Under the pieces are notes generated by a model that worked only from the letters and a program-made list of their open reading frames with translations, had not been told where the DNA came from and made no database searches. DNA of 64,000 bases from an uncultured Verrucomicrobiota bacterium (GTDB lineage Bacteria > Verrucomicrobiota > Verrucomicrobiia > Chthoniobacterales > JACTMZ01): the NCBI GenBank assembly GCA_903953565.1, contig CAJBKE010000052.1, positions 62,001 through 126,000 on the forward strand. The letters are read 5' to 3'. Made by a program: the position numbers and the translations under genes. This document shows positions 1-64,000 of this stretch, one piece after another. Within the stretch, counting starts at the first letter, position 1; every line of letters begins with the position of its first letter.

Positions 1-535
1 TGCGCATTTTTTTCACTTGGCGAATGGCATGGTTGAAAGCGGGCAGGGTGCTGTTGATCGTGTCGACAGTTTTCGAAACGCCCATCGAGACAATGCAGTC
101 CTCCAACTCGGTGCGCGTGCTGACCTTTATTTCACGACCATTGAGCAGGGCGGGGCCACCGGCTTCGACGGTCCAAGTTTCGTCGCGCATCGGATCGTGG
201 ACCACACCGGCGAGGAGTGTGTTGTTGCGGCGGATGGCGATGGTCGTGGCGAAATGGGGGAGGCCGTAGAAGTAGTTCACCGTGCCGTCCAAGGGGTCGA
301 TAATCCACTCGCAATCCCCTGTCCCGCCTCTGATGCCCTCTTCCCCGAGGATGGCGTGGTCGGGATAGCGGGCGAGGATGTGATCCTCGATGAGGCGCTG
401 GGTGCGGCGGTCGAGTTCGAGTTTGATGTCGTGCGCCTGCATGGCATCGACCACGAGCGGTTTTTCAAAATTTTCGCGGAGAAGTTTTCCGGCGAGGAGT
501 GCGGCGTCGACAGCCGTGGTGAGAAAATCGGACAT
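1..535 (-). CDS. Inositol monophosphatase family protein (3' end cut by window)
   Basis: Mg-dependent phosphatase of the IMPase/SuhB superfamily, expected to hydrolyse inositol-1-phosphate or a similar sugar phosphate in the cytosol. Read leftward from an ATG at 535; 178 codons are visible and the reading frame runs off the window edge. The metal-binding signatures are present: GEEG near residues 64-67 and DPLDGT at about 80-85, followed by the usual VNYFYGLP segment. The substrate cannot be told from sequence. The gene lies downstream of, and is separated by a strong terminator from, the Lys-rich gene at 636-749. Confidence 0.93.
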   Translation of the reverse strand, partial: MSDFLTTAVDAALLAGKLLRENFEKPLVVDAMQAHDIKLELDRRTQRLIEDHILARYPDHAILGEEGIRGGTGDCEWIIDPLDGTVNYFYGLPHFATTIAIRRNNTLLAGVVHDPMRDETWTVEAGGPALLNGREIKVSTRTELEDCIVSMGVSKTVDTINSTLPAFNHAIRQVKKMR

Positions 536-575
536 GCGTGAAGATGTGGTAGCAGATGCGGTTCGTGCGGCGGAC

Positions 576-610
576 AAAAAAAATCGGGAGGGGATCGAAA
601 TCCCCTCCCG
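576..610 (-). terminator. Rho-independent terminator of the Lys-rich protein gene
   Basis: A perfect 11-bp stem (585-595 with 600-610, loop CGAA) is followed on the minus strand by a run of eight T (583-576). It sits 26 bases past the stop of the small Lys/Ala-rich gene and insulates the inositol monophosphatase gene from it. Confidence 0.9.
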
Positions 611-635
611 TGCAACTTCGTTAAACCACTAAGAT

Positions 636-749
636 TTAGCGACGGCGTTTAGCGGCTTTTTTCTTAGCTGTTTTCTTAGCAGCCTTTTTCTTGGCGGGCT
701 TGCGCTTCGCGACTTTTTTCTTGGCGGCTTTTTTCTTTTTAGCGGGCAT
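636..749 (-). CDS. 37-residue Lys/Ala-rich histone H1-like protein
   Basis: A very small, extremely basic protein: after MPA it is almost entirely Lys, Ala and Arg in KKxAAKK-type repeats and ends in RRR, with no acidic residue. Such composition is that of histone H1-like tails (bacterial Hc1-type proteins and C-terminal tails of some HU proteins), so non-specific DNA or RNA compaction is the likely role; this is inference from composition only. It is a real gene by its surroundings: a purine-rich GGGGGG ribosome site just upstream of the ATG at 749, a sigma-70-like promoter at 818-846 and a perfect terminator at 576-610, making it a monocistronic unit. It was too short for routine ORF calling. 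Confidence 0.82.
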   Translation of the reverse strand: MPAKKKKAAKKKVAKRKPAKKKAAKKTAKKKAAKRRR

Positions 750-817
750 CCAAAATCCCCCCTTTCAATCCGCAGTAGCGGGTTTGGAGATTGCATAGTT
801 GGCAACTCACGAGTGTG

Positions 818-846
818 TTCGTAGAACCGATGCGCATGACCGTCAA
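818..846 (-). promoter_or_regulatory. Candidate sigma-70 promoter of the Lys-rich gene
   Basis: On the minus strand TTGACG (846-841) and TACGAA (823-818) are separated by 17 bases. Transcription would begin near 811, giving a leader of about 60 bases before the ATG at 749. Found by eye only. Confidence 0.45.
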
Positions 847-907
847 CGGTTTTTTTGCAAAAATTTCAAAAAAGTTTTCCGCGAATTTTCCGCGTCGTCC
901 GTTTGTT

Positions 908-955
908 CGCGCAATATTGCGCGCGTTCGACAATCAACGACGAAGAATTTCGTCG
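908..955 (-). repeat. Two palindromes at the 3' end of coaC
   Basis: CGACGAA/TTCGTCG with loop GAAT (938-955) overlaps the last coaC codons, and a perfect 16-bp palindrome CGCGCAATATTGCGCG lies at 908-923. Downstream on the minus strand the DNA is T-rich (about 880-850). They may form a terminator for the yicC-gmk-coaC operon; a protein-binding site is also possible. Confidence 0.45.
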
Positions 956-1479
956 GCTTGCGCGGCGATATCATCGACCGGCCACAAGCGTCCCGCACCT
1001 TCGTATCCGCACGCGAGCAGACCTTCGTCGGGTCCGATGAAATGCGCGCCGCGCGTGCGCAGTGTTTCGGTGTTTTGCACCGTGGCGGGATGAGACCACA
1101 TCTTTCCGTTCATGGCCGGCGCGATGACAACCGGTGCGCGCGTGGCCAGCGCGATGCAGGTGATTGCATCGTCGGCGAGCCCGCAAGCGAGCCGTGCCAA
1201 TGCGGCCGCCGAAGCGGGAGCAATGAGCAGCAGATCGGCGCGATCGGCCAGTTCGATGTGGCCCGGACACCAACCTTCCTGCTCGTCGAACACATCGGTC
1301 ATGACCGGATGTTTGCTCAAGGTCTGCAAAGTGAGGGGCGTGATGAAGCGCCGGGCGGATTCGGTCATGACGACATGGACGTCGTGGCCTTTTTTGACCA
1401 GCGAGCTGGTCAGATCGGCGGCTTTGTAGGCCGCGATCGAGCCGGTCACTCCGAGAACGATGGTTTTCGGCGCGCCCAT
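934..1479 (-). CDS. coaC: Phosphopantothenoylcysteine decarboxylase (stand-alone CoaC)
   Basis: FMN-dependent decarboxylation of phosphopantothenoylcysteine to phosphopantetheine in coenzyme A synthesis. The 181-residue protein is only the CoaC half of the usual fused Dfp/CoaBC: N-terminal GVTGSIAAYKA flavin-binding segment, the GHIELADRADLLLIAPAS region with the catalytic His, PAMNGKMW near residue 120, and LACGYEGAGRL carrying the conserved Cys of the substrate flap. No CoaB domain follows; a separate CoaB-like gene is at 45585-46250. It starts one base after the gmk stop, so it is the last gene of yicC-gmk-coaC. Confidence 0.95.
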   Translation of the reverse strand: MGAPKTIVLGVTGSIAAYKAADLTSSLVKKGHDVHVVMTESARRFITPLTLQTLSKHPVMTDVFDEQEGWCPGHIELADRADLLLIAPASAAALARLACGLADDAITCIALATRAPVVIAPAMNGKMWSHPATVQNTETLRTRGAHFIGPDEGLLACGYEGAGRLWPVDDIAAQADEILRR

Positions 1480-1480
1480 G

Positions 1481-2086
1481 TCAGCCTTCCAGGGAAATGA
1501 TGCGCCGGCTGAGGTAGCGCTCGGCGCGGGTGATGGCGCGGAACTTGGTCAGGTCCTCCTCCATCGACCCGCTGATGATGGTGTATTTGTATTCCCGCCA
1601 GCACTTCATCTCGGTCGCGGCGTTTTCGAGGCGGAACTCGATCTGTTCGGGAGATTCGGTGCCGCGCTTTTGCAGGCGGTGGCGGAGTTCATCGAGGCTG
1701 GGCGGCATGATGAAGATATCGACGAGAGAGTCTTGAATGAAGGGGTCTTTGCTCTGCCGGATCGTGGCCGCGCCCTGCACGTCGATATCGACGAGCACAT
1801 CGACGCCCTCACGGAGGTGGTCGACGATGCTTTGGCGCAGGGCGCCGTAGTAGTGGTCGTGCACGCGCGCGTATTCGAGAAAGTCTCCGGCCGCGATGCG
1901 GCGCTCGAATTCGGCCGTGTCCATGAAATGGTAGTCCTCGCCATCGACCTCGCCGGCGCGCGGAGTGCGGGTCGTGCAGGAAACGGCGTAGACGGTATCC
2001 GACGTCTGGCGGAGCGAGCTGCAAATGGTCGACTTGCCCGCGCCAGACGGGGCGGAGATGACGAAGAGAATGCCGAGACGTTTCAA
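1481..2086 (-). CDS. gmk: Guanylate kinase, unusual start
   Basis: Phosphorylates GMP to GDP with ATP. The P-loop SAPSGAGKST lies near the N-terminus and the GMP-binding region (SCTTRTPRAGEVDGEDYHF) follows; length from the proposed start (201 residues) is normal for the family. There is no in-frame ATG near the expected start. The best choice is TTG at 2086, giving MKRLGILFVIS. A frame extends upstream to 2254 inside yicC, but that part is not Gmk-like. The DNA just before the TTG is a low-complexity repeat (2091-2124) without an obvious ribosome site, so translation may depend on coupling or on another non-ATG codon. Confidence 0.93.
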   Translation of the reverse strand: MKRLGILFVISAPSGAGKSTICSSLRQTSDTVYAVSCTTRTPRAGEVDGEDYHFMDTAEFERRIAAGDFLEYARVHDHYYGALRQSIVDHLREGVDVLVDIDVQGAATIRQSKDPFIQDSLVDIFIMPPSLDELRHRLQKRGTESPEQIEFRLENAATEMKCWREYKYTIISGSMEEDLTKFRAITRAERYLSRRIISLEG

Positions 2087-2090
2087 CTGA

Positions 2091-2124
2091 AGAGTTGAGG
2101 GTTGAGGGATGAGGGTTGAGAGAA
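2091..2124. repeat. TTGAGG-type dispersed repeat before gmk
   Basis: A stretch built of GTTGAGGGTTGAGG-like heptads occupies almost the whole yicC-gmk gap. A close relative lies at 46251-46290, immediately before the coaB start. Both sit directly 5' of a start codon and read as CTCAACTC on the coding strand. Confidence 0.7.
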
Positions 2125-2145
2125 TGAAAAAGTCAGAGCCATCGC

Positions 2146-3012
2146 TTACTCCACATTCTGCACCTGCTCGCGGAGGCGCTCCAGTTCCGTTTTGGCCGCG
2201 ATGACGTGGCGGGTCACGGCGGCTGAATTGGCCTTGGATCCGATGGTGTTGCACTCGCGGAACATCTCTTGGGCGAGGAAGTCGAGGCTGCGGCCGTTGG
2301 CGTCCTTGGAGGAGAGACCTGCGCCGAACTGCTTCAGGTGGCTTTCGAGGCGGCTGAGTTCCTCGGTGATGTCGGAACGGTCGGCAAAGAGAGCCAATTC
2401 GCGGGCCAGGCGCTCGTCATCCGCGGCGAAGGCTGGATCGAGGGCGGCGAGTCGGGAGCGCATGGCCTCGCGATGTTTCGCGGTGACCGACGGGGCGAGC
2501 TTTCCGATGGCGGTGATCTCGTCGGCGAACAGGTTGAGCAAGCGGCGCAACTCGCGGGCCAAATGCGCGCCTTCTTTGGTGCGCATGGTTTCGAGCGAAC
2601 GCAAGGCGGAGTGCGCGGCTTTGGCCAAGGCGGCCGAATCCGCCGCCGGACCGGAAACCGTTTCGCGCGCCGTTGCCGCGTAAAGCCGGACCAAGTCCGA
2701 CAACGCGGGAGAGCCCGGAATTTTCAAGCTGCGCTGCACCGCGGCGAGTTCGCGGTGCAGGCGGCGGAAGAGATCCGGGTCGAGGAGAGGTCGTGCGTCG
2801 GCTCCGGATGAAACAGATGCGGTGACGGTGGCGCGTCCGCGGGCCACGGCCGGCGCGAGGATTTCGCGCAGGAGATTTTCAAATGGTGCGAGTTCGCGCG
2901 GAAGGTTGAAAACCAGTTCGGCGTTGCGGCGGTTGACGGTGCCGATTTCTACCGAATAGCGCGTGCCGCGGCTGACACACTCGCCGCGACCGAAGCCGGT
3001 CATGCTCTTCAT
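2146..3012 (-). CDS. yicC: YicC family endoribonuclease
   Basis: Member of the YicC/YloC family, reported as an endoribonuclease in E. coli. The start MKSMTGFGRG is diagnostic, followed by the N-terminal domain (to about residue 155) and the C-terminal DUF1732-type region with the ITEELSRLESHLKQF and GRSLDFLAQEMFRECNTIGSK segments. 288 residues is the usual length. It is the first gene of yicC-gmk-coaC, an order common in bacteria. It is transcribed divergently from the deaminase gene at 3108. Confidence 0.95.
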   Translation of the reverse strand: MKSMTGFGRGECVSRGTRYSVEIGTVNRRNAELVFNLPRELAPFENLLREILAPAVARGRATVTASVSSGADARPLLDPDLFRRLHRELAAVQRSLKIPGSPALSDLVRLYAATARETVSGPAADSAALAKAAHSALRSLETMRTKEGAHLARELRRLLNLFADEITAIGKLAPSVTAKHREAMRSRLAALDPAFAADDERLARELALFADRSDITEELSRLESHLKQFGAGLSSKDANGRSLDFLAQEMFRECNTIGSKANSAAVTRHVIAAKTELERLREQVQNVE

Positions 3013-3107
3013 GGGGCAGAATGACAGCCTGTGGCGAGGCGGGTGTCGAGTCTGTGAAGTTTGGAGCCTTGCCGGCCAAGGGTTGCGTCCCGTAGGTTGC
3101 GCTTCTT

Positions 3108-3554
3108 ATGAACTCCCCAGACCCTTTCATGCAGGCTGCCATCGAGGAAGCGCGACAGGGACGCGCCGAAGGCGGAATTCCCATCGGTTCCGTTCTCGTG
3201 CTCGACGGCAAAATCATCGGCCGCGGCCACAATCGCCGTGTGCAGGAGGGCAGCGTCATCCACCACGCGGAAATGAACTGCCTGGAAAATGCCGGTCGCC
3301 TGCCTGCCTCGGTCTACCAGCGCTGCACAATCTACTCCACGCTGTCGCCTTGTCCGATGTGCAGTGGGGCCATCCTGCTTTATGGAATCCCCAAGGTGAT
3401 CATCGGGGAGAACAAAACTTTCCAAGGCCCCGAGGAATACGTCCGTGCGCAGGGGGTCGACGTCGAGATCCGTCACGATGCGGATTGCATCAAGTTGATG
3501 GAGGACTTCATCGCGGACGAACCGGAGTTGTGGAACGAGGATATCGGGGAGTGA
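3108..3554 (+). CDS. Yeast-type cytosine deaminase (nucleoside deaminase family)
   Basis: Zn-dependent hydrolytic deaminase of 148 residues. The catalytic HAEMN (about residues 62-66) and PCPMC motifs are intact. Beyond the generic deaminase motifs it resembles fungal Fcy1 from memory: YSTLSPCPMC followed by GAILLYGIPKVIIGEN, and a C-terminus ending WNEDIGE, close to the WFEDIGE end of the yeast enzyme. Cytosine (or another free base) is therefore a better guess for substrate than tRNA adenosine. The C-terminal codons overlap the next start (GTGA), so the phosphatase-like lipoprotein is translationally coupled. Confidence 0.88.
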   Translation: MNSPDPFMQAAIEEARQGRAEGGIPIGSVLVLDGKIIGRGHNRRVQEGSVIHHAEMNCLENAGRLPASVYQRCTIYSTLSPCPMCSGAILLYGIPKVIIGENKTFQGPEEYVRAQGVDVEIRHDADCIKLMEDFIADEPELWNEDIGE

Positions 3555-4888
3555 CGAGCGACCTGTGGCGAGTTGGTGTCTTGGCAATCGCCGGATTGCT
3601 CGTTTCCTGCGGGCCATCGAATCCACACCCCGAGAAGGCAACCGAGCCCGACAAAAAGACCGGCAGCGTCATTTTCTTCCACATCGACGGTGCGGGCATG
3701 GCGCAGTGGCAGATGGCGCGCATGCTCATCGCCGGGCCGGATGGTGAGATCAATTGGGACCGGATCCCGCATATGGCGGTTTACCGCGGGCATCAGGAGG
3801 ACACGCTGACCACTTCATCGAATGCCGCGGCCACGGCCCACGCCTACGGGGTAAAAGTTCCCTACGATGCCTACGGCACGGATGGGATCTCGGATCAGCC
3901 GCCGATCGCACCGAACGGCAAGGGCCGCAGCATCATGCAAGAAGCGCAGGCTCGCGGTATTGCGGTGGGACTCGTCAACACGGGCGGTGCGACGGAACCG
4001 GGAACAGCTTGCTTTGTCGCATCGGTGCATGAGCGCGACGAAGGCCACGAAATCGCCGCGCAGGTGGCCGCGTCCGGAGTCGACGTCATCCTCATGGGCG
4101 GGGAGGAATGGTTTCTCCCCGAGGGAAGCCAAGGGCGCCACGGCGTTGGTCGTCGCAAGGACGGTCGCAACTTGATCGAAGAAGCCAGAGGTGCGGGCTA
4201 CAAGGTCGTGTTTACGAGCGAGGAACTAGCCGCACTGCCGGACAACGCGGGAAAAGTACTCGGTCTTTTCGCTTTGGAGGACACGTTCAACGACGAACCT
4301 GAAGAGCAGTTGGCCGCAAAAGGACTTCCCCCTTACGACCCCGCGGCACCGACCGTCGCGGAAATGACCGCGGCCGCGCTTCGTTTTCTCGGCGGACGCC
4401 AGTTCCTGCTCGTGGTCGAGGAAGAGGGCACGGACAACTTCGGCAATTGCAACAATGCGGTCGGATTGGCCGAGGCTTTGCGGAGGGGGGACGAGGGGTT
4501 GGGTGTCGCCCTGGGTTTCGTGGAGAAACATCCCGAAACTTTGCTCGTCACTTTCGGCGACAGCGAAGCCGGCAATCCCGATATCATTGGCCTTCGTGGC
4601 GGAAAATACGAGAAGGAGATGATCGCCACCGGCCGGGATGCCAACGGCGCACCGCTCGACGGACTGGAAAATGCTCCCGGAGGCGGGGTGGCCAAGCCTT
4701 TCACCAGCAAGCCAGACCGTGCGGGCAAGACGCACGACTTCCTCGTGGCGTGGGGGACAAAACTCGACTCGAACGGAGCGATTCTCGTCCGCGCCGCCGG
4801 CTTGAATGCGGAAAAAGTGCGTGGCTCTTTCGACAACACCGCGCTTTATCCGCTGTTTTACCAGACGCTGTTCGGCACAAAGCCATGA
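3551..4888 (+). CDS. Alkaline phosphatase-superfamily lipoprotein
   Basis: 445 residues from a GTG that overlaps the deaminase stop. The N-terminus is a lipoprotein signal (LAIAGLLVSC lipobox), so the protein should be membrane-anchored outside the cytoplasm. The core resembles alkaline phosphatases: SVIFFHIDGAGMAQW matches the first metal-binding strand and TLTTSSNAAATAHAYG the nucleophile helix. However, the classical D-S of the nucleophile motif is S-S, the DHAGH-like segment reads EEEGTDNFGN and the T-x-DH segment reads TFGDSEAG, so the usual zinc His ligands seem absent. A phosphatase fold is likely; the reaction and metals are uncertain. It overlaps the next gene by ATGA. Confidence 0.82.
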   Translation: MTSDLWRVGVLAIAGLLVSCGPSNPHPEKATEPDKKTGSVIFFHIDGAGMAQWQMARMLIAGPDGEINWDRIPHMAVYRGHQEDTLTTSSNAAATAHAYGVKVPYDAYGTDGISDQPPIAPNGKGRSIMQEAQARGIAVGLVNTGGATEPGTACFVASVHERDEGHEIAAQVAASGVDVILMGGEEWFLPEGSQGRHGVGRRKDGRNLIEEARGAGYKVVFTSEELAALPDNAGKVLGLFALEDTFNDEPEEQLAAKGLPPYDPAAPTVAEMTAAALRFLGGRQFLLVVEEEGTDNFGNCNNAVGLAEALRRGDEGLGVALGFVEKHPETLLVTFGDSEAGNPDIIGLRGGKYEKEMIATGRDANGAPLDGLENAPGGGVAKPFTSKPDRAGKTHDFLVAWGTKLDSNGAILVRAAGLNAEKVRGSFDNTALYPLFYQTLFGTKP

Positions 4889-5070
4889 ACGGGTTTGCCG
4901 AGGTTGTCTGTCCGACCTGCCACGAAACATTCGAGGTGCCGGCTCCGGATGTGTCGGAAGTCCCTTGCGAATGGGACTACGACTGCGAGGTCTGTTGCGC
5001 GCCGATGCAAATCTGCTTCAGCGCGGATGACGAAGGCGTGGTAGCCGAGGCGCGCGGGTTGGCTGGTTAG
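4885..5070 (+). CDS. CPXCG-motif cysteine-rich protein
   Basis: A 61-residue zinc-ribbon-like protein with CPTC near residue 9 and a second C-x2-CC group (CEVCC) near 37, the layout of the CPXCG-type Cys-rich family (PF14255). Role unknown. The ATG overlaps the stop of the phosphatase-like gene. The next bases start the cassette-like island. Confidence 0.82.
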   Translation: MNGFAEVVCPTCHETFEVPAPDVSEVPCEWDYDCEVCCAPMQICFSADDEGVVAEARGLAG

Positions 5071-5119
5071 GCCGACGCCAGAGCCGCCCGCGTTCGGCCA
5101 GCTGCTCATGATTGTGATC

Positions 5120-5317
5120 TCACGGACTCTGCGATTGAGGACGCAATAAAACCACTAGTCCGGCCAAGCACGCCAAGCCTACCAGCCCATAGACTGCGCA
5201 CCAGGTAAGTTGCGTGGAAGTGTCGAGGGGTTCGAAGGTGGCCATGAATCCGAACACGCAAAACGACAAAAGCGCGAGCAGCACCAATACACGCATGATT
5301 CGTCTGACTTTGTTCAT
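5120..5317 (-). CDS. Small two-helix membrane protein (cassette ORF)
   Basis: 65 residues from ATG at 5317 (MNKVRRIMRVL). Two hydrophobic segments (about residues 8-25 and 37-55) separated by a short polar loop, with a positively charged N-terminus. No family recognised. An in-frame upstream ATG at 5353 would add 12 residues but lies within the flank of the attC-like site, so the inner start is preferred. The gene sits between an attC-like element and a second GCCGAAC end, as an integron cassette gene would. Confidence 0.5.
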   Translation of the reverse strand: MNKVRRIMRVLVLLALLSFCVFGFMATFEPLDTSTQLTWCAVYGLVGLACLAGLVVLLRPQSQSP

Positions 5318-5353
5318 GGTTGTTGTATGGACCGAGTCCGCCCAGCCATTCAC

Positions 5354-5464
5354 ACCGAACGTCCAAGGTCACCCACGCTCGCCCGTGGCGCGACTCGTGC
5401 CGGAGCGAAGCGACAAGCACGAGGCGTGACGCGGGTGGGCGTTGGATGCACCGCCTTGTTCGGC
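5354..5464 (-). other. attC-like recombination site
   Basis: An imperfect inverted repeat of 111 bp whose ends read GCCGAAC (minus strand, 5464-5458) and GTTCGGT (5360-5354). Inside are paired boxes TCCAA/TTGGA (5446-5442 and 5366-5362), CCCAC/GTGGG and a 7-bp CTCGTGC/GCACGAG stem flanking the terminal loop. This nested R-L-stem-L-R layout is that of attC sites. It directly follows the DUF1801 gene stop. Confidence 0.55.
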
Positions 5465-5471
5465 TGATTCA

Positions 5472-5948
5472 TCATGAAGAGAATGAGGCCCAACCCTGCA
5501 ACTTAGATGCTTGCTTCAACCAATTTCTAATCTGTGCTTCGTCAATTTGATCTCCTTCGTAGATATTGAGCCAGCGGGCGTTCGGGTCTTTGCCAGCACC
5601 TGGAGGGGGCGGATCAAGCGATGCGCCGCAGAAAAAGTTAAGCTGAACGTAACGCGTCAGAACGTGGAAGGACACAAGCCAACCTTGCCCCTCGATTCCG
5701 AAAAACGGTGAATTCCATCGCACCGCTTTCTGAACATTGGATAAATGGAGAACAATAAGCTTATCAAGGCGCCGTCCGACGGCACACTTCCAACCGGGCA
5801 TTGCAGCGATAAATTCCTGCACCGGTGAATCACCATCACCTTTGGCGACCTGAGGGTTACCACCTGAAAGGCGGATCGGTTTGGCTGATTTTGGAGTCCG
5901 TGAAACGGACTTCTTAGCAAGCTTTGTGATGGATGTTTTCTTGTTCAC
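5472..5948 (-). CDS. DUF1801 domain protein
   Basis: 158 residues from GTG at 5948, chosen because GGAGG lies just upstream and the GTG overlaps the TGA of the preceding gene. The first ~45 residues are basic and low-complexity; the rest matches the DUF1801 (YdhG-like) fold: AMPGWKCAVGRRLDKLI, VRWNSPFFGIEGQGWLVSF and a C-terminal helical part. Biochemical function unknown. Its stop is followed at once by the attC-like element, typical for a cassette gene. Confidence 0.72.
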   Translation of the reverse strand: MNKKTSITKLAKKSVSRTPKSAKPIRLSGGNPQVAKGDGDSPVQEFIAAMPGWKCAVGRRLDKLIVLHLSNVQKAVRWNSPFFGIEGQGWLVSFHVLTRYVQLNFFCGASLDPPPPGAGKDPNARWLNIYEGDQIDEAQIRNWLKQASKLQGWASFSS

Positions 5949-6154
5949 TTGGAACCTCCTCCAAAAAGTCGAGATAGCAGATGGCCCTTCCACATCAAGA
6001 GACCTGACAGGGCTACTACCGGCACATAGAGAAACTGAAAGTATGGGCGATACGGCTCCGTCTCGGTGGGCGGGCCATAGATGAAGCCAATGAGAGGGAG
6101 AGCGAAGAGGATGTGAATCCAACGTAGGATGGTACGTTTAGTGGTTGTTGTCAT
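5945..6154 (-). CDS. Small membrane protein, coupled to the DUF1801 gene
   Basis: 69 residues: basic N-terminus, a hydrophobic helix (about 11-28), a polar loop containing GPPTETEPYRP, a second helix (about 42-58) and a Gly-rich end. No family recognised with confidence. Its TGA overlaps the GTG of the DUF1801 gene, so the two form a two-gene unit. Lower GC than the core genome around it. Confidence 0.6.
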   Translation of the reverse strand: MTTTTKRTILRWIHILFALPLIGFIYGPPTETEPYRPYFQFLYVPVVALSGLLMWKGHLLSRLFGGGSK

Positions 6155-6380
6155 AAGGTGCTTCCCTGAAAGCGCGTAATTCCTATTGCATTGCCGAATG
6201 TATAGTATACGACAGTTCGTTAATATTGGTTTTTACGACTGGTCGGATATTACTTGCAAGTGAGGGGCAGACGTCAGGTTGTTCAGCGTATCCATAACAG
6301 TCGTTCCGAGACCGCATTTCTTCCGGACTTTGGGAGACTAAGACTTAAATAAATCCGCGGCGGGCGCCTTTGCCGTCAGG
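6155..6380 (-). promoter_or_regulatory. AT-rich leader of the island genes
   Basis: 226 bases without a gene. It holds a small palindrome GTATAGTATAC; read leftward TATACT (6209-6204) could serve as a -10 box about 50 bases before the start at 6154. No good -35 was found. The segment is clearly more AT-rich than neighbours, in line with foreign origin. Confidence 0.3.
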
Positions 6381-8897
6381 CTAGGCGGCTGTAGGCTCCG
6401 CCTTTTTCTTGGGCGCCTTCGGTTTGCGTTCCTCGAATTCGAAACCGACCTTGCCGGTCTTTTTGTCGAGCACGAGGAAAGCGTTGAAGGGGCGGCCTTT
6501 TTTCGAAATGAATTTCGTGAGGAGGTTCGTTTTGCCTTCGGCGCAGATTTTGCGGACGTCGTCCGGGCTGATCTCGCGCTGGAGGATCATTTTGCCCATG
6601 CGGAAAGCGCACTTTTTCTCCGGTCCGAGCCCGTGTTCGCACGCGTAGGCATTGCCGGCGTCGTAGATACCGCCCTTCTCGCAGACGGGACATGTTTCCA
6701 CGATGAGTGTGGCGGCCTCTTTGTTGAATGGTTCGTTGTTGCGCACGCCACCGTCGCCGAAGTCAAAGGTGGTCTTCCATTCGGTGCCCTCGGAAAGCGC
6801 AAGTTTGGCTTCGAAGGGGCGGCCCATTTTGCTTTTGAAGCCTTTGAGCGGTCCGACGGACCCGGTGTCGAGGAGGGTGCGCACTTCTTCGGGTTCGAGT
6901 TCCCGGCTGCTCACCGTTTTCCAGACGACGAGTTTGCACTCCGCATTTTTGCAATCGTAGGCCTTGAAGGTTTCCTTGAATCCGGCGGTGCTGCCGCATT
7001 TGGGGCATTTCGCTTCGAGGTCTTTGAAATTGCCGCTCATCGAGTCGCTGTTCATGTGGCCCGCGGCGTCTTTGATCTTTTTGATCACGTTGGCCACGAG
7101 GTTGCGGATTTCCTCCATGAAGGCATCGCGCTGGAATTTCCCCGCTTCGATCTGCTTGAGCTTGTATTCCCACTCGCCGGTCAGTTCGGGCGAACTGAGG
7201 GCTTCGATTTTGATCTCGCGCAGGGCGGTGATGAGTTTGATGCCTTTGGCCGAGGCGGCGAGGTCGCGACCCTCGCGACGGATGTATTCCTGGGTGAGCA
7301 GGCCTTCGATGATGGCCGCGCGGGTGGCCGGAGTGCCCAATCCGCGTTCGCTCATGGCCTCGCGCAATTCTTCGTCGTCGACCAGTTTGCCGGCGCCCTC
7401 CATGGCGGAGAGTAGCGTGGCCTCGGTGTAGCGCGCGGGGGGCTTGGTCTGGAGTTCCTTGAGTTCGATCGACTTGGTGGCGGCCGTCTCGCCGTCCTTG
7501 ACCGGAACCAGCGACTCGTCGTCCTCGCCGGCGGCCGATTTGCCGTAAACCTCAAGCCAGCCGGGCTCGCGGAGGATTTTGCCGTCCGTTTTGAAAGTTT
7601 CGCCCTCCACCGTGGTGATGCGTTTGGTCACCTCGTATTTGGCCGGCGGGAAAAAGACCGCGACGAAGCGCCGTGCGACAAGGTCGTAGAGCTTCATTTC
7701 GTATTCATCCAGTTTGTCCGGGCTCGCGCCCGTCGGGATGATGGCGTGGTGGTCGCTGACTTTGGCGTTGTTGAAAACGCGCGGGGTCATGGTGACCCAT
7801 CCTTTGTCCAGCGCCTTGCGTGCGTGCGGGGCGAGGGAAGAATCGTCCATGCCGCCGAGGATCTTTTTCACCGCGGGCAGGTTGTCTTCCGGTAGGCACC
7901 GCGAGTCGGTGCGGGGGTAGGTGAGGACTTTGTGGCGCTCGTAGAGGGCTTGGGCGAGTTGCAGGGTGCGTTTGGCGCTGAAGCCGAAACGTCCGTTTGC
8001 TTCCCGTTGCAAAGTGGTCAGATCGTAAAGCAGCGGCGAGGCCTGCGTGGTCGGCTTGCGCTCTTCGGTGACCGTGCCGGTCTTGCCCTCGCACTTGGCT
8101 TTGATTTCTTCCGCCTTGGCGAGGTCCCAGAGGCGCTCGGCTTTGGCGTCCTCGTCGGCCGACTTCTTGAAGTTTTGGTCGAACCACTTGCCGGTGTAAG
8201 TGCCGGCGGCCACGCCGAATTCTCCGTGGAGTTCGAAGTAGGTGCGGGCTTGGAAACCGCGGATTTTTTCCTCGCGCTCCACGAGAATGGCGAGGGTCGG
8301 AGTCTGCACCCGGCCGACAGGGGTGACTTGGAAGCCGCCGAGCAGTTCCTTGTAGAATGCGGTCATGGCGCGCGAGCCATTGATGCCGACTAGCCAGTCG
8401 CTCTCGGACCGGCAGGTGGCCGCCTCGCTCAAGGGGATCATGTCCGCGTCGCTGCGCAGTTGGGCAAAGCCCGTCCGGATGGCATCGGACGTCATCGATT
8501 GCAGCCAGAGGCGCTTGATCGGCTTCTTGTTTTTGAAGTGCTGCACGACGTAGCGGAAAATGAGTTCGCCCTCGCGGCCGGCGTCGCAGGCATTGATGAC
8601 TTCGGTCACATCGGCGCGGGCGAGCAGCTTTTTCAGGATGCGCAGTTGCTCTTGCGCCTTTTCGCGCGGGACGAGGTCGAAGTGGTCGGGCAGGACCGGC
8701 AGGTTTTCGAGGGACCATTTCCCGCGGACGACTTTGAAGCTGTCCGGTTCCTGGATTTCGAGGAGGTGGCCGACGGTATGCGAGATGACCATCTCATCAC
8801 CCTCGTAGAAGCCTTTTTCCTTTTTGAATTTCCCGAGCGCCTTGGCGAGATCGCCGGCCACGCTGGGTTTTTCCGCTATGACGAGGGTTTTGGACAT
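6381..8897 (-). CDS. topB: DNA topoisomerase III (type IA)
   Basis: 838-residue type IA topoisomerase that relaxes or decatenates DNA through a 5'-phosphotyrosine. The Toprim domain begins at once (TLVIAEKPSVAGDLAKALG; DAGREGELIF with acidic metal ligands near 105-115). The catalytic Tyr is in LTYPRTDSRCL. GRVQTPTLAILVERE and LGTPATRAAIIEGL are family motifs. The C-terminus carries a CPKCGS zinc-ribbon-like segment and two Topo_C_Rep-like stretches and ends in a Lys/Ala-rich tail. The N-terminus looks like TopB rather than TopA. It lies 4 bases after dprA, the place where topA is usually found. Confidence 0.92.
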   Translation of the reverse strand: MSKTLVIAEKPSVAGDLAKALGKFKKEKGFYEGDEMVISHTVGHLLEIQEPDSFKVVRGKWSLENLPVLPDHFDLVPREKAQEQLRILKKLLARADVTEVINACDAGREGELIFRYVVQHFKNKKPIKRLWLQSMTSDAIRTGFAQLRSDADMIPLSEAATCRSESDWLVGINGSRAMTAFYKELLGGFQVTPVGRVQTPTLAILVEREEKIRGFQARTYFELHGEFGVAAGTYTGKWFDQNFKKSADEDAKAERLWDLAKAEEIKAKCEGKTGTVTEERKPTTQASPLLYDLTTLQREANGRFGFSAKRTLQLAQALYERHKVLTYPRTDSRCLPEDNLPAVKKILGGMDDSSLAPHARKALDKGWVTMTPRVFNNAKVSDHHAIIPTGASPDKLDEYEMKLYDLVARRFVAVFFPPAKYEVTKRITTVEGETFKTDGKILREPGWLEVYGKSAAGEDDESLVPVKDGETAATKSIELKELQTKPPARYTEATLLSAMEGAGKLVDDEELREAMSERGLGTPATRAAIIEGLLTQEYIRREGRDLAASAKGIKLITALREIKIEALSSPELTGEWEYKLKQIEAGKFQRDAFMEEIRNLVANVIKKIKDAAGHMNSDSMSGNFKDLEAKCPKCGSTAGFKETFKAYDCKNAECKLVVWKTVSSRELEPEEVRTLLDTGSVGPLKGFKSKMGRPFEAKLALSEGTEWKTTFDFGDGGVRNNEPFNKEAATLIVETCPVCEKGGIYDAGNAYACEHGLGPEKKCAFRMGKMILQREISPDDVRKICAEGKTNLLTKFISKKGRPFNAFLVLDKKTGKVGFEFEERKPKAPKKKAEPTAA

Positions 8898-8901
8898 CTT
8901 T

Positions 8902-9993
8902 TCAGACGAGTTTGACGAAGCGTTTCCCGGGCAGCTGTTTGACCAGCCGCCGGATTTCGAGGGCGAGCAACGTGGAAGACACGACCGCGGCTGTCAACCC
9001 GCTTGTGGCGATAACAGAATCGAGGGGCATCTCTTCCGAGCCGATGGCATCGAGGATTTTTTGCTGTTCCGGGGTCAGATCGACGGCCGGTGCGGCCGCG
9101 GGCAGGTCCGGCCTTTCCCGGAAGACCAAGGGCAGGTCATCAAGGATGTCATCGACGGTGATGACAAGCTTGGCGCCCTGCTGGATGAGGCGGTTCGAAC
9201 CGAGTGCGGCCGGGGCGTCGATGCGCCCGGGAACCGCGTAAAGCGTCCGCCCTTGCTCGGCGGCCATGTTGGCGCTGATCAGCGCTCCGCTATTTGCGCC
9301 TGCTTCGACCACGAGGACACCGAAGGACAGGCCGGTGACGATGCGGTTGCGGATGGGGAAAGTCTGGCGGTCGGGTTTGGTGTCGATCGGGAATTCGGAG
9401 ATGACGGCGCCAGACGCAGCGATGCGGTCGGCCAATTCGGCATTCTCCGGCGGATACAATTCGCCGAGGCCCGAGCCGATGACGGCGATGGTGCGGCCTT
9501 TGGCCGCGAGGGCGCCTTGGTGCGCGGCGGTGTCGATGCCGCGGGCCAACCCGCTGGCCACGGTGAGTCCGGCGTAGGCCATCTGGAAGGAAAGTTTTTT
9601 GGCGGATTCGGTCGCGTAGTGGGAGCATTTGCGCGAACCGACCACGGCCACCGCGTTGCGGTCGCGTTCCGTGAGCTGACCGCGGACATAGAGCACAATG
9701 GGCGGATCGTGTATTTCGCGCAGGGCGGAAGGGTATTCTGCATCCTCGGCGGTGATGACGTGCGCTCCGAGGTCCGCCGCTTTTTTGAGTTCCGCGGTGG
9801 GGTCGGCAAATTCCTGCCAATGGGAAATGTTTTCGGCCAAGGCGCGGGGGACGCCGTCGATGGCGGCCAGTTGATCGGCGCGGGCGAGGAGGATTTTCTC
9901 GGCGGAGCCGAAGGCATCAAGCAAGCGGCGCAAGCGCACCGGTCCCATCTGCGGGATCATGTTCAGCGCGATGCAGGCCTCGAGGTGATTCAT
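8902..9993 (-). CDS. dprA: DNA processing protein DprA
   Basis: Loads RecA on incoming single-stranded DNA during natural transformation. 363 residues: an N-terminal helix-hairpin-helix/SAM-like region (LNMIPQMGPVRLRRLL), the Rossmann-like core with VAVVGSRKCSHYA, SGLARGIDTAAHQGAL and FPIRNRIVTGLS, and a C-terminal winged-helix-like part. Overall the standard DprA architecture. It begins a two-gene minus-strand unit with topB and is divergent from the glycogen synthase gene. Confidence 0.95.
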   Translation of the reverse strand: MNHLEACIALNMIPQMGPVRLRRLLDAFGSAEKILLARADQLAAIDGVPRALAENISHWQEFADPTAELKKAADLGAHVITAEDAEYPSALREIHDPPIVLYVRGQLTERDRNAVAVVGSRKCSHYATESAKKLSFQMAYAGLTVASGLARGIDTAAHQGALAAKGRTIAVIGSGLGELYPPENAELADRIAASGAVISEFPIDTKPDRQTFPIRNRIVTGLSFGVLVVEAGANSGALISANMAAEQGRTLYAVPGRIDAPAALGSNRLIQQGAKLVITVDDILDDLPLVFRERPDLPAAAPAVDLTPEQQKILDAIGSEEMPLDSVIATSGLTAAVVSSTLLALEIRRLVKQLPGKRFVKLV

Positions 9994-10031
9994 GGGCGGC
10001 CATGCTAAACCCGCGTGTCAAGACGGCCCTA

Positions 10032-10060
10032 TGGATTTCAAATTTGAAACTTCAGATGAA
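10032..10060. repeat. TTTCAAATTTGAAA-type dispersed repeat
   Basis: ATTTCAAATTTGAAAC palindromic core with TTCAGATG beside it, in the gap between dprA and the glycogen synthase gene. It is a degenerate member of the family clustered at 48.6-49.3 kb. Confidence 0.5.
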
Positions 10061-10084
10061 GCCGCCCCTGCGTAGGATGGAGCC

Positions 10085-11308
10085 GTGAAAGCCCTGCTTC
10101 TCACCAACGAATACCCGCCGAACGTTTACGGCGGGGCCGGGGTCCATGTGGAATATCTGGCGCGGGCGCTGTCCGGCTTGATGGACATCGAGGTGCGCTG
10201 CTTCGGTCATCAGGAGGTCCGCGAGGGCAATCCCACGGTGCGCGGTTTCGGCGCCGACGAATCCGGTTTCGGTTGCCCGCCAAATTTGCGTTCTGTCTTC
10301 GCGGCAACGCAACGTGACAATGCCATGGCCGCGGCCGGGACGGATGCCGATCTCGTCCACGTGCACACGTGGTATACGCATCTCGGGGGAATTCTGCTCA
10401 AGCAGAACTACGGCCTCCCGCTGGTCCTTACCGTTCACTCCTTGGAGCCGCTGCGGCCGTGGAAACGCGAGCAGCTGGGCGGCGGCTACGACTTTTCCTG
10501 CTGGGTGGAAAAAACCGCAATCGAGATGGCCGACGCCGTCATTGCGGTTTCTGCATCGACCGAAGCGGACGTGTTGCGGCTCTTCGACGTCGATCCGGCG
10601 CGGGTGCATGTGATCCATAATGGGATCGATTTGGCCGAGTATGACGAGCGGCGCGACGAGGCGGTGCTCAGGCGTCACGGGATCGATCCCGATATTCCTT
10701 ACGTTCTCTTTGTCGGCCGCATCACGCGACAAAAGGGGATTGTTCATTTGGTTCGCGCACTCCGGCATCTTGATCCGGGTTTTCAAATCGTGCTCTGTGC
10801 CGGCGCGCCCGACACGCCGGAGATCGCGCAGGAAATGAAGTCGGCGGTGGATGCGGCCAAGGCAGACCGGGCCGGTATCATCTGGATCGAGGAAATGCTG
10901 CCGAAAGACGAAATCATCGCGCTCTACTCCGGGGCCGAATTGTTTGTCTGCCCCTCGATTTACGAACCGTTCGGCATCATCAATCTCGAGGCGATGGCCT
11001 GCGGCACACCGGTCGTGGCCAGCGCGGTCGGCGGCATTCCCGAGGTGGTGGTGCACGGGGAGACCGGGTTGCTGGTGCCGGTCGAGCAAATGACAGAGGC
11101 GCCTTTCGAGCCGGTCGATGCGGACAAGTTCGCCCGGGAACTGGCGGCGGCGATCAATGAGCTGATGCGCGACGAGCCGCGCCGCCGGAAAATGGCCGAC
11201 GCCGCCCGTCGCCGGGTCGAAGAACATTTCAGTTGGTCCACCATCGCAAAAAAGACAGCCGATCTCTACGACGAAGCATGCGCTGGCGGAGAAAACGGGG
11301 CACCTTGA
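10085..11308 (+). CDS. GT4 glycogen synthase / maltose-1-phosphate synthase type
   Basis: 407-residue GT-B glycosyltransferase of family 4. The N-terminal NEYPPNVYGGAGVHVEYLARAL and HVHTWYTHLGG segments and the C-terminal EPFGIINLE (E-x7-E nucleotide-sugar motif) with CGTPVVASAVGGIPEVV match the actinobacterial-type glycogen synthase (TIGR02149, GlgA/GlgM) from memory. It would transfer glucose from ADP-glucose to glucan or to glucose-1-phosphate. No other glycogen gene is near. Start GTG at 10085 (MKALLLTNEYPP). Divergent from dprA. Confidence 0.85.
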   Translation: MKALLLTNEYPPNVYGGAGVHVEYLARALSGLMDIEVRCFGHQEVREGNPTVRGFGADESGFGCPPNLRSVFAATQRDNAMAAAGTDADLVHVHTWYTHLGGILLKQNYGLPLVLTVHSLEPLRPWKREQLGGGYDFSCWVEKTAIEMADAVIAVSASTEADVLRLFDVDPARVHVIHNGIDLAEYDERRDEAVLRRHGIDPDIPYVLFVGRITRQKGIVHLVRALRHLDPGFQIVLCAGAPDTPEIAQEMKSAVDAAKADRAGIIWIEEMLPKDEIIALYSGAELFVCPSIYEPFGIINLEAMACGTPVVASAVGGIPEVVVHGETGLLVPVEQMTEAPFEPVDADKFARELAAAINELMRDEPRRRKMADAARRRVEEHFSWSTIAKKTADLYDEACAGGENGAP

Positions 11309-11339
11309 CAATTGCCCATATACCCATACTATAACCCAT

Positions 11340-11585
11340 ATGAAAACAACCCTTGAGCTGCCAGACGAGCTCTTGGCCGAGGCAAAGGCCGTGGCGCTTA
11401 AGAGAAAGACCACTTTGCGCTCTATGTTTGAGCATGCCCTGCGCCGTGAGATCGGTTCATCCGATGGCGCCGCGAGTCTTTCGCCTCATTATAGGATCGG
11501 CCCCAGCGGGATTCCGCTGATCAACCACACCGGAAACGCAGTTGTCACCAGCGCCTTGGTGCGTGAGTTGCTCGAGGAGGAGTAG
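11340..11585 (+). CDS. VapB-type antitoxin
   Basis: 81 residues. MKTTLELPDELLAEAKAVALKRKTTL is a ribbon-helix-helix-like N-terminus as in VapB antitoxins; the C-terminal half, expected to fold onto the toxin, has little family signal. It is followed without spacing by the PIN toxin gene. Confidence 0.82.
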   Translation: MKTTLELPDELLAEAKAVALKRKTTLRSMFEHALRREIGSSDGAASLSPHYRIGPSGIPLINHTGNAVVTSALVRELLEEE

Positions 11586-12017
11586 GTGACTGTGGCCTTT
11601 CTGCTCGATGTCAATGTGCTGATCGCGCTGACCGACTCCCTGCACGAGCATCACCGCCGTGCGACGGATTGGTTCGAGTCCGACCCGCACCGTCCTTGGG
11701 CAACTTGCCCACTCACCGAGAACGGCTTCGTTCGGATTCTCGGGCATCACAAGTATCCCAATTTTGCCGGTGACACTTCCGCCGCACGCGAAGTGCTGGA
11801 AAAGCTCTGCCTGTTGCCGGGTCATCAGTTTTGGCCAGACGATTTGTCGCTTCGCGACCGCGCCAAATTCCGGGACTTGCCTGCCTCGCAGCATCTCACG
11901 GATCGCTACCTGCTTGGCTTGGCGGTTGCGCGCAAAGGATCGCTGGTCACCCTGGATCAAAACGTCGATGATTCCGTTGTTCCTGGCGGTGACCGTGCGC
12001 TCTTGTTGATTTCCTGA
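11586..12017 (+). CDS. VapC-type PIN toxin
   Basis: 143-residue PIN-domain ribonuclease, toxin of the pair. It starts at a GTG right after the antitoxin stop. The acidic active site is recognisable: LLDVNVLIALTD near the N-terminus, TENGF in the middle, and HLTDRYLLGLA followed by LVTLDQN. VapC proteins cut tRNA or rRNA; the target here is unknown. Confidence 0.87.
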   Translation: MTVAFLLDVNVLIALTDSLHEHHRRATDWFESDPHRPWATCPLTENGFVRILGHHKYPNFAGDTSAAREVLEKLCLLPGHQFWPDDLSLRDRAKFRDLPASQHLTDRYLLGLAVARKGSLVTLDQNVDDSVVPGGDRALLLIS

Positions 12018-12027
12018 TCGGCATACG

Positions 12028-12909
12028 ATGAAAACCTTCTCTGCTCAGTGCGTTCTTGCCGCCCGCGCCACCTTGGGCGAGGGGGCTTGCTGGTTTGCCG
12101 ATGAGCAACGGCTTTACTGGGTCGATATCCTCAAATGCGAAGTGCACCGCTTCGATCCGTCCACCGGCACTGATGAAGTGCGCAAGACGCCGTGTCATGT
12201 CTCGCTGGTTCAACCGACAACGCGGGGCGATCTCGTCCTCGGGACGCGCGACGGCATTGCGCGGATGGATTTTGACAGCGGCAAGTTCGTGCTGCTCTGC
12301 GATCCGGAGGATGACATCCCCGGCAATCGCTTCAACGACGGCAAACCGGATGCGCGAGGACGTTTGTTCGCCGGCACGATCGCTTATGATGGATCGGACA
12401 AAAAAGCCGCGCTTTGGCGGATCGAGCCGGATCTGACGTTCACCAAGCTCATTAATCAAGTCGGCAACTCAAACGGCCTCGGCTGGTCGCCGGACGAAAA
12501 GACATTTTATTGGACCGACACCAAAACCGGCTGTGTCTTTGCCTTCGACTATGATGCGACGACCGGTGACATCGCCCACCGGCGTGTGGTGGTGGAGGTC
12601 GACAAATCGATCGGGCGTCCCGATGGTCTGACGGTCGATGCCGAGGGCTTTCTTTGGACCGCACTGTGGGCCGGTCATGCTGTGGCGCGATGGAATCCGG
12701 CCAGCGGCGAGATGGTGGGCAAGGTCGAATGTCCTGCCGCGAACGTGACCTGCCCGGCTTTCGGGGGTCCGAATCTCGATGTCCTCTATTTCACCACCGC
12801 GCAGAAAGGGCGCGATGATGCGGAGGCCAGCCCCGAGCCGGAGGCAGGGAATCTGTTCGCCGCGAAGGTCGGGGTGAGGGGATTACCCGGATTTGCCTTC
12901 GCGGGTTGA
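12028..12909 (+). CDS. SMP-30/gluconolactonase family protein
   Basis: 293-residue six-bladed propeller of the SMP-30 family, sugar-lactone hydrolases. Metal and substrate residues are where expected: LGEGACWF (Glu), GNRFNDGKPD (Asn, Asp), NSNGLGWSPD (Asn) and GRPDGLTVD (Asp). It probably opens an aldonolactone in the cytosol; the sugar is unknown. It starts 10 bases after the VapC gene and ends in front of a strong inverted repeat at 12919-12989. Confidence 0.9.
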   Translation: MKTFSAQCVLAARATLGEGACWFADEQRLYWVDILKCEVHRFDPSTGTDEVRKTPCHVSLVQPTTRGDLVLGTRDGIARMDFDSGKFVLLCDPEDDIPGNRFNDGKPDARGRLFAGTIAYDGSDKKAALWRIEPDLTFTKLINQVGNSNGLGWSPDEKTFYWTDTKTGCVFAFDYDATTGDIAHRRVVVEVDKSIGRPDGLTVDAEGFLWTALWAGHAVARWNPASGEMVGKVECPAANVTCPAFGGPNLDVLYFTTAQKGRDDAEASPEPEAGNLFAAKVGVRGLPGFAFAG

Positions 12910-12918
12910 GAGACGATT

Positions 12919-12989
12919 TGTAGCGGCGGTCTATGACCGTCGGAACCTGCTGAGGCAAAAAGCACCGACGGTCATAGACCGCCGCTACA
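12919..12989. terminator. Perfect 25-bp inverted repeat between convergent genes (REP-like pair)
   Basis: 12919-12943 and 12965-12989 are exact reverse complements with a 21-base loop. Each arm is one copy of the window's main dispersed repeat, which contains CGGTCTATGACCG. Lying between the stops of a plus-strand and a minus-strand gene, it probably acts as a bidirectional terminator or mRNA end stabiliser. Confidence 0.75.
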
Positions 12990-12992
12990 GGA

Positions 12993-13766
12993 TCAATCGG
13001 CTTGTGCTTCGCCGGTCATGGGGACGAAGCGGACGGGGAGAACGGACTGTTGTTCGATTTTGTCTCCTGTTTTGCGCAGAAGGACGAGTTCCTGGTTCAT
13101 GCCGCTGCCGACGGGGATGATCATGCGTCCGCCGTCGCGGAGTTGCTCGACGAGGGGTGCGGGAATTTTGTCCGGCGCGCAGGTGACGATGATGGCATCG
13201 AACGGTGCGTGCTCCGGCCAGCCGCGGTAACCATCGCCGTGGAGGACGTGTGCGTTTTTGTATCCGAGCCGCTGCAGAGTCTGCCCGGACATCTCGGCGA
13301 GAGGCTCGACGATCTCAATGGTGTAAACGTCGGCGCCTATCTCGGCGAGGACGGCTGCCTGATAGCCGGAGCCGGAGCCGATCTCCAAAATCTTTTCGCC
13401 GGGTTGCGGGCGGATGGCTTCGGTCATGAACGCGACCACGTAGGGCTGCGAGATGGTTTGGCCGTGCCCGATGGGCAGAGGGTAGTCCGCGTAGGCTTCG
13501 CTGCGCAGGCGCATGGGGAGAAATTCATGACGCGGGACCGTGCGCATGGCCGCAAGCGTGGCTGCATCGCTGATGCCGCGGGCTGCGATCTGTTGCGCGA
13601 CCATGGCGTTTCGTTGCGCGGCGAGGTCGGCGTTGGGAGACGGGGGCTTGGCGTCGGTGCAGGCAGCGAGAAGGAGGAAAGCGAGGAGAAAGAAACGACC
13701 GGCGCCGCTACAGGTGGGCCAGGTGCGGAGGGACTTCGATGGGGCTATTCTGGTCGTCGTCGGCAT
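12993..13766 (-). CDS. pcm: Protein-L-isoaspartate O-methyltransferase, lipoprotein form
   Basis: Repairs isoaspartyl residues using S-adenosylmethionine. Family motifs: PRHEFLP, GHGQTISQPYVVAFM, LEIGSGSGYQAAVLAEI (SAM site), DAIIVTCAPDKIP. Unlike the usual cytosolic enzyme it carries an N-terminal signal with lipobox (FFLLAFLLLAAC), suggesting export and lipid anchoring. Starts at 13766 or 13775 are both possible; each puts the N-terminus inside the end of the dus gene in another frame. SAM supply outside the cytoplasm would be a puzzle, so the signal may instead mark a periplasmic-facing or mis-started protein. Confidence 0.88.
   Translation of the reverse strand: MPTTTRIAPSKSLRTWPTCSGAGRFFLLAFLLLAACTDAKPPSPNADLAAQRNAMVAQQIAARGISDAATLAAMRTVPRHEFLPMRLRSEAYADYPLPIGHGQTISQPYVVAFMTEAIRPQPGEKILEIGSGSGYQAAVLAEIGADVYTIEIVEPLAEMSGQTLQRLGYKNAHVLHGDGYRGWPEHAPFDAIIVTCAPDKIPAPLVEQLRDGGRMIIPVGSGMNQELVLLRKTGDKIEQQSVLPVRFVPMTGEAQAD
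13701..13714. repeat. Fragment of the GGCGCCGCTACAG repeat
   Basis: A partial copy of the second GC-rich dispersed repeat family (compare 14765-14790 and 63141-63167). It covers the dus stop and is read through in frame by pcm just before its signal helix. Confidence 0.45.
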
Positions 13767-14754
13767 GCGTGGCATTTTCGTGCCAGGCACGGATCTCTGC
13801 AAGTTCGTCCAAGGATTCGACCGCACCGAAGCGTCGGCGGAGTTCCCGGCTGGAGTGGAGTCCGCGTGAGTAAGCCATGAGCCGCGATCGCATGGCGTGC
13901 ATGCCTTTTTCCGTTTTGCGCCAACGTTGCAATTCCTGCCGGCAATGGTCCTCGATGAGGTCCCAGCGGTCGGCGAGAGTCGGTGCGGGGGGTGCGTTTA
14001 GACCATGGAATGCGGCGGCGATTTCCTGGAAGATCCACGGACTGCTCATGGCGGCGCGTCCGACCATCAATCCGGAGACAGGGGCGTGGCGCCAACGCTG
14101 CAGCGCGACTTCCGCCGAGTTGATGTCACCGTTGCCGACCACGGGAATCTGCACGGCTTCGGCCACCGCGGCGATCACCTCCCAGTCGGCTTCGCCCGAG
14201 TAGCCTTGGGCGCGGGTGCGTCCATGCACGGTGAGTCTCTTGATGCCCGCGTCTTCAAGATGGCGTGCGTTGTCCACGGCATTGACCGATTGGGCATCCC
14301 ACCCAGTGCGGATTTTCGCGGTGACTGGAAGCGGTGCGACAGCGCGGACCACAGCCGAGGCGATGGAGGCGAGGAGAGCGCCGTCGCGCAGGAGGGCAGA
14401 GCCGCCGTTTTTGCAGACCACTTTGTTGACCGGGCAGCCGAAGTTGATGTCGATGAAGTCTGGTTGCTTCCAGTCGACGACGGCCTGCGCGCCGCGGGCG
14501 AGTTGTTCGGGGTCTCCGCCGAAAAGCTGGACCCCGAGCGGGCGCTCCTCCACTTGGAAGTCGACGTAATGCTCCGTCCGCTCGTTGCGGTGCATGATTC
14601 CCTCGGCTGAGACAAATTCGGTGGTGAGGACGTCGGCTCCGCGTGCTTTGCAGATGCGGCGGAAGACGGAGTTGGTCACCCCGGCCATGGGCGCGAGGTA
14701 AAGCGGCGGACGTTCCGGACGGCGGGTGAAGCCGGTGGTGTCCGTTTGTTCCAT
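13708..14754 (-). CDS. tRNA-dihydrouridine synthase
   Basis: FMN enzyme that reduces uridines in the tRNA D-loop. 348 residues; TIM-barrel motifs are clear: LYLAPMAGVTNSVFRR, GVQLFGGDP, DINFGCPVNKVV (catalytic Cys), GGSALL, KIRTGW, TVHGRTRAQGYSG and GNGDINS. Which Dus subtype it is cannot be set by eye. It is preceded by a GC-rich repeat and overlaps the pcm start downstream. Confidence 0.94.
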   Translation of the reverse strand: MEQTDTTGFTRRPERPPLYLAPMAGVTNSVFRRICKARGADVLTTEFVSAEGIMHRNERTEHYVDFQVEERPLGVQLFGGDPEQLARGAQAVVDWKQPDFIDINFGCPVNKVVCKNGGSALLRDGALLASIASAVVRAVAPLPVTAKIRTGWDAQSVNAVDNARHLEDAGIKRLTVHGRTRAQGYSGEADWEVIAAVAEAVQIPVVGNGDINSAEVALQRWRHAPVSGLMVGRAAMSSPWIFQEIAAAFHGLNAPPAPTLADRWDLIEDHCRQELQRWRKTEKGMHAMRSRLMAYSRGLHSSRELRRRFGAVESLDELAEIRAWHENATHADDDQNSPIEVPPHLAHL

Positions 14755-14764
14755 GGGAACGACC

Positions 14765-14790
14765 GGCGCCGGGGACGGCGCCGCTACAGG
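14765..14790. repeat. GGCGCC hairpin repeat, family 2
   Basis: GGCGCC-GGGGAC-GGCGCC hairpin followed by GCTACAGG. Related segments lie at 13701-13714 and inside the trmB 5' end (63141-63167). Confidence 0.6.
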
Positions 14791-14792
14791 GT

Positions 14793-15293
14793 TCAGGCGG
14801 CTTCGCCGAGTTGCATTCCGAGCAGGGCGGATACTTCGGCTTGCACCTCGGGCACCTGGGAAAGGCTGAGCCGCGGGTTGGGAATGAGAAAAGTTTCACC
14901 CGTGCCGGCGCGTTCGTAAACGAGGACATCCGGGTCGGCGCTCTCCATCGGTTTGAGGAGACGTTTGCGTTCGAGCATGAGGGCGAGAATGTAGCGCGCA
15001 TTCGCGGTCGCTGCGGAATTGTCTTCGATCAGTTTGCGCAGGATGCTTTCGGCGTCCTGCTTGGCCAGCGGCTCCGGCGGGGGCGGGGGCGGCATTTCGA
15101 ACTTCGATCTCCAGAAAGAGAAAGGGCGAGGTTCGGCGGGCAGATTGGCCCAAGCTTCTTCGGTCACGTCCTCGCGGCGGAAGCCATCCGCATCGCGATA
15201 AAGCGCGGTATAAAAAAATTCACCCTCGGCGAACGGGTGTTGTGTGGCGGTGCAGGCTTCGGAGCGTTTGCGGATATCCCAGTCTTGGTTCAT
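14793..15293 (-). CDS. Conserved-looking hypothetical protein
   Basis: 166 residues from ATG at 15293 (MNQDWDIRKRSEAC). The N-terminal part reads like the short 'unidentified Zn- or redox-associated' proteins of Verrucomicrobia (TQHPFAEGEFFYTALY), then a Pro6 stretch, then a helical C-terminus (residues about 85-160). The frame stays open upstream to 15458 but that part overlaps the permease gene. No catalytic motif recognised. It is followed by dus and pcm on the same strand. Confidence 0.72.
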   Translation of the reverse strand: MNQDWDIRKRSEACTATQHPFAEGEFFYTALYRDADGFRREDVTEEAWANLPAEPRPFSFWRSKFEMPPPPPPEPLAKQDAESILRKLIEDNSAATANARYILALMLERKRLLKPMESADPDVLVYERAGTGETFLIPNPRLSLSQVPEVQAEVSALLGMQLGEAA

Positions 15294-15300
15294 GGCGTGG

Positions 15301-16422
15301 TCAGGAAAGGATGTTGGGCACTTCGCGATTGGTCGAGCGCATCCATAGCATGAGAAGGCCGATAGCGCCAAAAAGAACGAGAGGCCCCCACGCCGCGAGG
15401 ATGGGATCGATACGCGCGCCCTTGCCGAGAGCGAGGAAGACGCTGCTGGCCAGAACAAGGAGAAAGAAAAGCAGGATGGCCACGGTGATGCTGCCCATCA
15501 GACCTCGCCGGGAATAAATGATGCCGAGCGGCGCTGCGATGAGCACCGCAAGGAAACAGCCCCAGGGCAAAGCCCAGCGGTAGGCCAGTTGCGTGCGATA
15601 GACAGCGAGGCGGTTGTCGGCGAAGTGCGCATTGTTGGCCAAATATTCCCGCAACTCGGGGACGGAGAGAAAATTCGCGTCGAGAACTGAGCTGCTGATC
15701 CGCCAAGGAGTTTCGGAAAAATTACGCAGCCGCAAAATCTCGAACCACCGCTGCTCCTTCACGTCGCCGAGCGGCGTAAAGTCGACGACTTTGCCTTTTT
15801 CCAAACGCCACGTTTTCGTCGCGTGGTCGTATTCGGCTTTTTGCGCGTAGTAATTGCGCTGCAGCCGGCCGGTCTCGTCCTCCTGGATGATCATGACCGA
15901 GGTCAGCCTCTCGAGCGAAGGATTGAGGCGGCCGATGTGCCAGAATCGGCGGTCTTCGTTGTTGCGGAAGAGGTGCCCGCGGATGGCCTGCTTGTCGGGA
16001 TCATTGGTGCTGGCGACTTCCTGGAGGACATCTTTTTTCACCGCGCCGGCGTGGGGTGCAGCGGAGTAGTTCAGCGCGGTGGCGAATGCCGTCAGGAAAA
16101 GACCGAGGAGGAGTAACGGGGCGAGGAGTCGGAGCACGCTGCGTCCGGCCCCGAGCATGGAGATCAGTTCGTTGCGCCGCGACATTTGGGTGAAGGTGTA
16201 AAGAATGGCCAGGAGCAATCCGACCGGGATGCTCATCAGGATGATCTCCGGCACGCGCATGAGGTAAAATTCCGCCACGCGCAAAAGCGGGGCTTTGTTC
16301 TCGAGGAAAGTCGGTGCATTCTCACTGAGGTCGAAAACCAGCCAGATGGAAACGAATCCCAACACGCAATAAAGGAACGGCTGGAGCACGCGAATGAGGA
16401 TATATCGATCGAGAATTTGCAT
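15301..16422 (-). CDS. LptF/LptG family permease
   Basis: Inner-membrane subunit of the lipopolysaccharide export ABC transporter family (YjgP/YjgQ). 373 residues from ATG at 16422 (MQILDRYILIRVLQPFLYCV). Three N-terminal membrane segments (about 15-35, 60-80, 100-120), a periplasmic jelly-roll region (about 130-270), then three C-terminal helices. The start MQILDRYI and the IPVGLLLAILYTFTQMSRRNELISM loop are diagnostic. Which of LptF or LptG it represents is not clear. The gene begins a minus-strand group through pcm and is divergent from dinG. Confidence 0.9.
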   Translation of the reverse strand: MQILDRYILIRVLQPFLYCVLGFVSIWLVFDLSENAPTFLENKAPLLRVAEFYLMRVPEIILMSIPVGLLLAILYTFTQMSRRNELISMLGAGRSVLRLLAPLLLLGLFLTAFATALNYSAAPHAGAVKKDVLQEVASTNDPDKQAIRGHLFRNNEDRRFWHIGRLNPSLERLTSVMIIQEDETGRLQRNYYAQKAEYDHATKTWRLEKGKVVDFTPLGDVKEQRWFEILRLRNFSETPWRISSSVLDANFLSVPELREYLANNAHFADNRLAVYRTQLAYRWALPWGCFLAVLIAAPLGIIYSRRGLMGSITVAILLFFLLVLASSVFLALGKGARIDPILAAWGPLVLFGAIGLLMLWMRSTNREVPNILS

Positions 16423-16512
16423 CGTGAAGCCGCCCTGCCGGGCGCTGCGAAACGAGATTATCCGGCACGCGCGGCGGGGCATCAATCTGTTTAACCGGCC
16501 GGAGGGCGGGCC

Positions 16513-18504
16513 ATGATTTCGCTGGTACCCGAGGGCGGGGCCAAAGCCGGTCCGTCGATGCGCATGGAAGAGGTCTTCGCGCCGGGGGGACTGCTCTCGG
16601 CGGCGAACAACTATGAATTCCGTCCGCAGCAGTTGCTCATGGCGCAGCGCGTGGCGGCGACGATCAACCGCGGCGGTCACCTTGTAGCCGAAGCGGGCAC
16701 GGGCACGGGGAAATCGCTCGCCTATCTGGTGCCCTCCGTCCTCGCGGCGAAAGAGGAGGGCCGCAAAGCGGTCATTTCCACGCACACCATCAATCTGCAG
16801 GAGCAATTGCTCTACAAAGACCTCCCGCTCGTCGCGAAATTGCTGCCGGTGGAATTCGACGCCGCATTGCTCAAGGGCCGGCATAATTATTTGTGTCCGC
16901 GCCGTCTCCGCAAAGCGCTGGAAAACCGCGCCGAACTTTTCACCGCCACCGAAACCGTCGAACTCGAGCGCATCCTCGATTGGAGTCGTCGCACGCGAGA
17001 CGGATCGCTGGCCGATCTCGATCCATTGCCGGACCCCGCGGTCTGGAATCTGGTTTGCAGCGAGGCGGGTATCTGCACCCAGCGCACCTGCGGCGGCGAT
17101 GGCCCGCGTTGCTTTTACCAACAGGCGCGGCGGCGGATCGACGCGGCCGACATTGTGGTCCTCAATCACAGTTTGCTCTTCATCCTCCTAGGCGGACGCG
17201 ATCCGCTCTCGGAAGACGGTCCGGGTTACCTCTACCCGAACGATTTCCTCGTCATCGACGAGGCGCACACGATCGAAGGTGTCGCGGCGAAACATCTCGG
17301 AGTGCGTCTGTCGCAATACGAATTGCGCTATCTGCTGCAAAGGCTCTGGCACCCGCGCACGAAGAAAGGGATCTTCACTGCCTTGAAATCGAAACCAGGC
17401 GCCGCCGTGGTGGCCTCCGCGATCGATGAGGGCGAACGCTTTTTTGCCGCGCTGACCAATGCCTGCAATTTCACCAAGGGCCGCGAGGTGCGGGTGCGCG
17501 CCGAGGTGGAACTGCCTGTCGAGGTCATCCGCCGCTTGCAAGAGGTGCGCCACATGTTGAAACAGGCCTCCGCGGATGCCGGGGAAGACATGAGGGCCGA
17601 GGCGGCGGAGGTTTCGCAGCGTTTGCAGGCTTTTGTCGAGGGTGTGCCGGTGTTCGCCGAGCAGCAAGCGGACGATAGTGTTTACTGGGCTTCGCTGACC
17701 GGACGCCGCGACCAGTTCACCACCGCGCATGTCACGCCCGTCGATTTGGCCGGCGAACTACGGCAGCTTTTGTTCCGCGAGGAAACCACGGCGGTGCTGA
17801 CCAGCGCCACGCTTTCCGTCGGGCGTCCCGATCTTCTTTATTTCCGCGAGCGGGTCGGCGCGGAGGATGCCGAGGCCGTGCAAATCGGGAGTCCTTTCGA
17901 TTACGCGCGGCAAATGAAGATCCACATCGTGCGCAGCATGCCCGACCCGCGGGCCGACGGATACGAGGCGGAATTGGAAAAGTGGATCAAGCACTTCACG
18001 ACCGAGACAGCCGGGCATGCTTTCGTGCTCTTCACCAACGCGCGATTGATGCGCAATTTGGCCGATAAAGTGCGCGGTTTCTTCGAGGACAAAGGCTGGC
18101 CGCTGCTTGTGCAGGGGGCGGACCGCTCGCGGCACAAGATGGTCGAGGATTTTCGCGACGAGGCGAATTCCGTTCTCTTCGGTCTCGACAGCTTTTGGAG
18201 TGGCGTCGACGTGCCCGGCGAGGCGCTGCGCAACGTGATCATCACGCGCCTCCCGTTTGCCGTGCCGGATCATCCGCTCATTGAGGCCAGGCTCGAACAA
18301 ATCGAGGCACGGGGCGGCGACCCGTTCTCCGAATACTCGCTGCCAGAGGCCATCCTCAAACTGCGTCAGGGCGTTGGCCGGCTGATCCGGACGGCGACCG
18401 ACGAGGGGATCATCGTCATCCTCGACAATCGCGTTGTAACCAAAGCCTACGGCCGTGCCTTCCTGCGGGCCTTGCCGGAATGTCCGGTGGAAGTCATGCC
18501 CTGA
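16513..18504 (+). CDS. dinG: DinG/XPD-type ATP-dependent helicase
   Basis: 663-residue superfamily 2 helicase. Walker A is AEAGTGTGKS near residue 60, the DEAH box is VIDEAH near 247. Between them a Cys cluster (CSEAGIC-x3-TCGGDGPRC) is the iron-sulfur domain of DinG/XPD helicases. C-terminal motifs: LTSATLS, VLFTNARLM, FWSGVDVPGEALRNVIITRLPF and RQGVGRLIR. Likely unwinds 5'-tailed DNA or R-loops in repair. Divergent from the LPS permease gene. Confidence 0.93.
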   Translation: MISLVPEGGAKAGPSMRMEEVFAPGGLLSAANNYEFRPQQLLMAQRVAATINRGGHLVAEAGTGTGKSLAYLVPSVLAAKEEGRKAVISTHTINLQEQLLYKDLPLVAKLLPVEFDAALLKGRHNYLCPRRLRKALENRAELFTATETVELERILDWSRRTRDGSLADLDPLPDPAVWNLVCSEAGICTQRTCGGDGPRCFYQQARRRIDAADIVVLNHSLLFILLGGRDPLSEDGPGYLYPNDFLVIDEAHTIEGVAAKHLGVRLSQYELRYLLQRLWHPRTKKGIFTALKSKPGAAVVASAIDEGERFFAALTNACNFTKGREVRVRAEVELPVEVIRRLQEVRHMLKQASADAGEDMRAEAAEVSQRLQAFVEGVPVFAEQQADDSVYWASLTGRRDQFTTAHVTPVDLAGELRQLLFREETTAVLTSATLSVGRPDLLYFRERVGAEDAEAVQIGSPFDYARQMKIHIVRSMPDPRADGYEAELEKWIKHFTTETAGHAFVLFTNARLMRNLADKVRGFFEDKGWPLLVQGADRSRHKMVEDFRDEANSVLFGLDSFWSGVDVPGEALRNVIITRLPFAVPDHPLIEARLEQIEARGGDPFSEYSLPEAILKLRQGVGRLIRTATDEGIIVILDNRVVTKAYGRAFLRALPECPVEVMP

Positions 18505-18518
18505 CCCACGTGCGCACC

Positions 18519-19667
18519 ATGCCGACGCTTCCTCGTCTCATTCTTGCGGCGGTCGCCCTCGCCGCAGGGATTGGTCCTTGGTGGGCGGCTCACGAGCACG
18601 GCGCCAAATCTTTTCCGGGTTTCATTGTGCAAAGCCATACGGATGGTGCGCCGCCATTGTTCCGCACGGAGACGATCAATGCAGGCAGTCCGCATGCCAA
18701 GTCTCACTCGGCAACTCTTGCGGAGTTGCCCGATGGAACGTTGGCTGCCGCCTGGTATGCGGGCAGCGGAGAGGGGACGTCCGATGTTGCCATCTACCTG
18801 GCGAAGCGGAGCGCAGGCGGAGCATGGGAGCAATCGGAGGCAATCTTCACGCGTCAACGCGTCATGTCCGACCTGCGTCGCAACGTTGTTTCCCTGGGCA
18901 ATCCGCTGTTGCTCGCCGATGACACCGCGCGTCTCGGGTTGCTTTTTGTTTCCATCGCCGCGGGACGCTGGTCCGGGAGTTCAATCAATCTGGCTTGGTC
19001 GGAAGACAACGGAAGCACGTGGGGTCCGGCCCGCAAGATCACGATGAATCCTCTGGCAAACCTCAGTTCCCTGCCACGCAATCCGCCCGCGCCGCTCGTT
19101 GGCGGCGGCTGGGCTGTTCCGGTCTACGAGGAGTTTCTCGGAAAATTTCCCGAGACTCTCTGGCTGCAACCACGGGGGAGCGACTGGTCCGCGGCGGTGT
19201 CACGGATCGAGGGCGGCGTTTATATCCTGCAATCGTCCTTGGTTCCGCTCTCGGAGCGCCGTGTCGCGTCCTTTTTCCGTGATTTTCGGCCTGCGCGTTG
19301 GATGTCGGCATCTTGGTCGGAAGATGCGGGGCGCACGTGGACGAAACCGGTGACAACAGAGCTCTACAATCGGGATTCCGGTCAATGCGTTATCCGTCTT
19401 TCCGACGGGACATTGCTGTGTGCTTTCAACGATGTGTCGCCCGGCAAGCGGGAGAATCTGCGTTTGGCTTTCTCGAAGGACGAGGGGCGCACGTGGCAGA
19501 CGGTAGCCACGATTGCCGAAGAGCCAGGGAGTGAATTTTCTTACCCATACATGATACGCGGCCGCGATGGCGCGATCCGCATGGTCTATTCGGCGAGACA
19601 GACGCAGATTATCTTCGCGGAGTTCAACGAAGCGTGGCTGCAGCAACAAACGGAGGTCGCGCCATGA
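18519..19667 (+). CDS. Exported BNR/Asp-box protein (sialidase-like)
   Basis: 382 residues from ATG at 18519, 14 bases after dinG. The N-terminus has a membrane or signal segment (LPRLILAAVALAAGIGPWW). The body is a sialidase-type propeller with three Asp-boxes: SEDNGSTW, SEDAGRTW and SKDEGRTW. Glycan hydrolysis is possible, but the Arg triad and nucleophile Tyr/Glu of GH33 were not confirmed by eye. Its stop overlaps the start of a membrane protein (ATGA), so both are coupled. Confidence 0.82.
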   Translation: MPTLPRLILAAVALAAGIGPWWAAHEHGAKSFPGFIVQSHTDGAPPLFRTETINAGSPHAKSHSATLAELPDGTLAAAWYAGSGEGTSDVAIYLAKRSAGGAWEQSEAIFTRQRVMSDLRRNVVSLGNPLLLADDTARLGLLFVSIAAGRWSGSSINLAWSEDNGSTWGPARKITMNPLANLSSLPRNPPAPLVGGGWAVPVYEEFLGKFPETLWLQPRGSDWSAAVSRIEGGVYILQSSLVPLSERRVASFFRDFRPARWMSASWSEDAGRTWTKPVTTELYNRDSGQCVIRLSDGTLLCAFNDVSPGKRENLRLAFSKDEGRTWQTVATIAEEPGSEFSYPYMIRGRDGAIRMVYSARQTQIIFAEFNEAWLQQQTEVAP

Positions 19668-20269
19668 CAACAGCCGTCGCCATCTGGACTTTCCTGGTTC
19701 CTCTCCTCTTGCTCTGGTGGATCTTTCAACGCGCTGCGGGTCTGAAAGGGGGGCTCGCCACGATTGTGGCCGGAGTGGCTGCTTTCGGTGCTGTTTTGTT
19801 TCCGTGGTTCGGGCATTCCCTGCCGCATTGGTCCGCGAGCCTCAGTGGGAATTTCAGCGTGATCATGGCCGTGCTTCTGCTTGTTGGCATCATCAGCAGG
19901 GCCGGCGGTTGCGGTTTCTTCCGCGCAGGTGACTGGAAAGCCGCTTGGATCTTCGGTGCGGTTGCTTCTCTGCTGCTCTATCCGAGCGCGCTTGGTCTGG
20001 GTCCGCAGAACTTTGACTCCTACGCCCTTGGTTGGCCATGGTTGTTTCGGGGGCAGTCGCTCGTGCTCTTCGGCGGGGCCGGACTGACTGCGGCACTTCT
20101 CATCTGGTGCGGCAACCGCTTCGGGTATGTCCTTCTGCTCGCTTTGCTCGCCTACGCGACCGGCTTCCAAGAGTCGGAAAATTTGTGGGACTACCTCCTC
20201 GACCCGGTTTACGGCGCCGTCTCGCTGCTCGTCGTGCTATGGAGTGCGATCCGTCGCGTTAGTCGGTGA
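19664..20269 (+). CDS. Polytopic membrane protein coupled to the BNR protein
   Basis: 201 residues with about six hydrophobic helices and short loops; no soluble domain and no family recognised. The ATGA overlap with the Asp-box gene suggests they act together. The 3' end overlaps the convergent glycosyltransferase gene by 11 bases. Confidence 0.72.
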   Translation: MTTAVAIWTFLVPLLLLWWIFQRAAGLKGGLATIVAGVAAFGAVLFPWFGHSLPHWSASLSGNFSVIMAVLLLVGIISRAGGCGFFRAGDWKAAWIFGAVASLLLYPSALGLGPQNFDSYALGWPWLFRGQSLVLFGGAGLTAALLIWCGNRFGYVLLLALLAYATGFQESENLWDYLLDPVYGAVSLLVVLWSAIRRVSR

Positions 20270-21950
20270 GTTCGATGATGAGGTCTTGTTGGAAAAGCTG
20301 ACCGGTGATGTTGCCGCGCAGCATGTCCTGCGACTGCTTGCCGGTGAAGCGATCAACGAGATTCAGGCGGGAGCCGAGGATCTTCAGCCCGGGAAATCCG
20401 GCAATCGCGGTGGCCGATGCCGGAACGCCGAGGAGGAAGAGCCGGTGCTCTTTGCGCATGTCCCCGAGTTTGGCCGGAGGTTCGACGCGCACGGTCTGAA
20501 CGTCCGCACCGGGGAGCAGGAAACGGTAAACCTCGTCATGTGCACCGTAAACCGTGGGCAGAACCACCGTGCGACCCTGCACGGCATCGATCGTTTCGCG
20601 CGAAAACGCGCCGCGCGGGCCGTCGAAGGGCGCGCTGAAAAGCGCATAGGCCAAGTAGACCAGAATCACGGAAGGGGCGGCAAAGAGCCTGGTCCAGTCG
20701 GAACTCAGAAGGCCGGTCAAAGCGATGCCGACCATGGCGGCCAGCGCGGGTGCGAAATACCAAGGGTAAAGCGGTCCCTCGGCCAGTTCCCCCGTGAGGA
20801 CGATGCCGCCGAGCAGAAGGACGGCGGGAATCGCCGCGCAAGCCAGCAAGGTGATGGCGAGGAGCCAGCGCGGAATTTTCTCCCATTGCAAAGCGGCCAG
20901 CACTGCGAGCGCGGGCATGGCCGGCAGTAGGTAGCGTTCGTCGCGCTGTTGCGGGAAGGCGAAGACCACCATTTGGGTGATGACCCAGATCCAGAGTAGT
21001 TTCTCGGGATCGGAGAGCAACTTGCGTCCGCGGAAAGCGATGACGGCCAAAGCAACGACGGCGGGCGCGAGCAAGCCGGCATTGAATGGATATCCGAAGA
21101 GAATCCGCCAAATGCTGTAGTTGCCAGCCACCATATTGAAGAAGTAGTTGCCGCGCTTCGGGTCGAACTTGCCTGCGTTCTCCTTGAGCACGAAGTCCTG
21201 CAGGATGAGTTGCGGGTGCGGGTCGAGCCAGAACCAGAGGCTGAATACTCCGATTGCGACAAGACCGAGCAACGCGATCTTCGGGGCTTCGGTTCGCAGC
21301 CAGCCAGACGCGCGGTAGCTGTGCTGGTGCAAAGTCCACCACGTGAGTCCGGCACAGAAAGGAATGACGAGCGCGAAGGACTTGTAGAGCAGACCAACTC
21401 CGACCATCAGGCCGAAGGCCATGGCAAGCGGCCAAGTGAGGCGTCCCGTGTCGTCGCGCTGTGCACCGCACGATCCGCCCAACAGCAGGATGGCGAAAGG
21501 CAGAAAGAACCAGAAGGTTTCGGGAGCGGAAGTGAGGACAACGCGGCCGTAGCGGTAGGTGCTGAAAAACGCGAGGAAGACGAGCGCGGCGAGCAGTCCG
21601 GTGCCGATGTTTCCCGACAAGCGCCGCGCAACAAGAAGCACCAACGCCGCGGTGGCCAGGGTGTAGAGGGCGACCGGGAGGCGCAGTCTCCAAAGCTCCC
21701 AGTGTTCTCCCCAGTCGGTCATGACGATGCCCTGCCAGAAAAGCGCGGGCGGCTTGGTGTTGCGCTCCGCCTCGTTGAGGTTCTTCAGTGGAAGCCACTC
21801 GCCGCCCTCGGCGGTCATGCGCGTGATTTGCCAGTAAAGATGTTCGTCCGGGTTGGTCGCCGCGTGCTCGCTGCCGAGGTTGTGGAGGTAGACAAAGACC
21901 CCGAGGGCCAGAGCCAGCCAACCGAGCATGATTTTCGGGTTCCCACTCAT
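20259..21950 (-). CDS. ArnT/PMT-like membrane glycosyltransferase, copy 2
   Basis: 563-residue GT-C transferase with about 11-12 membrane helices. The first luminal loop has NPDEHLYW, with the acidic pair expected for metal or lipid-sugar binding, then NTKPPALFWQG and YRYGRVVLTSAPETFW, typical of the ArnT/GT83 group. It would move a sugar from a polyprenyl-phosphate carrier to lipid A or another surface acceptor. It is a clear paralog of the adjoining gene 21947-23635, with which it overlaps by ATGA, including a matching C-terminal domain ending in ...QQDLIIELTD. Confidence 0.88.
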   Translation of the reverse strand: MSGNPKIMLGWLALALGVFVYLHNLGSEHAATNPDEHLYWQITRMTAEGGEWLPLKNLNEAERNTKPPALFWQGIVMTDWGEHWELWRLRLPVALYTLATAALVLLVARRLSGNIGTGLLAALVFLAFFSTYRYGRVVLTSAPETFWFFLPFAILLLGGSCGAQRDDTGRLTWPLAMAFGLMVGVGLLYKSFALVIPFCAGLTWWTLHQHSYRASGWLRTEAPKIALLGLVAIGVFSLWFWLDPHPQLILQDFVLKENAGKFDPKRGNYFFNMVAGNYSIWRILFGYPFNAGLLAPAVVALAVIAFRGRKLLSDPEKLLWIWVITQMVVFAFPQQRDERYLLPAMPALAVLAALQWEKIPRWLLAITLLACAAIPAVLLLGGIVLTGELAEGPLYPWYFAPALAAMVGIALTGLLSSDWTRLFAAPSVILVYLAYALFSAPFDGPRGAFSRETIDAVQGRTVVLPTVYGAHDEVYRFLLPGADVQTVRVEPPAKLGDMRKEHRLFLLGVPASATAIAGFPGLKILGSRLNLVDRFTGKQSQDMLRGNITGQLFQQDLIIELTD

Positions 21951-23635
21951 GGTGTGGCGGGGATCACCTCGACGAGGAGGTCCTTTTTGAAAAGGTTGCG
22001 CGAAACATTGCCGCCCAGCATGTCCATCGTCTCCTTGTTGTTGAAACGGTCAATGAGCTGCAAGCGCGTGCCGACGATACGCAGATCGCGCGAGTTTTCC
22101 ACCGTCATGTCGCGCAGCGGCAGGGTGATGATGAAAGTAGTGTTCTCCGACCTGAGGCGGGCGAGGTCGTAGTCGTTGACGTGGTAAGGCGGGAGTTCCG
22201 CTTCCGGTAGCATGAAGCGGTAGATTTCCTCCCGGGCATTGAAGTTGATCGGCGCAGCGATGGCTTTTCCGCACGCGAAGTCCGAAGACGCCCGGTTGAA
22301 CTCACCGCGCGGTCCGTCGAAGGGAATCAGGAACGCCGCATAGCAAAGATAGAGCAGGAAAATTGCGGGCACGGCGAACTGGTGCGTCAGGCAGCGGCGA
22401 GCCATTCCGAGAACGGCAAAGGCGATCACCGCTGCGATGAACAGCCAGTAAAACCATGGGTAGAGCGTTCCAGCACCCGCGTCGTTGGTCAGCAGAATGG
22501 CGCCGAGGCCCATACCCAGCGCAATGACGGCGACCGCCAGCAGGGTGATGGACAGAATCCACCTCGGGATTCGCGACCATTGCAAAGCGAGCAACACCGC
22601 GAGGGCCGGCATGGCGGGCAGCAGGTAGCGTTCGTCGCGCTGGTTGGGGAGGGTGAAGACAGCAAAAACGGTGATGAGCCAGATCCAGAGAAGTTTTTCG
22701 TCATTGGTCAGATCCCGGCGGCGCAGCCATGTCATGACAAACAGCGCGATGACGGCCGGCGCGAGCAGTCCGGCGTTGAGCGGGTACGAAATCACGTTGC
22801 GCCACACGCTCGATTCGCCCCAGAGAAGATTGATCAGATAGTTGCCTCCGCCGGTGTCGAACTTGCCGACGTTTTCCTTGAGAACAAAGTCCTGCAGCAG
22901 GAGCTGACGCTGCGGGTCGAGCCAATACCAAAGACTGAAGGTGGCGAGGGCGATCAAACTGACGATGGCAATTTTTGCCGCATCCGCGCGCAGCCATTCG
23001 CCGAGGCGATAGCCGCGTCCGTGCAAGGTCCACCAGGCGAGCCCGATCGCGCCCGGAAGCACGAGAGCGAAGGACTTGTAGAGCAGCGCCGCGCCGATCA
23101 TCAGTCCGAAAGCCAAAACCGCGCCCCAGCAGATGCCGGTCTTGTCGCGCGGTTGCAGCAAGAGCACGCAAAACGGCAGGAAGAGCCAGAAAGTTTCCGG
23201 GGCCGAGGTGAGAAAAACGCGCCCGTAGCGGTAAGTTCCAAAGAACGCGAGGTAGACGAGCGCGGCGAGCAGTCCGGCCGAAGTGTTCGACGAAATTTTG
23301 CGTGTGATGAGAAAAACCATCAACGCTGTGGCCAAAGTGTAGAGGACGCTGGGCCAGCGTAGGTTCCAAAGAGACCAGTGTTGCGCCCATCCCGTGCTGA
23401 CCAATCCCTGCCAGAAAAGTCCAGGTGGCTTGGTATTGCGGTGCCGCTCGATCATGGTCTGCAGCGGCAGCCAGTGACCGGATTCCGCTGTGGCATAGGT
23501 CATTTGCGCATAGAGCAATTCATCGCCATTGGTCGCGGCATGGTCGCTGCCGAGGGCCGCGAAATAGGCGGCCAAGGCGAGGATGATGCAAAGAAGGGCG
23601 GTCAGTCCGGTATAGCGGACGGCGTCGGGCGACAT
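21947..23635 (-). CDS. ArnT/PMT-like membrane glycosyltransferase, copy 1
   Basis: 562 residues from ATG at 23635; a TTG at 23674 would add 13. Same architecture and motifs as its neighbour: NGDELLYAQ, NTKPPGLFWQGL, TYRYGRVFLTSAPETFW, LPNQRDERYLLPAMPALAV, and a C-terminal soluble part. The two genes arose by tandem duplication and have diverged widely, which suggests two sugars or two acceptors. Divergent from the oligopeptide-binding protein gene. Confidence 0.88.
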   Translation of the reverse strand: MSPDAVRYTGLTALLCIILALAAYFAALGSDHAATNGDELLYAQMTYATAESGHWLPLQTMIERHRNTKPPGLFWQGLVSTGWAQHWSLWNLRWPSVLYTLATALMVFLITRKISSNTSAGLLAALVYLAFFGTYRYGRVFLTSAPETFWLFLPFCVLLLQPRDKTGICWGAVLAFGLMIGAALLYKSFALVLPGAIGLAWWTLHGRGYRLGEWLRADAAKIAIVSLIALATFSLWYWLDPQRQLLLQDFVLKENVGKFDTGGGNYLINLLWGESSVWRNVISYPLNAGLLAPAVIALFVMTWLRRRDLTNDEKLLWIWLITVFAVFTLPNQRDERYLLPAMPALAVLLALQWSRIPRWILSITLLAVAVIALGMGLGAILLTNDAGAGTLYPWFYWLFIAAVIAFAVLGMARRCLTHQFAVPAIFLLYLCYAAFLIPFDGPRGEFNRASSDFACGKAIAAPINFNAREEIYRFMLPEAELPPYHVNDYDLARLRSENTTFIITLPLRDMTVENSRDLRIVGTRLQLIDRFNNKETMDMLGGNVSRNLFKKDLLVEVIPATP

Positions 23636-23699
23636 CGGGGAAGAATAGGGGACTAATCGGGGGATTGTCAGCAAGCGACGATCCGGCCATCAATGGCGG

Positions 23700-25274
23700 G
23701 TGCATTATTTGATCGTCCTCGGCCTTATGCTCGTTGCCGGTTGCTCGCCGCAACCGCGGGCCGATCTCGTCTTTCTCAACGGTGCCGAGCCCGAGACGCT
23801 TGATCCGGCACTGATCACCGGACAACCGGAGGGGCGCGTGGCCAATGCCATTTTCGAAGGCCTCCTCACCTTCGATGAGCACGGAAAACCGCAGCCCGGT
23901 ATGGCGGAAAGTTGGTCCGTCTCCGAGGATGGTCTGGTTTACACTTTTGCTCTCCGCGAAGGACTGACTTGGAGCGACGGCAAGCCGTTGACCGCGCAGG
24001 ATTTTGTCGGATCGTGGCGGCGCACACTCGATCCGGCCACCGCTTCGGAATACGCCTACCAACTGCACTACATCAAGAACGCGAAGGCCTTCAACGAGGG
24101 TGCGATCACTGATTTTGCGGAGGTCGGAATTTCCGCGCCAGATGACCGCACGTTGCGGGTCGAACTGGAGAATCCCACGCCCTTCTTTCTGGATTTGTGC
24201 TCTTTCGTGACCCTGCTTCCGGTGCCTTTGCATTCCATCGAGAAGCACGGTGACAACTGGATCAAACCGGGAAACTTGGTCAGCAATGGCGCCTACGTGC
24301 TCGAGTCATGGCGACTCAATGATCGCATCCGGCTGCGCAAAAATCCGCGTTATTGGAATGCGGACAACGTTGCCATGGAAACTATCGAGGTGATTCCGGT
24401 GAGCAAGGCGAACACGGCCTTCAATCTCTACGCGAGCGGTCAGGCCGATCTGATGATGGACAAGGGCCTGGTTCCGCCTGCGCTTCTTTCCGAAATCAAA
24501 AAACGCGACGACTTCCACGCCGCTCCCTTTCTCGGCACCTACTTCCTGCGCTACAACTGCACCAAGGGGCCGTTCGCTGATCCGCGGGTGCGCCGCGCCT
24601 TCAGTCTGGTCATCGACAAGCAATCCATCGTCGACCGCATCACGCGGGCCGGGGAGTTGCCGGCCGATAGCTTTGTGCCGCCGGGCGCGGGCGGCTACGA
24701 ACCGTTCGGGGAGTGTGGTGGACGCAATGTGGAGGAGGCGCAGCGGCTTCTGGCCGAGGCGGGATTTCCCGAAGGGAGTGGCTTTCCCATGGTGAATTAT
24801 CTCTACAGCGAGGGCGAATTGAACGAGGCCATCGCGGTTGAACTGCAGAGTATGTGGCGCCAACTGCTGGGGGTGAACGTGCAACTGCTGCGTCAGGAAT
24901 GGAAGGTCTACCTCAATTCGATGAGCCGGCTTGATTATGACATCGCACGGTCCAGCTGGGTCGGCGACTATCCGGATCCGAATACCTTTCTCGACATGTT
25001 TGTCACGGGCGGCGGCAACAACCGCACAGGTTGGAGCGATCCGCGTTACGACAAACTGATCGCCGATGCCGCGGCGGAGACCGATGCGGAGAAGCGGTAT
25101 GAAATCCTGCGCGAGGCGGAAGAGCTGCTGGTCTGCGAGCAGATGCCGGTGTGTCCGCTCTATTTCTACGTTGGCATCCAACTCTACGACGCGGAGAAGC
25201 TCGGCGGGATTGCCGGTAATGTCCTCGACGAGCATCCGCTCAAGGCGATGTTTTGGCGAGACAAGGGCAAGTAG
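23700..25274 (+). CDS. Oligopeptide-type ABC solute-binding lipoprotein
   Basis: 524 residues from GTG at 23700, a family 5 solute-binding protein. A lipoprotein signal (LVAGC) leads into LNGAEPETLDPALITGQ, GLTWSDGKPLTAQDFVGSWRR, and the C-terminal WVGDYPDPNTFLDMF, all typical of OppA-like proteins. It binds peptides in the periplasm for import. No permease or ATPase gene lies nearby, so it is an orphan that must share a transporter encoded elsewhere. Confidence 0.93.
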   Translation: MHYLIVLGLMLVAGCSPQPRADLVFLNGAEPETLDPALITGQPEGRVANAIFEGLLTFDEHGKPQPGMAESWSVSEDGLVYTFALREGLTWSDGKPLTAQDFVGSWRRTLDPATASEYAYQLHYIKNAKAFNEGAITDFAEVGISAPDDRTLRVELENPTPFFLDLCSFVTLLPVPLHSIEKHGDNWIKPGNLVSNGAYVLESWRLNDRIRLRKNPRYWNADNVAMETIEVIPVSKANTAFNLYASGQADLMMDKGLVPPALLSEIKKRDDFHAAPFLGTYFLRYNCTKGPFADPRVRRAFSLVIDKQSIVDRITRAGELPADSFVPPGAGGYEPFGECGGRNVEEAQRLLAEAGFPEGSGFPMVNYLYSEGELNEAIAVELQSMWRQLLGVNVQLLRQEWKVYLNSMSRLDYDIARSSWVGDYPDPNTFLDMFVTGGGNNRTGWSDPRYDKLIADAAAETDAEKRYEILREAEELLVCEQMPVCPLYFYVGIQLYDAEKLGGIAGNVLDEHPLKAMFWRDKGK

Positions 25275-25300
25275 CGGGCTGCTCGTTCCTACCTACGGAA

Positions 25301-25321
25301 ATCGCGCCGGGACGGCGCGAT
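25301..25321. repeat. Hairpin between convergent genes
   Basis: ATCGCGCC and GGCGCGAT flank a 5-base loop, giving a perfect 8-bp stem between the SBP stop and the aroE stop. No T-run follows on either strand, so it may be an mRNA end structure rather than a classical terminator. Confidence 0.55.
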
Positions 25322-25340
25322 CCACCACCTCGATCCGCCT

Positions 25341-26279
25341 TCAGACCGCCTGGTCCAAGGCGCGTCGCATGACTTCCAACGGGGCGGGGCGGTTGAGCCA
25401 GATTTCGAGAGCGAGGGCGCCCTGGTGGAGGAGGAGGGAGAGGCCGTTGCTTGTGCGGGCGCCGGCGTTTTGTGCGTCCTCGAGCAACCGCGTCACCGCG
25501 GGGCGGTAGACCATGTCGTAGACCATGAGGTCGGGCGTCAGAAGGGAGGCGGGGATAAGGCGGGGGTCGGTGCGTTTCATGCCGAGGGAGGTCGCATTGA
25601 TGACGAGATCAATGCGGGCCAATTGCTCGCGCAGGTCGGATTCCTCGAGCGGAATGACCGTGACGGGATCTTCCGGGCCTTCGAGCCGGTCGCTGTGGAG
25701 GAGTTGCTTGGCGCGCTGGGCGATGTCATGCGCTTTGCCTTCCGTGCGGTTGACCAAGACAAGGCGCGGACATTTTTCGAGCGCACATTGCAGCGCGGCG
25801 GCGGAACCCGCGCCGCCGCCGGCGCCGAGGATCATGACGCGGAGGTCGCGGAGGTCGAAGGAGAACACTTCGCGGATGGCACGGACGAGTCCCGGACCGT
25901 CGGTGTTGAAGCCGACGATGCGCGAGCCGTCGAAGAGGAGGGTGTTGACCGCGCCGAGTTGGCGGGCGGTGTCGTCGAGTTCGGTGCAGAGTGTGAGGGC
26001 TTCGAACTTGTGGGGGATGGTGAGGTTGAGTCCGACGAATTCGGCGCGGCGGGCGAGGTCGACGGCCTCGGCGAGGTGCTCGGGAGAGCATTCAATTTTG
26101 GCGTAGCGGAGGTCGGCGCCGAGGGACTCAAGCGCCGCGTTGTGCATGGCGGGGGAAAGGGAGTGCTCCACGGGGGAACCAAGGACGGCGAGGCGAACTT
26201 CGGGCGGAATGGGGCCGCGGCCTTCGGCGCGGGCGCGGAGGTCGTCCAAGGTGAAGGTCGTTGTTTGTAGGTCGGGCAT
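25341..26279 (-). CDS. aroE: Shikimate dehydrogenase
   Basis: Reduces 3-dehydroshikimate with NADPH in aromatic amino acid synthesis. 312 residues. The shikimate site VLGSPVEHSLSPAMHNAALE and the catalytic Lys in LTIPHK are present; GAGGGAGSAAAL is the dinucleotide loop, and VNRTEGKA the NADP-phosphate clamp. About 25 residues longer than average at the N-terminus (TFTLDDLRARAEGRGPIPPE). It follows gltX on the minus strand with a REP-like repeat between. Confidence 0.95.
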   Translation of the reverse strand: MPDLQTTTFTLDDLRARAEGRGPIPPEVRLAVLGSPVEHSLSPAMHNAALESLGADLRYAKIECSPEHLAEAVDLARRAEFVGLNLTIPHKFEALTLCTELDDTARQLGAVNTLLFDGSRIVGFNTDGPGLVRAIREVFSFDLRDLRVMILGAGGGAGSAAALQCALEKCPRLVLVNRTEGKAHDIAQRAKQLLHSDRLEGPEDPVTVIPLEESDLREQLARIDLVINATSLGMKRTDPRLIPASLLTPDLMVYDMVYRPAVTRLLEDAQNAGARTSNGLSLLLHQGALALEIWLNRPAPLEVMRRALDQAV

Positions 26280-26287
26280 TTTTGGGT

Positions 26288-26312
26288 CCGACGGTCATAG
26301 ACCGCCGCTACA
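26288..26312. repeat. REP-like dispersed repeat, family 1
   Basis: A full 25-base copy, identical to the arm at 12965-12989, in the gltX-aroE gap. Confidence 0.85.
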
Positions 26313-26326
26313 AAAGCGGGAGGAGA

Positions 26327-27655
26327 TCAGGCGGCAAACTTTTCGCGGGTGCGGGCGAAGCGGGCAAGCACGCGGTCGCGGCCGAGAAGTTCGAGCAAGT
26401 GGTAGAGGCTGGGTCCGACGCTGCGGCCGGTGGCGGCGACTCTTGCGGGATGAACGAGTGCGGCGGTCTTTATACCGAGGGTTTGCGCGAGGTCTTTGAA
26501 TGCGGACTCGATGCTTTCGGCGGTCCAAGGTTCCACGCGGGTGAGGCGGTCGCCGAGGACGTGGAGGCGTTCGAGGGCGCCGTCGGCGCGGAGAGCTTTG
26601 TCGACCGAGGCCTCGTCATAAGCGTAATCGTCATTGAAGAAGAATTCGATCCAGCCGGGGACGTCGGTGAGGTGCTTGACCTTTTCTTTGACCAGCGCGA
26701 GGGCGGGGAGGAGGGCTTCGCGGGTGCCGTAGTTGATGCCGGCACGCTCGATGAAGGGGAGACTCAGGTCGGCAAAGCGCTCGAGGGGCATTTGGATGAG
26801 GTATTGGCCATTCATCCAGAAACATTTGTCGAGGTCGAAGCCGGCGCTGCGCCGGTTGATGTTTTTCAGTTCGAAGAGTTTGACGATCTCCTCGATGGGG
26901 AGGATTTCGCGGTTGTCCTTCGGCGACCAACCGAGGAGACAAAGGTAATTGCGCACCGCCTCGGGCGTGTAGCCCTGCGCGATGTAATCCTGCACACTGG
27001 CGCCCTTGTCGCGCTTGCTCATCTTCGAGCCGTCCGGATTGAGGATGAGCGGGATGTGGGCGAACCGCGGCGGTTCGACTCCGAAGGCTTTGTAGAGTTC
27101 GATGTGCTTCGGGGTGTTGGAAAGATGGTCTTCACCGCGGATGACATCGGTGATCTTCATCTCGATATCGTCGACCACATTGACGAAGTGGAAGATCCAC
27201 GAGCCATCCGGACGGCGCACGGTCATGTCGGGGTGAGTCCCGGGATTCGAGAGATCGAAAACGATGGAGCCGCAGACTTCGTCATGGACGGTGACGCTTT
27301 CGCGCGGGGAGCGGAAACGCAGCGCGCCGGCATCCTCGTAAATCATGCCCTTGTCTTGCAGGATTTTCAGGTAGCGTTCGTAAACCGGTCCGCGTTCGCT
27401 CTGGTAGTAAGGCCCGTAATCGCCGCCCTTTTGCGCGCCCTCATCCCAGTCGAGTCCGAGCCAGCGCAGCCCGTCATAAATTCCGCGCACGGCCTCGTCG
27501 TTGTGGCGCTCGCGATCGGTGTCTTCGATGCGCAGAACAAAAGTTCCTCCGGTGTGGCGGGCGTGCAGCCAGTTGAATAAAGCCGTGCGGGCTCCTCCGA
27601 CGTGTAGAAAGCCGGTGGGTGAGGGGGCAAAGCGGACGCGGACGGGCGATGACAT
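26327..27655 (-). CDS. gltX: Glutamate--tRNA ligase
   Basis: Class I synthetase charging tRNA-Glu (possibly also tRNA-Gln, since no GlnRS is seen here). 442 residues. RFAPSPTGFLHVGGARTALFNWL holds the HIGH-like element and SKMSKRDKG is the KMSKS loop. RIEDTDRERHNDEAV and VVDDIEMKITDVIRGEDHLSNTPKH are typical. The C-terminal anticodon-binding domain is complete though short. Stand-alone minus-strand gene between aroE and the Deg pair. Confidence 0.96.
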   Translation of the reverse strand: MSSPVRVRFAPSPTGFLHVGGARTALFNWLHARHTGGTFVLRIEDTDRERHNDEAVRGIYDGLRWLGLDWDEGAQKGGDYGPYYQSERGPVYERYLKILQDKGMIYEDAGALRFRSPRESVTVHDEVCGSIVFDLSNPGTHPDMTVRRPDGSWIFHFVNVVDDIEMKITDVIRGEDHLSNTPKHIELYKAFGVEPPRFAHIPLILNPDGSKMSKRDKGASVQDYIAQGYTPEAVRNYLCLLGWSPKDNREILPIEEIVKLFELKNINRRSAGFDLDKCFWMNGQYLIQMPLERFADLSLPFIERAGINYGTREALLPALALVKEKVKHLTDVPGWIEFFFNDDYAYDEASVDKALRADGALERLHVLGDRLTRVEPWTAESIESAFKDLAQTLGIKTAALVHPARVAATGRSVGPSLYHLLELLGRDRVLARFARTREKFAA

Positions 27656-27667
27656 GAGACGGTTATG

Positions 27668-29260
27668 TTATTGGGCGCCGTCGAGGCGGCGCATGGAAGG
27701 CAGGCGGTAATCGCGCTTGATGCGTTCTTCCTCGGCCTTGCTTCCCTCGACATCGAGGATCACGAGGCCGGGATCTTCCGCCAGCTTGATGCGGTGAAAG
27801 GCGTCTGTGGGGCTATCCACCGCGGCGGCCAGATCGGCGAGGCTTTTCACCGGGCGGCCGTTGACTTCCTCGACGACTTCGAAGCTCAGATTTTCGTAGC
27901 CTACGGTGTTGGGACCGGGCAGGACGGAGCTGATGAAAACAACCTTGCCGCGGTCGGGCGGAAGTTCGCTCTGGTAACGGTCGAGATAAACAAGACGGAA
28001 AGGACCCTCCCGCGCCCAGTTGGGGCCCCACTCACGGAGGAATTGGCGGGAAAGTTCGGAAAACACGATGCCGCCCACGATGACGAATTTCGGGGGTGCG
28101 TCGAAAATGTAGGGCGGGCTGACCATTTTCGAGCGGTCGCGAGGCGCGAGCGTGCCCTCGAGCGGAACCTCGGCGCCATCGCGCCAGACAACGAGGGGGA
28201 TTTTCTGCCCCGCCTGCAACACGGTGGAAACGTAGTGGGCGAGGGAAATTTTCCCGAATCGCTCGTCCTCGTAGTTGCCATCTTGGTCGATGGTTTTGCC
28301 ATCCACACGAAGAAGCACGTCACCGACTTTGATGCCCGATGCCTCGGCGGGAGAACCCGGCGCCACTTTGGTTATGTAGGCGCCACCGGTGCCATTGGGC
28401 AACTTGGCATAACGCCGCAACTGCGGATCACGCGTGTCGGAAAAACTGAGACCTGCGCGCGGGAATCCGGCGTAAGGTTCGCTCCCGGCCGCCGCAAGGA
28501 AGTGTTGGATAACGGGGGCGGGTACGACGTCGGCGGTCTGCGTGCGCTGATCGTAACGCATGACGAGTCCGACGAGGCGATCTTCCTTGAAGACCGGCAC
28601 GGTGAAGCTGTTCTCGCGCGGTTGGAGGGGAGCGCTCAGCTTGAAGACGAGAAAAGCGTTTTCGTCGATCGGGTAGGACCCGACTTCGATGGTCGTGATG
28701 GTCGCCGGCGTGCGCACCGTTGTGCCGTTCGTTTCGAGTTGCAGGATCTCGACGCGATCTCCCACCACCGCACTGTCGTCGAGGCGGGCTCCGCTGATGC
28801 TCTGCAGAAACTCGGCAGCGGGGGCCGCCAGCAGGGCGAGATTGGCGTCATAGTCGACGGCCTCGACCTGCGCGGCCGCTTTGAGGGCCGTCTCCGGTTT
28901 CTCCAGTTCAACGTAGGTGTGGTTGTTGACCAGTTCGGCGGTAACGAGGATGCGGCCGTCCATCAAAACAACCCCAAGGCCCTGACGCAGGACCTGCGAA
29001 TTCTTGCGCCATGGTTGGGTGAAATTGAATGACTGGCTGGCCACATTGACCCGCACAATCGGCGGCAACGCGGCATCTTTCGTTACAGTCTCCGTATCCG
29101 GTGTGGCAGTTTGCTCGACCGTAGTCGCCGCGGGCGACGGGGAAGGCGCCGCTTGGGCGGGCAAGTAAGGGCGTAGCACTTCCATGCTCCGACCGGAAGG
29201 CGCGGCGCCCAGCAGCAGGACAAAGACGGCAAGCGTGGCGGTAAAAGAGCGGATCATCAC
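27668..29260 (-). CDS. Deg-like PDZ protein with lost catalytic triad
   Basis: 530 residues with signal peptide (MIRSFTATLAVFVLLLGAAPSG) and a Pro/Ala-rich linker. The chymotrypsin-like fold can be traced (GVVLMDGRILVTAELVNNH, DYDANLALLAAP), but the His after ILVTA is replaced (ELV rather than AHV), and no GNSGG is present at the Ser site (ENSFTVPVFKEDRLVGLVM instead). One PDZ (AYITKVAPGSPAEASGIKVGDVLLRVDGK) and a second C-terminal PDZ-like domain follow as in its neighbour. A periplasmic scaffold or regulator of the active protease encoded upstream is likely. ATGA overlap at 29257-29260. Confidence 0.85.
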   Translation of the reverse strand: MMIRSFTATLAVFVLLLGAAPSGRSMEVLRPYLPAQAAPSPSPAATTVEQTATPDTETVTKDAALPPIVRVNVASQSFNFTQPWRKNSQVLRQGLGVVLMDGRILVTAELVNNHTYVELEKPETALKAAAQVEAVDYDANLALLAAPAAEFLQSISGARLDDSAVVGDRVEILQLETNGTTVRTPATITTIEVGSYPIDENAFLVFKLSAPLQPRENSFTVPVFKEDRLVGLVMRYDQRTQTADVVPAPVIQHFLAAAGSEPYAGFPRAGLSFSDTRDPQLRRYAKLPNGTGGAYITKVAPGSPAEASGIKVGDVLLRVDGKTIDQDGNYEDERFGKISLAHYVSTVLQAGQKIPLVVWRDGAEVPLEGTLAPRDRSKMVSPPYIFDAPPKFVIVGGIVFSELSRQFLREWGPNWAREGPFRLVYLDRYQSELPPDRGKVVFISSVLPGPNTVGYENLSFEVVEEVNGRPVKSLADLAAAVDSPTDAFHRIKLAEDPGLVILDVEGSKAEEERIKRDYRLPSMRRLDGAQ

Positions 29261-30702
29261 AGGTTTTGCTCGGTGGTCACACGGTAGCGCTGGCGGATGC
29301 GCTCGCCGGCTTCGGCCAGCGCTGAACGCTCGAGAACGATCGGGCGGCCTTCACCGAGGATTTCGATCACGTGGAACTCGCCGGGTTGCTCGAAAGCCGC
29401 AGCCACATCATCGAGTGATTTGATGCGCTGACCGTTGATTTTGTCGACGATGCCGCCCTTGAACGGCGCCGCGTAGGTGTTGACCGGATCCTTGAGGATT
29501 TCGCTCAGCACGATGACTTCGGGGCGTTCGCGGTAAAGGTGGTCGGAAACGTAAAAATCGAAAAAGTAACGCAGTCGGGTATCGACGTCTTTCTGTGCGT
29601 CGAGGAAGTCGCGGTTGAGCGGTTGGAAAAGCAGGCCCCCGACGAGGACGAAGCGCGGGCGCTTGTCATAAGCGCGCGCTTGCATGTCGAAGGGCCACGG
29701 TCTGTCGAGGTCGATCGTGAGGTCCTGCTTCGCGCCGTCGCGCAGCAACTCGAGTTTGACTTTGTCGCCTTTGAATTTCCGCTCGAAGATCTCGGCCATC
29801 TCCGTCCTTTCCCCATCGAGGTCGATTTTGCCGTCGGCATAGACCTTGTAGCCGTCGACCGAAAGGATGACATCGCCGGGCTGCAGCTTTTCCTGCGCCG
29901 GTCCGCCGTCGAACACGCTTCCGATGATCACCCCGCGGTCGGGTTCCTCGATGCCTAGGGCTTTGCGCTTCGCCGGGTTGAGAATGGGGAAATAGGTAGC
30001 GCCCAAGTCCATGTAACGGTCGTAGGAGCCGTCCTCCACATCCTGGAGGAAGCGCCGGACGACCGGCGTCGGAATCATGTAGCCGACATTTTGCGCGACG
30101 GCACCGCTGAATCCTTGGAAGGCAACGCCGACCACCTTGCCGTTCTGCATGACTGGTCCGCCGCTGTTGCCCGGATTGATCGCCGCGTCGATTTGGATGG
30201 CCAGATGGCTGTCGACTTCGGAGTGGCTGTAGGGCTGGAAGTCGATGCGTGAAACCACGCCGGTCGTGACGGAGAGACGGTCGCCGCCAATGGGGTAACC
30301 GTAGGCGCTGACCGTCGATTCGAGCTCGGGGATGCCGCCGAATTCGAGCGGCTTGGTGCCTTCGAAAAATTTCTCATCGTAGACGCCGAGGATGGCGAGA
30401 TCGCAATCGTGCGCGACGTGCAACACGCGGGCTTCCCACGGCGTTGGGTCACCCTCTTTGACCACGGTGATAAAGGTCGCGTTGCTCACCACGTGGGCGT
30501 TGGTCATGATGCGTTTGCCGCTTATGACAAAGCCCGCGCCGACGCCGCCGCCCACATTACCCGGGTTCCACGGCACGAGGTAGTCCGGTTGCTGCGCGGT
30601 TGTGCTGATACGCACCATGCTGGCCGCCGGACCCGGTGCGCCGAACGAGTTCGCGGAAAAGAAGACGGCGAGAAGAAGCAATAGGCGCAAGCGCACGGGC
30701 AT
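29257..30702 (-). CDS. Deg/HtrA-type serine protease
   Basis: 481 residues with a signal peptide. The triad is intact: His in MTNAHVVSNAT, Asp in HDCDLAILGV, Ser in NPGNSGGPVMQNG. After the protease (to about 225) comes a PDZ domain (GSVFDGGPAQEKLQPGDVILSVDGYKV) and a second C-terminal domain (RFVLVGGLLFQPL ... GGIVDKINGQRIKSL) like the PDZ_3 part of plant Deg9-type proteins. It is a periplasmic quality-control protease by family; substrates unknown. It is coupled to the degenerate paralog downstream. Divergent from the PLD-family gene. Confidence 0.93.
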   Translation of the reverse strand: MPVRLRLLLLLAVFFSANSFGAPGPAASMVRISTTAQQPDYLVPWNPGNVGGGVGAGFVISGKRIMTNAHVVSNATFITVVKEGDPTPWEARVLHVAHDCDLAILGVYDEKFFEGTKPLEFGGIPELESTVSAYGYPIGGDRLSVTTGVVSRIDFQPYSHSEVDSHLAIQIDAAINPGNSGGPVMQNGKVVGVAFQGFSGAVAQNVGYMIPTPVVRRFLQDVEDGSYDRYMDLGATYFPILNPAKRKALGIEEPDRGVIIGSVFDGGPAQEKLQPGDVILSVDGYKVYADGKIDLDGERTEMAEIFERKFKGDKVKLELLRDGAKQDLTIDLDRPWPFDMQARAYDKRPRFVLVGGLLFQPLNRDFLDAQKDVDTRLRYFFDFYVSDHLYRERPEVIVLSEILKDPVNTYAAPFKGGIVDKINGQRIKSLDDVAAAFEQPGEFHVIEILGEGRPIVLERSALAEAGERIRQRYRVTTEQNL

Positions 30703-30786
30703 AAACCGGCAAGGTTAGCGGCCCCCGCCTTTTTGGCAAATCGGGAAACTGGCCAAAAACGGTCCACTCCCTATGTTCATGGTGTC

Positions 30787-31953
30787 ATGCCCGACGAATC
30801 CCTGCTTTCCCCGCCGATTTTGACCGAGTTGTCCCGTTGCGCGGGGACTCCGGTCCGGCCGGTCCGGGATGTCCGCATCCTGCGCGACGGGAGCGAGGCC
30901 TTTCCCGTCATGCTCGACTTGATCCGTTCGGCCACCCGCTCGGTGTGGTTCGAGAATTTCATCTTCGCGGGCGACGCGACGGGGCAACGATTCGCGCGGG
31001 CTTTGGGTGAAGCGGCGCGGCGCGGTGTCGAGGTGCGCGTTCTCTACGATCCGGTCGGCACGATGATGGTCAAAGGAGGATCCATCGCCAAAGCGCTTGC
31101 CGCGGAACATGTCACGGCCCGCGCCTTCCGTCCGGTGTCGCCGTTCGCGCCATGGACCTGGCCGCGCCTGCGGCACCGCGATCACCGCAAGACCATGGTG
31201 GTGGACGGCGAGACGGCGGTGGTCGGTGGACTCTGCATCAGCGACAATTGGGCGGGGCATGACGATGGGGGGCACAATTGGCGCGACACCGCACTGCAAG
31301 TGTGCGGCCCGCTGGTCGGCGACGTCGGCATCGCGTTCGACATGATGTGGCAACGCGCCGCCGGTGCGGACGTGCCCATGACGTCGCTCTTTTCCGAGAC
31401 ACCGCCGTCCGCACCCTGCGGTCTGGTCGCGGGCGACCGTCCGGGTGCCCACCGCGTCGGTTCGCTCTACGTCTGGCTCGCCCAGCATGCGCAGAAGTCC
31501 CTGCAAATCACCGACGCCTACCTTGTCACCCCGGAGCCCGTTGTCGCGGCCTTCGAAGCCGCGGCACGTCGCGGCGTGCGCGTCGAATTCCTCCTGCCGG
31601 GCAGCAACAATCATGCCTTCGCCGCTGCCTCGGCACGGCGACGTTACGGACGGCTCATGGCCGCAGGCGCCCGCATCTACGAATGGCGCGGCATGATGGT
31701 CCATGCCAAGACCGCGGTGGTCGACAGCGAGATCGTGCTCGTCGGCTCGAGCAACCTCGATCCGCTTTCCATGACGCGGAATTATGAACTCAACCTGCTG
31801 CTGGCGGATGCCGCGACGGGTGCGGCGATGAGCGAGATGTTCCGCCGCGATCAGGACGGCTCGGGGGAAGTGCGCCCCGAGATCTGGGCCCGCCGCCCGC
31901 GCTGGCAAAAAATCACCGAGTCTTTGGCGGGAATCTTCGACGATAACCTGTAG
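30787..31953 (+). CDS. Phospholipase D family protein (cardiolipin synthase-like)
   Basis: 388 residues from ATG at 30787. Two HxKx4D motifs: HRKTMVVDGE in the first half and HAKTAVVDSE in the second, as in bacterial cardiolipin synthases, which join two phosphatidylglycerols. It lacks the N-terminal membrane helices of ClsA, so it is closer to ClsB-type soluble members. SSNLDPLSMTRNYELNL after the second motif supports this. The frame extends upstream to 30733 but the ATG at 30787 is better placed. Confidence 0.88.
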   Translation: MPDESLLSPPILTELSRCAGTPVRPVRDVRILRDGSEAFPVMLDLIRSATRSVWFENFIFAGDATGQRFARALGEAARRGVEVRVLYDPVGTMMVKGGSIAKALAAEHVTARAFRPVSPFAPWTWPRLRHRDHRKTMVVDGETAVVGGLCISDNWAGHDDGGHNWRDTALQVCGPLVGDVGIAFDMMWQRAAGADVPMTSLFSETPPSAPCGLVAGDRPGAHRVGSLYVWLAQHAQKSLQITDAYLVTPEPVVAAFEAAARRGVRVEFLLPGSNNHAFAAASARRRYGRLMAAGARIYEWRGMMVHAKTAVVDSEIVLVGSSNLDPLSMTRNYELNLLLADAATGAAMSEMFRRDQDGSGEVRPEIWARRPRWQKITESLAGIFDDNL

Positions 31954-31970
31954 TTCGCGCGGGAGAAAAA

Positions 31971-32053
31971 TGGGCAGGACTGGATTCGAACCAGTGAAGG
32001 CATAAGCCAGCAGATTTACAGTCTGCCCCGTTTGGCCACTCCGGAACCTACCC
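31971..32053 (-). tRNA. tRNA-Tyr (GTA)
   Basis: Cloverleaf with acceptor stem GGGTAGG/CCTGCCC, anticodon loop holding GTA (ACTGTAAATC), a long variable arm, and a T-loop GGTTCGAATCC. About 83 bases; CCA is not encoded. Located between the PLD-family gene and a cyclophilin gene. Confidence 0.95.
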
Positions 32054-32060
32054 TAAAATG

Positions 32061-32663
32061 TCATGACGCGGGCGGCTCAGTGCCGGCGCGAGGCTCGAGG
32101 ACTATGCGTTTGATGACGACTTTTTCCAAGGGAAAGTTGTTGCGGTCGGTTCGCTGACGGCTGATTTCCTCGAGGTGTTCAAGGCCTTCGAGCACGCGTC
32201 CGAAGACGGTGTATTGTCCGTTGAGCGCCGGCATGGGCTTGAGGCTGACGTAAAACTGGCTGCCGTTGGAAACGCGCGCGGGGTTGATTTTGTTATCGAG
32301 GCGGGCGGCGGCGATGGATCCTTTTTTATGGGGCAGGCGGATTTCCGCCGGGATGGTCCAGCCTGGTCCGCCGGTGCCCGTGCGGACATTGGGGCCGCGC
32401 CGGCTGTAGGGGTCGCCGGTTTGCACGAGTGTGCCGGGGAAGGCGCGGTGGAATTGCATGCCCTTGTAGTAGCGGGTGCGCGCGAGTTCCTTGAAGTTTT
32501 CCGCGTGTTGCGGGGCGGCACCGTCGTAAAGACCGATCACCACGCGGCGCAGGTCGCGCTCTTTACCGATTTTGATGTCCATGACCACAACGTCGGGGCC
32601 GAGTTGCTGGGCGTGGACGATCGGAGCAAGCAGGATGGCGAAGAGGGCAAGGGCTGCTTTCAT
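32061..32663 (-). CDS. Exported cyclophilin-type peptidyl-prolyl isomerase
   Basis: 200 residues with a signal peptide (ALALFAILLAPIVHAQ). The cyclophilin core has YYKGMQFHRAFPGTLVQTGDP (catalytic Arg region), NGSQFYVSLKPMPALNGQYTVFG and the following helix. It assists folding in the periplasm. A second cyclophilin gene is at 58457. It lies next to tRNA-Tyr on the same strand. Confidence 0.92.
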   Translation of the reverse strand: MKAALALFAILLAPIVHAQQLGPDVVVMDIKIGKERDLRRVVIGLYDGAAPQHAENFKELARTRYYKGMQFHRAFPGTLVQTGDPYSRRGPNVRTGTGGPGWTIPAEIRLPHKKGSIAAARLDNKINPARVSNGSQFYVSLKPMPALNGQYTVFGRVLEGLEHLEEISRQRTDRNNFPLEKVVIKRIVLEPRAGTEPPAS

Positions 32664-32717
32664 GGACGGGGAGGATTCAAGATCGGAGCGGGAGAGGCAA
32701 GAGCGGAAGGAAAGTTT

Positions 32718-32737
32718 TCAGTGTTCAGTTTTCAGCG
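32718..32737. repeat. TTCAGTG/TTCAG dispersed repeat at a gene end
   Basis: A short tandem of TTCAG units, forming the last codons and stop of the dehydrogenase gene. This resembles repeats often seen between verrucomicrobial and planctomycete genes. Confidence 0.5.
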
Positions 32738-33590
32738 GAGTGGAGGAGGCCACTTTCACGACGGTGGCGAAGTCTTCGTCGCCGAGGCCGGAGGCGCATG
32801 CTTGTTCGTAGAGGTGCAGCATGGCTTCGGTCAGGGTGCGTTGGTCTGAGGCGCCGACCTCCCGTGCCAGCCGCAGGTCCTTGCGCATATTGCGTGCGGA
32901 AAAGCGCGGGGCAAAATCCCCGCCGAGCATGCAAGGGAGTTTGAGATCGGTGACGCCGGAGCGGGCCGCGTTGTTCTCGAGGGCGGCGACGAGCGATTGC
33001 GGGTCGACGCCGTTGGCGCGGAGAAGGTGGATGGCCTCGGCCAGCGAAACGGCAGCGGCGGCAGCCATGATGTTCGTGGCGAGTTTGATCGCGCTGGCTT
33101 GCCCGATTTCGCCGCAGGGCAGAATCGACTTCGCGCTCGCTTCGAGGACAGGGCGGGCGCGCTCGAGGACCGCGGAATCGCCGCCAACGTAGTAATTGAG
33201 CTGTCCCTGTGCCGCGGCATCGCGGCTACCGGTGAAAGGGGCATCGAGAAAGGCGGCGCCGGTGGCCGCGGAAACTTCCTCGGCGAGCGTGCGCACGGTC
33301 TGCGGTGCCACCGTGGCATGGCTGATGACGACATGGCCGGGCCCCAAGGTGGGAAGCATGTCGCGCACGGTGGTGCGCAGGGCTTCGTCATCCGCGACAA
33401 AGATTTGCAGAACGTCCGCCTCGCGCGCCACCGCAGCGGGGTTAGGCGCGAGGGCCGGGAGACCGGCAAAGTCCCGCTTGGTGCGGTTCCAAACGGCGAG
33501 GGGGAAGCCGGCGGCTTGCAGGCGCCCCGCAACGCGGGATCCGATGATTCCCAGGCCCAGCACGCCGGCGCGCCGGCCGGTATCGGTCAT
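32718..33590 (-). CDS. 3-hydroxyisobutyrate dehydrogenase/6PGDH-like reductase
   Basis: 290 residues from ATG at 33590. GVLGLGIIGSRVAGRL is the NAD(P) loop, DAPFTGSRDAAAQGQL the substrate loop, and KLATNIMAA carries the catalytic Lys of beta-hydroxyacid dehydrogenases. It may reduce succinic semialdehyde or glyoxylate as in the GLYR family, but the substrate is uncertain. Its last codons (PLKTEH) and stop are made of a TTCAGTGTTCAGTTTTCAG-like dispersed repeat, so the C-terminus was extended by that repeat. Confidence 0.88.
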   Translation of the reverse strand: MTDTGRRAGVLGLGIIGSRVAGRLQAAGFPLAVWNRTKRDFAGLPALAPNPAAVAREADVLQIFVADDEALRTTVRDMLPTLGPGHVVISHATVAPQTVRTLAEEVSAATGAAFLDAPFTGSRDAAAQGQLNYYVGGDSAVLERARPVLEASAKSILPCGEIGQASAIKLATNIMAAAAAVSLAEAIHLLRANGVDPQSLVAALENNAARSGVTDLKLPCMLGGDFAPRFSARNMRKDLRLAREVGASDQRTLTEAMLHLYEQACASGLGDEDFATVVKVASSTPLKTEH

Positions 33591-33597
33591 GGCGCGA

Positions 33598-34617
33598 TCA
33601 GTTTCCTGCCGGTGCGGCGGGAGCCGCGGGCAGCTTGTTCTCGATTTTGGCCTCGGCGCGGATGCTGTCGATGACGGTGCGCACGGCATCGCGGCGTTTG
33701 CCGCCTTCGAGGTACGAGCCGACCTGCCCCTTCACTTCGTCATAAGGCATGGTGCCGGAATCTTTGCGGTCGGTGACATTGATGACGTGCCAGCCGAACT
33801 TGGTGCGGACCGGTTCTTTGCTGATGTCGCCTTTTTTCATGGCGAAGGCCGCGTTGGCGAATTCGGGAACCATGCGGTCTTTGGGGAAGAAATTGAGGTC
33901 ACCGCCGGATTCCTTGGCGCCGGGTTCTTCGGAGACTTCTTTGGCCACGGTGGTGAAGTTTTCCTTTTTCGAGGTCACTCGCTCGAGGGCGGCATCGGCC
34001 GCTTTCTTTTTCTCGGCGACAACTTTTTCGTCCGCATCTTCAGGCACGCGGATGAGGATGTGGCTGGCACGGACCATTTCCGGATGCTCGAATTCCTTTT
34101 TGTTCTCGTCGTAGAACTTCTTGATATCGGCGTCCGAGACAGCGGCTTTGTCGCCGATCTGGGTTTCCATCCACTTCTGCTGTTGGATCATTTTTTTCAC
34201 GCTGTCGCGGAAAGACGAGTCGTTCTCGCCGGCTTTGGTCATCTCGGCTTTGAAAGCTTCTTCGCTGGGGAATTGTCCCTTGACGCGTGCGATTTCCGCC
34301 TCGAGGTCGGCGTCTTTGATGTCGACCGAGGAGGCTTTGCGCGAGATCAGTTTGTCGACGATGAGTTCGTCGAGGATCTCGCGGTAACCGGCCATATTCT
34401 GATCGGCTGTGAGGTCGTCGGCATTGATCCCGGAGGAGGCCAGCGCGCCGCTGAAGGTTTCTTGGAGATCGGCGCGGGAAATTTTCTCACCTTCGACGAT
34501 GGCCACCGGATCCGGAAGCTCGGCGGCGGCGGTTTTGTTTTCTTCGGCGGAAAGGGCCAGCGGCAGGAGGACCGCAAGCGGAGCCAATCCGGAGAGGCGA
34601 CGGACGATGGATTTCAT
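33598..34617 (-). CDS. Parvulin-type prolyl isomerase (SurA/PrsA-like)
   Basis: 339 residues from ATG at 34617; signal peptide (LAPLAVLLPLALSAEE). N-terminal SurA-like helical chaperone domain (about 40-190), then one rotamase domain: ASHILIRVPEDADEK, GGDLNFFPKDRMVPEFANAAFAM, and FGWHVINVTDRK. It should guide outer-membrane protein folding in the periplasm. It ends 7 bases before the dehydrogenase gene. Confidence 0.93.
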   Translation of the reverse strand: MKSIVRRLSGLAPLAVLLPLALSAEENKTAAAELPDPVAIVEGEKISRADLQETFSGALASSGINADDLTADQNMAGYREILDELIVDKLISRKASSVDIKDADLEAEIARVKGQFPSEEAFKAEMTKAGENDSSFRDSVKKMIQQQKWMETQIGDKAAVSDADIKKFYDENKKEFEHPEMVRASHILIRVPEDADEKVVAEKKKAADAALERVTSKKENFTTVAKEVSEEPGAKESGGDLNFFPKDRMVPEFANAAFAMKKGDISKEPVRTKFGWHVINVTDRKDSGTMPYDEVKGQVGSYLEGGKRRDAVRTVIDSIRAEAKIENKLPAAPAAPAGN

Positions 34618-34665
34618 AAGAACCGCAGACAATGGCACGGGTGGCGGGGAGCGGCCAGCGGTTTT

Positions 34666-35121
34666 TCAGTGACGGGGCCGGCCGAACCAGGCGCGGGTGG
34701 CGGCGTGGCGGGCGGCAAACATGCGGGGGAAGACGAGGAGGCGGCAGACGAGGTCGCCGACCGGACCGCCGAGGAACCAAGGCAGACGGAACTCCACACG
34801 GTCGGTGAGGAGGGAGCCTTCGGGCCGGGGTTCGAAAATGTGGTGGTGCCTCCAAAAGGCGAAAGGGCAACGCACCCCGCTGTCGACGAGCGTTTGCGGA
34901 GCGGAGACGGTGACCCAGCGTCCGGTCCAACTCAGGGTTAAGGGTCCTTGACGCACGGCGACGGTGAATTCCTCGCCGGGATTTGCCGAGTGGCCGGCGC
35001 GGATCTCGAGAATGCGCAAGCCGGGCGGCGAGATGCGTCGCAGGTTGTGCGGGTCTTGGTGAAAGTCGAAAAGTTCCTCCGGGGTGGCGGGGATCAGGCT
35101 GGAGCGGGTGAAAACAGGCAT
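34666..35121 (-). CDS. SRPBCC-fold (START-like) protein
   Basis: 151 residues. TRSSLIPATPEELFDFHQDPHNLRRISPPG is the typical opening of the SRPBCC/polyketide-cyclase-like family, and the C-terminal helix (FPRMFAARHAATRAWF) is of the same type as in cell-division inhibitor SulA-like or YfcH-linked proteins. ATG at 35121 preferred over the TTG two codons upstream. Ligand unknown. Confidence 0.82.
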   Translation of the reverse strand: MPVFTRSSLIPATPEELFDFHQDPHNLRRISPPGLRILEIRAGHSANPGEEFTVAVRQGPLTLSWTGRWVTVSAPQTLVDSGVRCPFAFWRHHHIFEPRPEGSLLTDRVEFRLPWFLGGPVGDLVCRLLVFPRMFAARHAATRAWFGRPRH

Positions 35122-35224
35122 GGGCAACGGGTAGAAGGAAGTCTTGCCGGCGGGGCGGCTTTTTCGTTATTGCAATAGGTTCGGTTCGCCAATAAGCGTT
35201 TCCCGACCAAACCAACAAAATCTT

Positions 35225-35470
35225 ATGTCCGACAAACCCATCGAAGAAAGAGTCAAAGAAATCATCGTCAAAGAACTCAGCGTCAACCCCGAGCAGGTGA
35301 CCTCGACAGCCTCGTTCATCGAGGACCTCGGAGCCGATTCGCTCGACACCGTCGAACTCGTCATGGCGTTCGAAGAAGAGTTCGGCGTCGAAGTGCCCGA
35401 CGAGGAAGCTGAGAAGCTCCAAACGGTCGGCGACGTCGTCAAATACATCGAGGCGAACTCGAACAAGTAA
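35225..35470 (+). CDS. acpP: Acyl carrier protein
   Basis: 81-residue carrier of fatty-acid intermediates. The phosphopantetheine Ser lies in [20 protein letters not shown]; the acidic helix and the C-terminal VKYIEA are typical. It starts at ATG 35225; the frame open upstream to 35144 is non-coding leader. It is its own transcription unit, closed by the terminator at 35494, and no fab genes lie nearby. Confidence 0.97.
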
Positions 35471-35493
35471 GCGCCCCGCGCATTTTTTTACGG

Positions 35494-35528
35494 CAACCCC
35501 GAGGCGCGAGTCTCGGGGTTGTTTTTTT
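35494..35528 (+). terminator. Rho-independent terminator of acpP
   Basis: 10-bp perfect stem CAACCCCGAG/CTCGGGGTTG with an 8-base loop, followed by seven T. A second T-run at 35483-35489 precedes it. Confidence 0.93.
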
Positions 35529-35563
35529 GGTGAGATGGCGGCGGGTCGTGCGGGTCCGGGTTG

Positions 35564-35586
35564 CGACGGTCATAGACCGCCGCTAC
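35564..35586. repeat. REP-like dispersed repeat, family 1
   Basis: A 23-base copy of the repeat of 12965-12989, ending about 10 bases before the MoeB-like start. Confidence 0.85.
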
Positions 35587-35596
35587 AAGAGGAGGC

Positions 35597-36724
35597 ATGT
35601 TTTCGCAGGATGAGTTGCAGCGCTATGCGCGGCAGATGGCGGTGCCGGAATTCGGCGCGGCCGGTCAGGAAAAGCTGCGGGCCGCGCGCGTCCTGCTCAT
35701 CGGAGCGGGAGGGCTGGGTTCGCCGGCGGCGCTCTATCTTGCGGCCGCGGGGGTGGGGACGCTCGGGATTGTCGATGCCGATGACGTGGAGCTTTCCAAT
35801 TTGCACCGGCAGCTCTTGCACGGAACGGACGACGTGGGGCGGTCCAAAGTGGAATCCGCGCGGCGCCGCTTGGGCGAGGTCAATCCGCACGTGCGCGTGG
35901 AGCCGATAACCGGACGTTTCACTGCGGCCAACGTGTTGGATTTGGCGCGGGGCTGGGACGTGGTGGTCGATGGCAGCGACAATTTTCCCACCCGCTATGC
36001 GTCGAATGACGCCTGCGTGGCGTTGGGGATCCCGAATGTTTACGGCTCGGTCTGGCGTTTCGAGGGACAGGTGTCGGTCTTTGCCCCGCATCTTGGCGGT
36101 CCATGCTACCGATGTGTCAATCCGCGCGCTCCGGAACCGGGCACGGTGCCGTCGTGCGCGGAGGCGGGGGTGCTGGGGGTTATGCCGGGCTTGGTCGGCA
36201 CGTTGCAGGCCTTGGAAGCGATCAAGTTGATCACGGGGATCGGCGAGCCGCTGGTCGGGCGTCTGCTGCACATCGACGGCGCGGCCATGAAATTCCGGGA
36301 GTTCACGCTTCGCCGCGATCCGGAATGTGCGCGCTGCGCGGAAGGGCGACATCATTTGCCGATTGAGGCGGAGGGGGAATTTTGCGAAGCAGGTGTGGTG
36401 ATGACGGACGATGAAATTTCGGTGCTCGACTTGGCGGAGGTCCGGCGGGCGGGCGGAGACCACGTGCTTCTTGATGTGCGTGAACCGTGGGAGGTGGCTG
36501 TGGCGCGGGTGGAGCCGTGTTTAACTATTCCGATGGGAGAGGTGGCGGGGCGCACGGAGGAAATCCCGCGCGATGTGCCGGTCTATGTCTTGTGCCACGG
36601 CGGAGTGCGCAGCGGACGCGTGGTGGAGTTTTTGCGCGGGCAGGGCTTCGGCAATGTGACCAATGTGCGCGGGGGGATTGCGGCGTGGTCAGCTGAGGTG
36701 GATCCATCAGTGCCGGTGTATTGA
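35597..36724 (+). CDS. MoeB/ThiF-type adenylyltransferase with rhodanese domain (MoeZ-like)
   Basis: 375 residues. The E1-like domain activates a C-terminal Gly-Gly of a sulfur-carrier protein: LLIGAGGLGSPAALYLAAAGVG (nucleotide loop), VDADDVELSNLHRQLLH and two CxxC zinc pairs (CYRC, CARC). The C-terminal rhodanese domain (about 280-375) keeps its active Cys in VLCHGGVRSGR, so the enzyme can load sulfur itself. This fusion serves molybdopterin, thiamine or thiolated tRNA synthesis; which one is not shown by the neighbours. Confidence 0.93.
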   Translation: MFSQDELQRYARQMAVPEFGAAGQEKLRAARVLLIGAGGLGSPAALYLAAAGVGTLGIVDADDVELSNLHRQLLHGTDDVGRSKVESARRRLGEVNPHVRVEPITGRFTAANVLDLARGWDVVVDGSDNFPTRYASNDACVALGIPNVYGSVWRFEGQVSVFAPHLGGPCYRCVNPRAPEPGTVPSCAEAGVLGVMPGLVGTLQALEAIKLITGIGEPLVGRLLHIDGAAMKFREFTLRRDPECARCAEGRHHLPIEAEGEFCEAGVVMTDDEISVLDLAEVRRAGGDHVLLDVREPWEVAVARVEPCLTIPMGEVAGRTEEIPRDVPVYVLCHGGVRSGRVVEFLRGQGFGNVTNVRGGIAAWSAEVDPSVPVY

Positions 36725-36736
36725 AAAATTTAGGGT

Positions 36737-36803
36737 CCGACGGTCATATCAGTTGGTCGCCGAGGCGACCCGTCTCGCCAAGCCTCGGCTGACCGCCGCT
36801 ACA
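36737..36803. repeat. REP-like repeat interrupted by a second hairpin element
   Basis: A family 1 copy in two parts (36737-36748 and 36791-36803) split between ATA and GACC by 42 bases. The insert has a perfect 7-bp stem GGTCGCC/GGCGACC and, alternatively, an 8-bp GCCGAGGC/GCCTCGGC pairing. Without it the sequence would be a regular copy. Confidence 0.8.
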
Positions 36804-36866
36804 ACCAGCCGATGGCGGCTCGCGGGGACGCTCGCCCTCCGGCGCGGTATTTGATTAGATAACGGG

Positions 36867-37352
36867 ATGCATTCGATTTTAGATGGGGAAGAAGGGTTGA
36901 AGGCGGCGTTGGGGCGGATTGCCAGCGGGCTTTATGCGGTCGGGGCGGTGCATGAGGGGCGGCGTCTCGGGATGTTGTGCAGCTTTGTCGAGCAGGCGGG
37001 GTTCGAGCCGCCGATGATTTCCATCGCGCTGGGCACGGACCGTCCGCTCCGCGGCGTGCTGGAGCACGGCGGACTCTTTGCGCTCAATATTCTCGGGGCC
37101 GAGGACAAAAAAATTCTGGCCGCCTTTGCCTCGGGGCGGGAGGAGGATCCCTTTGCGGCCTTCACGCTGGTCGAAAACGGGCACGGTCTGCCGCAGTTGG
37201 CCGATGCGCTTGCGTGGTTGGCTTGCCGTCCGTGCGGTTCGGTCGCGGCCGGTGACCATATTGTTTATGTGGCGGAAGTGGTCGAAGGCTGCTTGCACCG
37301 CGAGGTCGGTGAGCCGATGATCCGCGTCCGCAAAAATGGCTTCACCTACTGA
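36867..37352 (+). CDS. Flavin reductase-like FMN-binding protein
   Basis: 161 residues with the split-barrel flavin reductase fold: ALGRIASGLYAVGAVHEGRRLGMLCSFVEQAGFEPPMISIAL and GGLFALNILGAEDKKIL are typical for this family, which binds FMN. Electron donor and acceptor unknown. Start ATG at 36867. It is followed two bases later by the Trm112-like gene and then thrS, likely in one transcript. Confidence 0.85.
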   Translation: MHSILDGEEGLKAALGRIASGLYAVGAVHEGRRLGMLCSFVEQAGFEPPMISIALGTDRPLRGVLEHGGLFALNILGAEDKKILAAFASGREEDPFAAFTLVENGHGLPQLADALAWLACRPCGSVAAGDHIVYVAEVVEGCLHREVGEPMIRVRKNGFTY

Positions 37353-37353
37353 T

Positions 37354-37512
37354 ATGGATTTCCTTCTCGAAGTGGCGCGCTGTCCGCGCACGGGGCAAAA
37401 GTTACGGAGGCAAGATGGTCGCCTCGTCACGGAGGATGGTGCTTTGGCTTACCGCGTGGAGGACGGTATTCCCGTGCTTCTCGCGGAGGAAGCGATGGAG
37501 GTGGCACGATGA
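37354..37512 (+). CDS. Trm112/UPF0434-like small protein
   Basis: 52 residues, below normal ORF calling size. MDFLLEVARCPRTGQKL followed by a C-terminal LAYRVEDGIPVLLAEEA matches the Trm112/YcaR (UPF0434) family, which in other organisms activates methyltransferases or is of unknown use. Only one Cys remains of the usual CPxC pair, so zinc binding is doubtful. The stop overlaps the thrS start (ATGA). Confidence 0.85.
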   Translation: MDFLLEVARCPRTGQKLRRQDGRLVTEDGALAYRVEDGIPVLLAEEAMEVAR

Positions 37513-39344
37513 ACGAATTGCAGACCCTGCGTCATTCCTGCGCCCACGTGCTGGCCGAGGCCATTCTGCGCATCTGGCCCGAGGCACAATTCGCGGCGGG
37601 GCCGCCGGTGGAGCAGGGATTTTATTATGACGTCGATCTGGGGCACCGCATCTCGACCGAGGACTTCGCCAGGATAGAAGCCGAGATGGGAAAGATCATC
37701 GCGGAGAACCAGCCATTCGAACGTCGTGTGGTCAGCCGGTCCGAGGCGATGGAATTGGGCAAGGCGGGCAAGCTCGCCGCGCTCGGCGAGCGCGGGGTGC
37801 CCAGCCGCTACAAGCTGGATATCCTCGAAGGCATTCCGGAGGGTGAAGAAATCAGTCTCTACCGCAACGGCGCTTTCACCGATCTCTGCGCCGGGCCGCA
37901 CGTGGAATCGACGGGACGGATCGGTGCCTTTGCGCTGACTGCGGTGGCCAGCGCCTATTACAAGGGCGATGAGAGCAATCCGCAATTGCAGCGCATCTAC
38001 GGCATCGCCTTCGCCACGCCGGAGGAACTGGCCCATTGGCGCGAAATGATCGAAGAGGCGCGCAAACGCGATCACCGCAAGCTCGGCAAGGAATTGCAGC
38101 TTTTCCACATCGACGACGCGGTTGGTTCGGGCCTCATCCTCTGGACGCCGAAGGGAGCGGTGGTCCGGCAGGAGTTGCAGAATTTCATCAGCGAAGAATT
38201 GCGGCGTCAGGGCTACGAGCAGGTGTTCACGCCGCACATCGGGCGGCTCGAACTCTTCCGCACTTCAGGTCATTACCCGTATTACGCCGATTCGCAGTAT
38301 CCGCCGCTGGTCGAGCGCGAGACGCTGCATCGTTTGGCCGAAGAGGGCTGCAGTTGCGCGGATCTGGCCTCGCGCTTGGAGAAAGGGGAGGCCGAGGGCT
38401 ATCTGCTCAAGCCGATGAACTGCCCGATGCACATCAAGATCTTCGCCTCGCAGCCGCGCAGCTACCGGGATTTGCCGGTGCGGTTGGCGGAATTTGGCAC
38501 CGTTTACCGCTGGGAGCAGTCGGGCGAACTGAACGGCATGACGCGCGTGCGCGGCTTCACGCAGGATGATGCGCACCTCTTCGTCACCGAGGACCAGATG
38601 GGCGCCGAAATCCAGGGATGCCTCGATCTGGTGAAAAAAGTTTTCGGTGTCTTCGACATGAAGGATTACCGCGTGCGGCTCGGACTGCGTGAGCCGGGAT
38701 CGGACAAATACGTGGGCAAAGCCGAGGACTGGGACCGGTCCGAGGAGGCCTGCCGTCAGGCGGCCAAGACGCTCGGCGTGCCTTACACCGAGGAACCGGG
38801 AGAGGCGGCGTTCTACGGTCCGAAGATCGACTTCGTAGTGCGCGACGTGATCGGGCGCGAATGGCAACTCGGCACGGTGCAGGTCGACTTCCAGTTGCCC
38901 GAACGTTTCGATCTTCAATACACGGGGGCGGACAACAAGCCGCACCGTCCGGTCATGATCCACCGCGCGCCGTTCGGATCCATGGAACGCTTTGTCGGCG
39001 TGCTGATCGAACATTTCGCCGGTGCATTTCCCGTCTGGCTCGCCCCGGAGCAGGCGCGTGTTTTGCCGGTCTCCGAAAAGGTGTCCGCCTACGCGGATGA
39101 AGTCGCCGCGGCCCTGCGGGCGGCTGGCGTGCGGGCGGGGGTGGACGGGTCGCAGGACAAGCTCGGCGCCAAGATTCGTCTTGCGCAGGTCGAGAAAGTG
39201 CCTTACATGCTGGTCGTAGGCGGCAAGGAAGCAGAGTCGCGGCAAGTTTCGGTGAGGAGCCGAAAAGCCGGTGACGAAGGTGCCTTGCCTCTCGAAAACA
39301 TCGTTGAGCGCCTCAAACAAGAAATCAGTGAACGAGTTCTGTAG
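37509..39344 (+). CDS. thrS: Threonine--tRNA ligase lacking the TGS domain
   Basis: Class II synthetase, 611 residues. It begins directly at the editing domain (LRHSCAHVLAEAILRIWPEAQF; Cys and His of the N2 site), without the ~60-residue TGS domain of the E. coli enzyme. The catalytic core has FTPHIGRLELFRTSGHYPYY, LKPMNCPMHIKIF, RMAEFG-like RLAEFGTVYRWEQSGELNGMTRVRGFTQDDAH and VMIHRAPFGSMERF, then the anticodon-binding domain. A short insertion (EEGCSCADLASRLEKGEAEG) precedes the LKPMNCP motif. Translationally coupled to the preceding small gene. Confidence 0.97.
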   Translation: MNELQTLRHSCAHVLAEAILRIWPEAQFAAGPPVEQGFYYDVDLGHRISTEDFARIEAEMGKIIAENQPFERRVVSRSEAMELGKAGKLAALGERGVPSRYKLDILEGIPEGEEISLYRNGAFTDLCAGPHVESTGRIGAFALTAVASAYYKGDESNPQLQRIYGIAFATPEELAHWREMIEEARKRDHRKLGKELQLFHIDDAVGSGLILWTPKGAVVRQELQNFISEELRRQGYEQVFTPHIGRLELFRTSGHYPYYADSQYPPLVERETLHRLAEEGCSCADLASRLEKGEAEGYLLKPMNCPMHIKIFASQPRSYRDLPVRLAEFGTVYRWEQSGELNGMTRVRGFTQDDAHLFVTEDQMGAEIQGCLDLVKKVFGVFDMKDYRVRLGLREPGSDKYVGKAEDWDRSEEACRQAAKTLGVPYTEEPGEAAFYGPKIDFVVRDVIGREWQLGTVQVDFQLPERFDLQYTGADNKPHRPVMIHRAPFGSMERFVGVLIEHFAGAFPVWLAPEQARVLPVSEKVSAYADEVAAALRAAGVRAGVDGSQDKLGAKIRLAQVEKVPYMLVVGGKEAESRQVSVRSRKAGDEGALPLENIVERLKQEISERVL

Positions 39345-39383
39345 TCACTCCTGACGTCCCGCACGCTCACGGGATACCATTCA

Positions 39384-40010
39384 ATGCCTCGGCCTGTTTT
39401 TTCACGCACACCGCAGCCACCCGCGATCCGGGTGAACCACCGTATCCGTGCCCGCGAGGTGCGGGTGATCAATGGTGCGACCAGCGAGCAGTTGGGCGTG
39501 ATGAAACTGCCCGACGCCCTGCGTAAAGCTGAGGAATTGGGCCTCGACCTCGTCGAAGTCGCGCCGAACGCCAATCCGCCGGTCTGCCGCATCGTGAACT
39601 TCGGCAAATACCGCTACGAACTGGCCAAGCAGGAGAAAGACAAAAAATCCCACGCGGGCAAAGTCAAAGAGGTCAAATTCCGGGTCAACATCGACAACCA
39701 CGATTACCTGACCAAGATCCGCCACGCCGAGGAGTTCCTCGACAAGGGTAACAAGTTGAAGGTGCAACTGCAGTTCCGCGGTCGCCAGATGGCCCACCAG
39801 GAGCTTGGCATGGCCGTGGTTTTGCGGGTCAAGGAAGACCTCGCCACCATGGGGAATGTCGACATGGAGCCCAAGCTCGTCGGCCGCGCCATCAACATGG
39901 TGATGAGCCCGTTGCCGGCCAACAAGCGCAAGCGGCGCTTCAAGCCGATGGACATCGAGCCCGAAGACGACAGCGCGCTGCCGGACGAATTGGACGAGAA
40001 CGAGGAGTAG
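39384..40010 (+). CDS. infC: Translation initiation factor IF-3
   Basis: 208 residues: N-terminal INxxIRAREVRVI-type segment (HRIRAREVRVINGATSEQLGV), linker VKEVKFRVNIDNHDYLTKI, C-terminal domain with RGRQMAHQELG. A C-terminal extension of about 25 residues ends in an acidic tail (DELDENEE). Start is a normal ATG at 39384, not the rare AUU used for autoregulation in E. coli. The usual rpmI-rplT genes do not follow; queG on the other strand does. Confidence 0.97.
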   Translation: MPRPVFSRTPQPPAIRVNHRIRAREVRVINGATSEQLGVMKLPDALRKAEELGLDLVEVAPNANPPVCRIVNFGKYRYELAKQEKDKKSHAGKVKEVKFRVNIDNHDYLTKIRHAEEFLDKGNKLKVQLQFRGRQMAHQELGMAVVLRVKEDLATMGNVDMEPKLVGRAINMVMSPLPANKRKRRFKPMDIEPEDDSALPDELDENEE

Positions 40011-40018
40011 GGGGGTGT

Positions 40019-40043
40019 CCGGCGGTCACAGACCGCCGCTACA
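40019..40043. repeat. REP-like dispersed repeat, family 1 (variant)
   Basis: GGCGGTC-ACA-GACCGCC perfect hairpin followed by GCTACA, between convergent infC and queG. It overlaps the queG stop codon by a few bases. Confidence 0.85.
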
Positions 40044-41064
40044 AGCGGGGGTTTTCACGGGCGGCGATGCGATCGATCGCCCAAAGCGCGTGTTCGCGCA
40101 CAAGAGGTTCCGCGTCTGCCGCGGCGGCCTGCAAGGCGGGCAGGTCATCACGCGTCCCGGTGTTGCCCAAGGCCACGCAGACATTGCGCAGGAATCCCCG
40201 GCGCTTGGCCCTCAGGATGGGCGAACCCCGGAAGAATGCTTTGAATGCCGCATCATCCAAGGCAAAGAATTCACGCAGCGGCTTGGTCAGGATGTCCTGG
40301 CGCGGTTGCATCGCGGCATCACGGGAAGCGCGGGCAAAACGGTTCCACGGGCAGGCATCGAGGCAGTCATCGCAACCGAAGATCCGGTTGCCCATGGCCT
40401 CGCGGAATTCCTCCGGAATGGCGCCCTTGTTTTCGATGGTGAGGAAAGAAATGCATCGCCGCGCGTCGAGTTGGTAGGGGGCCGTGATGGCTTGGGTGGG
40501 ACACGCATCGATGCAGCGCGTGCAACGCCCGCAGCGGTCGGGCAGCGGTGCGTCGGGCGCGAACTCGAGGGTCGTCAGAATCACCGAGAGAAAAAACCAC
40601 GTTCCGAGTTCCGGATGGATACCCATCGTGCTCTTGCCGGGCCAACTGATGCCGCATTCCGCCGCCCAGTCACGCTCGAGAACCGGTCCGCTGTCGACAA
40701 AGCAGCGCTGCGTGCCGCCGGCTTTGGCCATGAGCGCCGCCAATTCTTCCAGACGCGGGCGAATCACCTCGTGGTAGTCATTGCTCCACGCATAGCGGCC
40801 GATGCGACCGGTCCCGGTGGCAGGCGGCAGATCGTCATGGAAATAATTCGTGGCCAAAACCAATACCGTGCGCGCACCCGGCAGGATGCGCTCCGGATTG
40901 ATGCGATCTTCGGCCGTGCGCTGCATCCATTCCATGGAGGCTTGGCGTCCGTCCTGCAGCCATGCCTCGAGCGCGTCGGCGTGGGGCGCGCGTCCGGCGC
41001 GGGCAAACCCGCAGAGGGCGAAGCCGAGTTCTTCGGCCGCGGCGCGGATTACCTCCCTGGTCAT
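40039..41064 (-). CDS. queG: Epoxyqueuosine reductase
   Basis: Cobalamin and Fe-S enzyme making queuosine in tRNA from epoxyqueuosine. 341 residues. VDSGPVLERDWAAECGISWPGKS is the family's catalytic region; two [4Fe-4S] clusters are marked by CGRCTRCIDACP and CDDCLDACPW; a HEAT-like C-terminus (LPALQAAAADAEPLVREHALWAI) completes it. B12 dependence fits the B12-dependent NrdJ nearby. The ATG overlaps the stop of the small ORF upstream (ATGA). Confidence 0.95.
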   Translation of the reverse strand: MTREVIRAAAEELGFALCGFARAGRAPHADALEAWLQDGRQASMEWMQRTAEDRINPERILPGARTVLVLATNYFHDDLPPATGTGRIGRYAWSNDYHEVIRPRLEELAALMAKAGGTQRCFVDSGPVLERDWAAECGISWPGKSTMGIHPELGTWFFLSVILTTLEFAPDAPLPDRCGRCTRCIDACPTQAITAPYQLDARRCISFLTIENKGAIPEEFREAMGNRIFGCDDCLDACPWNRFARASRDAAMQPRQDILTKPLREFFALDDAAFKAFFRGSPILRAKRRGFLRNVCVALGNTGTRDDLPALQAAAADAEPLVREHALWAIDRIAARENPRL

Positions 41065-41219
41065 GACGGTAAATGGCGCACGCAGACACGGAAATTGGTG
41101 TCCATCGCGTAGCCAAGCTTCCCGTGGAGGACCATGCCGTAAAAGCCGAGAGAAGCACCGAAAACTGGGGCGACGGAGGCAACATCCGCGACGGTCAGGG
41201 GACGGACGTTAATGGCCAT
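41061..41219 (-). CDS. 52-residue unknown protein between tRNA-Gln and queG
   Basis: ATG at 41219, reading MAINVRPLTVADV and ending RVCVRHLPS. It overlaps queG by ATGA and lies only 21 bases after tRNA-Gln. The N-terminus is vaguely like the start of GNAT domains (IRPLTVADVA), so it could be a GNAT remnant, but the rest is too short for that fold. No family recognised. The coupling to queG is the main reason for calling it. Confidence 0.5.
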   Translation of the reverse strand: MAINVRPLTVADVASVAPVFGASLGFYGMVLHGKLGYAMDTNFRVCVRHLPS

Positions 41220-41239
41220 GGGCGCGCGCTCCGAGGAAC

Positions 41240-41313
41240 TGGCTGGCCCGCATGGACTCGAACCATGAATAACGGCTCCAAAGGCCGCTGTGTTACCATT
41301 ACACCACAGGCCA
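41240..41313 (-). tRNA. tRNA-Gln (TTG)
   Basis: Acceptor stem TGGCCTG/CGGGCCA, D-arm GTGTAATGGTAACAC, anticodon loop CTTTGGA (TTG), T-loop GGTTCGAGTCC. The 3' end is followed by discriminator G and an encoded CCA (41242-41240), unlike tRNA-Tyr in this window. Confidence 0.95.
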
Positions 41314-41382
41314 GTAACGAGGTGATAACGTGGCTGAAGGTAGCTTTGGGTGCAAGTATGGAAGTTCTCCTGCCGGTTCCTG

Positions 41383-41811
41383 CTACCGCAGTGGATTGAC
41401 CCACTGCAAGCCGGGGAAGCGGTCGAAGTCCCTGTCGGTGCTGTAGACCACGGCGGAATGTTCCCGGGCGTGAAGGGCGATGAGCGCGTCCGTGCACAAA
41501 TTGCCTCCCATTCCGGCGTCTTCGAGCAATGCGAAGAATGCGGCGAGGGCGCGCTCCGAAACTTGGATGACGCGTGCGTTAGGGCTTTCGAGCCACCCAT
41601 CAATGATCTCTCGCACCTGTCCCACAGTAAGGGGATTCACACAGATGTGCGGGTGAGTCATCAACCGCGTGAAGGCCAGAACGACGACCCAAGGAATACC
41701 GATGGTTTCCGGTCCGGATAAAGTGCTCTGCCACCAATCGCGGGCCTTGCGATGCTGCGGGCACAAAGCATCGTGCGCGTAAATCAGCAGGTTGGCGTCG
41801 GGAATAATCAC
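41383..41811 (-). CDS. VapC-type PIN toxin (second pair)
   Basis: 142-residue PIN ribonuclease: IIPDANLLIYAHD (first Asp), the middle acidic VSERALAAFF segment, NLCTDALIALHAREHSAVVYSTDRDFDRF (C-terminal acidic residues). The start overlaps the antitoxin stop (ATGA). Only distantly like the toxin at 11586, so the two pairs are not a recent duplication. Confidence 0.9.
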   Translation of the reverse strand: MIIPDANLLIYAHDALCPQHRKARDWWQSTLSGPETIGIPWVVVLAFTRLMTHPHICVNPLTVGQVREIIDGWLESPNARVIQVSERALAAFFALLEDAGMGGNLCTDALIALHAREHSAVVYSTDRDFDRFPGLQWVNPLR

Positions 41812-42065
41812 TTTTTGTCTGCGACCTTGAGCGTGTCTTCGGCTTCGAGTTGGTCGTAAAGCTGGTTCATACTCACCCCGAGGTAGGCGGGCTTGATGCC
41901 GACTTTGAATATCTTCCCCGGGACGGCTTTGCGCGTCGGGGTTTTGGCGGCCAACCCGCGACGGAGAACTTCTTCGATGGTCGCATTCATCGGCCGCCCG
42001 GCTTCGTGGGCGCGGACGCGCAGCTCTTCAAGTAAAGCATCACTGATGTTCAGCGTAGTCCTCAT
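41808..42065 (-). CDS. VapB-type antitoxin (second pair)
   Basis: 85 residues from ATG at 42065. MRTTLNISDALLEELRVRAHEAGRPMNATIEEVLRRGL is a ribbon-helix-helix N-terminus; the C-terminus (PAYLGVSMNQLYDQLEAED) should neutralise the toxin. The ORF stays open upstream to 42206 over the nrdJ terminator, which is not coding. Confidence 0.9.
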   Translation of the reverse strand: MRTTLNISDALLEELRVRAHEAGRPMNATIEEVLRRGLAAKTPTRKAVPGKIFKVGIKPAYLGVSMNQLYDQLEAEDTLKVADKK

Positions 42066-42115
42066 AAAAGCATCATGATGCCTCATCCCAACCTTGTCAA
42101 ACTGGGCAAAGGCCG

Positions 42116-42145
42116 AAAAAAGCCCGGGGAATTGCTTCCCCGGGC
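42116..42145 (-). terminator. Rho-independent terminator of nrdJ
   Basis: Perfect 10-bp stem GCCCGGGGAA/TTCCCCGGGC with loop of 4, followed on the minus strand by six T (42121-42116). It lies 34 bases past the nrdJ stop. Confidence 0.93.
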
Positions 42146-42178
42146 CCGGTTTGGTGCGCGAAGTGGCGCAACAATCTT

Positions 42179-45100
42179 TTAGCTGCAGCCTTGGCTCGTG
42201 CCGCACTCGGTGCAGACGCCGCAGGCGCCGGCGCGGATCACTTTGTTGCTGCCGCAGTTGGAGCAGGTGGTGTCCATGAACATCGTGCCCAGCGCGCCTT
42301 GGACGCGTTCGGCATGGGTGGCGGTGCCGGCGATGTGGACGGGAGTGCCTTCGCTGTTTTGCGTCTGGGTGATGACGTCGATGATCTCGCGTTCGCCGGT
42401 GCGTTGGAGGTCGGAGACCGGGCGGTTGACGGCGCGGCGTTCCATTTCCGGGATTTCCTTCATGGGAAGTTCCGGTTGGTTGCGGTTGGGTGAGGTGGCT
42501 TCCTTGTAACCCTTGATGAACTGGCAGCCGAGCCAGCGGAACACGTAGTCGGTGATGCTGCTGGCGTTGCGGATGTCGGGGTTCTTGGTGAAGCCGCTGG
42601 GTTCGAAGCGCTGGAAGGCGAACTTTTTGACCAGGCTCTCGAGGGGCACGCCGTATTGCAGCGAGATCGAGGTGAGGGTTGCCACGGTGTCCATGAGGCC
42701 GCCGATGGTGCTGCCTTCTTTGGCCATCTGGATGAAGAGTTCACCGGGTTGGCCGTTCTCGAAGAGACCGACCGTGATATAGCCTTCGTGTCCGGCGATA
42801 TCGAACTTGTGGTTGAGCGCGACGCGGGTGTCCGGCAAGCGGTTGCGCGGGGGCTGGTCGAGCTTGGTGCGCAGGGAATCGAGATCGTTTTCCAGCTCGA
42901 CGATGCGTTCCTCGAGTTCGTTCTTGGTCGAGAGTTCGGCTTCGAGTTCGGAAGAACTGCCGGTGCCGTGCTTCTTTTTGTCGGTTACCACCGGAGCGGA
43001 GCGCTTGGATCCGTCGCGGTAGATGGCGATGGCTTTGAGGCCGAGTTTCCAGCCCTCGACGTAGGTGTCGATAATGTCCTCGACGGTGGCGTGCTCGGGC
43101 AGGTTGACCGTCTTGGAGATGGCGCCGGAAAGGAACGGCTGGGCGGCGGCCATCATGCGGATGTGCGCATGGTAGCCGAGGCTGCGTTGTCCGCGCATCG
43201 GTTTGAAAGCGCAGTCGAAGACCGGCACGTGTTCGGGGCGGACGCCGCTCTTGATCGTCTGTCCGTCCTCTTCGACGTCCTCGATGGTGTCGTATTTGTC
43301 GATGTGGGCGATGATGGATTCGATGTCCGTGCCGCTGTAGCCGAGCTTTTGCAGGGCGGGGCGGACCGTCTGGTTGACGATCTTGAGCATGCCGCCGCCG
43401 GCGAGGAGCTTGTATTTGACCAGGGCGATGTCGGGTTCGATGCCGGTCGTGTCGCAGTCCATGAGGAACCCGATGGTTCCGGTGGGCGCGAGCACGGTGA
43501 CCTGGGCATTGCGGTAGCCCTGCTTCTTGCCGAGGCGCAGGGCTTCGTCCCAGACCTGACGGGCTTCCTTGCGGAGGAATTCGAACTCGCCGGCTTTCTC
43601 GATTTTTTCCACGGCGTCGCGGTGGAGTTGCATGACTTCGAGCATGGGTGCGACGTTGTCCGGCGCGACGGGTTTATCCACGCCGCTGGCGCTGGAGTCG
43701 TGGTAGCCCGGGAAGGGCCCGGTGATGCCGGAGATGCGGGCGCTTTGCTCGTAGGCGTGGCCGGTCATGATCGAGGTGATCGATCCGGCCAACGCGCGGC
43801 CTTCGGGGCTGTCATAACCGTGGCCGTAGCTCATGATGAGCGCGCCAAGGTTGGCGTAGCCGAGACCGAGGGTGCGGAAGATGTGGCTGTTCTCCGCGAT
43901 GTATTTGGTCGGGTAGCTGGCGTTATCAACGACGATTTCCTGCGCGGTGATGTAGATGCGCACGGCGGCTTTGAATTTCTCCACGTCGAACGTGCCGTCC
44001 TCGCTTTTGAATTTCATCAGGTTGAGCGAGGCGAGGTTGCAGGCCGTGTTGTCGAGGAAGAGGTATTCGGAGCACGGGTTGGTCGAGTTCTGGCGCGCCG
44101 TGCCTTTGCAGGTGTGCCATTTGTGGATGGTGCTCTCGAACTGCATGCCGGGGTCGCCGCAGACGTGGGTGCCCTCGGCGATCTTGCGGAGCATGGTGCG
44201 CGCATCTTTTTTCTCGCACGGTTTTCCGTCGGTCACGCGGACAGTGTTCCATTCGCGGCCGGCGAGGGCGGCTTCCATGAATTCGTCGGAGACGCGAACG
44301 GTCAGGTTTTCGTTCTGATACATGACCGAGCCGTAGGCTTCGCCGTTGAAGGATCCGTCATAGCCCTGCTCGATGAGGGCCCAGGCTTTTCTCTCTTCTT
44401 TCATCTTGGCTTCGATAAATTCCTCGATGTCGGGGTGCCAATCTTTGAGGGTGTTCATCTTGGCCGCGCGGCGGGTTTTGCCGCCGCTTTTCACCACGCT
44501 GGCCACTTGGTCGTAAACTTTGAGGAAGGAGAGCGGGCCGCTCGGTTTGCCGCCGCCGCTGAGCTTTTCGCGCGTCGAGCGGAGAGTGGAGAGGTCGCTG
44601 CCGGTGCCGCTGCCGTATTTGAAAAGCATGGCTTCGCTCTTGGCGAGGTCGAGGATGCTTTCCATGTTGTCGTCGACAGATTGGATGAAGCAGGCGCTGG
44701 CTTGCGGGTATTCGTATTGCGTGGCGGCGCGCTCGGCTTCGCCGGTGAGATGGTTGAAGAAGTAGTTGCCGAGGCCGGCGTTCTTGCCGATGCCGTATTG
44801 CTGGGCGAGGCCGACGTTGAACCACACGGGGCTGTTGAAGGCGCCGTGCTGATGGAGGCAGAGCCAAGTGAGGTCGTTGTAGAACGCTTCGGCACTGGCG
44901 TCGTCGGCGAAATAGCCGTCACGTTTTCCGAAATCGGTGATGGTGCGGGTGACGCGGTGGATGAGCTGGCGGATGGAGGATTCGCGTCCGCCTTTGTGCG
45001 GGTCGGTGCCGTTCGTAAGGTCGCCGTAGAAATACTTCGAGACGGCAATCTTGGTGGCGAGGGCGCTCCAGCTGCGCGGGACTTCGACGTTTTCCTGTTT

Positions 45101-45328
45101 GAAGATGACCTTGCCGGAGTCGTCGTTGATCTCGGCAGTGCGCTTGTCCCACTCGACATGGTCGAAGGGCGTGCCGGCTTGGGTGTGGAAGCGGGGCTCG
45201 AATTTGAGGCCTTTGGTCTTGCCTGCGCGGGGGCGCTCGGCGACCGGTTTGGTGACACGCGAGGCGGCGGTGCGCGGGGTGGACGACTTGCGGGTTTTGG
45301 AACGGAATGATGATTTTGTTGCGATCAT
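42179..45328 (-). CDS. nrdJ: Adenosylcobalamin-dependent (class II) ribonucleotide reductase
   Basis: Converts ribonucleotides to deoxyribonucleotides using a B12 radical and no oxygen. 1049 residues. The 10-stranded barrel has the class II signatures: SACFIQSVDDNMESI, NPCSEYLFLDNTACNLASLNL with the active Cys and Glu, and LAPTGTIGFLMDCDTTGIEPD. A basic N-terminal tail (about 45 residues) and a C-terminal zinc ribbon (CSNCGSNKVIRAGACGVCTECG) are present as in the large NrdJ type. Monocistronic with its own terminator; the leader contains a G14 tract and twin palindromes (see separate entries). Confidence 0.97.
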   Translation of the reverse strand: MIATKSSFRSKTRKSSTPRTAASRVTKPVAERPRAGKTKGLKFEPRFHTQAGTPFDHVEWDKRTAEINDDSGKVIFKQENVEVPRSWSALATKIAVSKYFYGDLTNGTDPHKGGRESSIRQLIHRVTRTITDFGKRDGYFADDASAEAFYNDLTWLCLHQHGAFNSPVWFNVGLAQQYGIGKNAGLGNYFFNHLTGEAERAATQYEYPQASACFIQSVDDNMESILDLAKSEAMLFKYGSGTGSDLSTLRSTREKLSGGGKPSGPLSFLKVYDQVASVVKSGGKTRRAAKMNTLKDWHPDIEEFIEAKMKEERKAWALIEQGYDGSFNGEAYGSVMYQNENLTVRVSDEFMEAALAGREWNTVRVTDGKPCEKKDARTMLRKIAEGTHVCGDPGMQFESTIHKWHTCKGTARQNSTNPCSEYLFLDNTACNLASLNLMKFKSEDGTFDVEKFKAAVRIYITAQEIVVDNASYPTKYIAENSHIFRTLGLGYANLGALIMSYGHGYDSPEGRALAGSITSIMTGHAYEQSARISGITGPFPGYHDSSASGVDKPVAPDNVAPMLEVMQLHRDAVEKIEKAGEFEFLRKEARQVWDEALRLGKKQGYRNAQVTVLAPTGTIGFLMDCDTTGIEPDIALVKYKLLAGGGMLKIVNQTVRPALQKLGYSGTDIESIIAHIDKYDTIEDVEEDGQTIKSGVRPEHVPVFDCAFKPMRGQRSLGYHAHIRMMAAAQPFLSGAISKTVNLPEHATVEDIIDTYVEGWKLGLKAIAIYRDGSKRSAPVVTDKKKHGTGSSSELEAELSTKNELEERIVELENDLDSLRTKLDQPPRNRLPDTRVALNHKFDIAGHEGYITVGLFENGQPGELFIQMAKEGSTIGGLMDTVATLTSISLQYGVPLESLVKKFAFQRFEPSGFTKNPDIRNASSITDYVFRWLGCQFIKGYKEATSPNRNQPELPMKEIPEMERRAVNRPVSDLQRTGEREIIDVITQTQNSEGTPVHIAGTATHAERVQGALGTMFMDTTCSNCGSNKVIRAGACGVCTECGTSQGCS

Positions 45329-45343
45329 GGAATCTTGTCTCTA

Positions 45344-45357
45344 GGGGGGGGGGGGGG
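45344..45357. repeat. G14 homopolymer in the nrdJ leader
   Basis: A run of 14 G (C on the coding strand), 15 bases before the nrdJ ATG. It sits where the ribosome site would be expected; only AGAGA is left as a weak alternative. Homopolymer length varies easily in replication and sequencing. Confidence 0.9.
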
Positions 45358-45405
45358 TTGCGCCAACCAGTCAACCCTTGGGGGAGATTACTGGCAGACT
45401 CGACA

Positions 45406-45449
45406 CCACCATATGTGGGCGAGTTGTCCTATAAAGCCACAATCTGTGG
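45406..45449 (-). promoter_or_regulatory. Twin palindromic boxes 31 bp apart upstream of nrdJ
   Basis: CCACCATATGTGG (45406-45418) and CCACAATCTGTGG (45437-45449) agree at 11 of 13 positions and start 31 bp apart, three helical turns. Between them the minus strand has TATAGG (45434-45429), a possible -10. This spacing is the one known for paired NrdR boxes, but the 5-base centre differs from the 8-base centre of the NrdR consensus. Confidence 0.55.
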
Positions 45450-45584
45450 GGGTGGAAAAGGGATTTTTTGTGACAATCGGAAAATTTTTCTATCCGTTGA
45501 TTGTCAATGATTTGCGACGGAGGGAGTTATGCCGGTCAGGTGTGGTCCGGAGACTTATTCACAATGGGGCGGTTCGCGAGGCCT

Positions 45585-46250
45585 TTATTTATGGGACTTG
45601 GCAAACGTCGAAGCCCGCGAGGCCAGAAATTGAGCCACTTCGCGCTTGGTGGCGAAATGGATGGGCGGTTGGTCGGTCTCAAGCAAGCCGAAGCCGGGGC
45701 CGTAGGCCGCGCCATTGATGATGGTGGCGTCGGTGTGGTTCGACTTGAGTTGGGCGCGGGCGGCTTCGATGGCGTCTTCGCGCGAAGCCTCGAGTTCGTA
45801 TTTCCATCCGGCGATCCACGCGCGGGGAAACCAGTCGCGGAGATGCCGGAGGATTTTCGGTGCGGGTTCGAGCACGAGATGGAGCTGGGGAAGGTCGCTG
45901 GGGATTTTGCGGGCGTTGATGGGGGCGCCGTCGGGTCCGCGCACGGCGGCGACGCTGTAATCGGAGAGAGCTGCGGCGTGGAAGACGGCGTGGATGTCGG
46001 GTCCGCGGGTGGAGTCGAGTGCTTCGAGTTGGCGGGCGAGATCGTGGTTCGTGGTGAACTCGTGGAGCAGCGCGCCGTGCGGAACCGTGCAGTGCGTGGC
46101 GCCACGCGCGCGGAAGAGGAGAGGTTCGAAACCGCGGGCGGCGAGGGCATCGGCGAGGAGGGCCCCGATTTCGCCGGTGGCGAAGTTGCTGATGTGGCGC
46201 ACTTCGTCAATCGGTGCGGCGGCGGGTCCGGTGGTGACGACGGCGAGCAT
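45585..46250 (-). CDS. coaB: Phosphopantothenate--cysteine ligase-like protein (stand-alone CoaB)
   Basis: 221 residues resembling the CoaB half of CoaBC: VVTTGPAAAPIDEVRHISNFATGEIG is the nucleotide-binding start (usually ISNxSSGK), HAAALSDYSV the AAVSDY-like motif, KIPSD the conserved Lys region, and IAGWKYELE the FKxE-like one. It would join cysteine to phosphopantothenate. CoaC is encoded 44 kb away (934-1479). ATG at 46250 is directly preceded by a low-complexity repeat. Some substitutions in the phosphopantothenate loop leave the activity to be confirmed. Confidence 0.83.
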   Translation of the reverse strand: MLAVVTTGPAAAPIDEVRHISNFATGEIGALLADALAARGFEPLLFRARGATHCTVPHGALLHEFTTNHDLARQLEALDSTRGPDIHAVFHAAALSDYSVAAVRGPDGAPINARKIPSDLPQLHLVLEPAPKILRHLRDWFPRAWIAGWKYELEASREDAIEAARAQLKSNHTDATIINGAAYGPGFGLLETDQPPIHFATKREVAQFLASRASTFAKSHK

Positions 46251-46290
46251 TTGAGGAGTTGAGGGTTGAGGAATGAGAGTTGAGAGATTA
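46251..46290. repeat. TTGAGG-type dispersed repeat before coaB
   Basis: Close to the element at 2091-2124: GTTGAGGGTTGAGG followed by GAATGAGAGTTGAGAG. As there, it ends immediately at a start codon. Confidence 0.7.
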
Positions 46291-46305
46291 AAGCGCGTCG
46301 CGGGA

Positions 46306-47265
46306 TCAGGCGATGATTTCGCTCACGGCGGCAAACATATCGCGGGCGGCGATGTAGCCGAAGTGGCCTTGGGGGCTGGAGATCACGCGGGTGGTTTGCC
46401 AAGCATCGGCCAAGGCTTCGACGCGGTCGGGCGGGGCGATGCGGTCATACGCGCCGATGGCGAGGATGATGCGATCCGGATCGGTTGTGGGGCGGACGTG
46501 AAGTGGCGAGCTCAAATGAGCGTGGCGCTGTGTCATAGTGCTGTCGATGCCTTGCCTGCGGAGAGCGCGGCGGATGGTGGCGCCAGCCGGGCTTTGCCAG
46601 ACGGCGTGTTCGACGTCGGCGATGGGCTGGAGCAGCGCGATGAAGGAGATGTCGTTTTCCAGCGCGGCGAGGAGGGCGCCGGTCCATGCACCGTAGCTCG
46701 TGCCGTAGATGCCGAATTCGCGGCAACCTTTCGCGCGGAGCCAGGACATGAGTTGGCGCAGTTCGCTCACGCCTTGGCGGAGACCTTCGCCATTGCGGAT
46801 GAGGTTGGCGGTGACAGCGAGTTCGCCGTTGAGGTAACCGGGCGGACGGCGGTCGTAATGGAAGGGAAGGTGAAGGAAGGCGGCGTTCCAGCCGAGGGCG
46901 TTGAATTTCGCGGCGAGGCGGCGGTAGCCCAGGTCGTTGACCGACATGAGGGCGTGGAGGATGAGCACGGTCGGGGCGGAACATCCGCGGTCGCAAGGTT
47001 GGAGCCAGGCGGAGGCGCGGTCATTGTGGTCTAGGCCGCTGGTGTAGGGCGTCGGCCAGACGAGGTGGTGCGGAGATTCTTCGATGGGTTGGAGGGGCGG
47101 GGCGGCGTAGAATGTGTCGGCGTTGAGGGGTTGGCAGGCGGCGAGGTAGGTTTCGAGTTCCTCGCGTGTTGTTGCGTGGTGTCGGTGACGCCATTGGGCG
47201 AGGTTGAGCAGGGCGCAGGTGGACGTGTCGGTCACGCGGGCCCAGGGGCGGCGGAGGAATGTCAT
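46306..47265 (-). CDS. Alpha/beta hydrolase
   Basis: 319 residues. The central hydrolase fold is shown by TVLILHALMSVND, GIYGTSYGAWTGALLAAL (nucleophile elbow G-x-S-x-G) and a late Asp/His pair (IGAYDRIAPPDRVEAL; SPQGHFGYI). Substrate unknown; it resembles prolyl-oligopeptidase-type or abhydrolase 18-like proteins. It overlaps plsC by 4 bases upstream (ATGA at 47262-47265). Confidence 0.82.
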   Translation of the reverse strand: MTFLRRPWARVTDTSTCALLNLAQWRHRHHATTREELETYLAACQPLNADTFYAAPPLQPIEESPHHLVWPTPYTSGLDHNDRASAWLQPCDRGCSAPTVLILHALMSVNDLGYRRLAAKFNALGWNAAFLHLPFHYDRRPPGYLNGELAVTANLIRNGEGLRQGVSELRQLMSWLRAKGCREFGIYGTSYGAWTGALLAALENDISFIALLQPIADVEHAVWQSPAGATIRRALRRQGIDSTMTQRHAHLSSPLHVRPTTDPDRIILAIGAYDRIAPPDRVEALADAWQTTRVISSPQGHFGYIAARDMFAAVSEIIA

Positions 47266-47963
47266 AGCTCGCGGCCTTTGCGTTTTTGCGGCGTTTGTGG
47301 GAGGCAGTCGGCGGGGATGTTTTCCTCGCGGACCGTGCGGTGGTAGAGGTCGCGGATGGTGTCGCCGAGTTGTTCGTCGAAGGCGGCGCGGGCGGCGGCT
47401 TTGTCACCGGTGGCGGACGGTGGCGGAAGGGGGTGGCCGAAGACGATCCAGACTTTGGTCTGGCGCCAGGGGAGCCAGCGGGCGGGATCGTAAAGGGCGT
47501 CGGTGCCGATGATGGCGCAGGGAACAACGGGTGCCTGGGTCATTTGCGCGAGGGCGGCGACTCCGGGCTTGAGCGGGGCGCCTTCGAGGACGGAAGCCGG
47601 TCCGGTGCGGAGTCCTCCCTCGGGAAAAACACCGACCATGCGTCCGCCTTTGAGGCGTTCGATGGCGGTGCGGACGGCGGCGTAGTCCATCTTGCCGCGG
47701 CCAACGGGGAAGGATCCGATCCAGCGGAGGGTGCGGGCGAGGAGGGGGTTTTGGAAAAGCTCCTCCATGGCCATCCAATCGACCTGTCGATCTGCGCTGA
47801 TGCTGAGGAGGGGTGGGTCGAAGTGGCTGATGTGGTTGGGCGCGAGGATGGCAGGGCCGGTGTGCGGAACGTGGTGCGCGCCGAGGACGCGGCGGTGGGT
47901 GAAGGGGGCAAGGACGAGGCGGAAAAAGTGCGAGCCGAGATAGTAGGCGGTGGCGGAGACCAT
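47262..47963 (-). CDS. 1-acyl-sn-glycerol-3-phosphate acyltransferase family
   Basis: 233 residues of the PlsC family, adding an acyl chain to lysophosphatidate at the inner membrane. Catalytic NHISHFD (HX4D), the FPEGGLRTG motif, and the VVPCAIIGTDALYDP region are all present; one hydrophobic N-terminal segment. It is followed by a coupled hydrolase gene. Confidence 0.9.
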   Translation of the reverse strand: MVSATAYYLGSHFFRLVLAPFTHRRVLGAHHVPHTGPAILAPNHISHFDPPLLSISADRQVDWMAMEELFQNPLLARTLRWIGSFPVGRGKMDYAAVRTAIERLKGGRMVGVFPEGGLRTGPASVLEGAPLKPGVAALAQMTQAPVVPCAIIGTDALYDPARWLPWRQTKVWIVFGHPLPPPSATGDKAAARAAFDEQLGDTIRDLYHRTVREENIPADCLPQTPQKRKGREL

Positions 47964-47979
47964 GCGCGGATCTTTTAGC

Positions 47980-48768
47980 TCAGGAACCGGAACGGAAAAA
48001 GCCGCGTTGCTTTTCCGAGATGGGCAGCCCGAGTTTTTCCATGACGAGGAGCATGTCCTCCCAGACTTTGCGTTTCTCGGAGAGGGAGTCGTTGCGCAGG
48101 AGATAGGACGGGTGGTAGGTGGGGAGAAGCGGGATGTTTTCGAAGCTGAACCAGCGACCGCGCATGGAGGACATGGATTCGTCGGCGCCGGTCAGTCCGG
48201 TCATGGCGGTTTTGCCCAGGGCGACGAGAATGCGTGGTTGGATGATGGCGATTTGCTCGCGGAGGTAGGGGAGGCAGCGCTGCATCTCAAGGGCTTCGGG
48301 CGGGCGGTTGCCGGTGGAGCCCTTGGGCATGTCGGGGCGGCAATTGAGGACGTTGGCGATGTAGACATCGTCGCGGGTCAGGCCCATGGCGGTGATGATC
48401 TTGGTGAGGAGTTCCCCGGCGCGGCCGACAAAGGGTTCGCCCTGCTTGTCCTCGTCGAAGCCCGGAGCCTCACCGACGAACATGAGGTCGGCGTTCGGGT
48501 TTCCGATGCCGAAGACAGTTTGCGTGCGGAATGCGGCCAAGTGTTCGCATTTGCGGCAGGCGCGAACGGCCTCGTTCAGCGCGAGAAGACGCGCTGAACT
48601 AGGCATTTCAGATTTCAAATTTGAAATTTGAGACAGTCCCGCGTTAGGTGCTTGGCTCAGGCGCGCAAGGGATTCGCGGGTTACGCCCGTCCGCGTGCGA
48701 CCAAGAAGGGCGCGGCGTGTGCGCAGGGATTGCTCGAGGAGTGCGGTGGCTGCTTGGAGAGATGACAT
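47980..48768 (-). CDS. Uracil-DNA glycosylase, Fe-S family 4 type, with repeat-encoded insertion
   Basis: 262 residues. Removes uracil from DNA. FVGEAPGFDEDKQGEPFVGRAG and LLPTYHPSYLL are the family 4/5 active-site motifs; Cys at CRKCEH, LNCRP and QRCLPY fit the [4Fe-4S] cluster. The N-terminal ~60 residues are non-conserved and contain QISNLKSEM, encoded by a dispersed palindromic repeat (48605-48632). Confidence 0.93.
   Translation of the reverse strand: MSSLQAATALLEQSLRTRRALLGRTRTGVTRESLARLSQAPNAGLSQISNLKSEMPSSARLLALNEAVRACRKCEHLAAFRTQTVFGIGNPNADLMFVGEAPGFDEDKQGEPFVGRAGELLTKIITAMGLTRDDVYIANVLNCRPDMPKGSTGNRPPEALEMQRCLPYLREQIAIIQPRILVALGKTAMTGLTGADESMSSMRGRWFSFENIPLLPTYHPSYLLRNDSLSEKRKVWEDMLLVMEKLGLPISEKQRGFFRSGS
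48605..48632. repeat. ATTTCAGATTTCAAATTTG repeat inside the UDG gene
   Basis: Near-palindromic AT-rich element read in frame as ISNLKSE. It stands out from the GC-rich gene around it. Related copies at 48781-48794, 48990-49023 and 49309-49341. Confidence 0.8.
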
Positions 48769-48777
48769 GGTTGGGAA

Positions 48778-48797
48778 AATTTCAGATTTCAGATAGG
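48778..48797. repeat. Partial ATTTCAGATTTCAGAT repeat
   Basis: In the short gap between the S23-type gene end and the UDG start; half of the palindromic element. Confidence 0.65.
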
Positions 48798-49298
48798 GCG
48801 CTTGGGCTGCTTTTTGGCCGGGTGTCCATCGGGCAAAGCGGCGTTGAGTCTCTCGATAAAGGCGTCAGCCTTTTTCTTCTGCTCGTGGCGGTTGCGCTCG
48901 GCGTTGTTGAGGTGGCGTTGGCCTTTGATGGGGGAGTTTTGCAACGAATCGGCCCAAGCGCGAAGCTGGCGCGAGCAGGACTCGGCCTGGGATTTCAGAT
49001 TAGAAATTTGAGATTTGAAATCTTCGAGCGCAGGGCGCCTTTCGAAGTAATTGAGCATCGATCGGACTTCTCCGGCCGAGCCGCGGGCGATGTAGAGGAA
49101 GTTGAGGAGTTCGTTCGTCGTCCCGCGCTCGAAGCCTTCAGCGATGTTGTTGGAGACGGAGAGGGAAGCGCGGTCGAGTTGGTCGCGTTTGGACCAGGTG
49201 ATGCGGTCTTTGGCCGCCATGATGAAGTCTTCGCAGCCTTCGGCGAGAGCTATGGCGTCATTCCAGACAGGGAGATCTTCGAAACGCTGGTAGGTCAT
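48789..49298 (-). CDS. Four-helix-bundle S23/IVS-type protein with repeat-encoded insertion
   Basis: 169 residues. The first ~95 match the 'four helix bundle protein' family first met in 23S rRNA intervening sequences: FEDLPVWNDAIALAEG, LDRASLSVSNNIAEGFERGTTNELLNFLYIARGSAGEVRSML. Then comes DFKSQISNLKSQ, encoded by the dispersed repeat at 48990-49023, followed by a charged C-terminal tail (about 105-169, KKKAD) not typical for the family. Function unknown. It is flanked on both sides and interrupted by copies of the same repeat. Confidence 0.85.
   Translation of the reverse strand: MTYQRFEDLPVWNDAIALAEGCEDFIMAAKDRITWSKRDQLDRASLSVSNNIAEGFERGTTNELLNFLYIARGSAGEVRSMLNYFERRPALEDFKSQISNLKSQAESCSRQLRAWADSLQNSPIKGQRHLNNAERNRHEQKKKADAFIERLNAALPDGHPAKKQPKRPI
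48990..49023. repeat. ATTTCAGAT/AAATTTGAGATTTGAAAT repeat inside the S23-type gene
   Basis: In-frame copy of the palindromic AT-rich element, translated as FKSQISNLKSQ. Confidence 0.8.
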
Positions 49299-49308
49299 GT
49301 GTTGGGAA

Positions 49309-49341
49309 TTTCAGATTTCAAATTTGAAATCTGAGATTTGC
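49309..49341. repeat. ATTTCAGATTTCAAATTTG repeat upstream of the S23-type gene
   Basis: Best palindrome of the family: ATTTCAGATTTC-AAATTTGAAATCTGA. It lies between the CCA enzyme stop and the S23-type start, where it could also act as a weak hairpin. Confidence 0.8.
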
Positions 49342-49368
49342 CTAGGGGCTGTCTCGCTTTCGCTCGGC

Positions 49369-50685
49369 TCATAGGGGGTGGTTTGCTTTGATCCACGCGA
49401 TGGCTCCTTCGGTCGTGGTAAGCGTGCCTTCGAGTTGTGCGGTTTGCACGGCTTCCAGGATTGGGCCGAAGTGGGGGCCGGGTTTCCAGCCGAGGGCCAT
49501 GAGGTCGTGGCCGGTGACGAGCGGAGGCGGGATGAGCGGTTCGTTGGCGAATTCTTCGGCTTTGGTTTTGAGAAAATCGTAGTTGTCGAGGGCGCCGTGG
49601 CTGCTTTGGCAGTCGACGCGGTGGAGTTCGAGTTCTTCGTCGAAGGCATCGCGGGCCATGAAGCGCTTCAATTTGGCGGTGCGCATGTTTTGCACGTCCT
49701 TGAAGACCATGTGCTGGCGGACGGCTTCGGTCACGCGGTCGATGTCCTGGCGGGAAAAGCGGAGTCGCTCCATGAGTTTTTCCGTCATGGATGCACCGAC
49801 GCGGTCGTGTCCGCTGAAACGGATGCGGTCTTCATCGGCGTGGTAGCGGAAGGTCGGCGGCTTGCCGATGTCGTGGAAGAGGACAGCCAAGGCGAGTGTG
49901 ACGGGCGCTTCGGGCGGGAGAAGTTCGAGCATGGCGCGGGTGTGGACGAAGACATCGCCCTCCGGATGGAACTGCGCCGGTTGTTCGCAGCCCTTGAGTT
50001 TTTCGATCTCGGGGAGGATTTCTTTGAGGAGTCCGCTTTGATCCAGAAGATCGAAACCGCGGACGCGAGTGGGATGGGCAAGAATTTTGACCAACTCCTC
50101 ACGAATGCGTTCGGCGCTGACCGCATGAATGTCGGCGGCGTGCGCTTTGATCGCATCCCACGTGGCCGGGTCGATCTGGTAGCCGAAACGCGCGGCGAAG
50201 CGCACGGCGCGAAGGAGGCGGAGCTTGTCCTCGCGAAAACGCGCGACCGGATCACCGATAGCCCGCAGGGTTTGCGATGCGAGATCTTCGCGGCCGCCGA
50301 CGAAATCGATGAATTTGTCCGCCACCGGATCGTGGAACATTCCGTTGATGGTGAAGTCGCGGCGGGCGGCGTCCTCCTCGGGGGTGGAGAACGTGACCAT
50401 CTCCGGGCGCCGTCCGTCGATGTATTCATGGTCGGAGCGGAAGGTGGCCACCTCGAAGGCGCGGCCGTGTTCCATGACAAGAATGACACCGAAGTGCGCG
50501 CCGACGGCTTGGGTATGCGGGAAAAGTTTCTGCACTTCGGCGGGTTTTGCCGAGGTGGCAATGTCATAGTCGTGCGGGTCGAGTCCGAGCAGTTCGTCGC
50601 GCACGCAGCCGCCGGCGAAGTAGGCGGTGTGGCCGGCCTCTTGCATGCGGCGGGCGATGTCGGTGGCGGCGGATTTCGGGTCCAT
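49369..50685 (-). CDS. cca: CCA tRNA nucleotidyltransferase
   Basis: 438 residues. Adds or repairs the CCA end of tRNAs, needed here since tRNA-Tyr lacks an encoded CCA. N-terminal nucleotidyltransferase: YFAGGCVRDELLGLDPHDYDIATSA (catalytic DxD), RRDFTINGMFHDP; then RxxRFAARFGYQIDP head/neck, and an HD domain (LALAVLFHDIGKP). The C-terminus includes an extra helical portion. It resembles the PcnB/CCA class II family; the CCA role is the better guess. Confidence 0.92.
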   Translation of the reverse strand: MDPKSAATDIARRMQEAGHTAYFAGGCVRDELLGLDPHDYDIATSAKPAEVQKLFPHTQAVGAHFGVILVMEHGRAFEVATFRSDHEYIDGRRPEMVTFSTPEEDAARRDFTINGMFHDPVADKFIDFVGGREDLASQTLRAIGDPVARFREDKLRLLRAVRFAARFGYQIDPATWDAIKAHAADIHAVSAERIREELVKILAHPTRVRGFDLLDQSGLLKEILPEIEKLKGCEQPAQFHPEGDVFVHTRAMLELLPPEAPVTLALAVLFHDIGKPPTFRYHADEDRIRFSGHDRVGASMTEKLMERLRFSRQDIDRVTEAVRQHMVFKDVQNMRTAKLKRFMARDAFDEELELHRVDCQSSHGALDNYDFLKTKAEEFANEPLIPPPLVTGHDLMALGWKPGPHFGPILEAVQTAQLEGTLTTTEGAIAWIKANHPL

Positions 50686-50763
50686 CAGTGGAGCGCTATC
50701 CTATCGGGTGTTGTAGAAGATGGAAACCGCAACCGGAGTTCCACGCGTGCGCGAGACGAGGAT

Positions 50764-50798
50764 GGCGCAGAGGCAAAGGGCATAGAGGTCGCAGAGGT
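50764..50798. repeat. GCAGAGG-type low-complexity repeat
   Basis: GCGCAGAGGCAAAGGGCATAGAGGTCGCAGAGG: tandem GCAGAGG-like heptads in the gap between cca and a membrane protein gene, of the kind common in planctomycete and verrucomicrobial intergenes. Confidence 0.5.
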
Positions 50799-50834
50799 GT
50801 TCAATTTGGGGGAGTGGGGTAGAGTTGGCTTCCT

Positions 50835-51263
50835 ATGAGCTTCAGTGGTCTGATCACGGCCTTCGGGTTGGGTGCGGTTTATTTCATTGCGGCGATTCCT
50901 GCGGGCGCGGCGGCGGGGGCTCCGGCTTGGTTGGCTGGTTTGGCGGCTTGGGCGGGCTATGTGGTTGGCGGGAGTGTTGTTCTGGTCGCGGGCGCGCCTT
51001 TGCGGGAGTGGCTGGTGCGGAAGTTGAGGATTCCGGTCGAGCGGGATCCTTCGAAGTTGGTCTGGCGCATGTGGGAGCGGGGCGGTCTGTGGGGATTGTG
51101 TTTCATCGCGCCGGTGACGATCGGTCCGCAGGCCACGGCGGTGATTGCGTTGGCGGTTGGCGAGCGGGCACCGCGGATTGCTCTGGCGATTGCGCTGGGC
51201 GTGGCGCCTTGGTGTTTGCTGTTCGCCGTGCTGACGGCGTTCGGTTTCAAGCTGGTTGACTGA
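50835..51263 (+). CDS. Small membrane protein, possible small multidrug export family
   Basis: 142 residues with four hydrophobic helices (about 5-28, 32-55, 85-105, 118-138) and a basic loop (REWLVRKLRIPVERDPSKL). The layout resembles PF06695 (putative small multi-drug export proteins) from memory, but no diagnostic motif was found. Its end overlaps the convergent 5-FTHF cyclo-ligase gene by 17 bases. Confidence 0.65.
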   Translation: MSFSGLITAFGLGAVYFIAAIPAGAAAGAPAWLAGLAAWAGYVVGGSVVLVAGAPLREWLVRKLRIPVERDPSKLVWRMWERGGLWGLCFIAPVTIGPQATAVIALAVGERAPRIALAIALGVAPWCLLFAVLTAFGFKLVD

Positions 51264-51789
51264 GCACGACATCGACTTCCTCGTCGTGCGGTTCGCTGGG
51301 AAGTTCCGCCATGAGTTGCTCGGCAAAACAAACGCCGACGCGTAAAATGTCTGACGGTAGCGCGGCGAGCAGTCGGTCGTAAAATCCGCGTCCGCGTCCG
51401 AGGCGCAATCCTTCCGCGGTGAAGGCCAGTCCCGGAATGAAAATGATTTCCGCATCGCGCGGGTCGAAGGCTGGGCATTTCGCCGGATCGGGCTCCATCA
51501 CGCCGAAGGCGCCGGATTTCAGCTGTGCGGCATCGCTCACGGCATGGAAGACCAGATCTTCACCATTCACGTGCGGCAGCAGCACGGTCTTCTCTCCGAC
51601 CCATTCCAGCGGCCGTAGATCGGGCTCGCCGGGCAGTGCGGCGTAAGCAGCCACCACCTGCGCATCTTGCCAGCGGGGGAGGCTGGGGATACTTTGGCGG
51701 ATGCTTTCCGATGCGGCTCCCACGGCCGCGGGAGACATCCGGGCGAGCTGCGCGCGTATCAAGCGGCGGAGTTCGGTTTTGGGAGGCAT
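51247..51789 (-). CDS. 5-formyltetrahydrofolate cyclo-ligase family protein
   Basis: 180 residues from ATG at 51789. ATP-dependent closure of 5-formyl-THF to methenyl-THF. The C-terminal signature is intact: IIFIPGLAFTAEGLRLGRGRGFYDRLLA, and the N-terminal KTELRRLIRAQLARMS is typical. The start codon overlaps on the opposite strand with that of the next gene (CATG at 51787-51790). Confidence 0.92.
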   Translation of the reverse strand: MPPKTELRRLIRAQLARMSPAAVGAASESIRQSIPSLPRWQDAQVVAAYAALPGEPDLRPLEWVGEKTVLLPHVNGEDLVFHAVSDAAQLKSGAFGVMEPDPAKCPAFDPRDAEIIFIPGLAFTAEGLRLGRGRGFYDRLLAALPSDILRVGVCFAEQLMAELPSEPHDEEVDVVLSQPA

Positions 51790-52759
51790 GAAGACGTCCA
51801 AGTTGAGCGCTGACCCGAAACCAGACAAGCCCGTGCGCAAGCGGAGGATGATTTTGCCCCGTCTGCGGGAGGGTAAACCGGGTAATCATGTGGGGCTGAA
51901 ACCGGCGGAGGGTTGGCACAAGCGGAACTTTTTGGCCGAGGTGGTTTGGCCGAGTTTGTTCGAACGGAGGACGGGGGAGCGTCGCTCGCCGGAGTTTCCT
52001 CAGTTGAAATCCGGCCAAGTGGCACTGACGTGGATCGGGCACGCTTCGTTTTTGCTCCAAGCTCCGGGGGTCAATTTGCTCATCGATCCGAATTGGGCGC
52101 GGTGGCTGAAGGTGATCAAGCGCATGCGCGAGCCGGGGCTCGAGTTGCATGCGCTGCCGGACATCGACGCCGTGCTGATCACGCACGCGCACTTCGACCA
52201 TTTGGACAAGCGCACGTTGCGCAAGGTGGCTGCCGAGCAACCGATCGTCGTGCCGCGCAATGTGGGGCGTCTGGTGCACGGGCTGGGCTTCGACCGGGTG
52301 CACGAGTTGGAGGTGTGGGAGTCGATGCAACTGGGTCCGGTCAAGGTCACGATGACGCCGGCGCACCATTGGGGCGCGCGGATGCTGGCGGATTCGCACC
52401 GTGGTTTTGGCGGGTTTCTCATCGAAGTGGAGGGGCGTTCGATTCTGCATTGCGGGGACAGCGCATATTTTCCGGGTTTCGCGGAAATCGGAAAACGGCT
52501 GCCCGTGGACATCGCGCTGCTCCCGATCGGTGCTTACGACCCGCCCAGCGGGCGCGAGGTCCACATGACGCCGGAGGAAGCGCTACAGGCCTTTGTCGAA
52601 TTGGGCGCGCAGACGTTCGTGCCCATGCACTACGGGACGTTCCGGCTCAGCTACGAGCCAGCCTGGGAGCCGCCTTCGCGCCTCATTGAATGCGCGGGCG
52701 CGCAAGGCTTGCTCGAACGGGTTTGTTTTCTGCGCGAGGGGGAGCCGCGCGTTTTCTGA
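51788..52759 (+). CDS. NAPE-PLD/RomA-like metallo-beta-lactamase fold hydrolase
   Basis: 323 residues. A zinc hydrolase: VLITHAHFDHLDK (HxHxDH), PAHHWGARM, ILHCGDSAYFPGF, LPIGAYDPPSGREVHMTPEEAL and VPMHYGTF follow the NAPE-hydrolysing phospholipase D-like group. The target lipid or phosphoester is unknown. ATG at 51788 chosen, sharing CATG with the divergent cyclo-ligase start; an in-frame ATG at 51845 is an alternative that would leave room for promoters. Confidence 0.88.
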   Translation: MKTSKLSADPKPDKPVRKRRMILPRLREGKPGNHVGLKPAEGWHKRNFLAEVVWPSLFERRTGERRSPEFPQLKSGQVALTWIGHASFLLQAPGVNLLIDPNWARWLKVIKRMREPGLELHALPDIDAVLITHAHFDHLDKRTLRKVAAEQPIVVPRNVGRLVHGLGFDRVHELEVWESMQLGPVKVTMTPAHHWGARMLADSHRGFGGFLIEVEGRSILHCGDSAYFPGFAEIGKRLPVDIALLPIGAYDPPSGREVHMTPEEALQAFVELGAQTFVPMHYGTFRLSYEPAWEPPSRLIECAGAQGLLERVCFLREGEPRVF

Positions 52760-52860
52760 GCAGCGACGACTTCTTTGGAATCAAGTGCGTGCCATTTTCG
52801 CCGGGCATCTCAAGTGCGTCTGGTCAGGCGAGGGGATCGGTGGTAGGGAGATTGTCCATT

Positions 52861-53550
52861 ATGGATGAAGCGCGCCGCCACCTTCCCGAGGGATACTCGA
52901 TCCGGTTGATGACCGAGGAGGATTACGCCGAGATCGCGGAGATCTGCCGACGTGTTTATCCGACGGAGCGGCCTTACACGGCGGAGGAATTGGCGGCGCA
53001 CCACCGGCTGTTTCCCGAGGGGCAGTTTGTCGTCATCCACGAGGAGTCGGGAGCGGTGGCCGGAGCGCATTTCACGCTCATCATTTGGATGATCCACTTT
53101 CATCTCGATGACTCATGGGACGAACTCACCGCCGGCGGCAGCTTTGCCGATCACGACCCCGAGGCTCACACGCTCTACGGGGCCGATCTCTTCGTGCATC
53201 CCGAGCACCAACATCACGGCTTGGGCAAGGCGCTCACCTTGGCCACGCGGGAACTGGTCGCGCACAAGGCGCTCTGGCGCATGGTCGGCGGTAGTCGCAT
53301 GCCGGGCTATGGTCGTTTGGCCGACGCGCTGGAGCCGGTGGACTACATCGCAAAAGTCAAAAAAGCCGAGGTGACCGATCCGGTGCTGACCGCGCATCTC
53401 CATGACGGATGGGATGTCGTCGCGGCCATCCGCGGTTACCTTCCGCACGATGAGGAAAGCAAGGGTTGGGCCGCGGTGATCCAGTGGATCAATCCCGACT
53501 GCCCACCGCCGCCCGATTTCGACCTGACCAAGTTGCCGCGCAAAAATTGA
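52861..53550 (+). CDS. GNAT-family N-acetyltransferase
   Basis: 229 residues from ATG at 52861. IRLMTEEDYAEIAEICRRVYP and YGADLFVHPEHQHHGLGKALTLATRELV (acetyl-CoA loop) mark a GNAT; a GGSRMPGYGRLADALEPVDY stretch and a C-terminal part (DGWDVVAAIRGYLP) are of the kind seen in GNATs fused to carbon-nitrogen hydrolases, but no such domain is here. Acceptor unknown. The frame is open upstream to 52690, without coding signs. Confidence 0.85.
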   Translation: MDEARRHLPEGYSIRLMTEEDYAEIAEICRRVYPTERPYTAEELAAHHRLFPEGQFVVIHEESGAVAGAHFTLIIWMIHFHLDDSWDELTAGGSFADHDPEAHTLYGADLFVHPEHQHHGLGKALTLATRELVAHKALWRMVGGSRMPGYGRLADALEPVDYIAKVKKAEVTDPVLTAHLHDGWDVVAAIRGYLPHDEESKGWAAVIQWINPDCPPPPDFDLTKLPRKN

Positions 53551-53693
53551 GCGGAGCGGGCTGCTTGAGTTTCGCGCGGCGCTGCTTTTCGCTGGCCGCT
53601 AACTCTTCGACGAAGACCGGTTTTGCGGATCCGCCGAGCATCGGCCCTCTTCGCCTCGCTCCCGCTCTCAACGATAAACACTCAAATCTCTTT

Positions 53694-54494
53694 TCATGCT
53701 TGGGAGATCAATTGCCTGAGTCGTTTGCTCTCCAGATTGCTGAGTGTGATCGGCGCCTTCGTTCCCTCAAGGTAGAGGTCCCAGCTGAGTAGGTTTTTCC
53801 TCTCCATCTTGGCCACGGATTTTCTGTTCACGAGCAGACTGCGGCTCACTTTGGTAAAGAGTTCGGCGGGCAACTGGCTCTCCCAGAGCGAGAGGGGCTG
53901 TTTCATCATGAGGATCTTCTCTTCACTCAGGAAGATCCTGGTGTAGTCGCCCTGCGACTCGATGGCGGCAATCTCCCTTGCCTTCACCATCATGGAGAGT
54001 GATCTCTCCCGCAGCAGGACCAGATCCTCGGGTTCAAGACGTTTTGCTGTTTCGGTGGGGGGAGGAGAGATGGTTTCGCTTGCGGCTCCTTTTGCCGGGC
54101 CGAGCTGTTTGCTCAGACGCAGGATCGTCTTGGCGAGCCGTTCGGCACTGACTGGCTTGGTCAGGTAGTCGAGGGCATTGGCCTCGAAGGCCCTGATCGC
54201 ATACTCGTCAAAGGCGGTGACAAAGACGACGGCCGGCTGGGGTTCGACCGTTTCGAGTTTCGGGAGGAGGGCGAAGCCGTTCTCTTTCGGCATTTGGATA
54301 TCGAGGAAAATCACATCGGGTCTCTCCGCGGAGACTAAATCGAAAGCAGAGGAAACGTCTTCCGCCTCGCCCACGATCTCTATCTCGGGATGAGCCTTGA
54401 GGCGCTTGGCCAGATGGATTCGCGAGGGTGACTCGTCATCCACCAGAATAGCGCGCAGGCGTGGAGGTTTGGGCTGTTCGGAGTTTCTGCTCAT
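53694..54494 (-). CDS. LytTR-family response regulator
   Basis: 266 residues. Receiver domain (about 12-130): ILVDDESPSR, phosphoacceptor Asp in VIFLDIQMPKENG, Thr and Lys (VTAFDEYAI, YLTKPVS). A linker with PPPTETAKRLE leads to the LytTR DNA-binding domain (about 165-265: REIAAIESQGDYTRIFLSEEKILM, FTKVSRSLLVNRK). Such regulators bind direct repeats at 21-22 bp pitch. Coupled by ATGA to the kinase gene upstream. Confidence 0.95.
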   Translation of the reverse strand: MSRNSEQPKPPRLRAILVDDESPSRIHLAKRLKAHPEIEIVGEAEDVSSAFDLVSAERPDVIFLDIQMPKENGFALLPKLETVEPQPAVVFVTAFDEYAIRAFEANALDYLTKPVSAERLAKTILRLSKQLGPAKGAASETISPPPTETAKRLEPEDLVLLRERSLSMMVKAREIAAIESQGDYTRIFLSEEKILMMKQPLSLWESQLPAELFTKVSRSLLVNRKSVAKMERKNLLSWDLYLEGTKAPITLSNLESKRLRQLISQA

Positions 54495-55573
54495 GGCTTC
54501 GTGATGGGGAGGGTCACGATCGACTGTACCCGTTGTGGCGAGTGCTCGTGGGTCAGGCTAGCGCGGTCACCATAGAGCAACTGGAGACGTCGTCGGAGGT
54601 TGGTGATCCCGATGCCCATCCCTGACGATGCCGAGGGCTCCACCCACGATCCCGTATTCTCGACCGTGAGATGGAGGCGATCCCCGGTGAGCTGCGCTTC
54701 GATGCGGATCGAGAGAGGCATGGGGCTTGTCTGCTGGCCATACTTGATCGCATTTTCGAGGAGGGGTTGGACCAGTTGCCTTGGCACCACGAACACACGC
54801 GCCTCCTCGTCCGCATCGATCCGGAACCGCAGCTTCTCCTCGAAGCGGATTTTCTCCACGTGGAGATAGTTCTCCATGGCTTCCAGCTCCTCACCGAGAG
54901 GTGAGTAGTCGTCATTCCTCTTGCGCAGGGAGAAGCGAAGGTAGTCGGCGAGGGACTGGGTCAGCTCCTCCACTTTCTCCTTGTTGTCACTCACTGCCAT
55001 GACGGCGGAGAGTGCATTGAAGAGGAAGTGCGGCTGCATTTGGTATCTTAGCAGTGCAAGTTCGCTTTTCTGCTGGCGACCGCTCAGCTCAAGAGAGTCA
55101 AAAAAGAGCGATCCCGAAAAATAGAATCCGACCCAAAGGGCAAAAAAGAAGAGATCCAGATAGAAGCCGAGGACCATCACGCTGGTTCCGATCGAAAGAT
55201 TCCCGGTGAGTGACCTGAAGTGCTCTTGCAGGAACGGAATTTGCGTGAGTAGCAGAATTTCTACTGCGATGTAAGCGAGTGAAAGACCGAGAAGCACCGC
55301 GGTCATTTTGAGAGGATGCCACTTCCTCGAATGAATCCGGATCAGCAGGGGGCGAAGAGACGTTGTGATGAGGAACCCGTAAGCTGACTTGAGGAGGATC
55401 AATTCAAAGAGCAACGATTCTGCTCCGCGGAGAATGATGCCGGTAGCCATCAGCACCCACACCAAGATTCCCTGGAAGAGCGTGTAAGCCACCCAGAAGC
55501 TGATCTGTAGCTTCCAAAAGTAGGGAGACTTTTTGCTTTCTGTGAAATCCCCGAGGTGACGGTTGATGATCAT
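54491..55573 (-). CDS. LytS/YpdA-type sensor histidine kinase
   Basis: 360 residues. Four hydrophobic segments make up the N-terminal half (about 20-45, 50-70, 85-110, 125-150). Then the His_kinase family signature LRYQMQPHFLFNALSAVMAV with the phosphoacceptor His, and an HATPase domain: LVQPLLENAIKYG and GMGIGITNLRRRLQLLYG. Partner of the LytTR regulator. Transcribed away from the PEP-CTERM gene, sharing the intergenic region with it. Confidence 0.95.
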   Translation of the reverse strand: MIINRHLGDFTESKKSPYFWKLQISFWVAYTLFQGILVWVLMATGIILRGAESLLFELILLKSAYGFLITTSLRPLLIRIHSRKWHPLKMTAVLLGLSLAYIAVEILLLTQIPFLQEHFRSLTGNLSIGTSVMVLGFYLDLFFFALWVGFYFSGSLFFDSLELSGRQQKSELALLRYQMQPHFLFNALSAVMAVSDNKEKVEELTQSLADYLRFSLRKRNDDYSPLGEELEAMENYLHVEKIRFEEKLRFRIDADEEARVFVVPRQLVQPLLENAIKYGQQTSPMPLSIRIEAQLTGDRLHLTVENTGSWVEPSASSGMGIGITNLRRRLQLLYGDRASLTHEHSPQRVQSIVTLPITKP

Positions 55574-55669
55574 TGGGTTGGGGTTGCAATCTCTGGCGCG
55601 CCCACGCGCAGCTAATCAATCGAATTGTCGCGCGACCCACTAGGAGAAAATCCTGAGCTGATCCCGTAA

Positions 55670-55678
55670 GGGGGGGGG
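55670..55678. repeat. G9 homopolymer between the kinase and the PEP-CTERM gene
   Basis: Nine G in a row in the shared regulatory region, about 100 bases before the direct repeats. Confidence 0.85.
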
Positions 55679-55775
55679 AGATCGGATGTGAAGTTCTGCG
55701 CGCAAAAACGCAGCGGTCCGCTGAACCGCAGTTCCGCAACCGCGGGACAACCAGCAGCCCTTGCCGCGGGATACA

Positions 55776-55807
55776 CGATTCGTCGACGGTTTCATGCGAT
55801 TCGTCGA
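55776..55807 (+). promoter_or_regulatory. Candidate LytTR operator: 11-bp direct repeat at 21-bp pitch
   Basis: CGATTCGTCGA occurs at 55776-55786 and 55797-55807 with 10 bases between, so both copies face the same side of the helix. LytTR regulators are known to bind ~9-bp direct repeats with about 21-bp pitch. It lies 60-90 bases before the PEP-CTERM start and on the promoter side of the kinase operon. TTGATA at 55814-55819 could be a -35 box. Inference from spacing and neighbourhood. Confidence 0.55.
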
Positions 55808-55867
55808 GTTTCGGTTGATAAATCACCCTTTCACCCTTTCTCTGCAAAATTCTCTCGGACCAAACCA

Positions 55868-56833
55868 ATGAAACCAATGAAAGCAATGACGGCGGTGGCG
55901 GCTCTCGGGCTGGCACTGGGAATGGTGGGGGCCGGAACCGCTGAGGCCGACACGTTCGGCACGAGTGGCAATGAGTTCAATATCGACTTCGTGGATATCG
56001 GCAACGCGGGCAATGCGGCCGATACGACCGGCTACGGAGCCGTGCCCTACGAATACCGCGTGGGCACTTACGAGGTCACCCAGGACGCCGTCACCAAGGC
56101 GATGGCTAGCGGGTTGGCCGACGTGACGGCTGGGGAATGGACGGGCAACCAGCCGGTGGCGCCTTTTTCGTGGTATGAGGCGGCGGCTTTTGTCAACTGG
56201 CTGAACACGAGCTCGGGGAAGACGGCGGCCTATGATCTCACCTTCAGCAGCGGTAGTTGGAGCATGGCTCTGTGGAGCAGCGAGCAGGCCTGGACGGCGG
56301 GAGGAACCAATCTTTACCGGAACAAGAACGCCTTTTATTTTCTGCCCAGCGAGAACGAGTGGTATAAGGCGGCGTATTACAACGCGGCCGGGACGAACTA
56401 TTTTCTCTTCCCGACGACAAGCAACATCGACCCGATCGCCGTGGCCAGCGGGACCAACGCAGGCACGGCGGTTTACAATTTCGCCGGGCTTCAGCCAGCG
56501 GCTGTGACCGATGCGGGCGGCTTGAGCCCCGTTTCAACGATGGGCCAAGGCGGCAATGTGTCGGAGTGGATGGAGAGTGCCTTTGATGGCACAAACAGCT
56601 TGGCGTCCGAGGATCGCGCGGCCCGCGGTGGCAGCTACCAGTCCATCTACTACGCCGGCGTCATCACCAACCCCTTGATCTCCTCGGCCCGGGGCATCGG
56701 CGACCCGTCGAACGAGATCAGGAACCTCGGCTTTCGCGTCGCGAGTGTCCCTGAACCCTCGACCTATGCCCTCATCGCCCTCGCTGGCGCGGTGCTTGTC
56801 GCCCGCGTCGTGGTTCGGCGTCGTCGGAGTTAG
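55868..56833 (+). CDS. PEP-CTERM protein with formylglycine-generating-enzyme-like fold
   Basis: 321 residues from ATG at 55868; signal peptide (AALGLALGMVGAGTAEA). The body resembles the SUMF1/FGE-sulfatase fold: YRVGTYEVTQDAV, PVAPFSWYEAAAFVNWLN, FYFLPSENEWYKAAYYN, QGGNVSEWMES, and RAARGGSYQS ... NLGFRVA. There is no Cys in the protein, so the formylglycine chemistry is not possible; a binding or structural role is likelier. The C-terminus is a PEP-CTERM sorting signal (VPEPSTYAL, a hydrophobic helix, RRRRS), meaning exosortase processing and surface delivery. No exosortase is in the window. Start chosen for its signal peptide; the frame upstream to 55688 covers the regulatory DNA. Confidence 0.88.
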   Translation: MKPMKAMTAVAALGLALGMVGAGTAEADTFGTSGNEFNIDFVDIGNAGNAADTTGYGAVPYEYRVGTYEVTQDAVTKAMASGLADVTAGEWTGNQPVAPFSWYEAAAFVNWLNTSSGKTAAYDLTFSSGSWSMALWSSEQAWTAGGTNLYRNKNAFYFLPSENEWYKAAYYNAAGTNYFLFPTTSNIDPIAVASGTNAGTAVYNFAGLQPAAVTDAGGLSPVSTMGQGGNVSEWMESAFDGTNSLASEDRAARGGSYQSIYYAGVITNPLISSARGIGDPSNEIRNLGFRVASVPEPSTYALIALAGAVLVARVVVRRRRS

Positions 56834-57227
56834 AGCAAAAGCCTCTCGTTTGCCGGAGTCACGCGGCGCGGTTGCCTGGCGTCCCAAGCGGACAAACTTC
56901 TCGAGCCCATTCGGAAGCAGAGCTTTGGTTGCCCTCCTTCCGGCCTTGGTCGCCACGTCACAGCAGGCCGATGCCTAGGCTCTCCTTGTCGGTTCCAATA
57001 ATTCCGCGCTGGTGACGGGAGCCGGTTCGACGTGGAGTAACAGCACCCATCGATTTCCGCGCACGCGATGGTTTTTCGACATCGTGATCGGACTGGCCTT
57101 GGCGTTTGGGGCTTTGGCCATCGTCATCGCATCGCGCTGACTAGTCGGGAGGCTTCGACCTGTGTCGCTGCGCACGCCTGCTCCCACCGTTCTTGGCTTT
57201 GACCGCGCGGCTTCATAACTTGCATGT
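56834..57227. other. 394-base gap with one doubtful small ORF
   Basis: After the PEP-CTERM stop no protein family is recognisable. A GTG-started 42-codon ORF with a C-terminal membrane helix is the only candidate (57012-57140). No clear terminator was found for the PEP-CTERM gene. Confidence 0.6.
57012..57140 (+). CDS. Possible 42-residue single-helix membrane protein
   Basis: GTG at 57012, reading MTGAGSTWSNSTHRFPRTRW and then a strongly hydrophobic helix (FFDIVIGLALAFGALAIVIA) with SR at the end. The positive-then-hydrophobic order would place the C-terminus outside. Without a good ribosome site or homolog it remains doubtful. Confidence 0.35.
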   Translation: MTGAGSTWSNSTHRFPRTRWFFDIVIGLALAFGALAIVIASR

Positions 57228-58415
57228 GTGTCCAAGCCGCCTGATGACCGACCTGCGCCGATGGCGTGTCCGTTCACCGGAAAGATCTGGCGCCACGATG
57301 GCAGCGCGCTGATGCCTGCTGCGGGCGGCGCAGCCGCGGATCGTGGGTCGGCCGCGGAGGAATTTCTACGGCAGTTCGCGAGGGAGAACGGCGGCCATGT
57401 TTCGGCGACGAGGATCGAGGCTGTTCGCGCCGAGATCTCCGCGCACGGGTGGTATCGGCAAACGCCGGAGGAACTTGAGTTTGCCTGCCGCCTGGCGTGG
57501 AGGAACAACCGCCGCTGCATCGGCCGTCGCTATTGGCAAACGCTCGAGGTGGCCGATGCGCGCGAGGCCGTGACCGCGGGCGATATTTTCGAGGCCTGCG
57601 TGGCGCATCTGCGGCGCTCGACCAATGGCGGAAAAATCCAGCCGCTGATCACGGTGTTCGCCGAGGCGGACGCCGAGGGGCGCGGCCCAGTCATTCACAA
57701 TTACCAACTCATCCGCTATGCGGGCTATCGTCAGTCCGACGGCACCGTGCTGGGTGACCCGGCGGAGGTGCTCTTCACCGAGCGGGTGATGGCGGCGGGA
57801 TGGAAGCCGCCAGCGCAATGTAGTGCGTTCGACGTTCTGCCTCTGGTGATTGAAACGCCGGAGGAGGGGGAAAGGCTTTTTATCATTCCGCAAGACGCGG
57901 TTTTGGAAGTGCCGATCATCCATCCGACCTTCGCGTGGTTCGAAGAACTAGGGCTCAAGTGGCATGCCTTGCCGGCGGTCTCCAATATGGTCCTTGATGC
58001 CGGTGGCGTGCGCTACACGGCGGCGCCCTTCAGCGGCTACTACATGGAGACGGAAATCGCGGCGCGGAACTTCGGCGACGCGGAGCGCTACAACCTGTTG
58101 CCGGTGGTGGCGGATCGCATGGATCCGGCGATGCGTTCACGCGATCCGTTCTGGCGCGACCGGGCGCTGGTCGAACTGTGTGCGGCGGTGCTTTATTCTT
58201 TCCGGCAAGCCGGAGTGACGATGGTGGATCATCATGCCGCCTCGCGTCAGTTCATGGAACATCTGGCGGAGGAAAAAGCGCAGGGCCGCATTGTGCCCGG
58301 CGATTGGTCGTGGTTGGTGCCGCCCGTGTCCGGATCAGCATCGCCGGTCTTCCACCGCTCGTATGATCCGCGACCGCGACTGCCGGATTTCGTGCCGAGG
58401 CAAAAAAAACGCTGA
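57228..58415 (+). CDS. nos: Nitric oxide synthase oxygenase domain protein
   Basis: 395 residues, the oxygenase domain only, as in bacterial NOS. It makes nitric oxide and citrulline from arginine with heme and a pterin or folate. The heme-thiolate Cys is in LAWRNNRRCIGR; the substrate region reads ALPAVSNMVLDAGGVRY and TAAPFSGYYMETEIAARNFGD, with the arginine-binding Glu in METE; the pterin-side region VTMVDHHAASRQFM is also typical. Start is GTG at 57228. About 30 residues longer N-terminally than Bacillus NOS. No reductase domain or adjacent flavodoxin gene; electrons must come from elsewhere. The last codons overlap the opposite terminator's T-run. Confidence 0.96.
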   Translation: MSKPPDDRPAPMACPFTGKIWRHDGSALMPAAGGAAADRGSAAEEFLRQFARENGGHVSATRIEAVRAEISAHGWYRQTPEELEFACRLAWRNNRRCIGRRYWQTLEVADAREAVTAGDIFEACVAHLRRSTNGGKIQPLITVFAEADAEGRGPVIHNYQLIRYAGYRQSDGTVLGDPAEVLFTERVMAAGWKPPAQCSAFDVLPLVIETPEEGERLFIIPQDAVLEVPIIHPTFAWFEELGLKWHALPAVSNMVLDAGGVRYTAAPFSGYYMETEIAARNFGDAERYNLLPVVADRMDPAMRSRDPFWRDRALVELCAAVLYSFRQAGVTMVDHHAASRQFMEHLAEEKAQGRIVPGDWSWLVPPVSGSASPVFHRSYDPRPRLPDFVPRQKKR

Positions 58416-58442
58416 CGCCGCCCGCGCGGGGCAGCGTCAGCG
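58402..58442 (-). terminator. Rho-independent terminator of the cyclophilin gene
   Basis: Stem CGCTGACGC/GCGTCAGCG (58442-58434 with 58418-58410) with a GC-rich inner part, followed on the minus strand by eight T (58409-58402). The T-run is read on the plus strand as the two Lys codons before the NOS stop. Confidence 0.9.
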
Positions 58443-58456
58443 TGGAGTGAAATAAA

Positions 58457-59035
<579 letters not shown>

Positions 59036-59061
59036 GACGGCTTTTCCGATATCCGTCTTTC

Positions 59062-59823
59062 GTGCCAAAGGAAACCGAAAACGCCGCGCACCTGCGGGCG
59101 CATGACTACGCCTGGCTGGTCAAACGCTGGCGCGCCTTGGCCAAACGCGAGGGTTGGCGGATGTGGAAATTCGCCGAGGCGGACGGGTTTCCGGTCTATG
59201 TGGGGGAGTCAACGAGGGGTGCTGGTCCGAGTCTTTACCTGTCCGCCGGCATCCACGGTGACGAGCCGGCGGCGACCGAGGGACTGATCACGTGGTGCGA
59301 AAAACGGGCGAGAGCACTGAAAAAATGCAATGTGCTCATTTTCCCGTGTCTCAATCCATGGGGATTGCAGCACAACGACCGGCACGATGCGCGCGGGCGC
59401 GATCTCAATCGCGGCTACCACCGGCGCGACATTGCCGTCATCGCGGCGCAAAAGAAAATTCTCCGCGGACGAACCTTCGATGCGGCGGTCATGCTGCATG
59501 AGGATTTCGACGCGCATGGCGTTTATCTTTACGAGATCAAGGGCGACAAACCGTTCTGGGGAGAGAAACTGCTCGCCGCCGCCGCGCGCCATGTGCCGGT
59601 CGAGCCGCGTAAAAAAATCGAAGGCCACGTCGCGCGCGGCGGTCTCATTCGCCGCAGCATCACGCGCGACACCATGCCGGAGCATCCCGAGGCGTTCTGC
59701 CTCCGCTTCGGTCATACCGGTCGCAGTCTCACCTTTGAGACGCCGTCCGAATTTTCCATGACGGGGCGGGTGCGGGCGCATGGGGCGGTCTTGGATGAGG
59801 TTTTGCGGTTGGCGGCGGCCTGA
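59062..59823 (+). CDS. M14/AstE-ASPA-type zinc deacylase or carboxypeptidase
   Basis: 253 residues from GTG at 59062. The zinc site is [16 protein letters not shown] (HxxE), with [24 protein letters not shown] carrying the substrate Arg and Asn typical of the M14 group, a downstream [14 protein letters not shown] (third His), and a late LTFETPSEF with a Glu. It hydrolyses an amide bond; the substrate is not known. Located before the trigger factor gene. Confidence 0.87.
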
Positions 59824-59856
59824 TGGGCGGCTATTTTGTCCGGTCATCTCCGAACC

Positions 59857-61170
59857 ATGGAAATCACCGTCGACAAACAGCCCAATTGCCTCGCCACCCT
59901 CCGCGCCACCGTTCCCGCCGGGACAGTGAAAAAGAAAATCGAAAAACTGGCCGCCGAATACCAGAAGTCCGCAAAACTGCCGGGGTTCCGTCCGGGCAAA
60001 GCACCCCTCCCGGTGGTGGCCCGCAAATACAAAGAGGCCATCGCGGAAGACGCGGTGAAAGACTTGCTCCGCGAGGCGGTCGATCAGGCGGCCAAGGACA
60101 ACAAGTTGACCGTGCTCAATGCGTTTGATCTTCAGCACGGCGAGGTCGGCGAGAACGACCTCGATTTGAGCGTGAAGCTGACGCTCGAGCCCGATTTTGC
60201 CCTGCCCGATGTGGAAAACCTCGGAGTCGAGGTGCTCGAGGAGGTGGTCACCGAGGAGCATGTCAGCGGCAACATCAACGTGCTGCTCGAGCGCATGGCC
60301 GAATTCACCGACATCAAAGACCGCGCACTGCAGATGGGCGATTACGCGGTGCTCGATTACGATGCGTCGGTCGAGGGAAAGCCTCTGGGTGAGTTTTGTC
60401 CCGAGGCGCCATCGACCATGAAGGGCGGAGAGGGTCTGTGGATCGTCATGGAGGAAGAAAGCATGTGGCCCGGATTTTGCGCGGGCTTGGTCGGAGCAAA
60501 GGAAGGCGAGGACCGCACGGTGGAAGTGACCGCGCCGGAAGATTTCGGTGTCCCGTCGCTGCGCGGCAAAAAAATCACGCATCAGGCCAAACTCAAGGGC
60601 ATCAAGGCCAAGAAACTCCCCGAGTTGAACGACGAGGTGGCGCAAAAAATCGCCGGGCGCAGCGCTGAAGAGTTGCGCACAGCCTTCCGCGAACGACTCG
60701 AAGCGGCGGCTGTCGAACAAATCGAGCGCAAGAAACGCGCCACCGCCGTCGAGCATCTGGTCAAAAGCGTGGAGTTCGAGATTCCGGCTTCCATGGTCAT
60801 GGGCGAAGCGCGTCGTGTGGTGCGCGAGATCGTCGAGGCCGAGCAGACGCGCGGTTTGAGCGACGAGGATTTGTTGAGCAAAAAAGACGAAATTTTCCAG
60901 CACGCGCAGATGGGCGCGCAATTCCGGGTCAAGGCCGACTTCATCCTGACCCGTCTGGCCCGCGAGCAGAACATAGAGGCTTCCCGCGAGGAATTGGCCG
61001 AGCATATCGCCCGCATGGCGCAACGGCTCAACATGCCGATGGACAAACTGGTCAAACAACTGGTCAAACGCGAAGCCCTCGGGTCGGTCGAGGGCGAAGT
61101 GGTCCGGGACAAGGCCCTTGATTTCCTCGCCTCCAAAGTTAAGGTGAAAAAGGCTGAGGCCAAGGCGTGA
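59857..61170 (+). CDS. tig: Trigger factor
   Basis: Ribosome-bound chaperone, 437 residues from ATG at 59857. The ribosome-binding GFRPGKAP lies near residues 48-55. A central FKBP-type region (about 155-245) and the C-terminal arms follow. The first gene of tig-clpP-clpX, a common arrangement in bacteria. Confidence 0.96.
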
Positions 61171-61195
61171 CGCCGGCGGCCGCAGTCCGAATTTT

Positions 61196-61846
61196 ATGAG
61201 TCCTACCTTCCAATCCGGCGCCTCCGAGCCGCGCAACTCCATGCTGGTTCCCATGGTCGTCGAGCAGACGGGCCGCGGGGAGCGCAGTTACGACATCTAT
61301 TCGCGCCTCTTGAAGGACCGCATCATTTTCATCGGCACGCCGATCGACGATTACATCGCCAATCTGGTCATCGCCCAGATGCTCTTCCTGCAGATGGAAG
61401 ACGCGAAGAAGGACATGCATATCTACATCAATTCGCCGGGTGGATCGGTTACGGCCGGATTGGCTATTTATGACACCATGCAGTTCGTCACCTGCGACGT
61501 GAACACCTATTGCATGGGCATGGCGGCAAGCATGGGCGCTGTGCTGCTTTGCGCCGGGACGAAGGGCAAGCGTTACGCTCTCCCGAATTCCGATATCATG
61601 ATCCACCAGGTCAGCGGCGGTGCGCAGGGCCAAGCCAGCGACGTCGAGCGCCAGGTCGAGTTCATGTTCAAGCTCAAGCGCCGTCTCGAGTCGATCATCG
61701 CGCACCACACCGGCAAGCCGGTCGAGCAGGTGCACAAGGATGCCGACCGCGATTACTACATGAGCGCGGCCGAGGCCAAGGACTACGGCCTGGTCGACGA
61801 AGTGGTCAAATCCCGCAAGGAAATCCCGGGCGCCGTGCCCGCCTGA
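61196..61846 (+). CDS. clpP: ATP-dependent Clp protease proteolytic subunit
   Basis: 216 residues. Triad: Ser in [11 protein letters not shown], His in [14 protein letters not shown], Asp in [38 protein letters not shown] is the typical N-terminal core. Works with ClpX encoded 5 bases downstream. Confidence 0.97.
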
Positions 61847-61850
61847 TCCC

Positions 61851-63128
61851 ATGGCCCGCGCGACGAACCTCACCATGTGCTCTTTCTGCGGAAAGAGCCA
61901 CAGCGAGGTGCGCAAACTCATCGCCGGCCCGGGCGTCTACATCTGCGACAGTTGCGTCACCCTCTGCAAAGGCATCCTCGACAAGGAGCTCAAGGAGGAA
62001 TCGAAGAAAAAAGGCGGCAGTGTGCGCGTGCCCAAGCCGGCGGAAATCCGTGCGGAACTGGATCAATTCGTCATCGGGCAGGAATTGGCCAAAAAGACCC
62101 TCTCGGTCGCGGTGCACAACCATTACAAACGCATCCTGCACCAGGCCTCCTCCCGCGAGATCGCGTTGCCCGGCAGCGAGGATGTCGAGCTGGAGAAAAG
62201 CAATATCCTGCTCATCGGCCCGACCGGCTCCGGCAAAACGCTTCTCGCCCGCACCTTGGCGCGCATTCTCGATGTTCCTTTCTGTATCGCCGACGCCACC
62301 ACGCTGACCGAAGCGGGTTATGTCGGCGAGGACGTGGAGAATATCGTTCTCCGTCTCCTGCAGGCCTCCGATTATGACGTGAAACGCGCGGAGATCGGCA
62401 TCGTCTACATCGACGAAATCGACAAGATCGGACGCAAGACGGACAACGTGAGCATCACCCGCGACGTTTCCGGCGAGGGTGTGCAGCAAGCGCTCTTGAA
62501 GATTCTCGAAGGCACGACCTGCAATGTGCCTCCGCAGGGCGGGCGCAAACACCCGCAGCAGGAATACATCCAGGTTAACACGGACAAGATCCTCTTCATT
62601 TGCGGCGGTGCTTTTGTCGGACTGGAAAAAATCATCCAGCGCCGCATGGGCAACCGCGTGCTCGGTTTCCATGCGCGCGTCGCGGAGGAAACCAAGGAGC
62701 CACTCGCCGCCTCGACGGCCACCATCCATCAGGTCGAGCCGGAGGATCTCCTTGCCTTCGGTCTTATTCCGGAATTTGTCGGACGCCTTCCGGTGGCCAC
62801 CGCCCTCGACCAGTTGACCGAAGACGAGCTGGTCATCATTTTGACCGAGCCGCGCAACGCCATGGTCAAGCAATACGCCAAGCTCATGTCCATGGAGGGC
62901 GTTGATCTCAATATCACCAAGGACGGACTGCGGGCCTTGGCCGAGCGGGCTGTGAGCAAGGGCACCGGCGCGCGGGCTCTGCGTTCCATGATGGAAAAAA
63001 TCATGCTCGACGTCATGTATGACGTGCCGAGCCGCGAGGACATCGCCGAGGTGACGATCAACCGTGCGGTGGTCGAAGGCCGCAAGCCGCCGCTCCTGCG
63101 TCGCAAGCAGGACAAAGACGCGGCCTGA
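61851..63128 (+). CDS. clpX: ATP-dependent Clp protease ATPase subunit ClpX
   Basis: AAA+ unfoldase feeding ClpP, 425 residues. N-terminal zinc domain ([11 protein letters not shown] ... CDSCVTLC), Walker [11 protein letters not shown], Walker [11 protein letters not shown], pore-loop [12 protein letters not shown]-type ClpP-binding region and sensor FVGRLPV. Standard length. Confidence 0.97.
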
Positions 63129-63133
63129 TCGCC

Positions 63134-63715
63134 ATGGCGTCCTGTAGCGGCACCGTCCGCGGCGCCGAAATCCCAACGACCGTTGCCGCGGACGGCGATG
63201 CTGCATTTCAGAATTCCGGGCCCCTGGTTTTGGATCTCGGGTGCGGCAACGGGGTGTTTTTGGCGGGGTTGGCGGCGCTGCGGCCGGACTGGAATGTGCT
63301 CGGGATCGAAAGGAAGGATTACCGCGTGCGTCAGGCGCGGCGGCGGGCGGGGGATTTGAACAATGCCCGTATCGCGCACGGGGAAGTCACGGAAGTCCTG
63401 TCCGATCTGCCTCTGTCGTCCATCGCGCGAGTTTATCTGCTTTTCAGCGATCCGTGGCCGAAGCGGCGTCATGCCGTGCGCCGTCTGGTGCAGCCTGAGT
63501 TTGCCGCCTTGCTCGGCACGCGTTTGCGTCCGGACGGAATTTTCTCCTTCGCTTCGGACTCTCCGGAATATGCGGAGTGGGCGGAAGATGTTTTTCGGGC
63601 CGATGGATGGCAGATCTCGGCGTGGGAACTTCCGCCGGACTGGCCGCCTACCGAATTCGAGCAACGATTTGTTTCCGCCGGGGTTCAAATCCGGAGATTC
63701 CAAGCCAAACGGTGA
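63134..63715 (+). CDS. trmB: tRNA (guanine-N7)-methyltransferase
   Basis: SAM-dependent m7G46 methyltransferase of tRNA. 193 residues. LDLGCGNGVFLAGLAAL is the SAM motif, GIERKDYRVRQARRRA follows, and FSDPWPKRRHAVRRLVQPEF is the diagnostic TrmB motif. The N-terminal ~28 residues (up to about AAFQNSG) are encoded partly by a GC-rich dispersed repeat, so the N-terminus is atypical. It overlaps the sigma factor gene by GTGA. Confidence 0.92.
   Translation: MASCSGTVRGAEIPTTVAADGDAAFQNSGPLVLDLGCGNGVFLAGLAALRPDWNVLGIERKDYRVRQARRRAGDLNNARIAHGEVTEVLSDLPLSSIARVYLLFSDPWPKRRHAVRRLVQPEFAALLGTRLRPDGIFSFASDSPEYAEWAEDVFRADGWQISAWELPPDWPPTEFEQRFVSAGVQIRRFQAKR
63141..63167. repeat. Family 2 GC-rich repeat within the trmB 5' end
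   Basis: TGTAGCGGCACCGTCC followed by GCGGCGCCG; an inverted part (GCCGCGGACGGC) follows at about 63185-63196. Compare 14765-14790. It is read as the first codons of trmB. Confidence 0.55.
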
Positions 63716-64000
63716 CGCAGGCGACCAAAGAACGTGAGGACGGATTCGGGGAGATTGCTCCCCGGGAGGATGACGATAGCCGCTTGGTTGCTTTGATGCT
63801 GCGCGCGCGGGAGGACGACGAGACCGCGTTTCGCGAACTGGTCGAGGCTACGGAGGACCGGGTTTACGGGACAATCGTCAAGATGCTTGGCGGACTCGAG
63901 GGCGCCGAAGATCTTGCTCAGAAGGTTTACCTGCGCATCTGGCAGGCGCGCAAGCGTTACGAACCCACGGCCAAGTTCAGCACGTGGATGTTCTCCATCA
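63712..64000 (+). CDS. ECF-type RNA polymerase sigma factor (3' end cut by window)
   Basis: 96 codons visible from GTG at 63712, overlapping the trmB stop. After a charged ~25-residue start come ALMLRAREDDETAFRELVEATEDRVYGTIVKMLGG and AEDLAQKVYLRIWQARKRYEPTAKFSTWMFSI, the region 2 of sigma-70 family ECF factors. The regulon is unknown; any anti-sigma gene would lie beyond the window. Confidence 0.92.
   Translation, partial: MTQATKEREDGFGEIAPREDDDSRLVALMLRAREDDETAFRELVEATEDRVYGTIVKMLGGLEGAEDLAQKVYLRIWQARKRYEPTAKFSTWMFSI

Follow-up and report, generated by a model that had tools for sequence, protein, structure and literature searches.

A predicted LytTR operator between a two-component system and a PEP-CTERM gene in Verrucomicrobiota

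The window, a 64,000-nucleotide stretch of DNA from an uncultured Verrucomicrobiota bacterium, contains a paired 11-base repeat that very probably serves as a genuine switch site on the DNA, a predicted LytTR operator. The repeat is located in an intergenic gap, with the genes of a LytS-type kinase and a LytTR regulator on one side and a PEP-CTERM gene on the other. In all likelihood it is the operator of this adjacent two-component system, whose regulator would activate the divergent PEP-CTERM gene. LytTR direct-repeat operators are a known kind of site. What is new within the literature searched, in which no paper with both 'PEP-CTERM' and 'LytTR' was found, is the class of sequence, its occurrence in this phylum and its connection with PEP-CTERM and other exported cargo.

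In the proposed mechanism, the membrane kinase would relay a signal to the LytTR response regulator, a dimer of which would bind the two same-facing half-sites of 9-11 bp, two helical turns apart. The bound regulator, positioned just upstream of the -35 region, would then activate transcription of the divergent PEP-CTERM gene. We infer the binding of the repeat by the regulator, the need for phosphorylation and the activating effect. The link between repeat and regulator is suggested by their adjacency and co-conservation, the LytTR residues having been compared by alignment.

The repeat and its surroundings

The two copies of CGATTCGTCGA lie on the same strand with a start-to-start distance, or pitch, of 21 bp (Table 1). 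The window contains no other exact direct repeat of 11 bases at this pitch. When the window was resampled with an order-1 Markov model, 0-0.13 exact 11-mer repeats per pitch per window were obtained for pitches 15-30, and none at pitch 21 in 30 resamplings. The 2.86-Mb genome was scanned by pattern and by profile, and the exact pair occurs once in the pattern scan. Published LytTR sites consist of repeats 9-11 nt long, separated by 11-13 nt (PMC4847170); the usual separation is 12 bp, and the sites precede the -35 by about 10 bp (PMC6193735). The exact 11-mer pair falls within this repeat length, and the 12 nt between its 9-bp cores within this distance. The earlier note had proposed an exact 11-bp repeat at 21-bp pitch in the known LytTR geometry; the repeat is confirmed, and its geometry and orientation fit the published sites, as does its distance to a -35-like TTG, a candidate element behind which no good -10 was found. 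Neither an Rfam family nor an unusual DNA fold was found near the operator.

Table 1. Features of the divergent gap and the neighbouring genes (window coordinates)
Feature	Position	Strand	Details
Response regulator, predicted repeat binder	53694..54494	-	receiver (Response_reg) and LytTR DNA-binding domain matches
LytS/AlgZ-like sensor histidine kinase	54491..55573	-	hydrophobic N-terminal region; PF06580 and HATPase_c
Conserved box, CTAGGAGAAAATCCTGA on + / GAGAAAATCC	55640..55656	-	83% pairwise identity; all nine orthologous loci
G9 tract	55670..55678	+	adjoins a window-only extra stretch of ~75 bp; not conserved
Terminator-like hairpin and T-run	55713..55729	-	within the window-only stretch; oriented toward the kinase gene
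Predicted LytTR operator, distal half-site CGATTCGTCGA	55776..55786	+	exact repeat; 98% pairwise identity over 9 orthologous gaps
Spacer CGGTTTCATG, 10 bp	55787..55796	+	CGnTTT at 5' end conserved; 77% pairwise identity
Predicted LytTR operator, promoter-proximal half-site CGATTCGTCGA	55797..55807	+	exact repeat; 96% pairwise identity over 9 orthologous gaps
-35-like TTGATA	55815..55820	+	9-bp gap after the 9-bp half-site core (ends 55805)
Predicted target gene, 321 aa	55868..56833	+	N-terminal signal-like stretch, FGE-sulfatase-like domain, PEP-CTERM
Nitric oxide synthase oxygenase domain	57228..58415	+	complete, bacterial; PF02898, 462 bits; directly 3' of the PEP-CTERM gene

The divergent LytTR/LytS pair beside a PEP-CTERM gene, also part of the earlier description, is borne out by domain matches on opposite strands. 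The receiver domain of the regulator scores 85.8 bits, and the PEP-CTERM match of the target product 23.6 bits against a cut-off of 20.7. The genome contains three LytTR proteins, four exosortase-family genes and 53 PEP-CTERM matches at E <= 1, 37 of which are above the cut-off. The tail above the cut-off and the exosortases in the genome place the target in the PEP-CTERM/exosortase system.

Compared with its orthologues, the gap of the window has some 70-80 extra bp. No G-run was found at the aligned place in any of the eight orthologous gaps; no tuning role is therefore indicated for the G9 tract, and the suggestion that it could tune the circuit is unsupported. The conserved box, some 70 bp ahead of the kinase start, may belong to the promoter or leader of the kinase gene. 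Elsewhere in the window, at 48597-49649, several open reading frames on both strands share the terminal peptide ISDFKFEI, which suggests a dispersed DNA repeat.

Conservation and recurrence of the operator

A search of relatives gave orthologous kinases in G016 (76%) and G050 (69%), and both of these loci have the same repeat and pitch. A scan of the named genomes gave eight orthologous loci, all from Verrucomicrobia MAGs, and one unrelated match; they include MAGs from Lac Pavin and MAGs labelled 'uncultured Spartobacteria', and the species labels of some are doubtful. The kinases of these eight loci are 68-75% identical to that of the window, which brings the orthologous loci of these lake bacteria to nine. 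By the earlier note's own criterion, its reading would fall if relatives sharing the gene order lacked the repeat; this comparison was run, and the operator is kept at pitch 21 in 8/8 further loci, or 9/9 counting the window. In the nine-sequence alignment no other 32-bp stretch of the gap is as well conserved as the operator, which has 91% pairwise identity vs a median of 64%. Downstream of it the orthologous sequences fall to about 50% identity, and the following genes differ. The repeat, its pitch and its conservation with the regulator pair are thus direct results of computation. The regulator-operator pair is the stable part, and the exported target differs between lineages.

A count of GATTCGTC-N{0,30}-GATTCGTC, a pattern with 31 possible spacings, covered 213 genomes of the order. 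Exactly pitch 21 was seen in 20 of the 42 pairs lying 0-30 bases apart. Pitch 36 accounts for six pairs, mostly one recurring sequence, and the remaining spacings for 1-2 each. Once eight coding or tandem cases are removed, pitch 21 is found in 12/34. The corresponding binomial values, 4e-19 and 4e-10, overstate the significance because the sites are partly orthologous; independent support comes from recurrence beside different regulators.

The linkage to a LytTR regulator gene extends beyond the 9/9 orthologous loci to five other LytTR lineages, in which the same geometry accompanies regulators 34-51% identical to that of the window. In G003 (34%, with a 7TMR-DISM kinase) the pair is flanked by two sites, and the gene that each site faces encodes a PEP-CTERM-like tail scoring just under the Pfam cut-off. 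The regulators of G049 and G054 (35-38%; MASE1 kinase in G049) are associated with an autotransporter-like target of >2000 aa. G097 (42%) has two sites, with a PEP-CTERM-like protein below the cut-off and a PA14/PATR protein as targets. The half-sites are degenerate in G199 (36%; GH18+CBM2 target) and read TTCGTCGC in G005 (51%; PEP-CTERM-like target). Operator sites in G001, G106, G117 and G200 are on short contigs with no visible regulator.

A profile of 23 sites, run against the same order, ranked the sites described above at the top and added few others. The TTCGTC pair is absent at most other LytTR/kinase loci of the order, so it represents one specificity class and not a general rule. 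A phylum-wide search beyond the order yielded one clear operator only, from the same class. A second, diverged candidate operator, TTCGTCGCGCTTTTCGGCCGTTTCGTC, faces a PEP-CTERM gene of the present genome (C17:15358-15385; L256 ~6359, minus strand); G005 has this variant beside its 51%-identical regulator, and G002 has it at two places. Such a site is present at one or two of the roughly 53 PEP-CTERM loci of the genome.

Several candidates were rejected. The extra matches of a relaxed, 3-mismatch search, mostly one recurring and apparently coding sequence (CGATTCGTCGAGCGGCGCGTCCATTTCGTCGA) or scattered, were dropped, together with C4:143888, the sole such match in this genome. Weak profile matches in G151 and G018 are inside long open reading frames. 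Tandem heptamer ATTCGTC arrays, which occur at many places in families f6 and f9 (e.g. G025:C101:12647-12730) and are unrelated to the operator, were set aside as coding or tandem repeats, as were three pitch-21 pairs (G012, G097:C66, G120). A weak operator-like pair with 3 mismatches is located 59 bp before an LPMO_10 gene in L175 (G106:C73), at 5282-5313.

Polarity, competing explanations and known systems

The fixed orientation toward targets and the TTG spacing, like the recurrence beside other LytTR systems, are likewise results of computation. In 25 aligned sites the motif points at the target start wherever a target is identifiable (G106a is without a clear target, and that of G209b is uncertain), and the distance from the operator end to the ATG is mostly 41-45 or 59-63 bp. 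A TTG 7-9 bp after the operator recurs in many relatives. A convincing -10 hexamer or consensus sigma-70 promoter was not found in the window.

These regularities bear on the possibility that the repeat autoregulates the kinase/regulator operon and that the PEP-CTERM gene is a bystander. The two divergent units share the gap, in which the site lies 203 bp ahead of the kinase start, and operons of LytTR Regulatory Systems (LRS) autoregulate through such repeats (PMC6193735). However, direction and the 41-63 bp spacing track the target ATG, whereas the distance to the kinase varies. In G003a, G049, G054 and G206b, moreover, the site comes after the regulator gene and before the target, and so belongs to the target promoter, and in G106, G200, G201, G202, G203 and G210 sites precede targets with no adjacent regulator in the stretch read. 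Autoregulation is accordingly improbable. Repression of the target by the bound regulator is somewhat less so, albeit still unlikely: the sequence does not reveal the direction of control, and some LytTR proteins, such as PlnD, repress (PMC2714321), but a site just upstream of the -35-like TTG, and not over the start site, occupies the position of a LytTR activator.

That the repeat is the site of another DNA-binding protein or a dispersed repeat element, with the LytTR adjacency coincidental, is very improbable. Heptamer arrays do exist in other families of the order, and some pitch-21 pairs do lie in coding sequence, as noted above; yet the arrays are without the GATTCGTC...CGnTTT...GATTCGTC form, this genome has a single exact pair, and the geometry is found beside six distinct LytTR/kinase lineages. 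Activation of the PEP-CTERM gene by the adjacent two-component system remains the preferred reading.

With its two direct 9-11 bp half-sites at 21-bp pitch, the predicted operator resembles the AgrA, YpdB, VirR, PlnC/D and HdrR/BrsR class, and like other LytTR direct-repeat operators it lies beside LytTR regulator genes and would be just upstream of the -35 of the regulated gene. It differs from them in its class, GATTCGTCGA, in the conserved CGnTTT of the spacer, in its occurrence in Verrucomicrobiota and in its targets, which are PEP-CTERM and other exported proteins. The LRS, too, have a LytTR domain and direct repeats ahead of the -35, but in them the partner of the regulator is a membrane inhibitor, and they autoregulate; here, in place of the inhibitor, a receiver-LytTR protein has a histidine kinase as partner. 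AlgZ/AlgR of Pseudomonas aeruginosa likewise combines a kinase with a LytTR regulator and has the half-site core TTCGTC (AlgR CCGTTCGTC; PMC4064291). The window sequence CGATTCGTC, however, matches the AlgR site at 7/9 bases and differs at 2/9, which does not make it an AlgR regulon site; the algD sites listed in that review are separate single sites with no 21-bp pair (PMC4064291), and the targets differ. A cis-regulatory site of PEP-CTERM genes is known from Proteobacteria, where the sigma-54 activator PrsR of the PrsK/PrsR system, which is NtrC-like, has sites in front of 99/167 PEP-CTERM genes (Haft 2006, PMC1569441). The present system similarly joins a two-component system to a common cis-site before PEP-CTERM genes, but its regulator consists of Response_reg and LytTR only, with no sigma-54 interaction domain, and its sites are at few of the PEP-CTERM loci.

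Targets and meaning

The target genes are not conserved and include PEP-CTERM, autotransporter-like, TSP3-like, multicopper oxidase and GH18 genes. Among the orthologous systems, PEP-CTERM targets are found in the window and G110, 'PPAPYYTIYG' TSP3-like targets in G016, L187 and L192 (and, without visible regulator, in G106 and G117), and multicopper oxidase plus HMBD/HlyD-type adaptor genes in G050, G206 and G209. A small cysteine-motif protein is the target in G206, with sites also in G050, G201, G202, G203 and G210. Judged by their N-termini, the targets of the orthologous systems look exported. The view of the circuit as one controlling an exosortase-sorted protein therefore holds for this locus and some relatives and does not extend to the circuit in general, PEP-CTERM being one of several exported target kinds. 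Copper was considered as a general signal and rejected, as genus g25 is the only one in which the multicopper oxidase, the Cus-type adaptor and the small CPLCK/CSMCK protein are targets; the FGE-sulfatase-like protein of the window, with a cysteine count of 0, gives no support for such a signal.

In Verrucomicrobiota, kinase, regulator and operator may act together as a fixed plug-in control cassette, with the surface- and secreted-protein genes behind it repeatedly exchanged, although we hold this tentatively and with the balance slightly against it. The exchanged genes would be, just as tentatively, those for PEP-CTERM, autotransporter-like and TSP3-like proteins, multicopper oxidase with Cus-type efflux, and GH18. 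If this were true, the same sensory input would have been rewired to new extracellular functions. A conserved operator set against a changing target makes the rewiring of two-component circuits directly studyable. The operator also provides a concrete, testable regulator-target link and a motif for mapping LytTR regulons in uncultured lake bacteria, in a phylum whose member Verrucomicrobium spinosum has 65 PEP-CTERM proteins, among the largest sets (PMC1569441).

In G001, of the same genus, the operator is upstream of another FGE/PEP-CTERM protein, 29% identical to that of the window, whose gene has a longer or uncertain leader. Window positions ~56748-56894, comprising the last codons of the PEP-CTERM gene and about 70 bp of 3' flank, are nearly identical to two places of this congener (L103, G001:C165, 1-92 and 1483-1629; 91/91 and 139/147 identical) despite the low identity of the proteins. 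Recombination at PEP-CTERM gene ends is a possible explanation.
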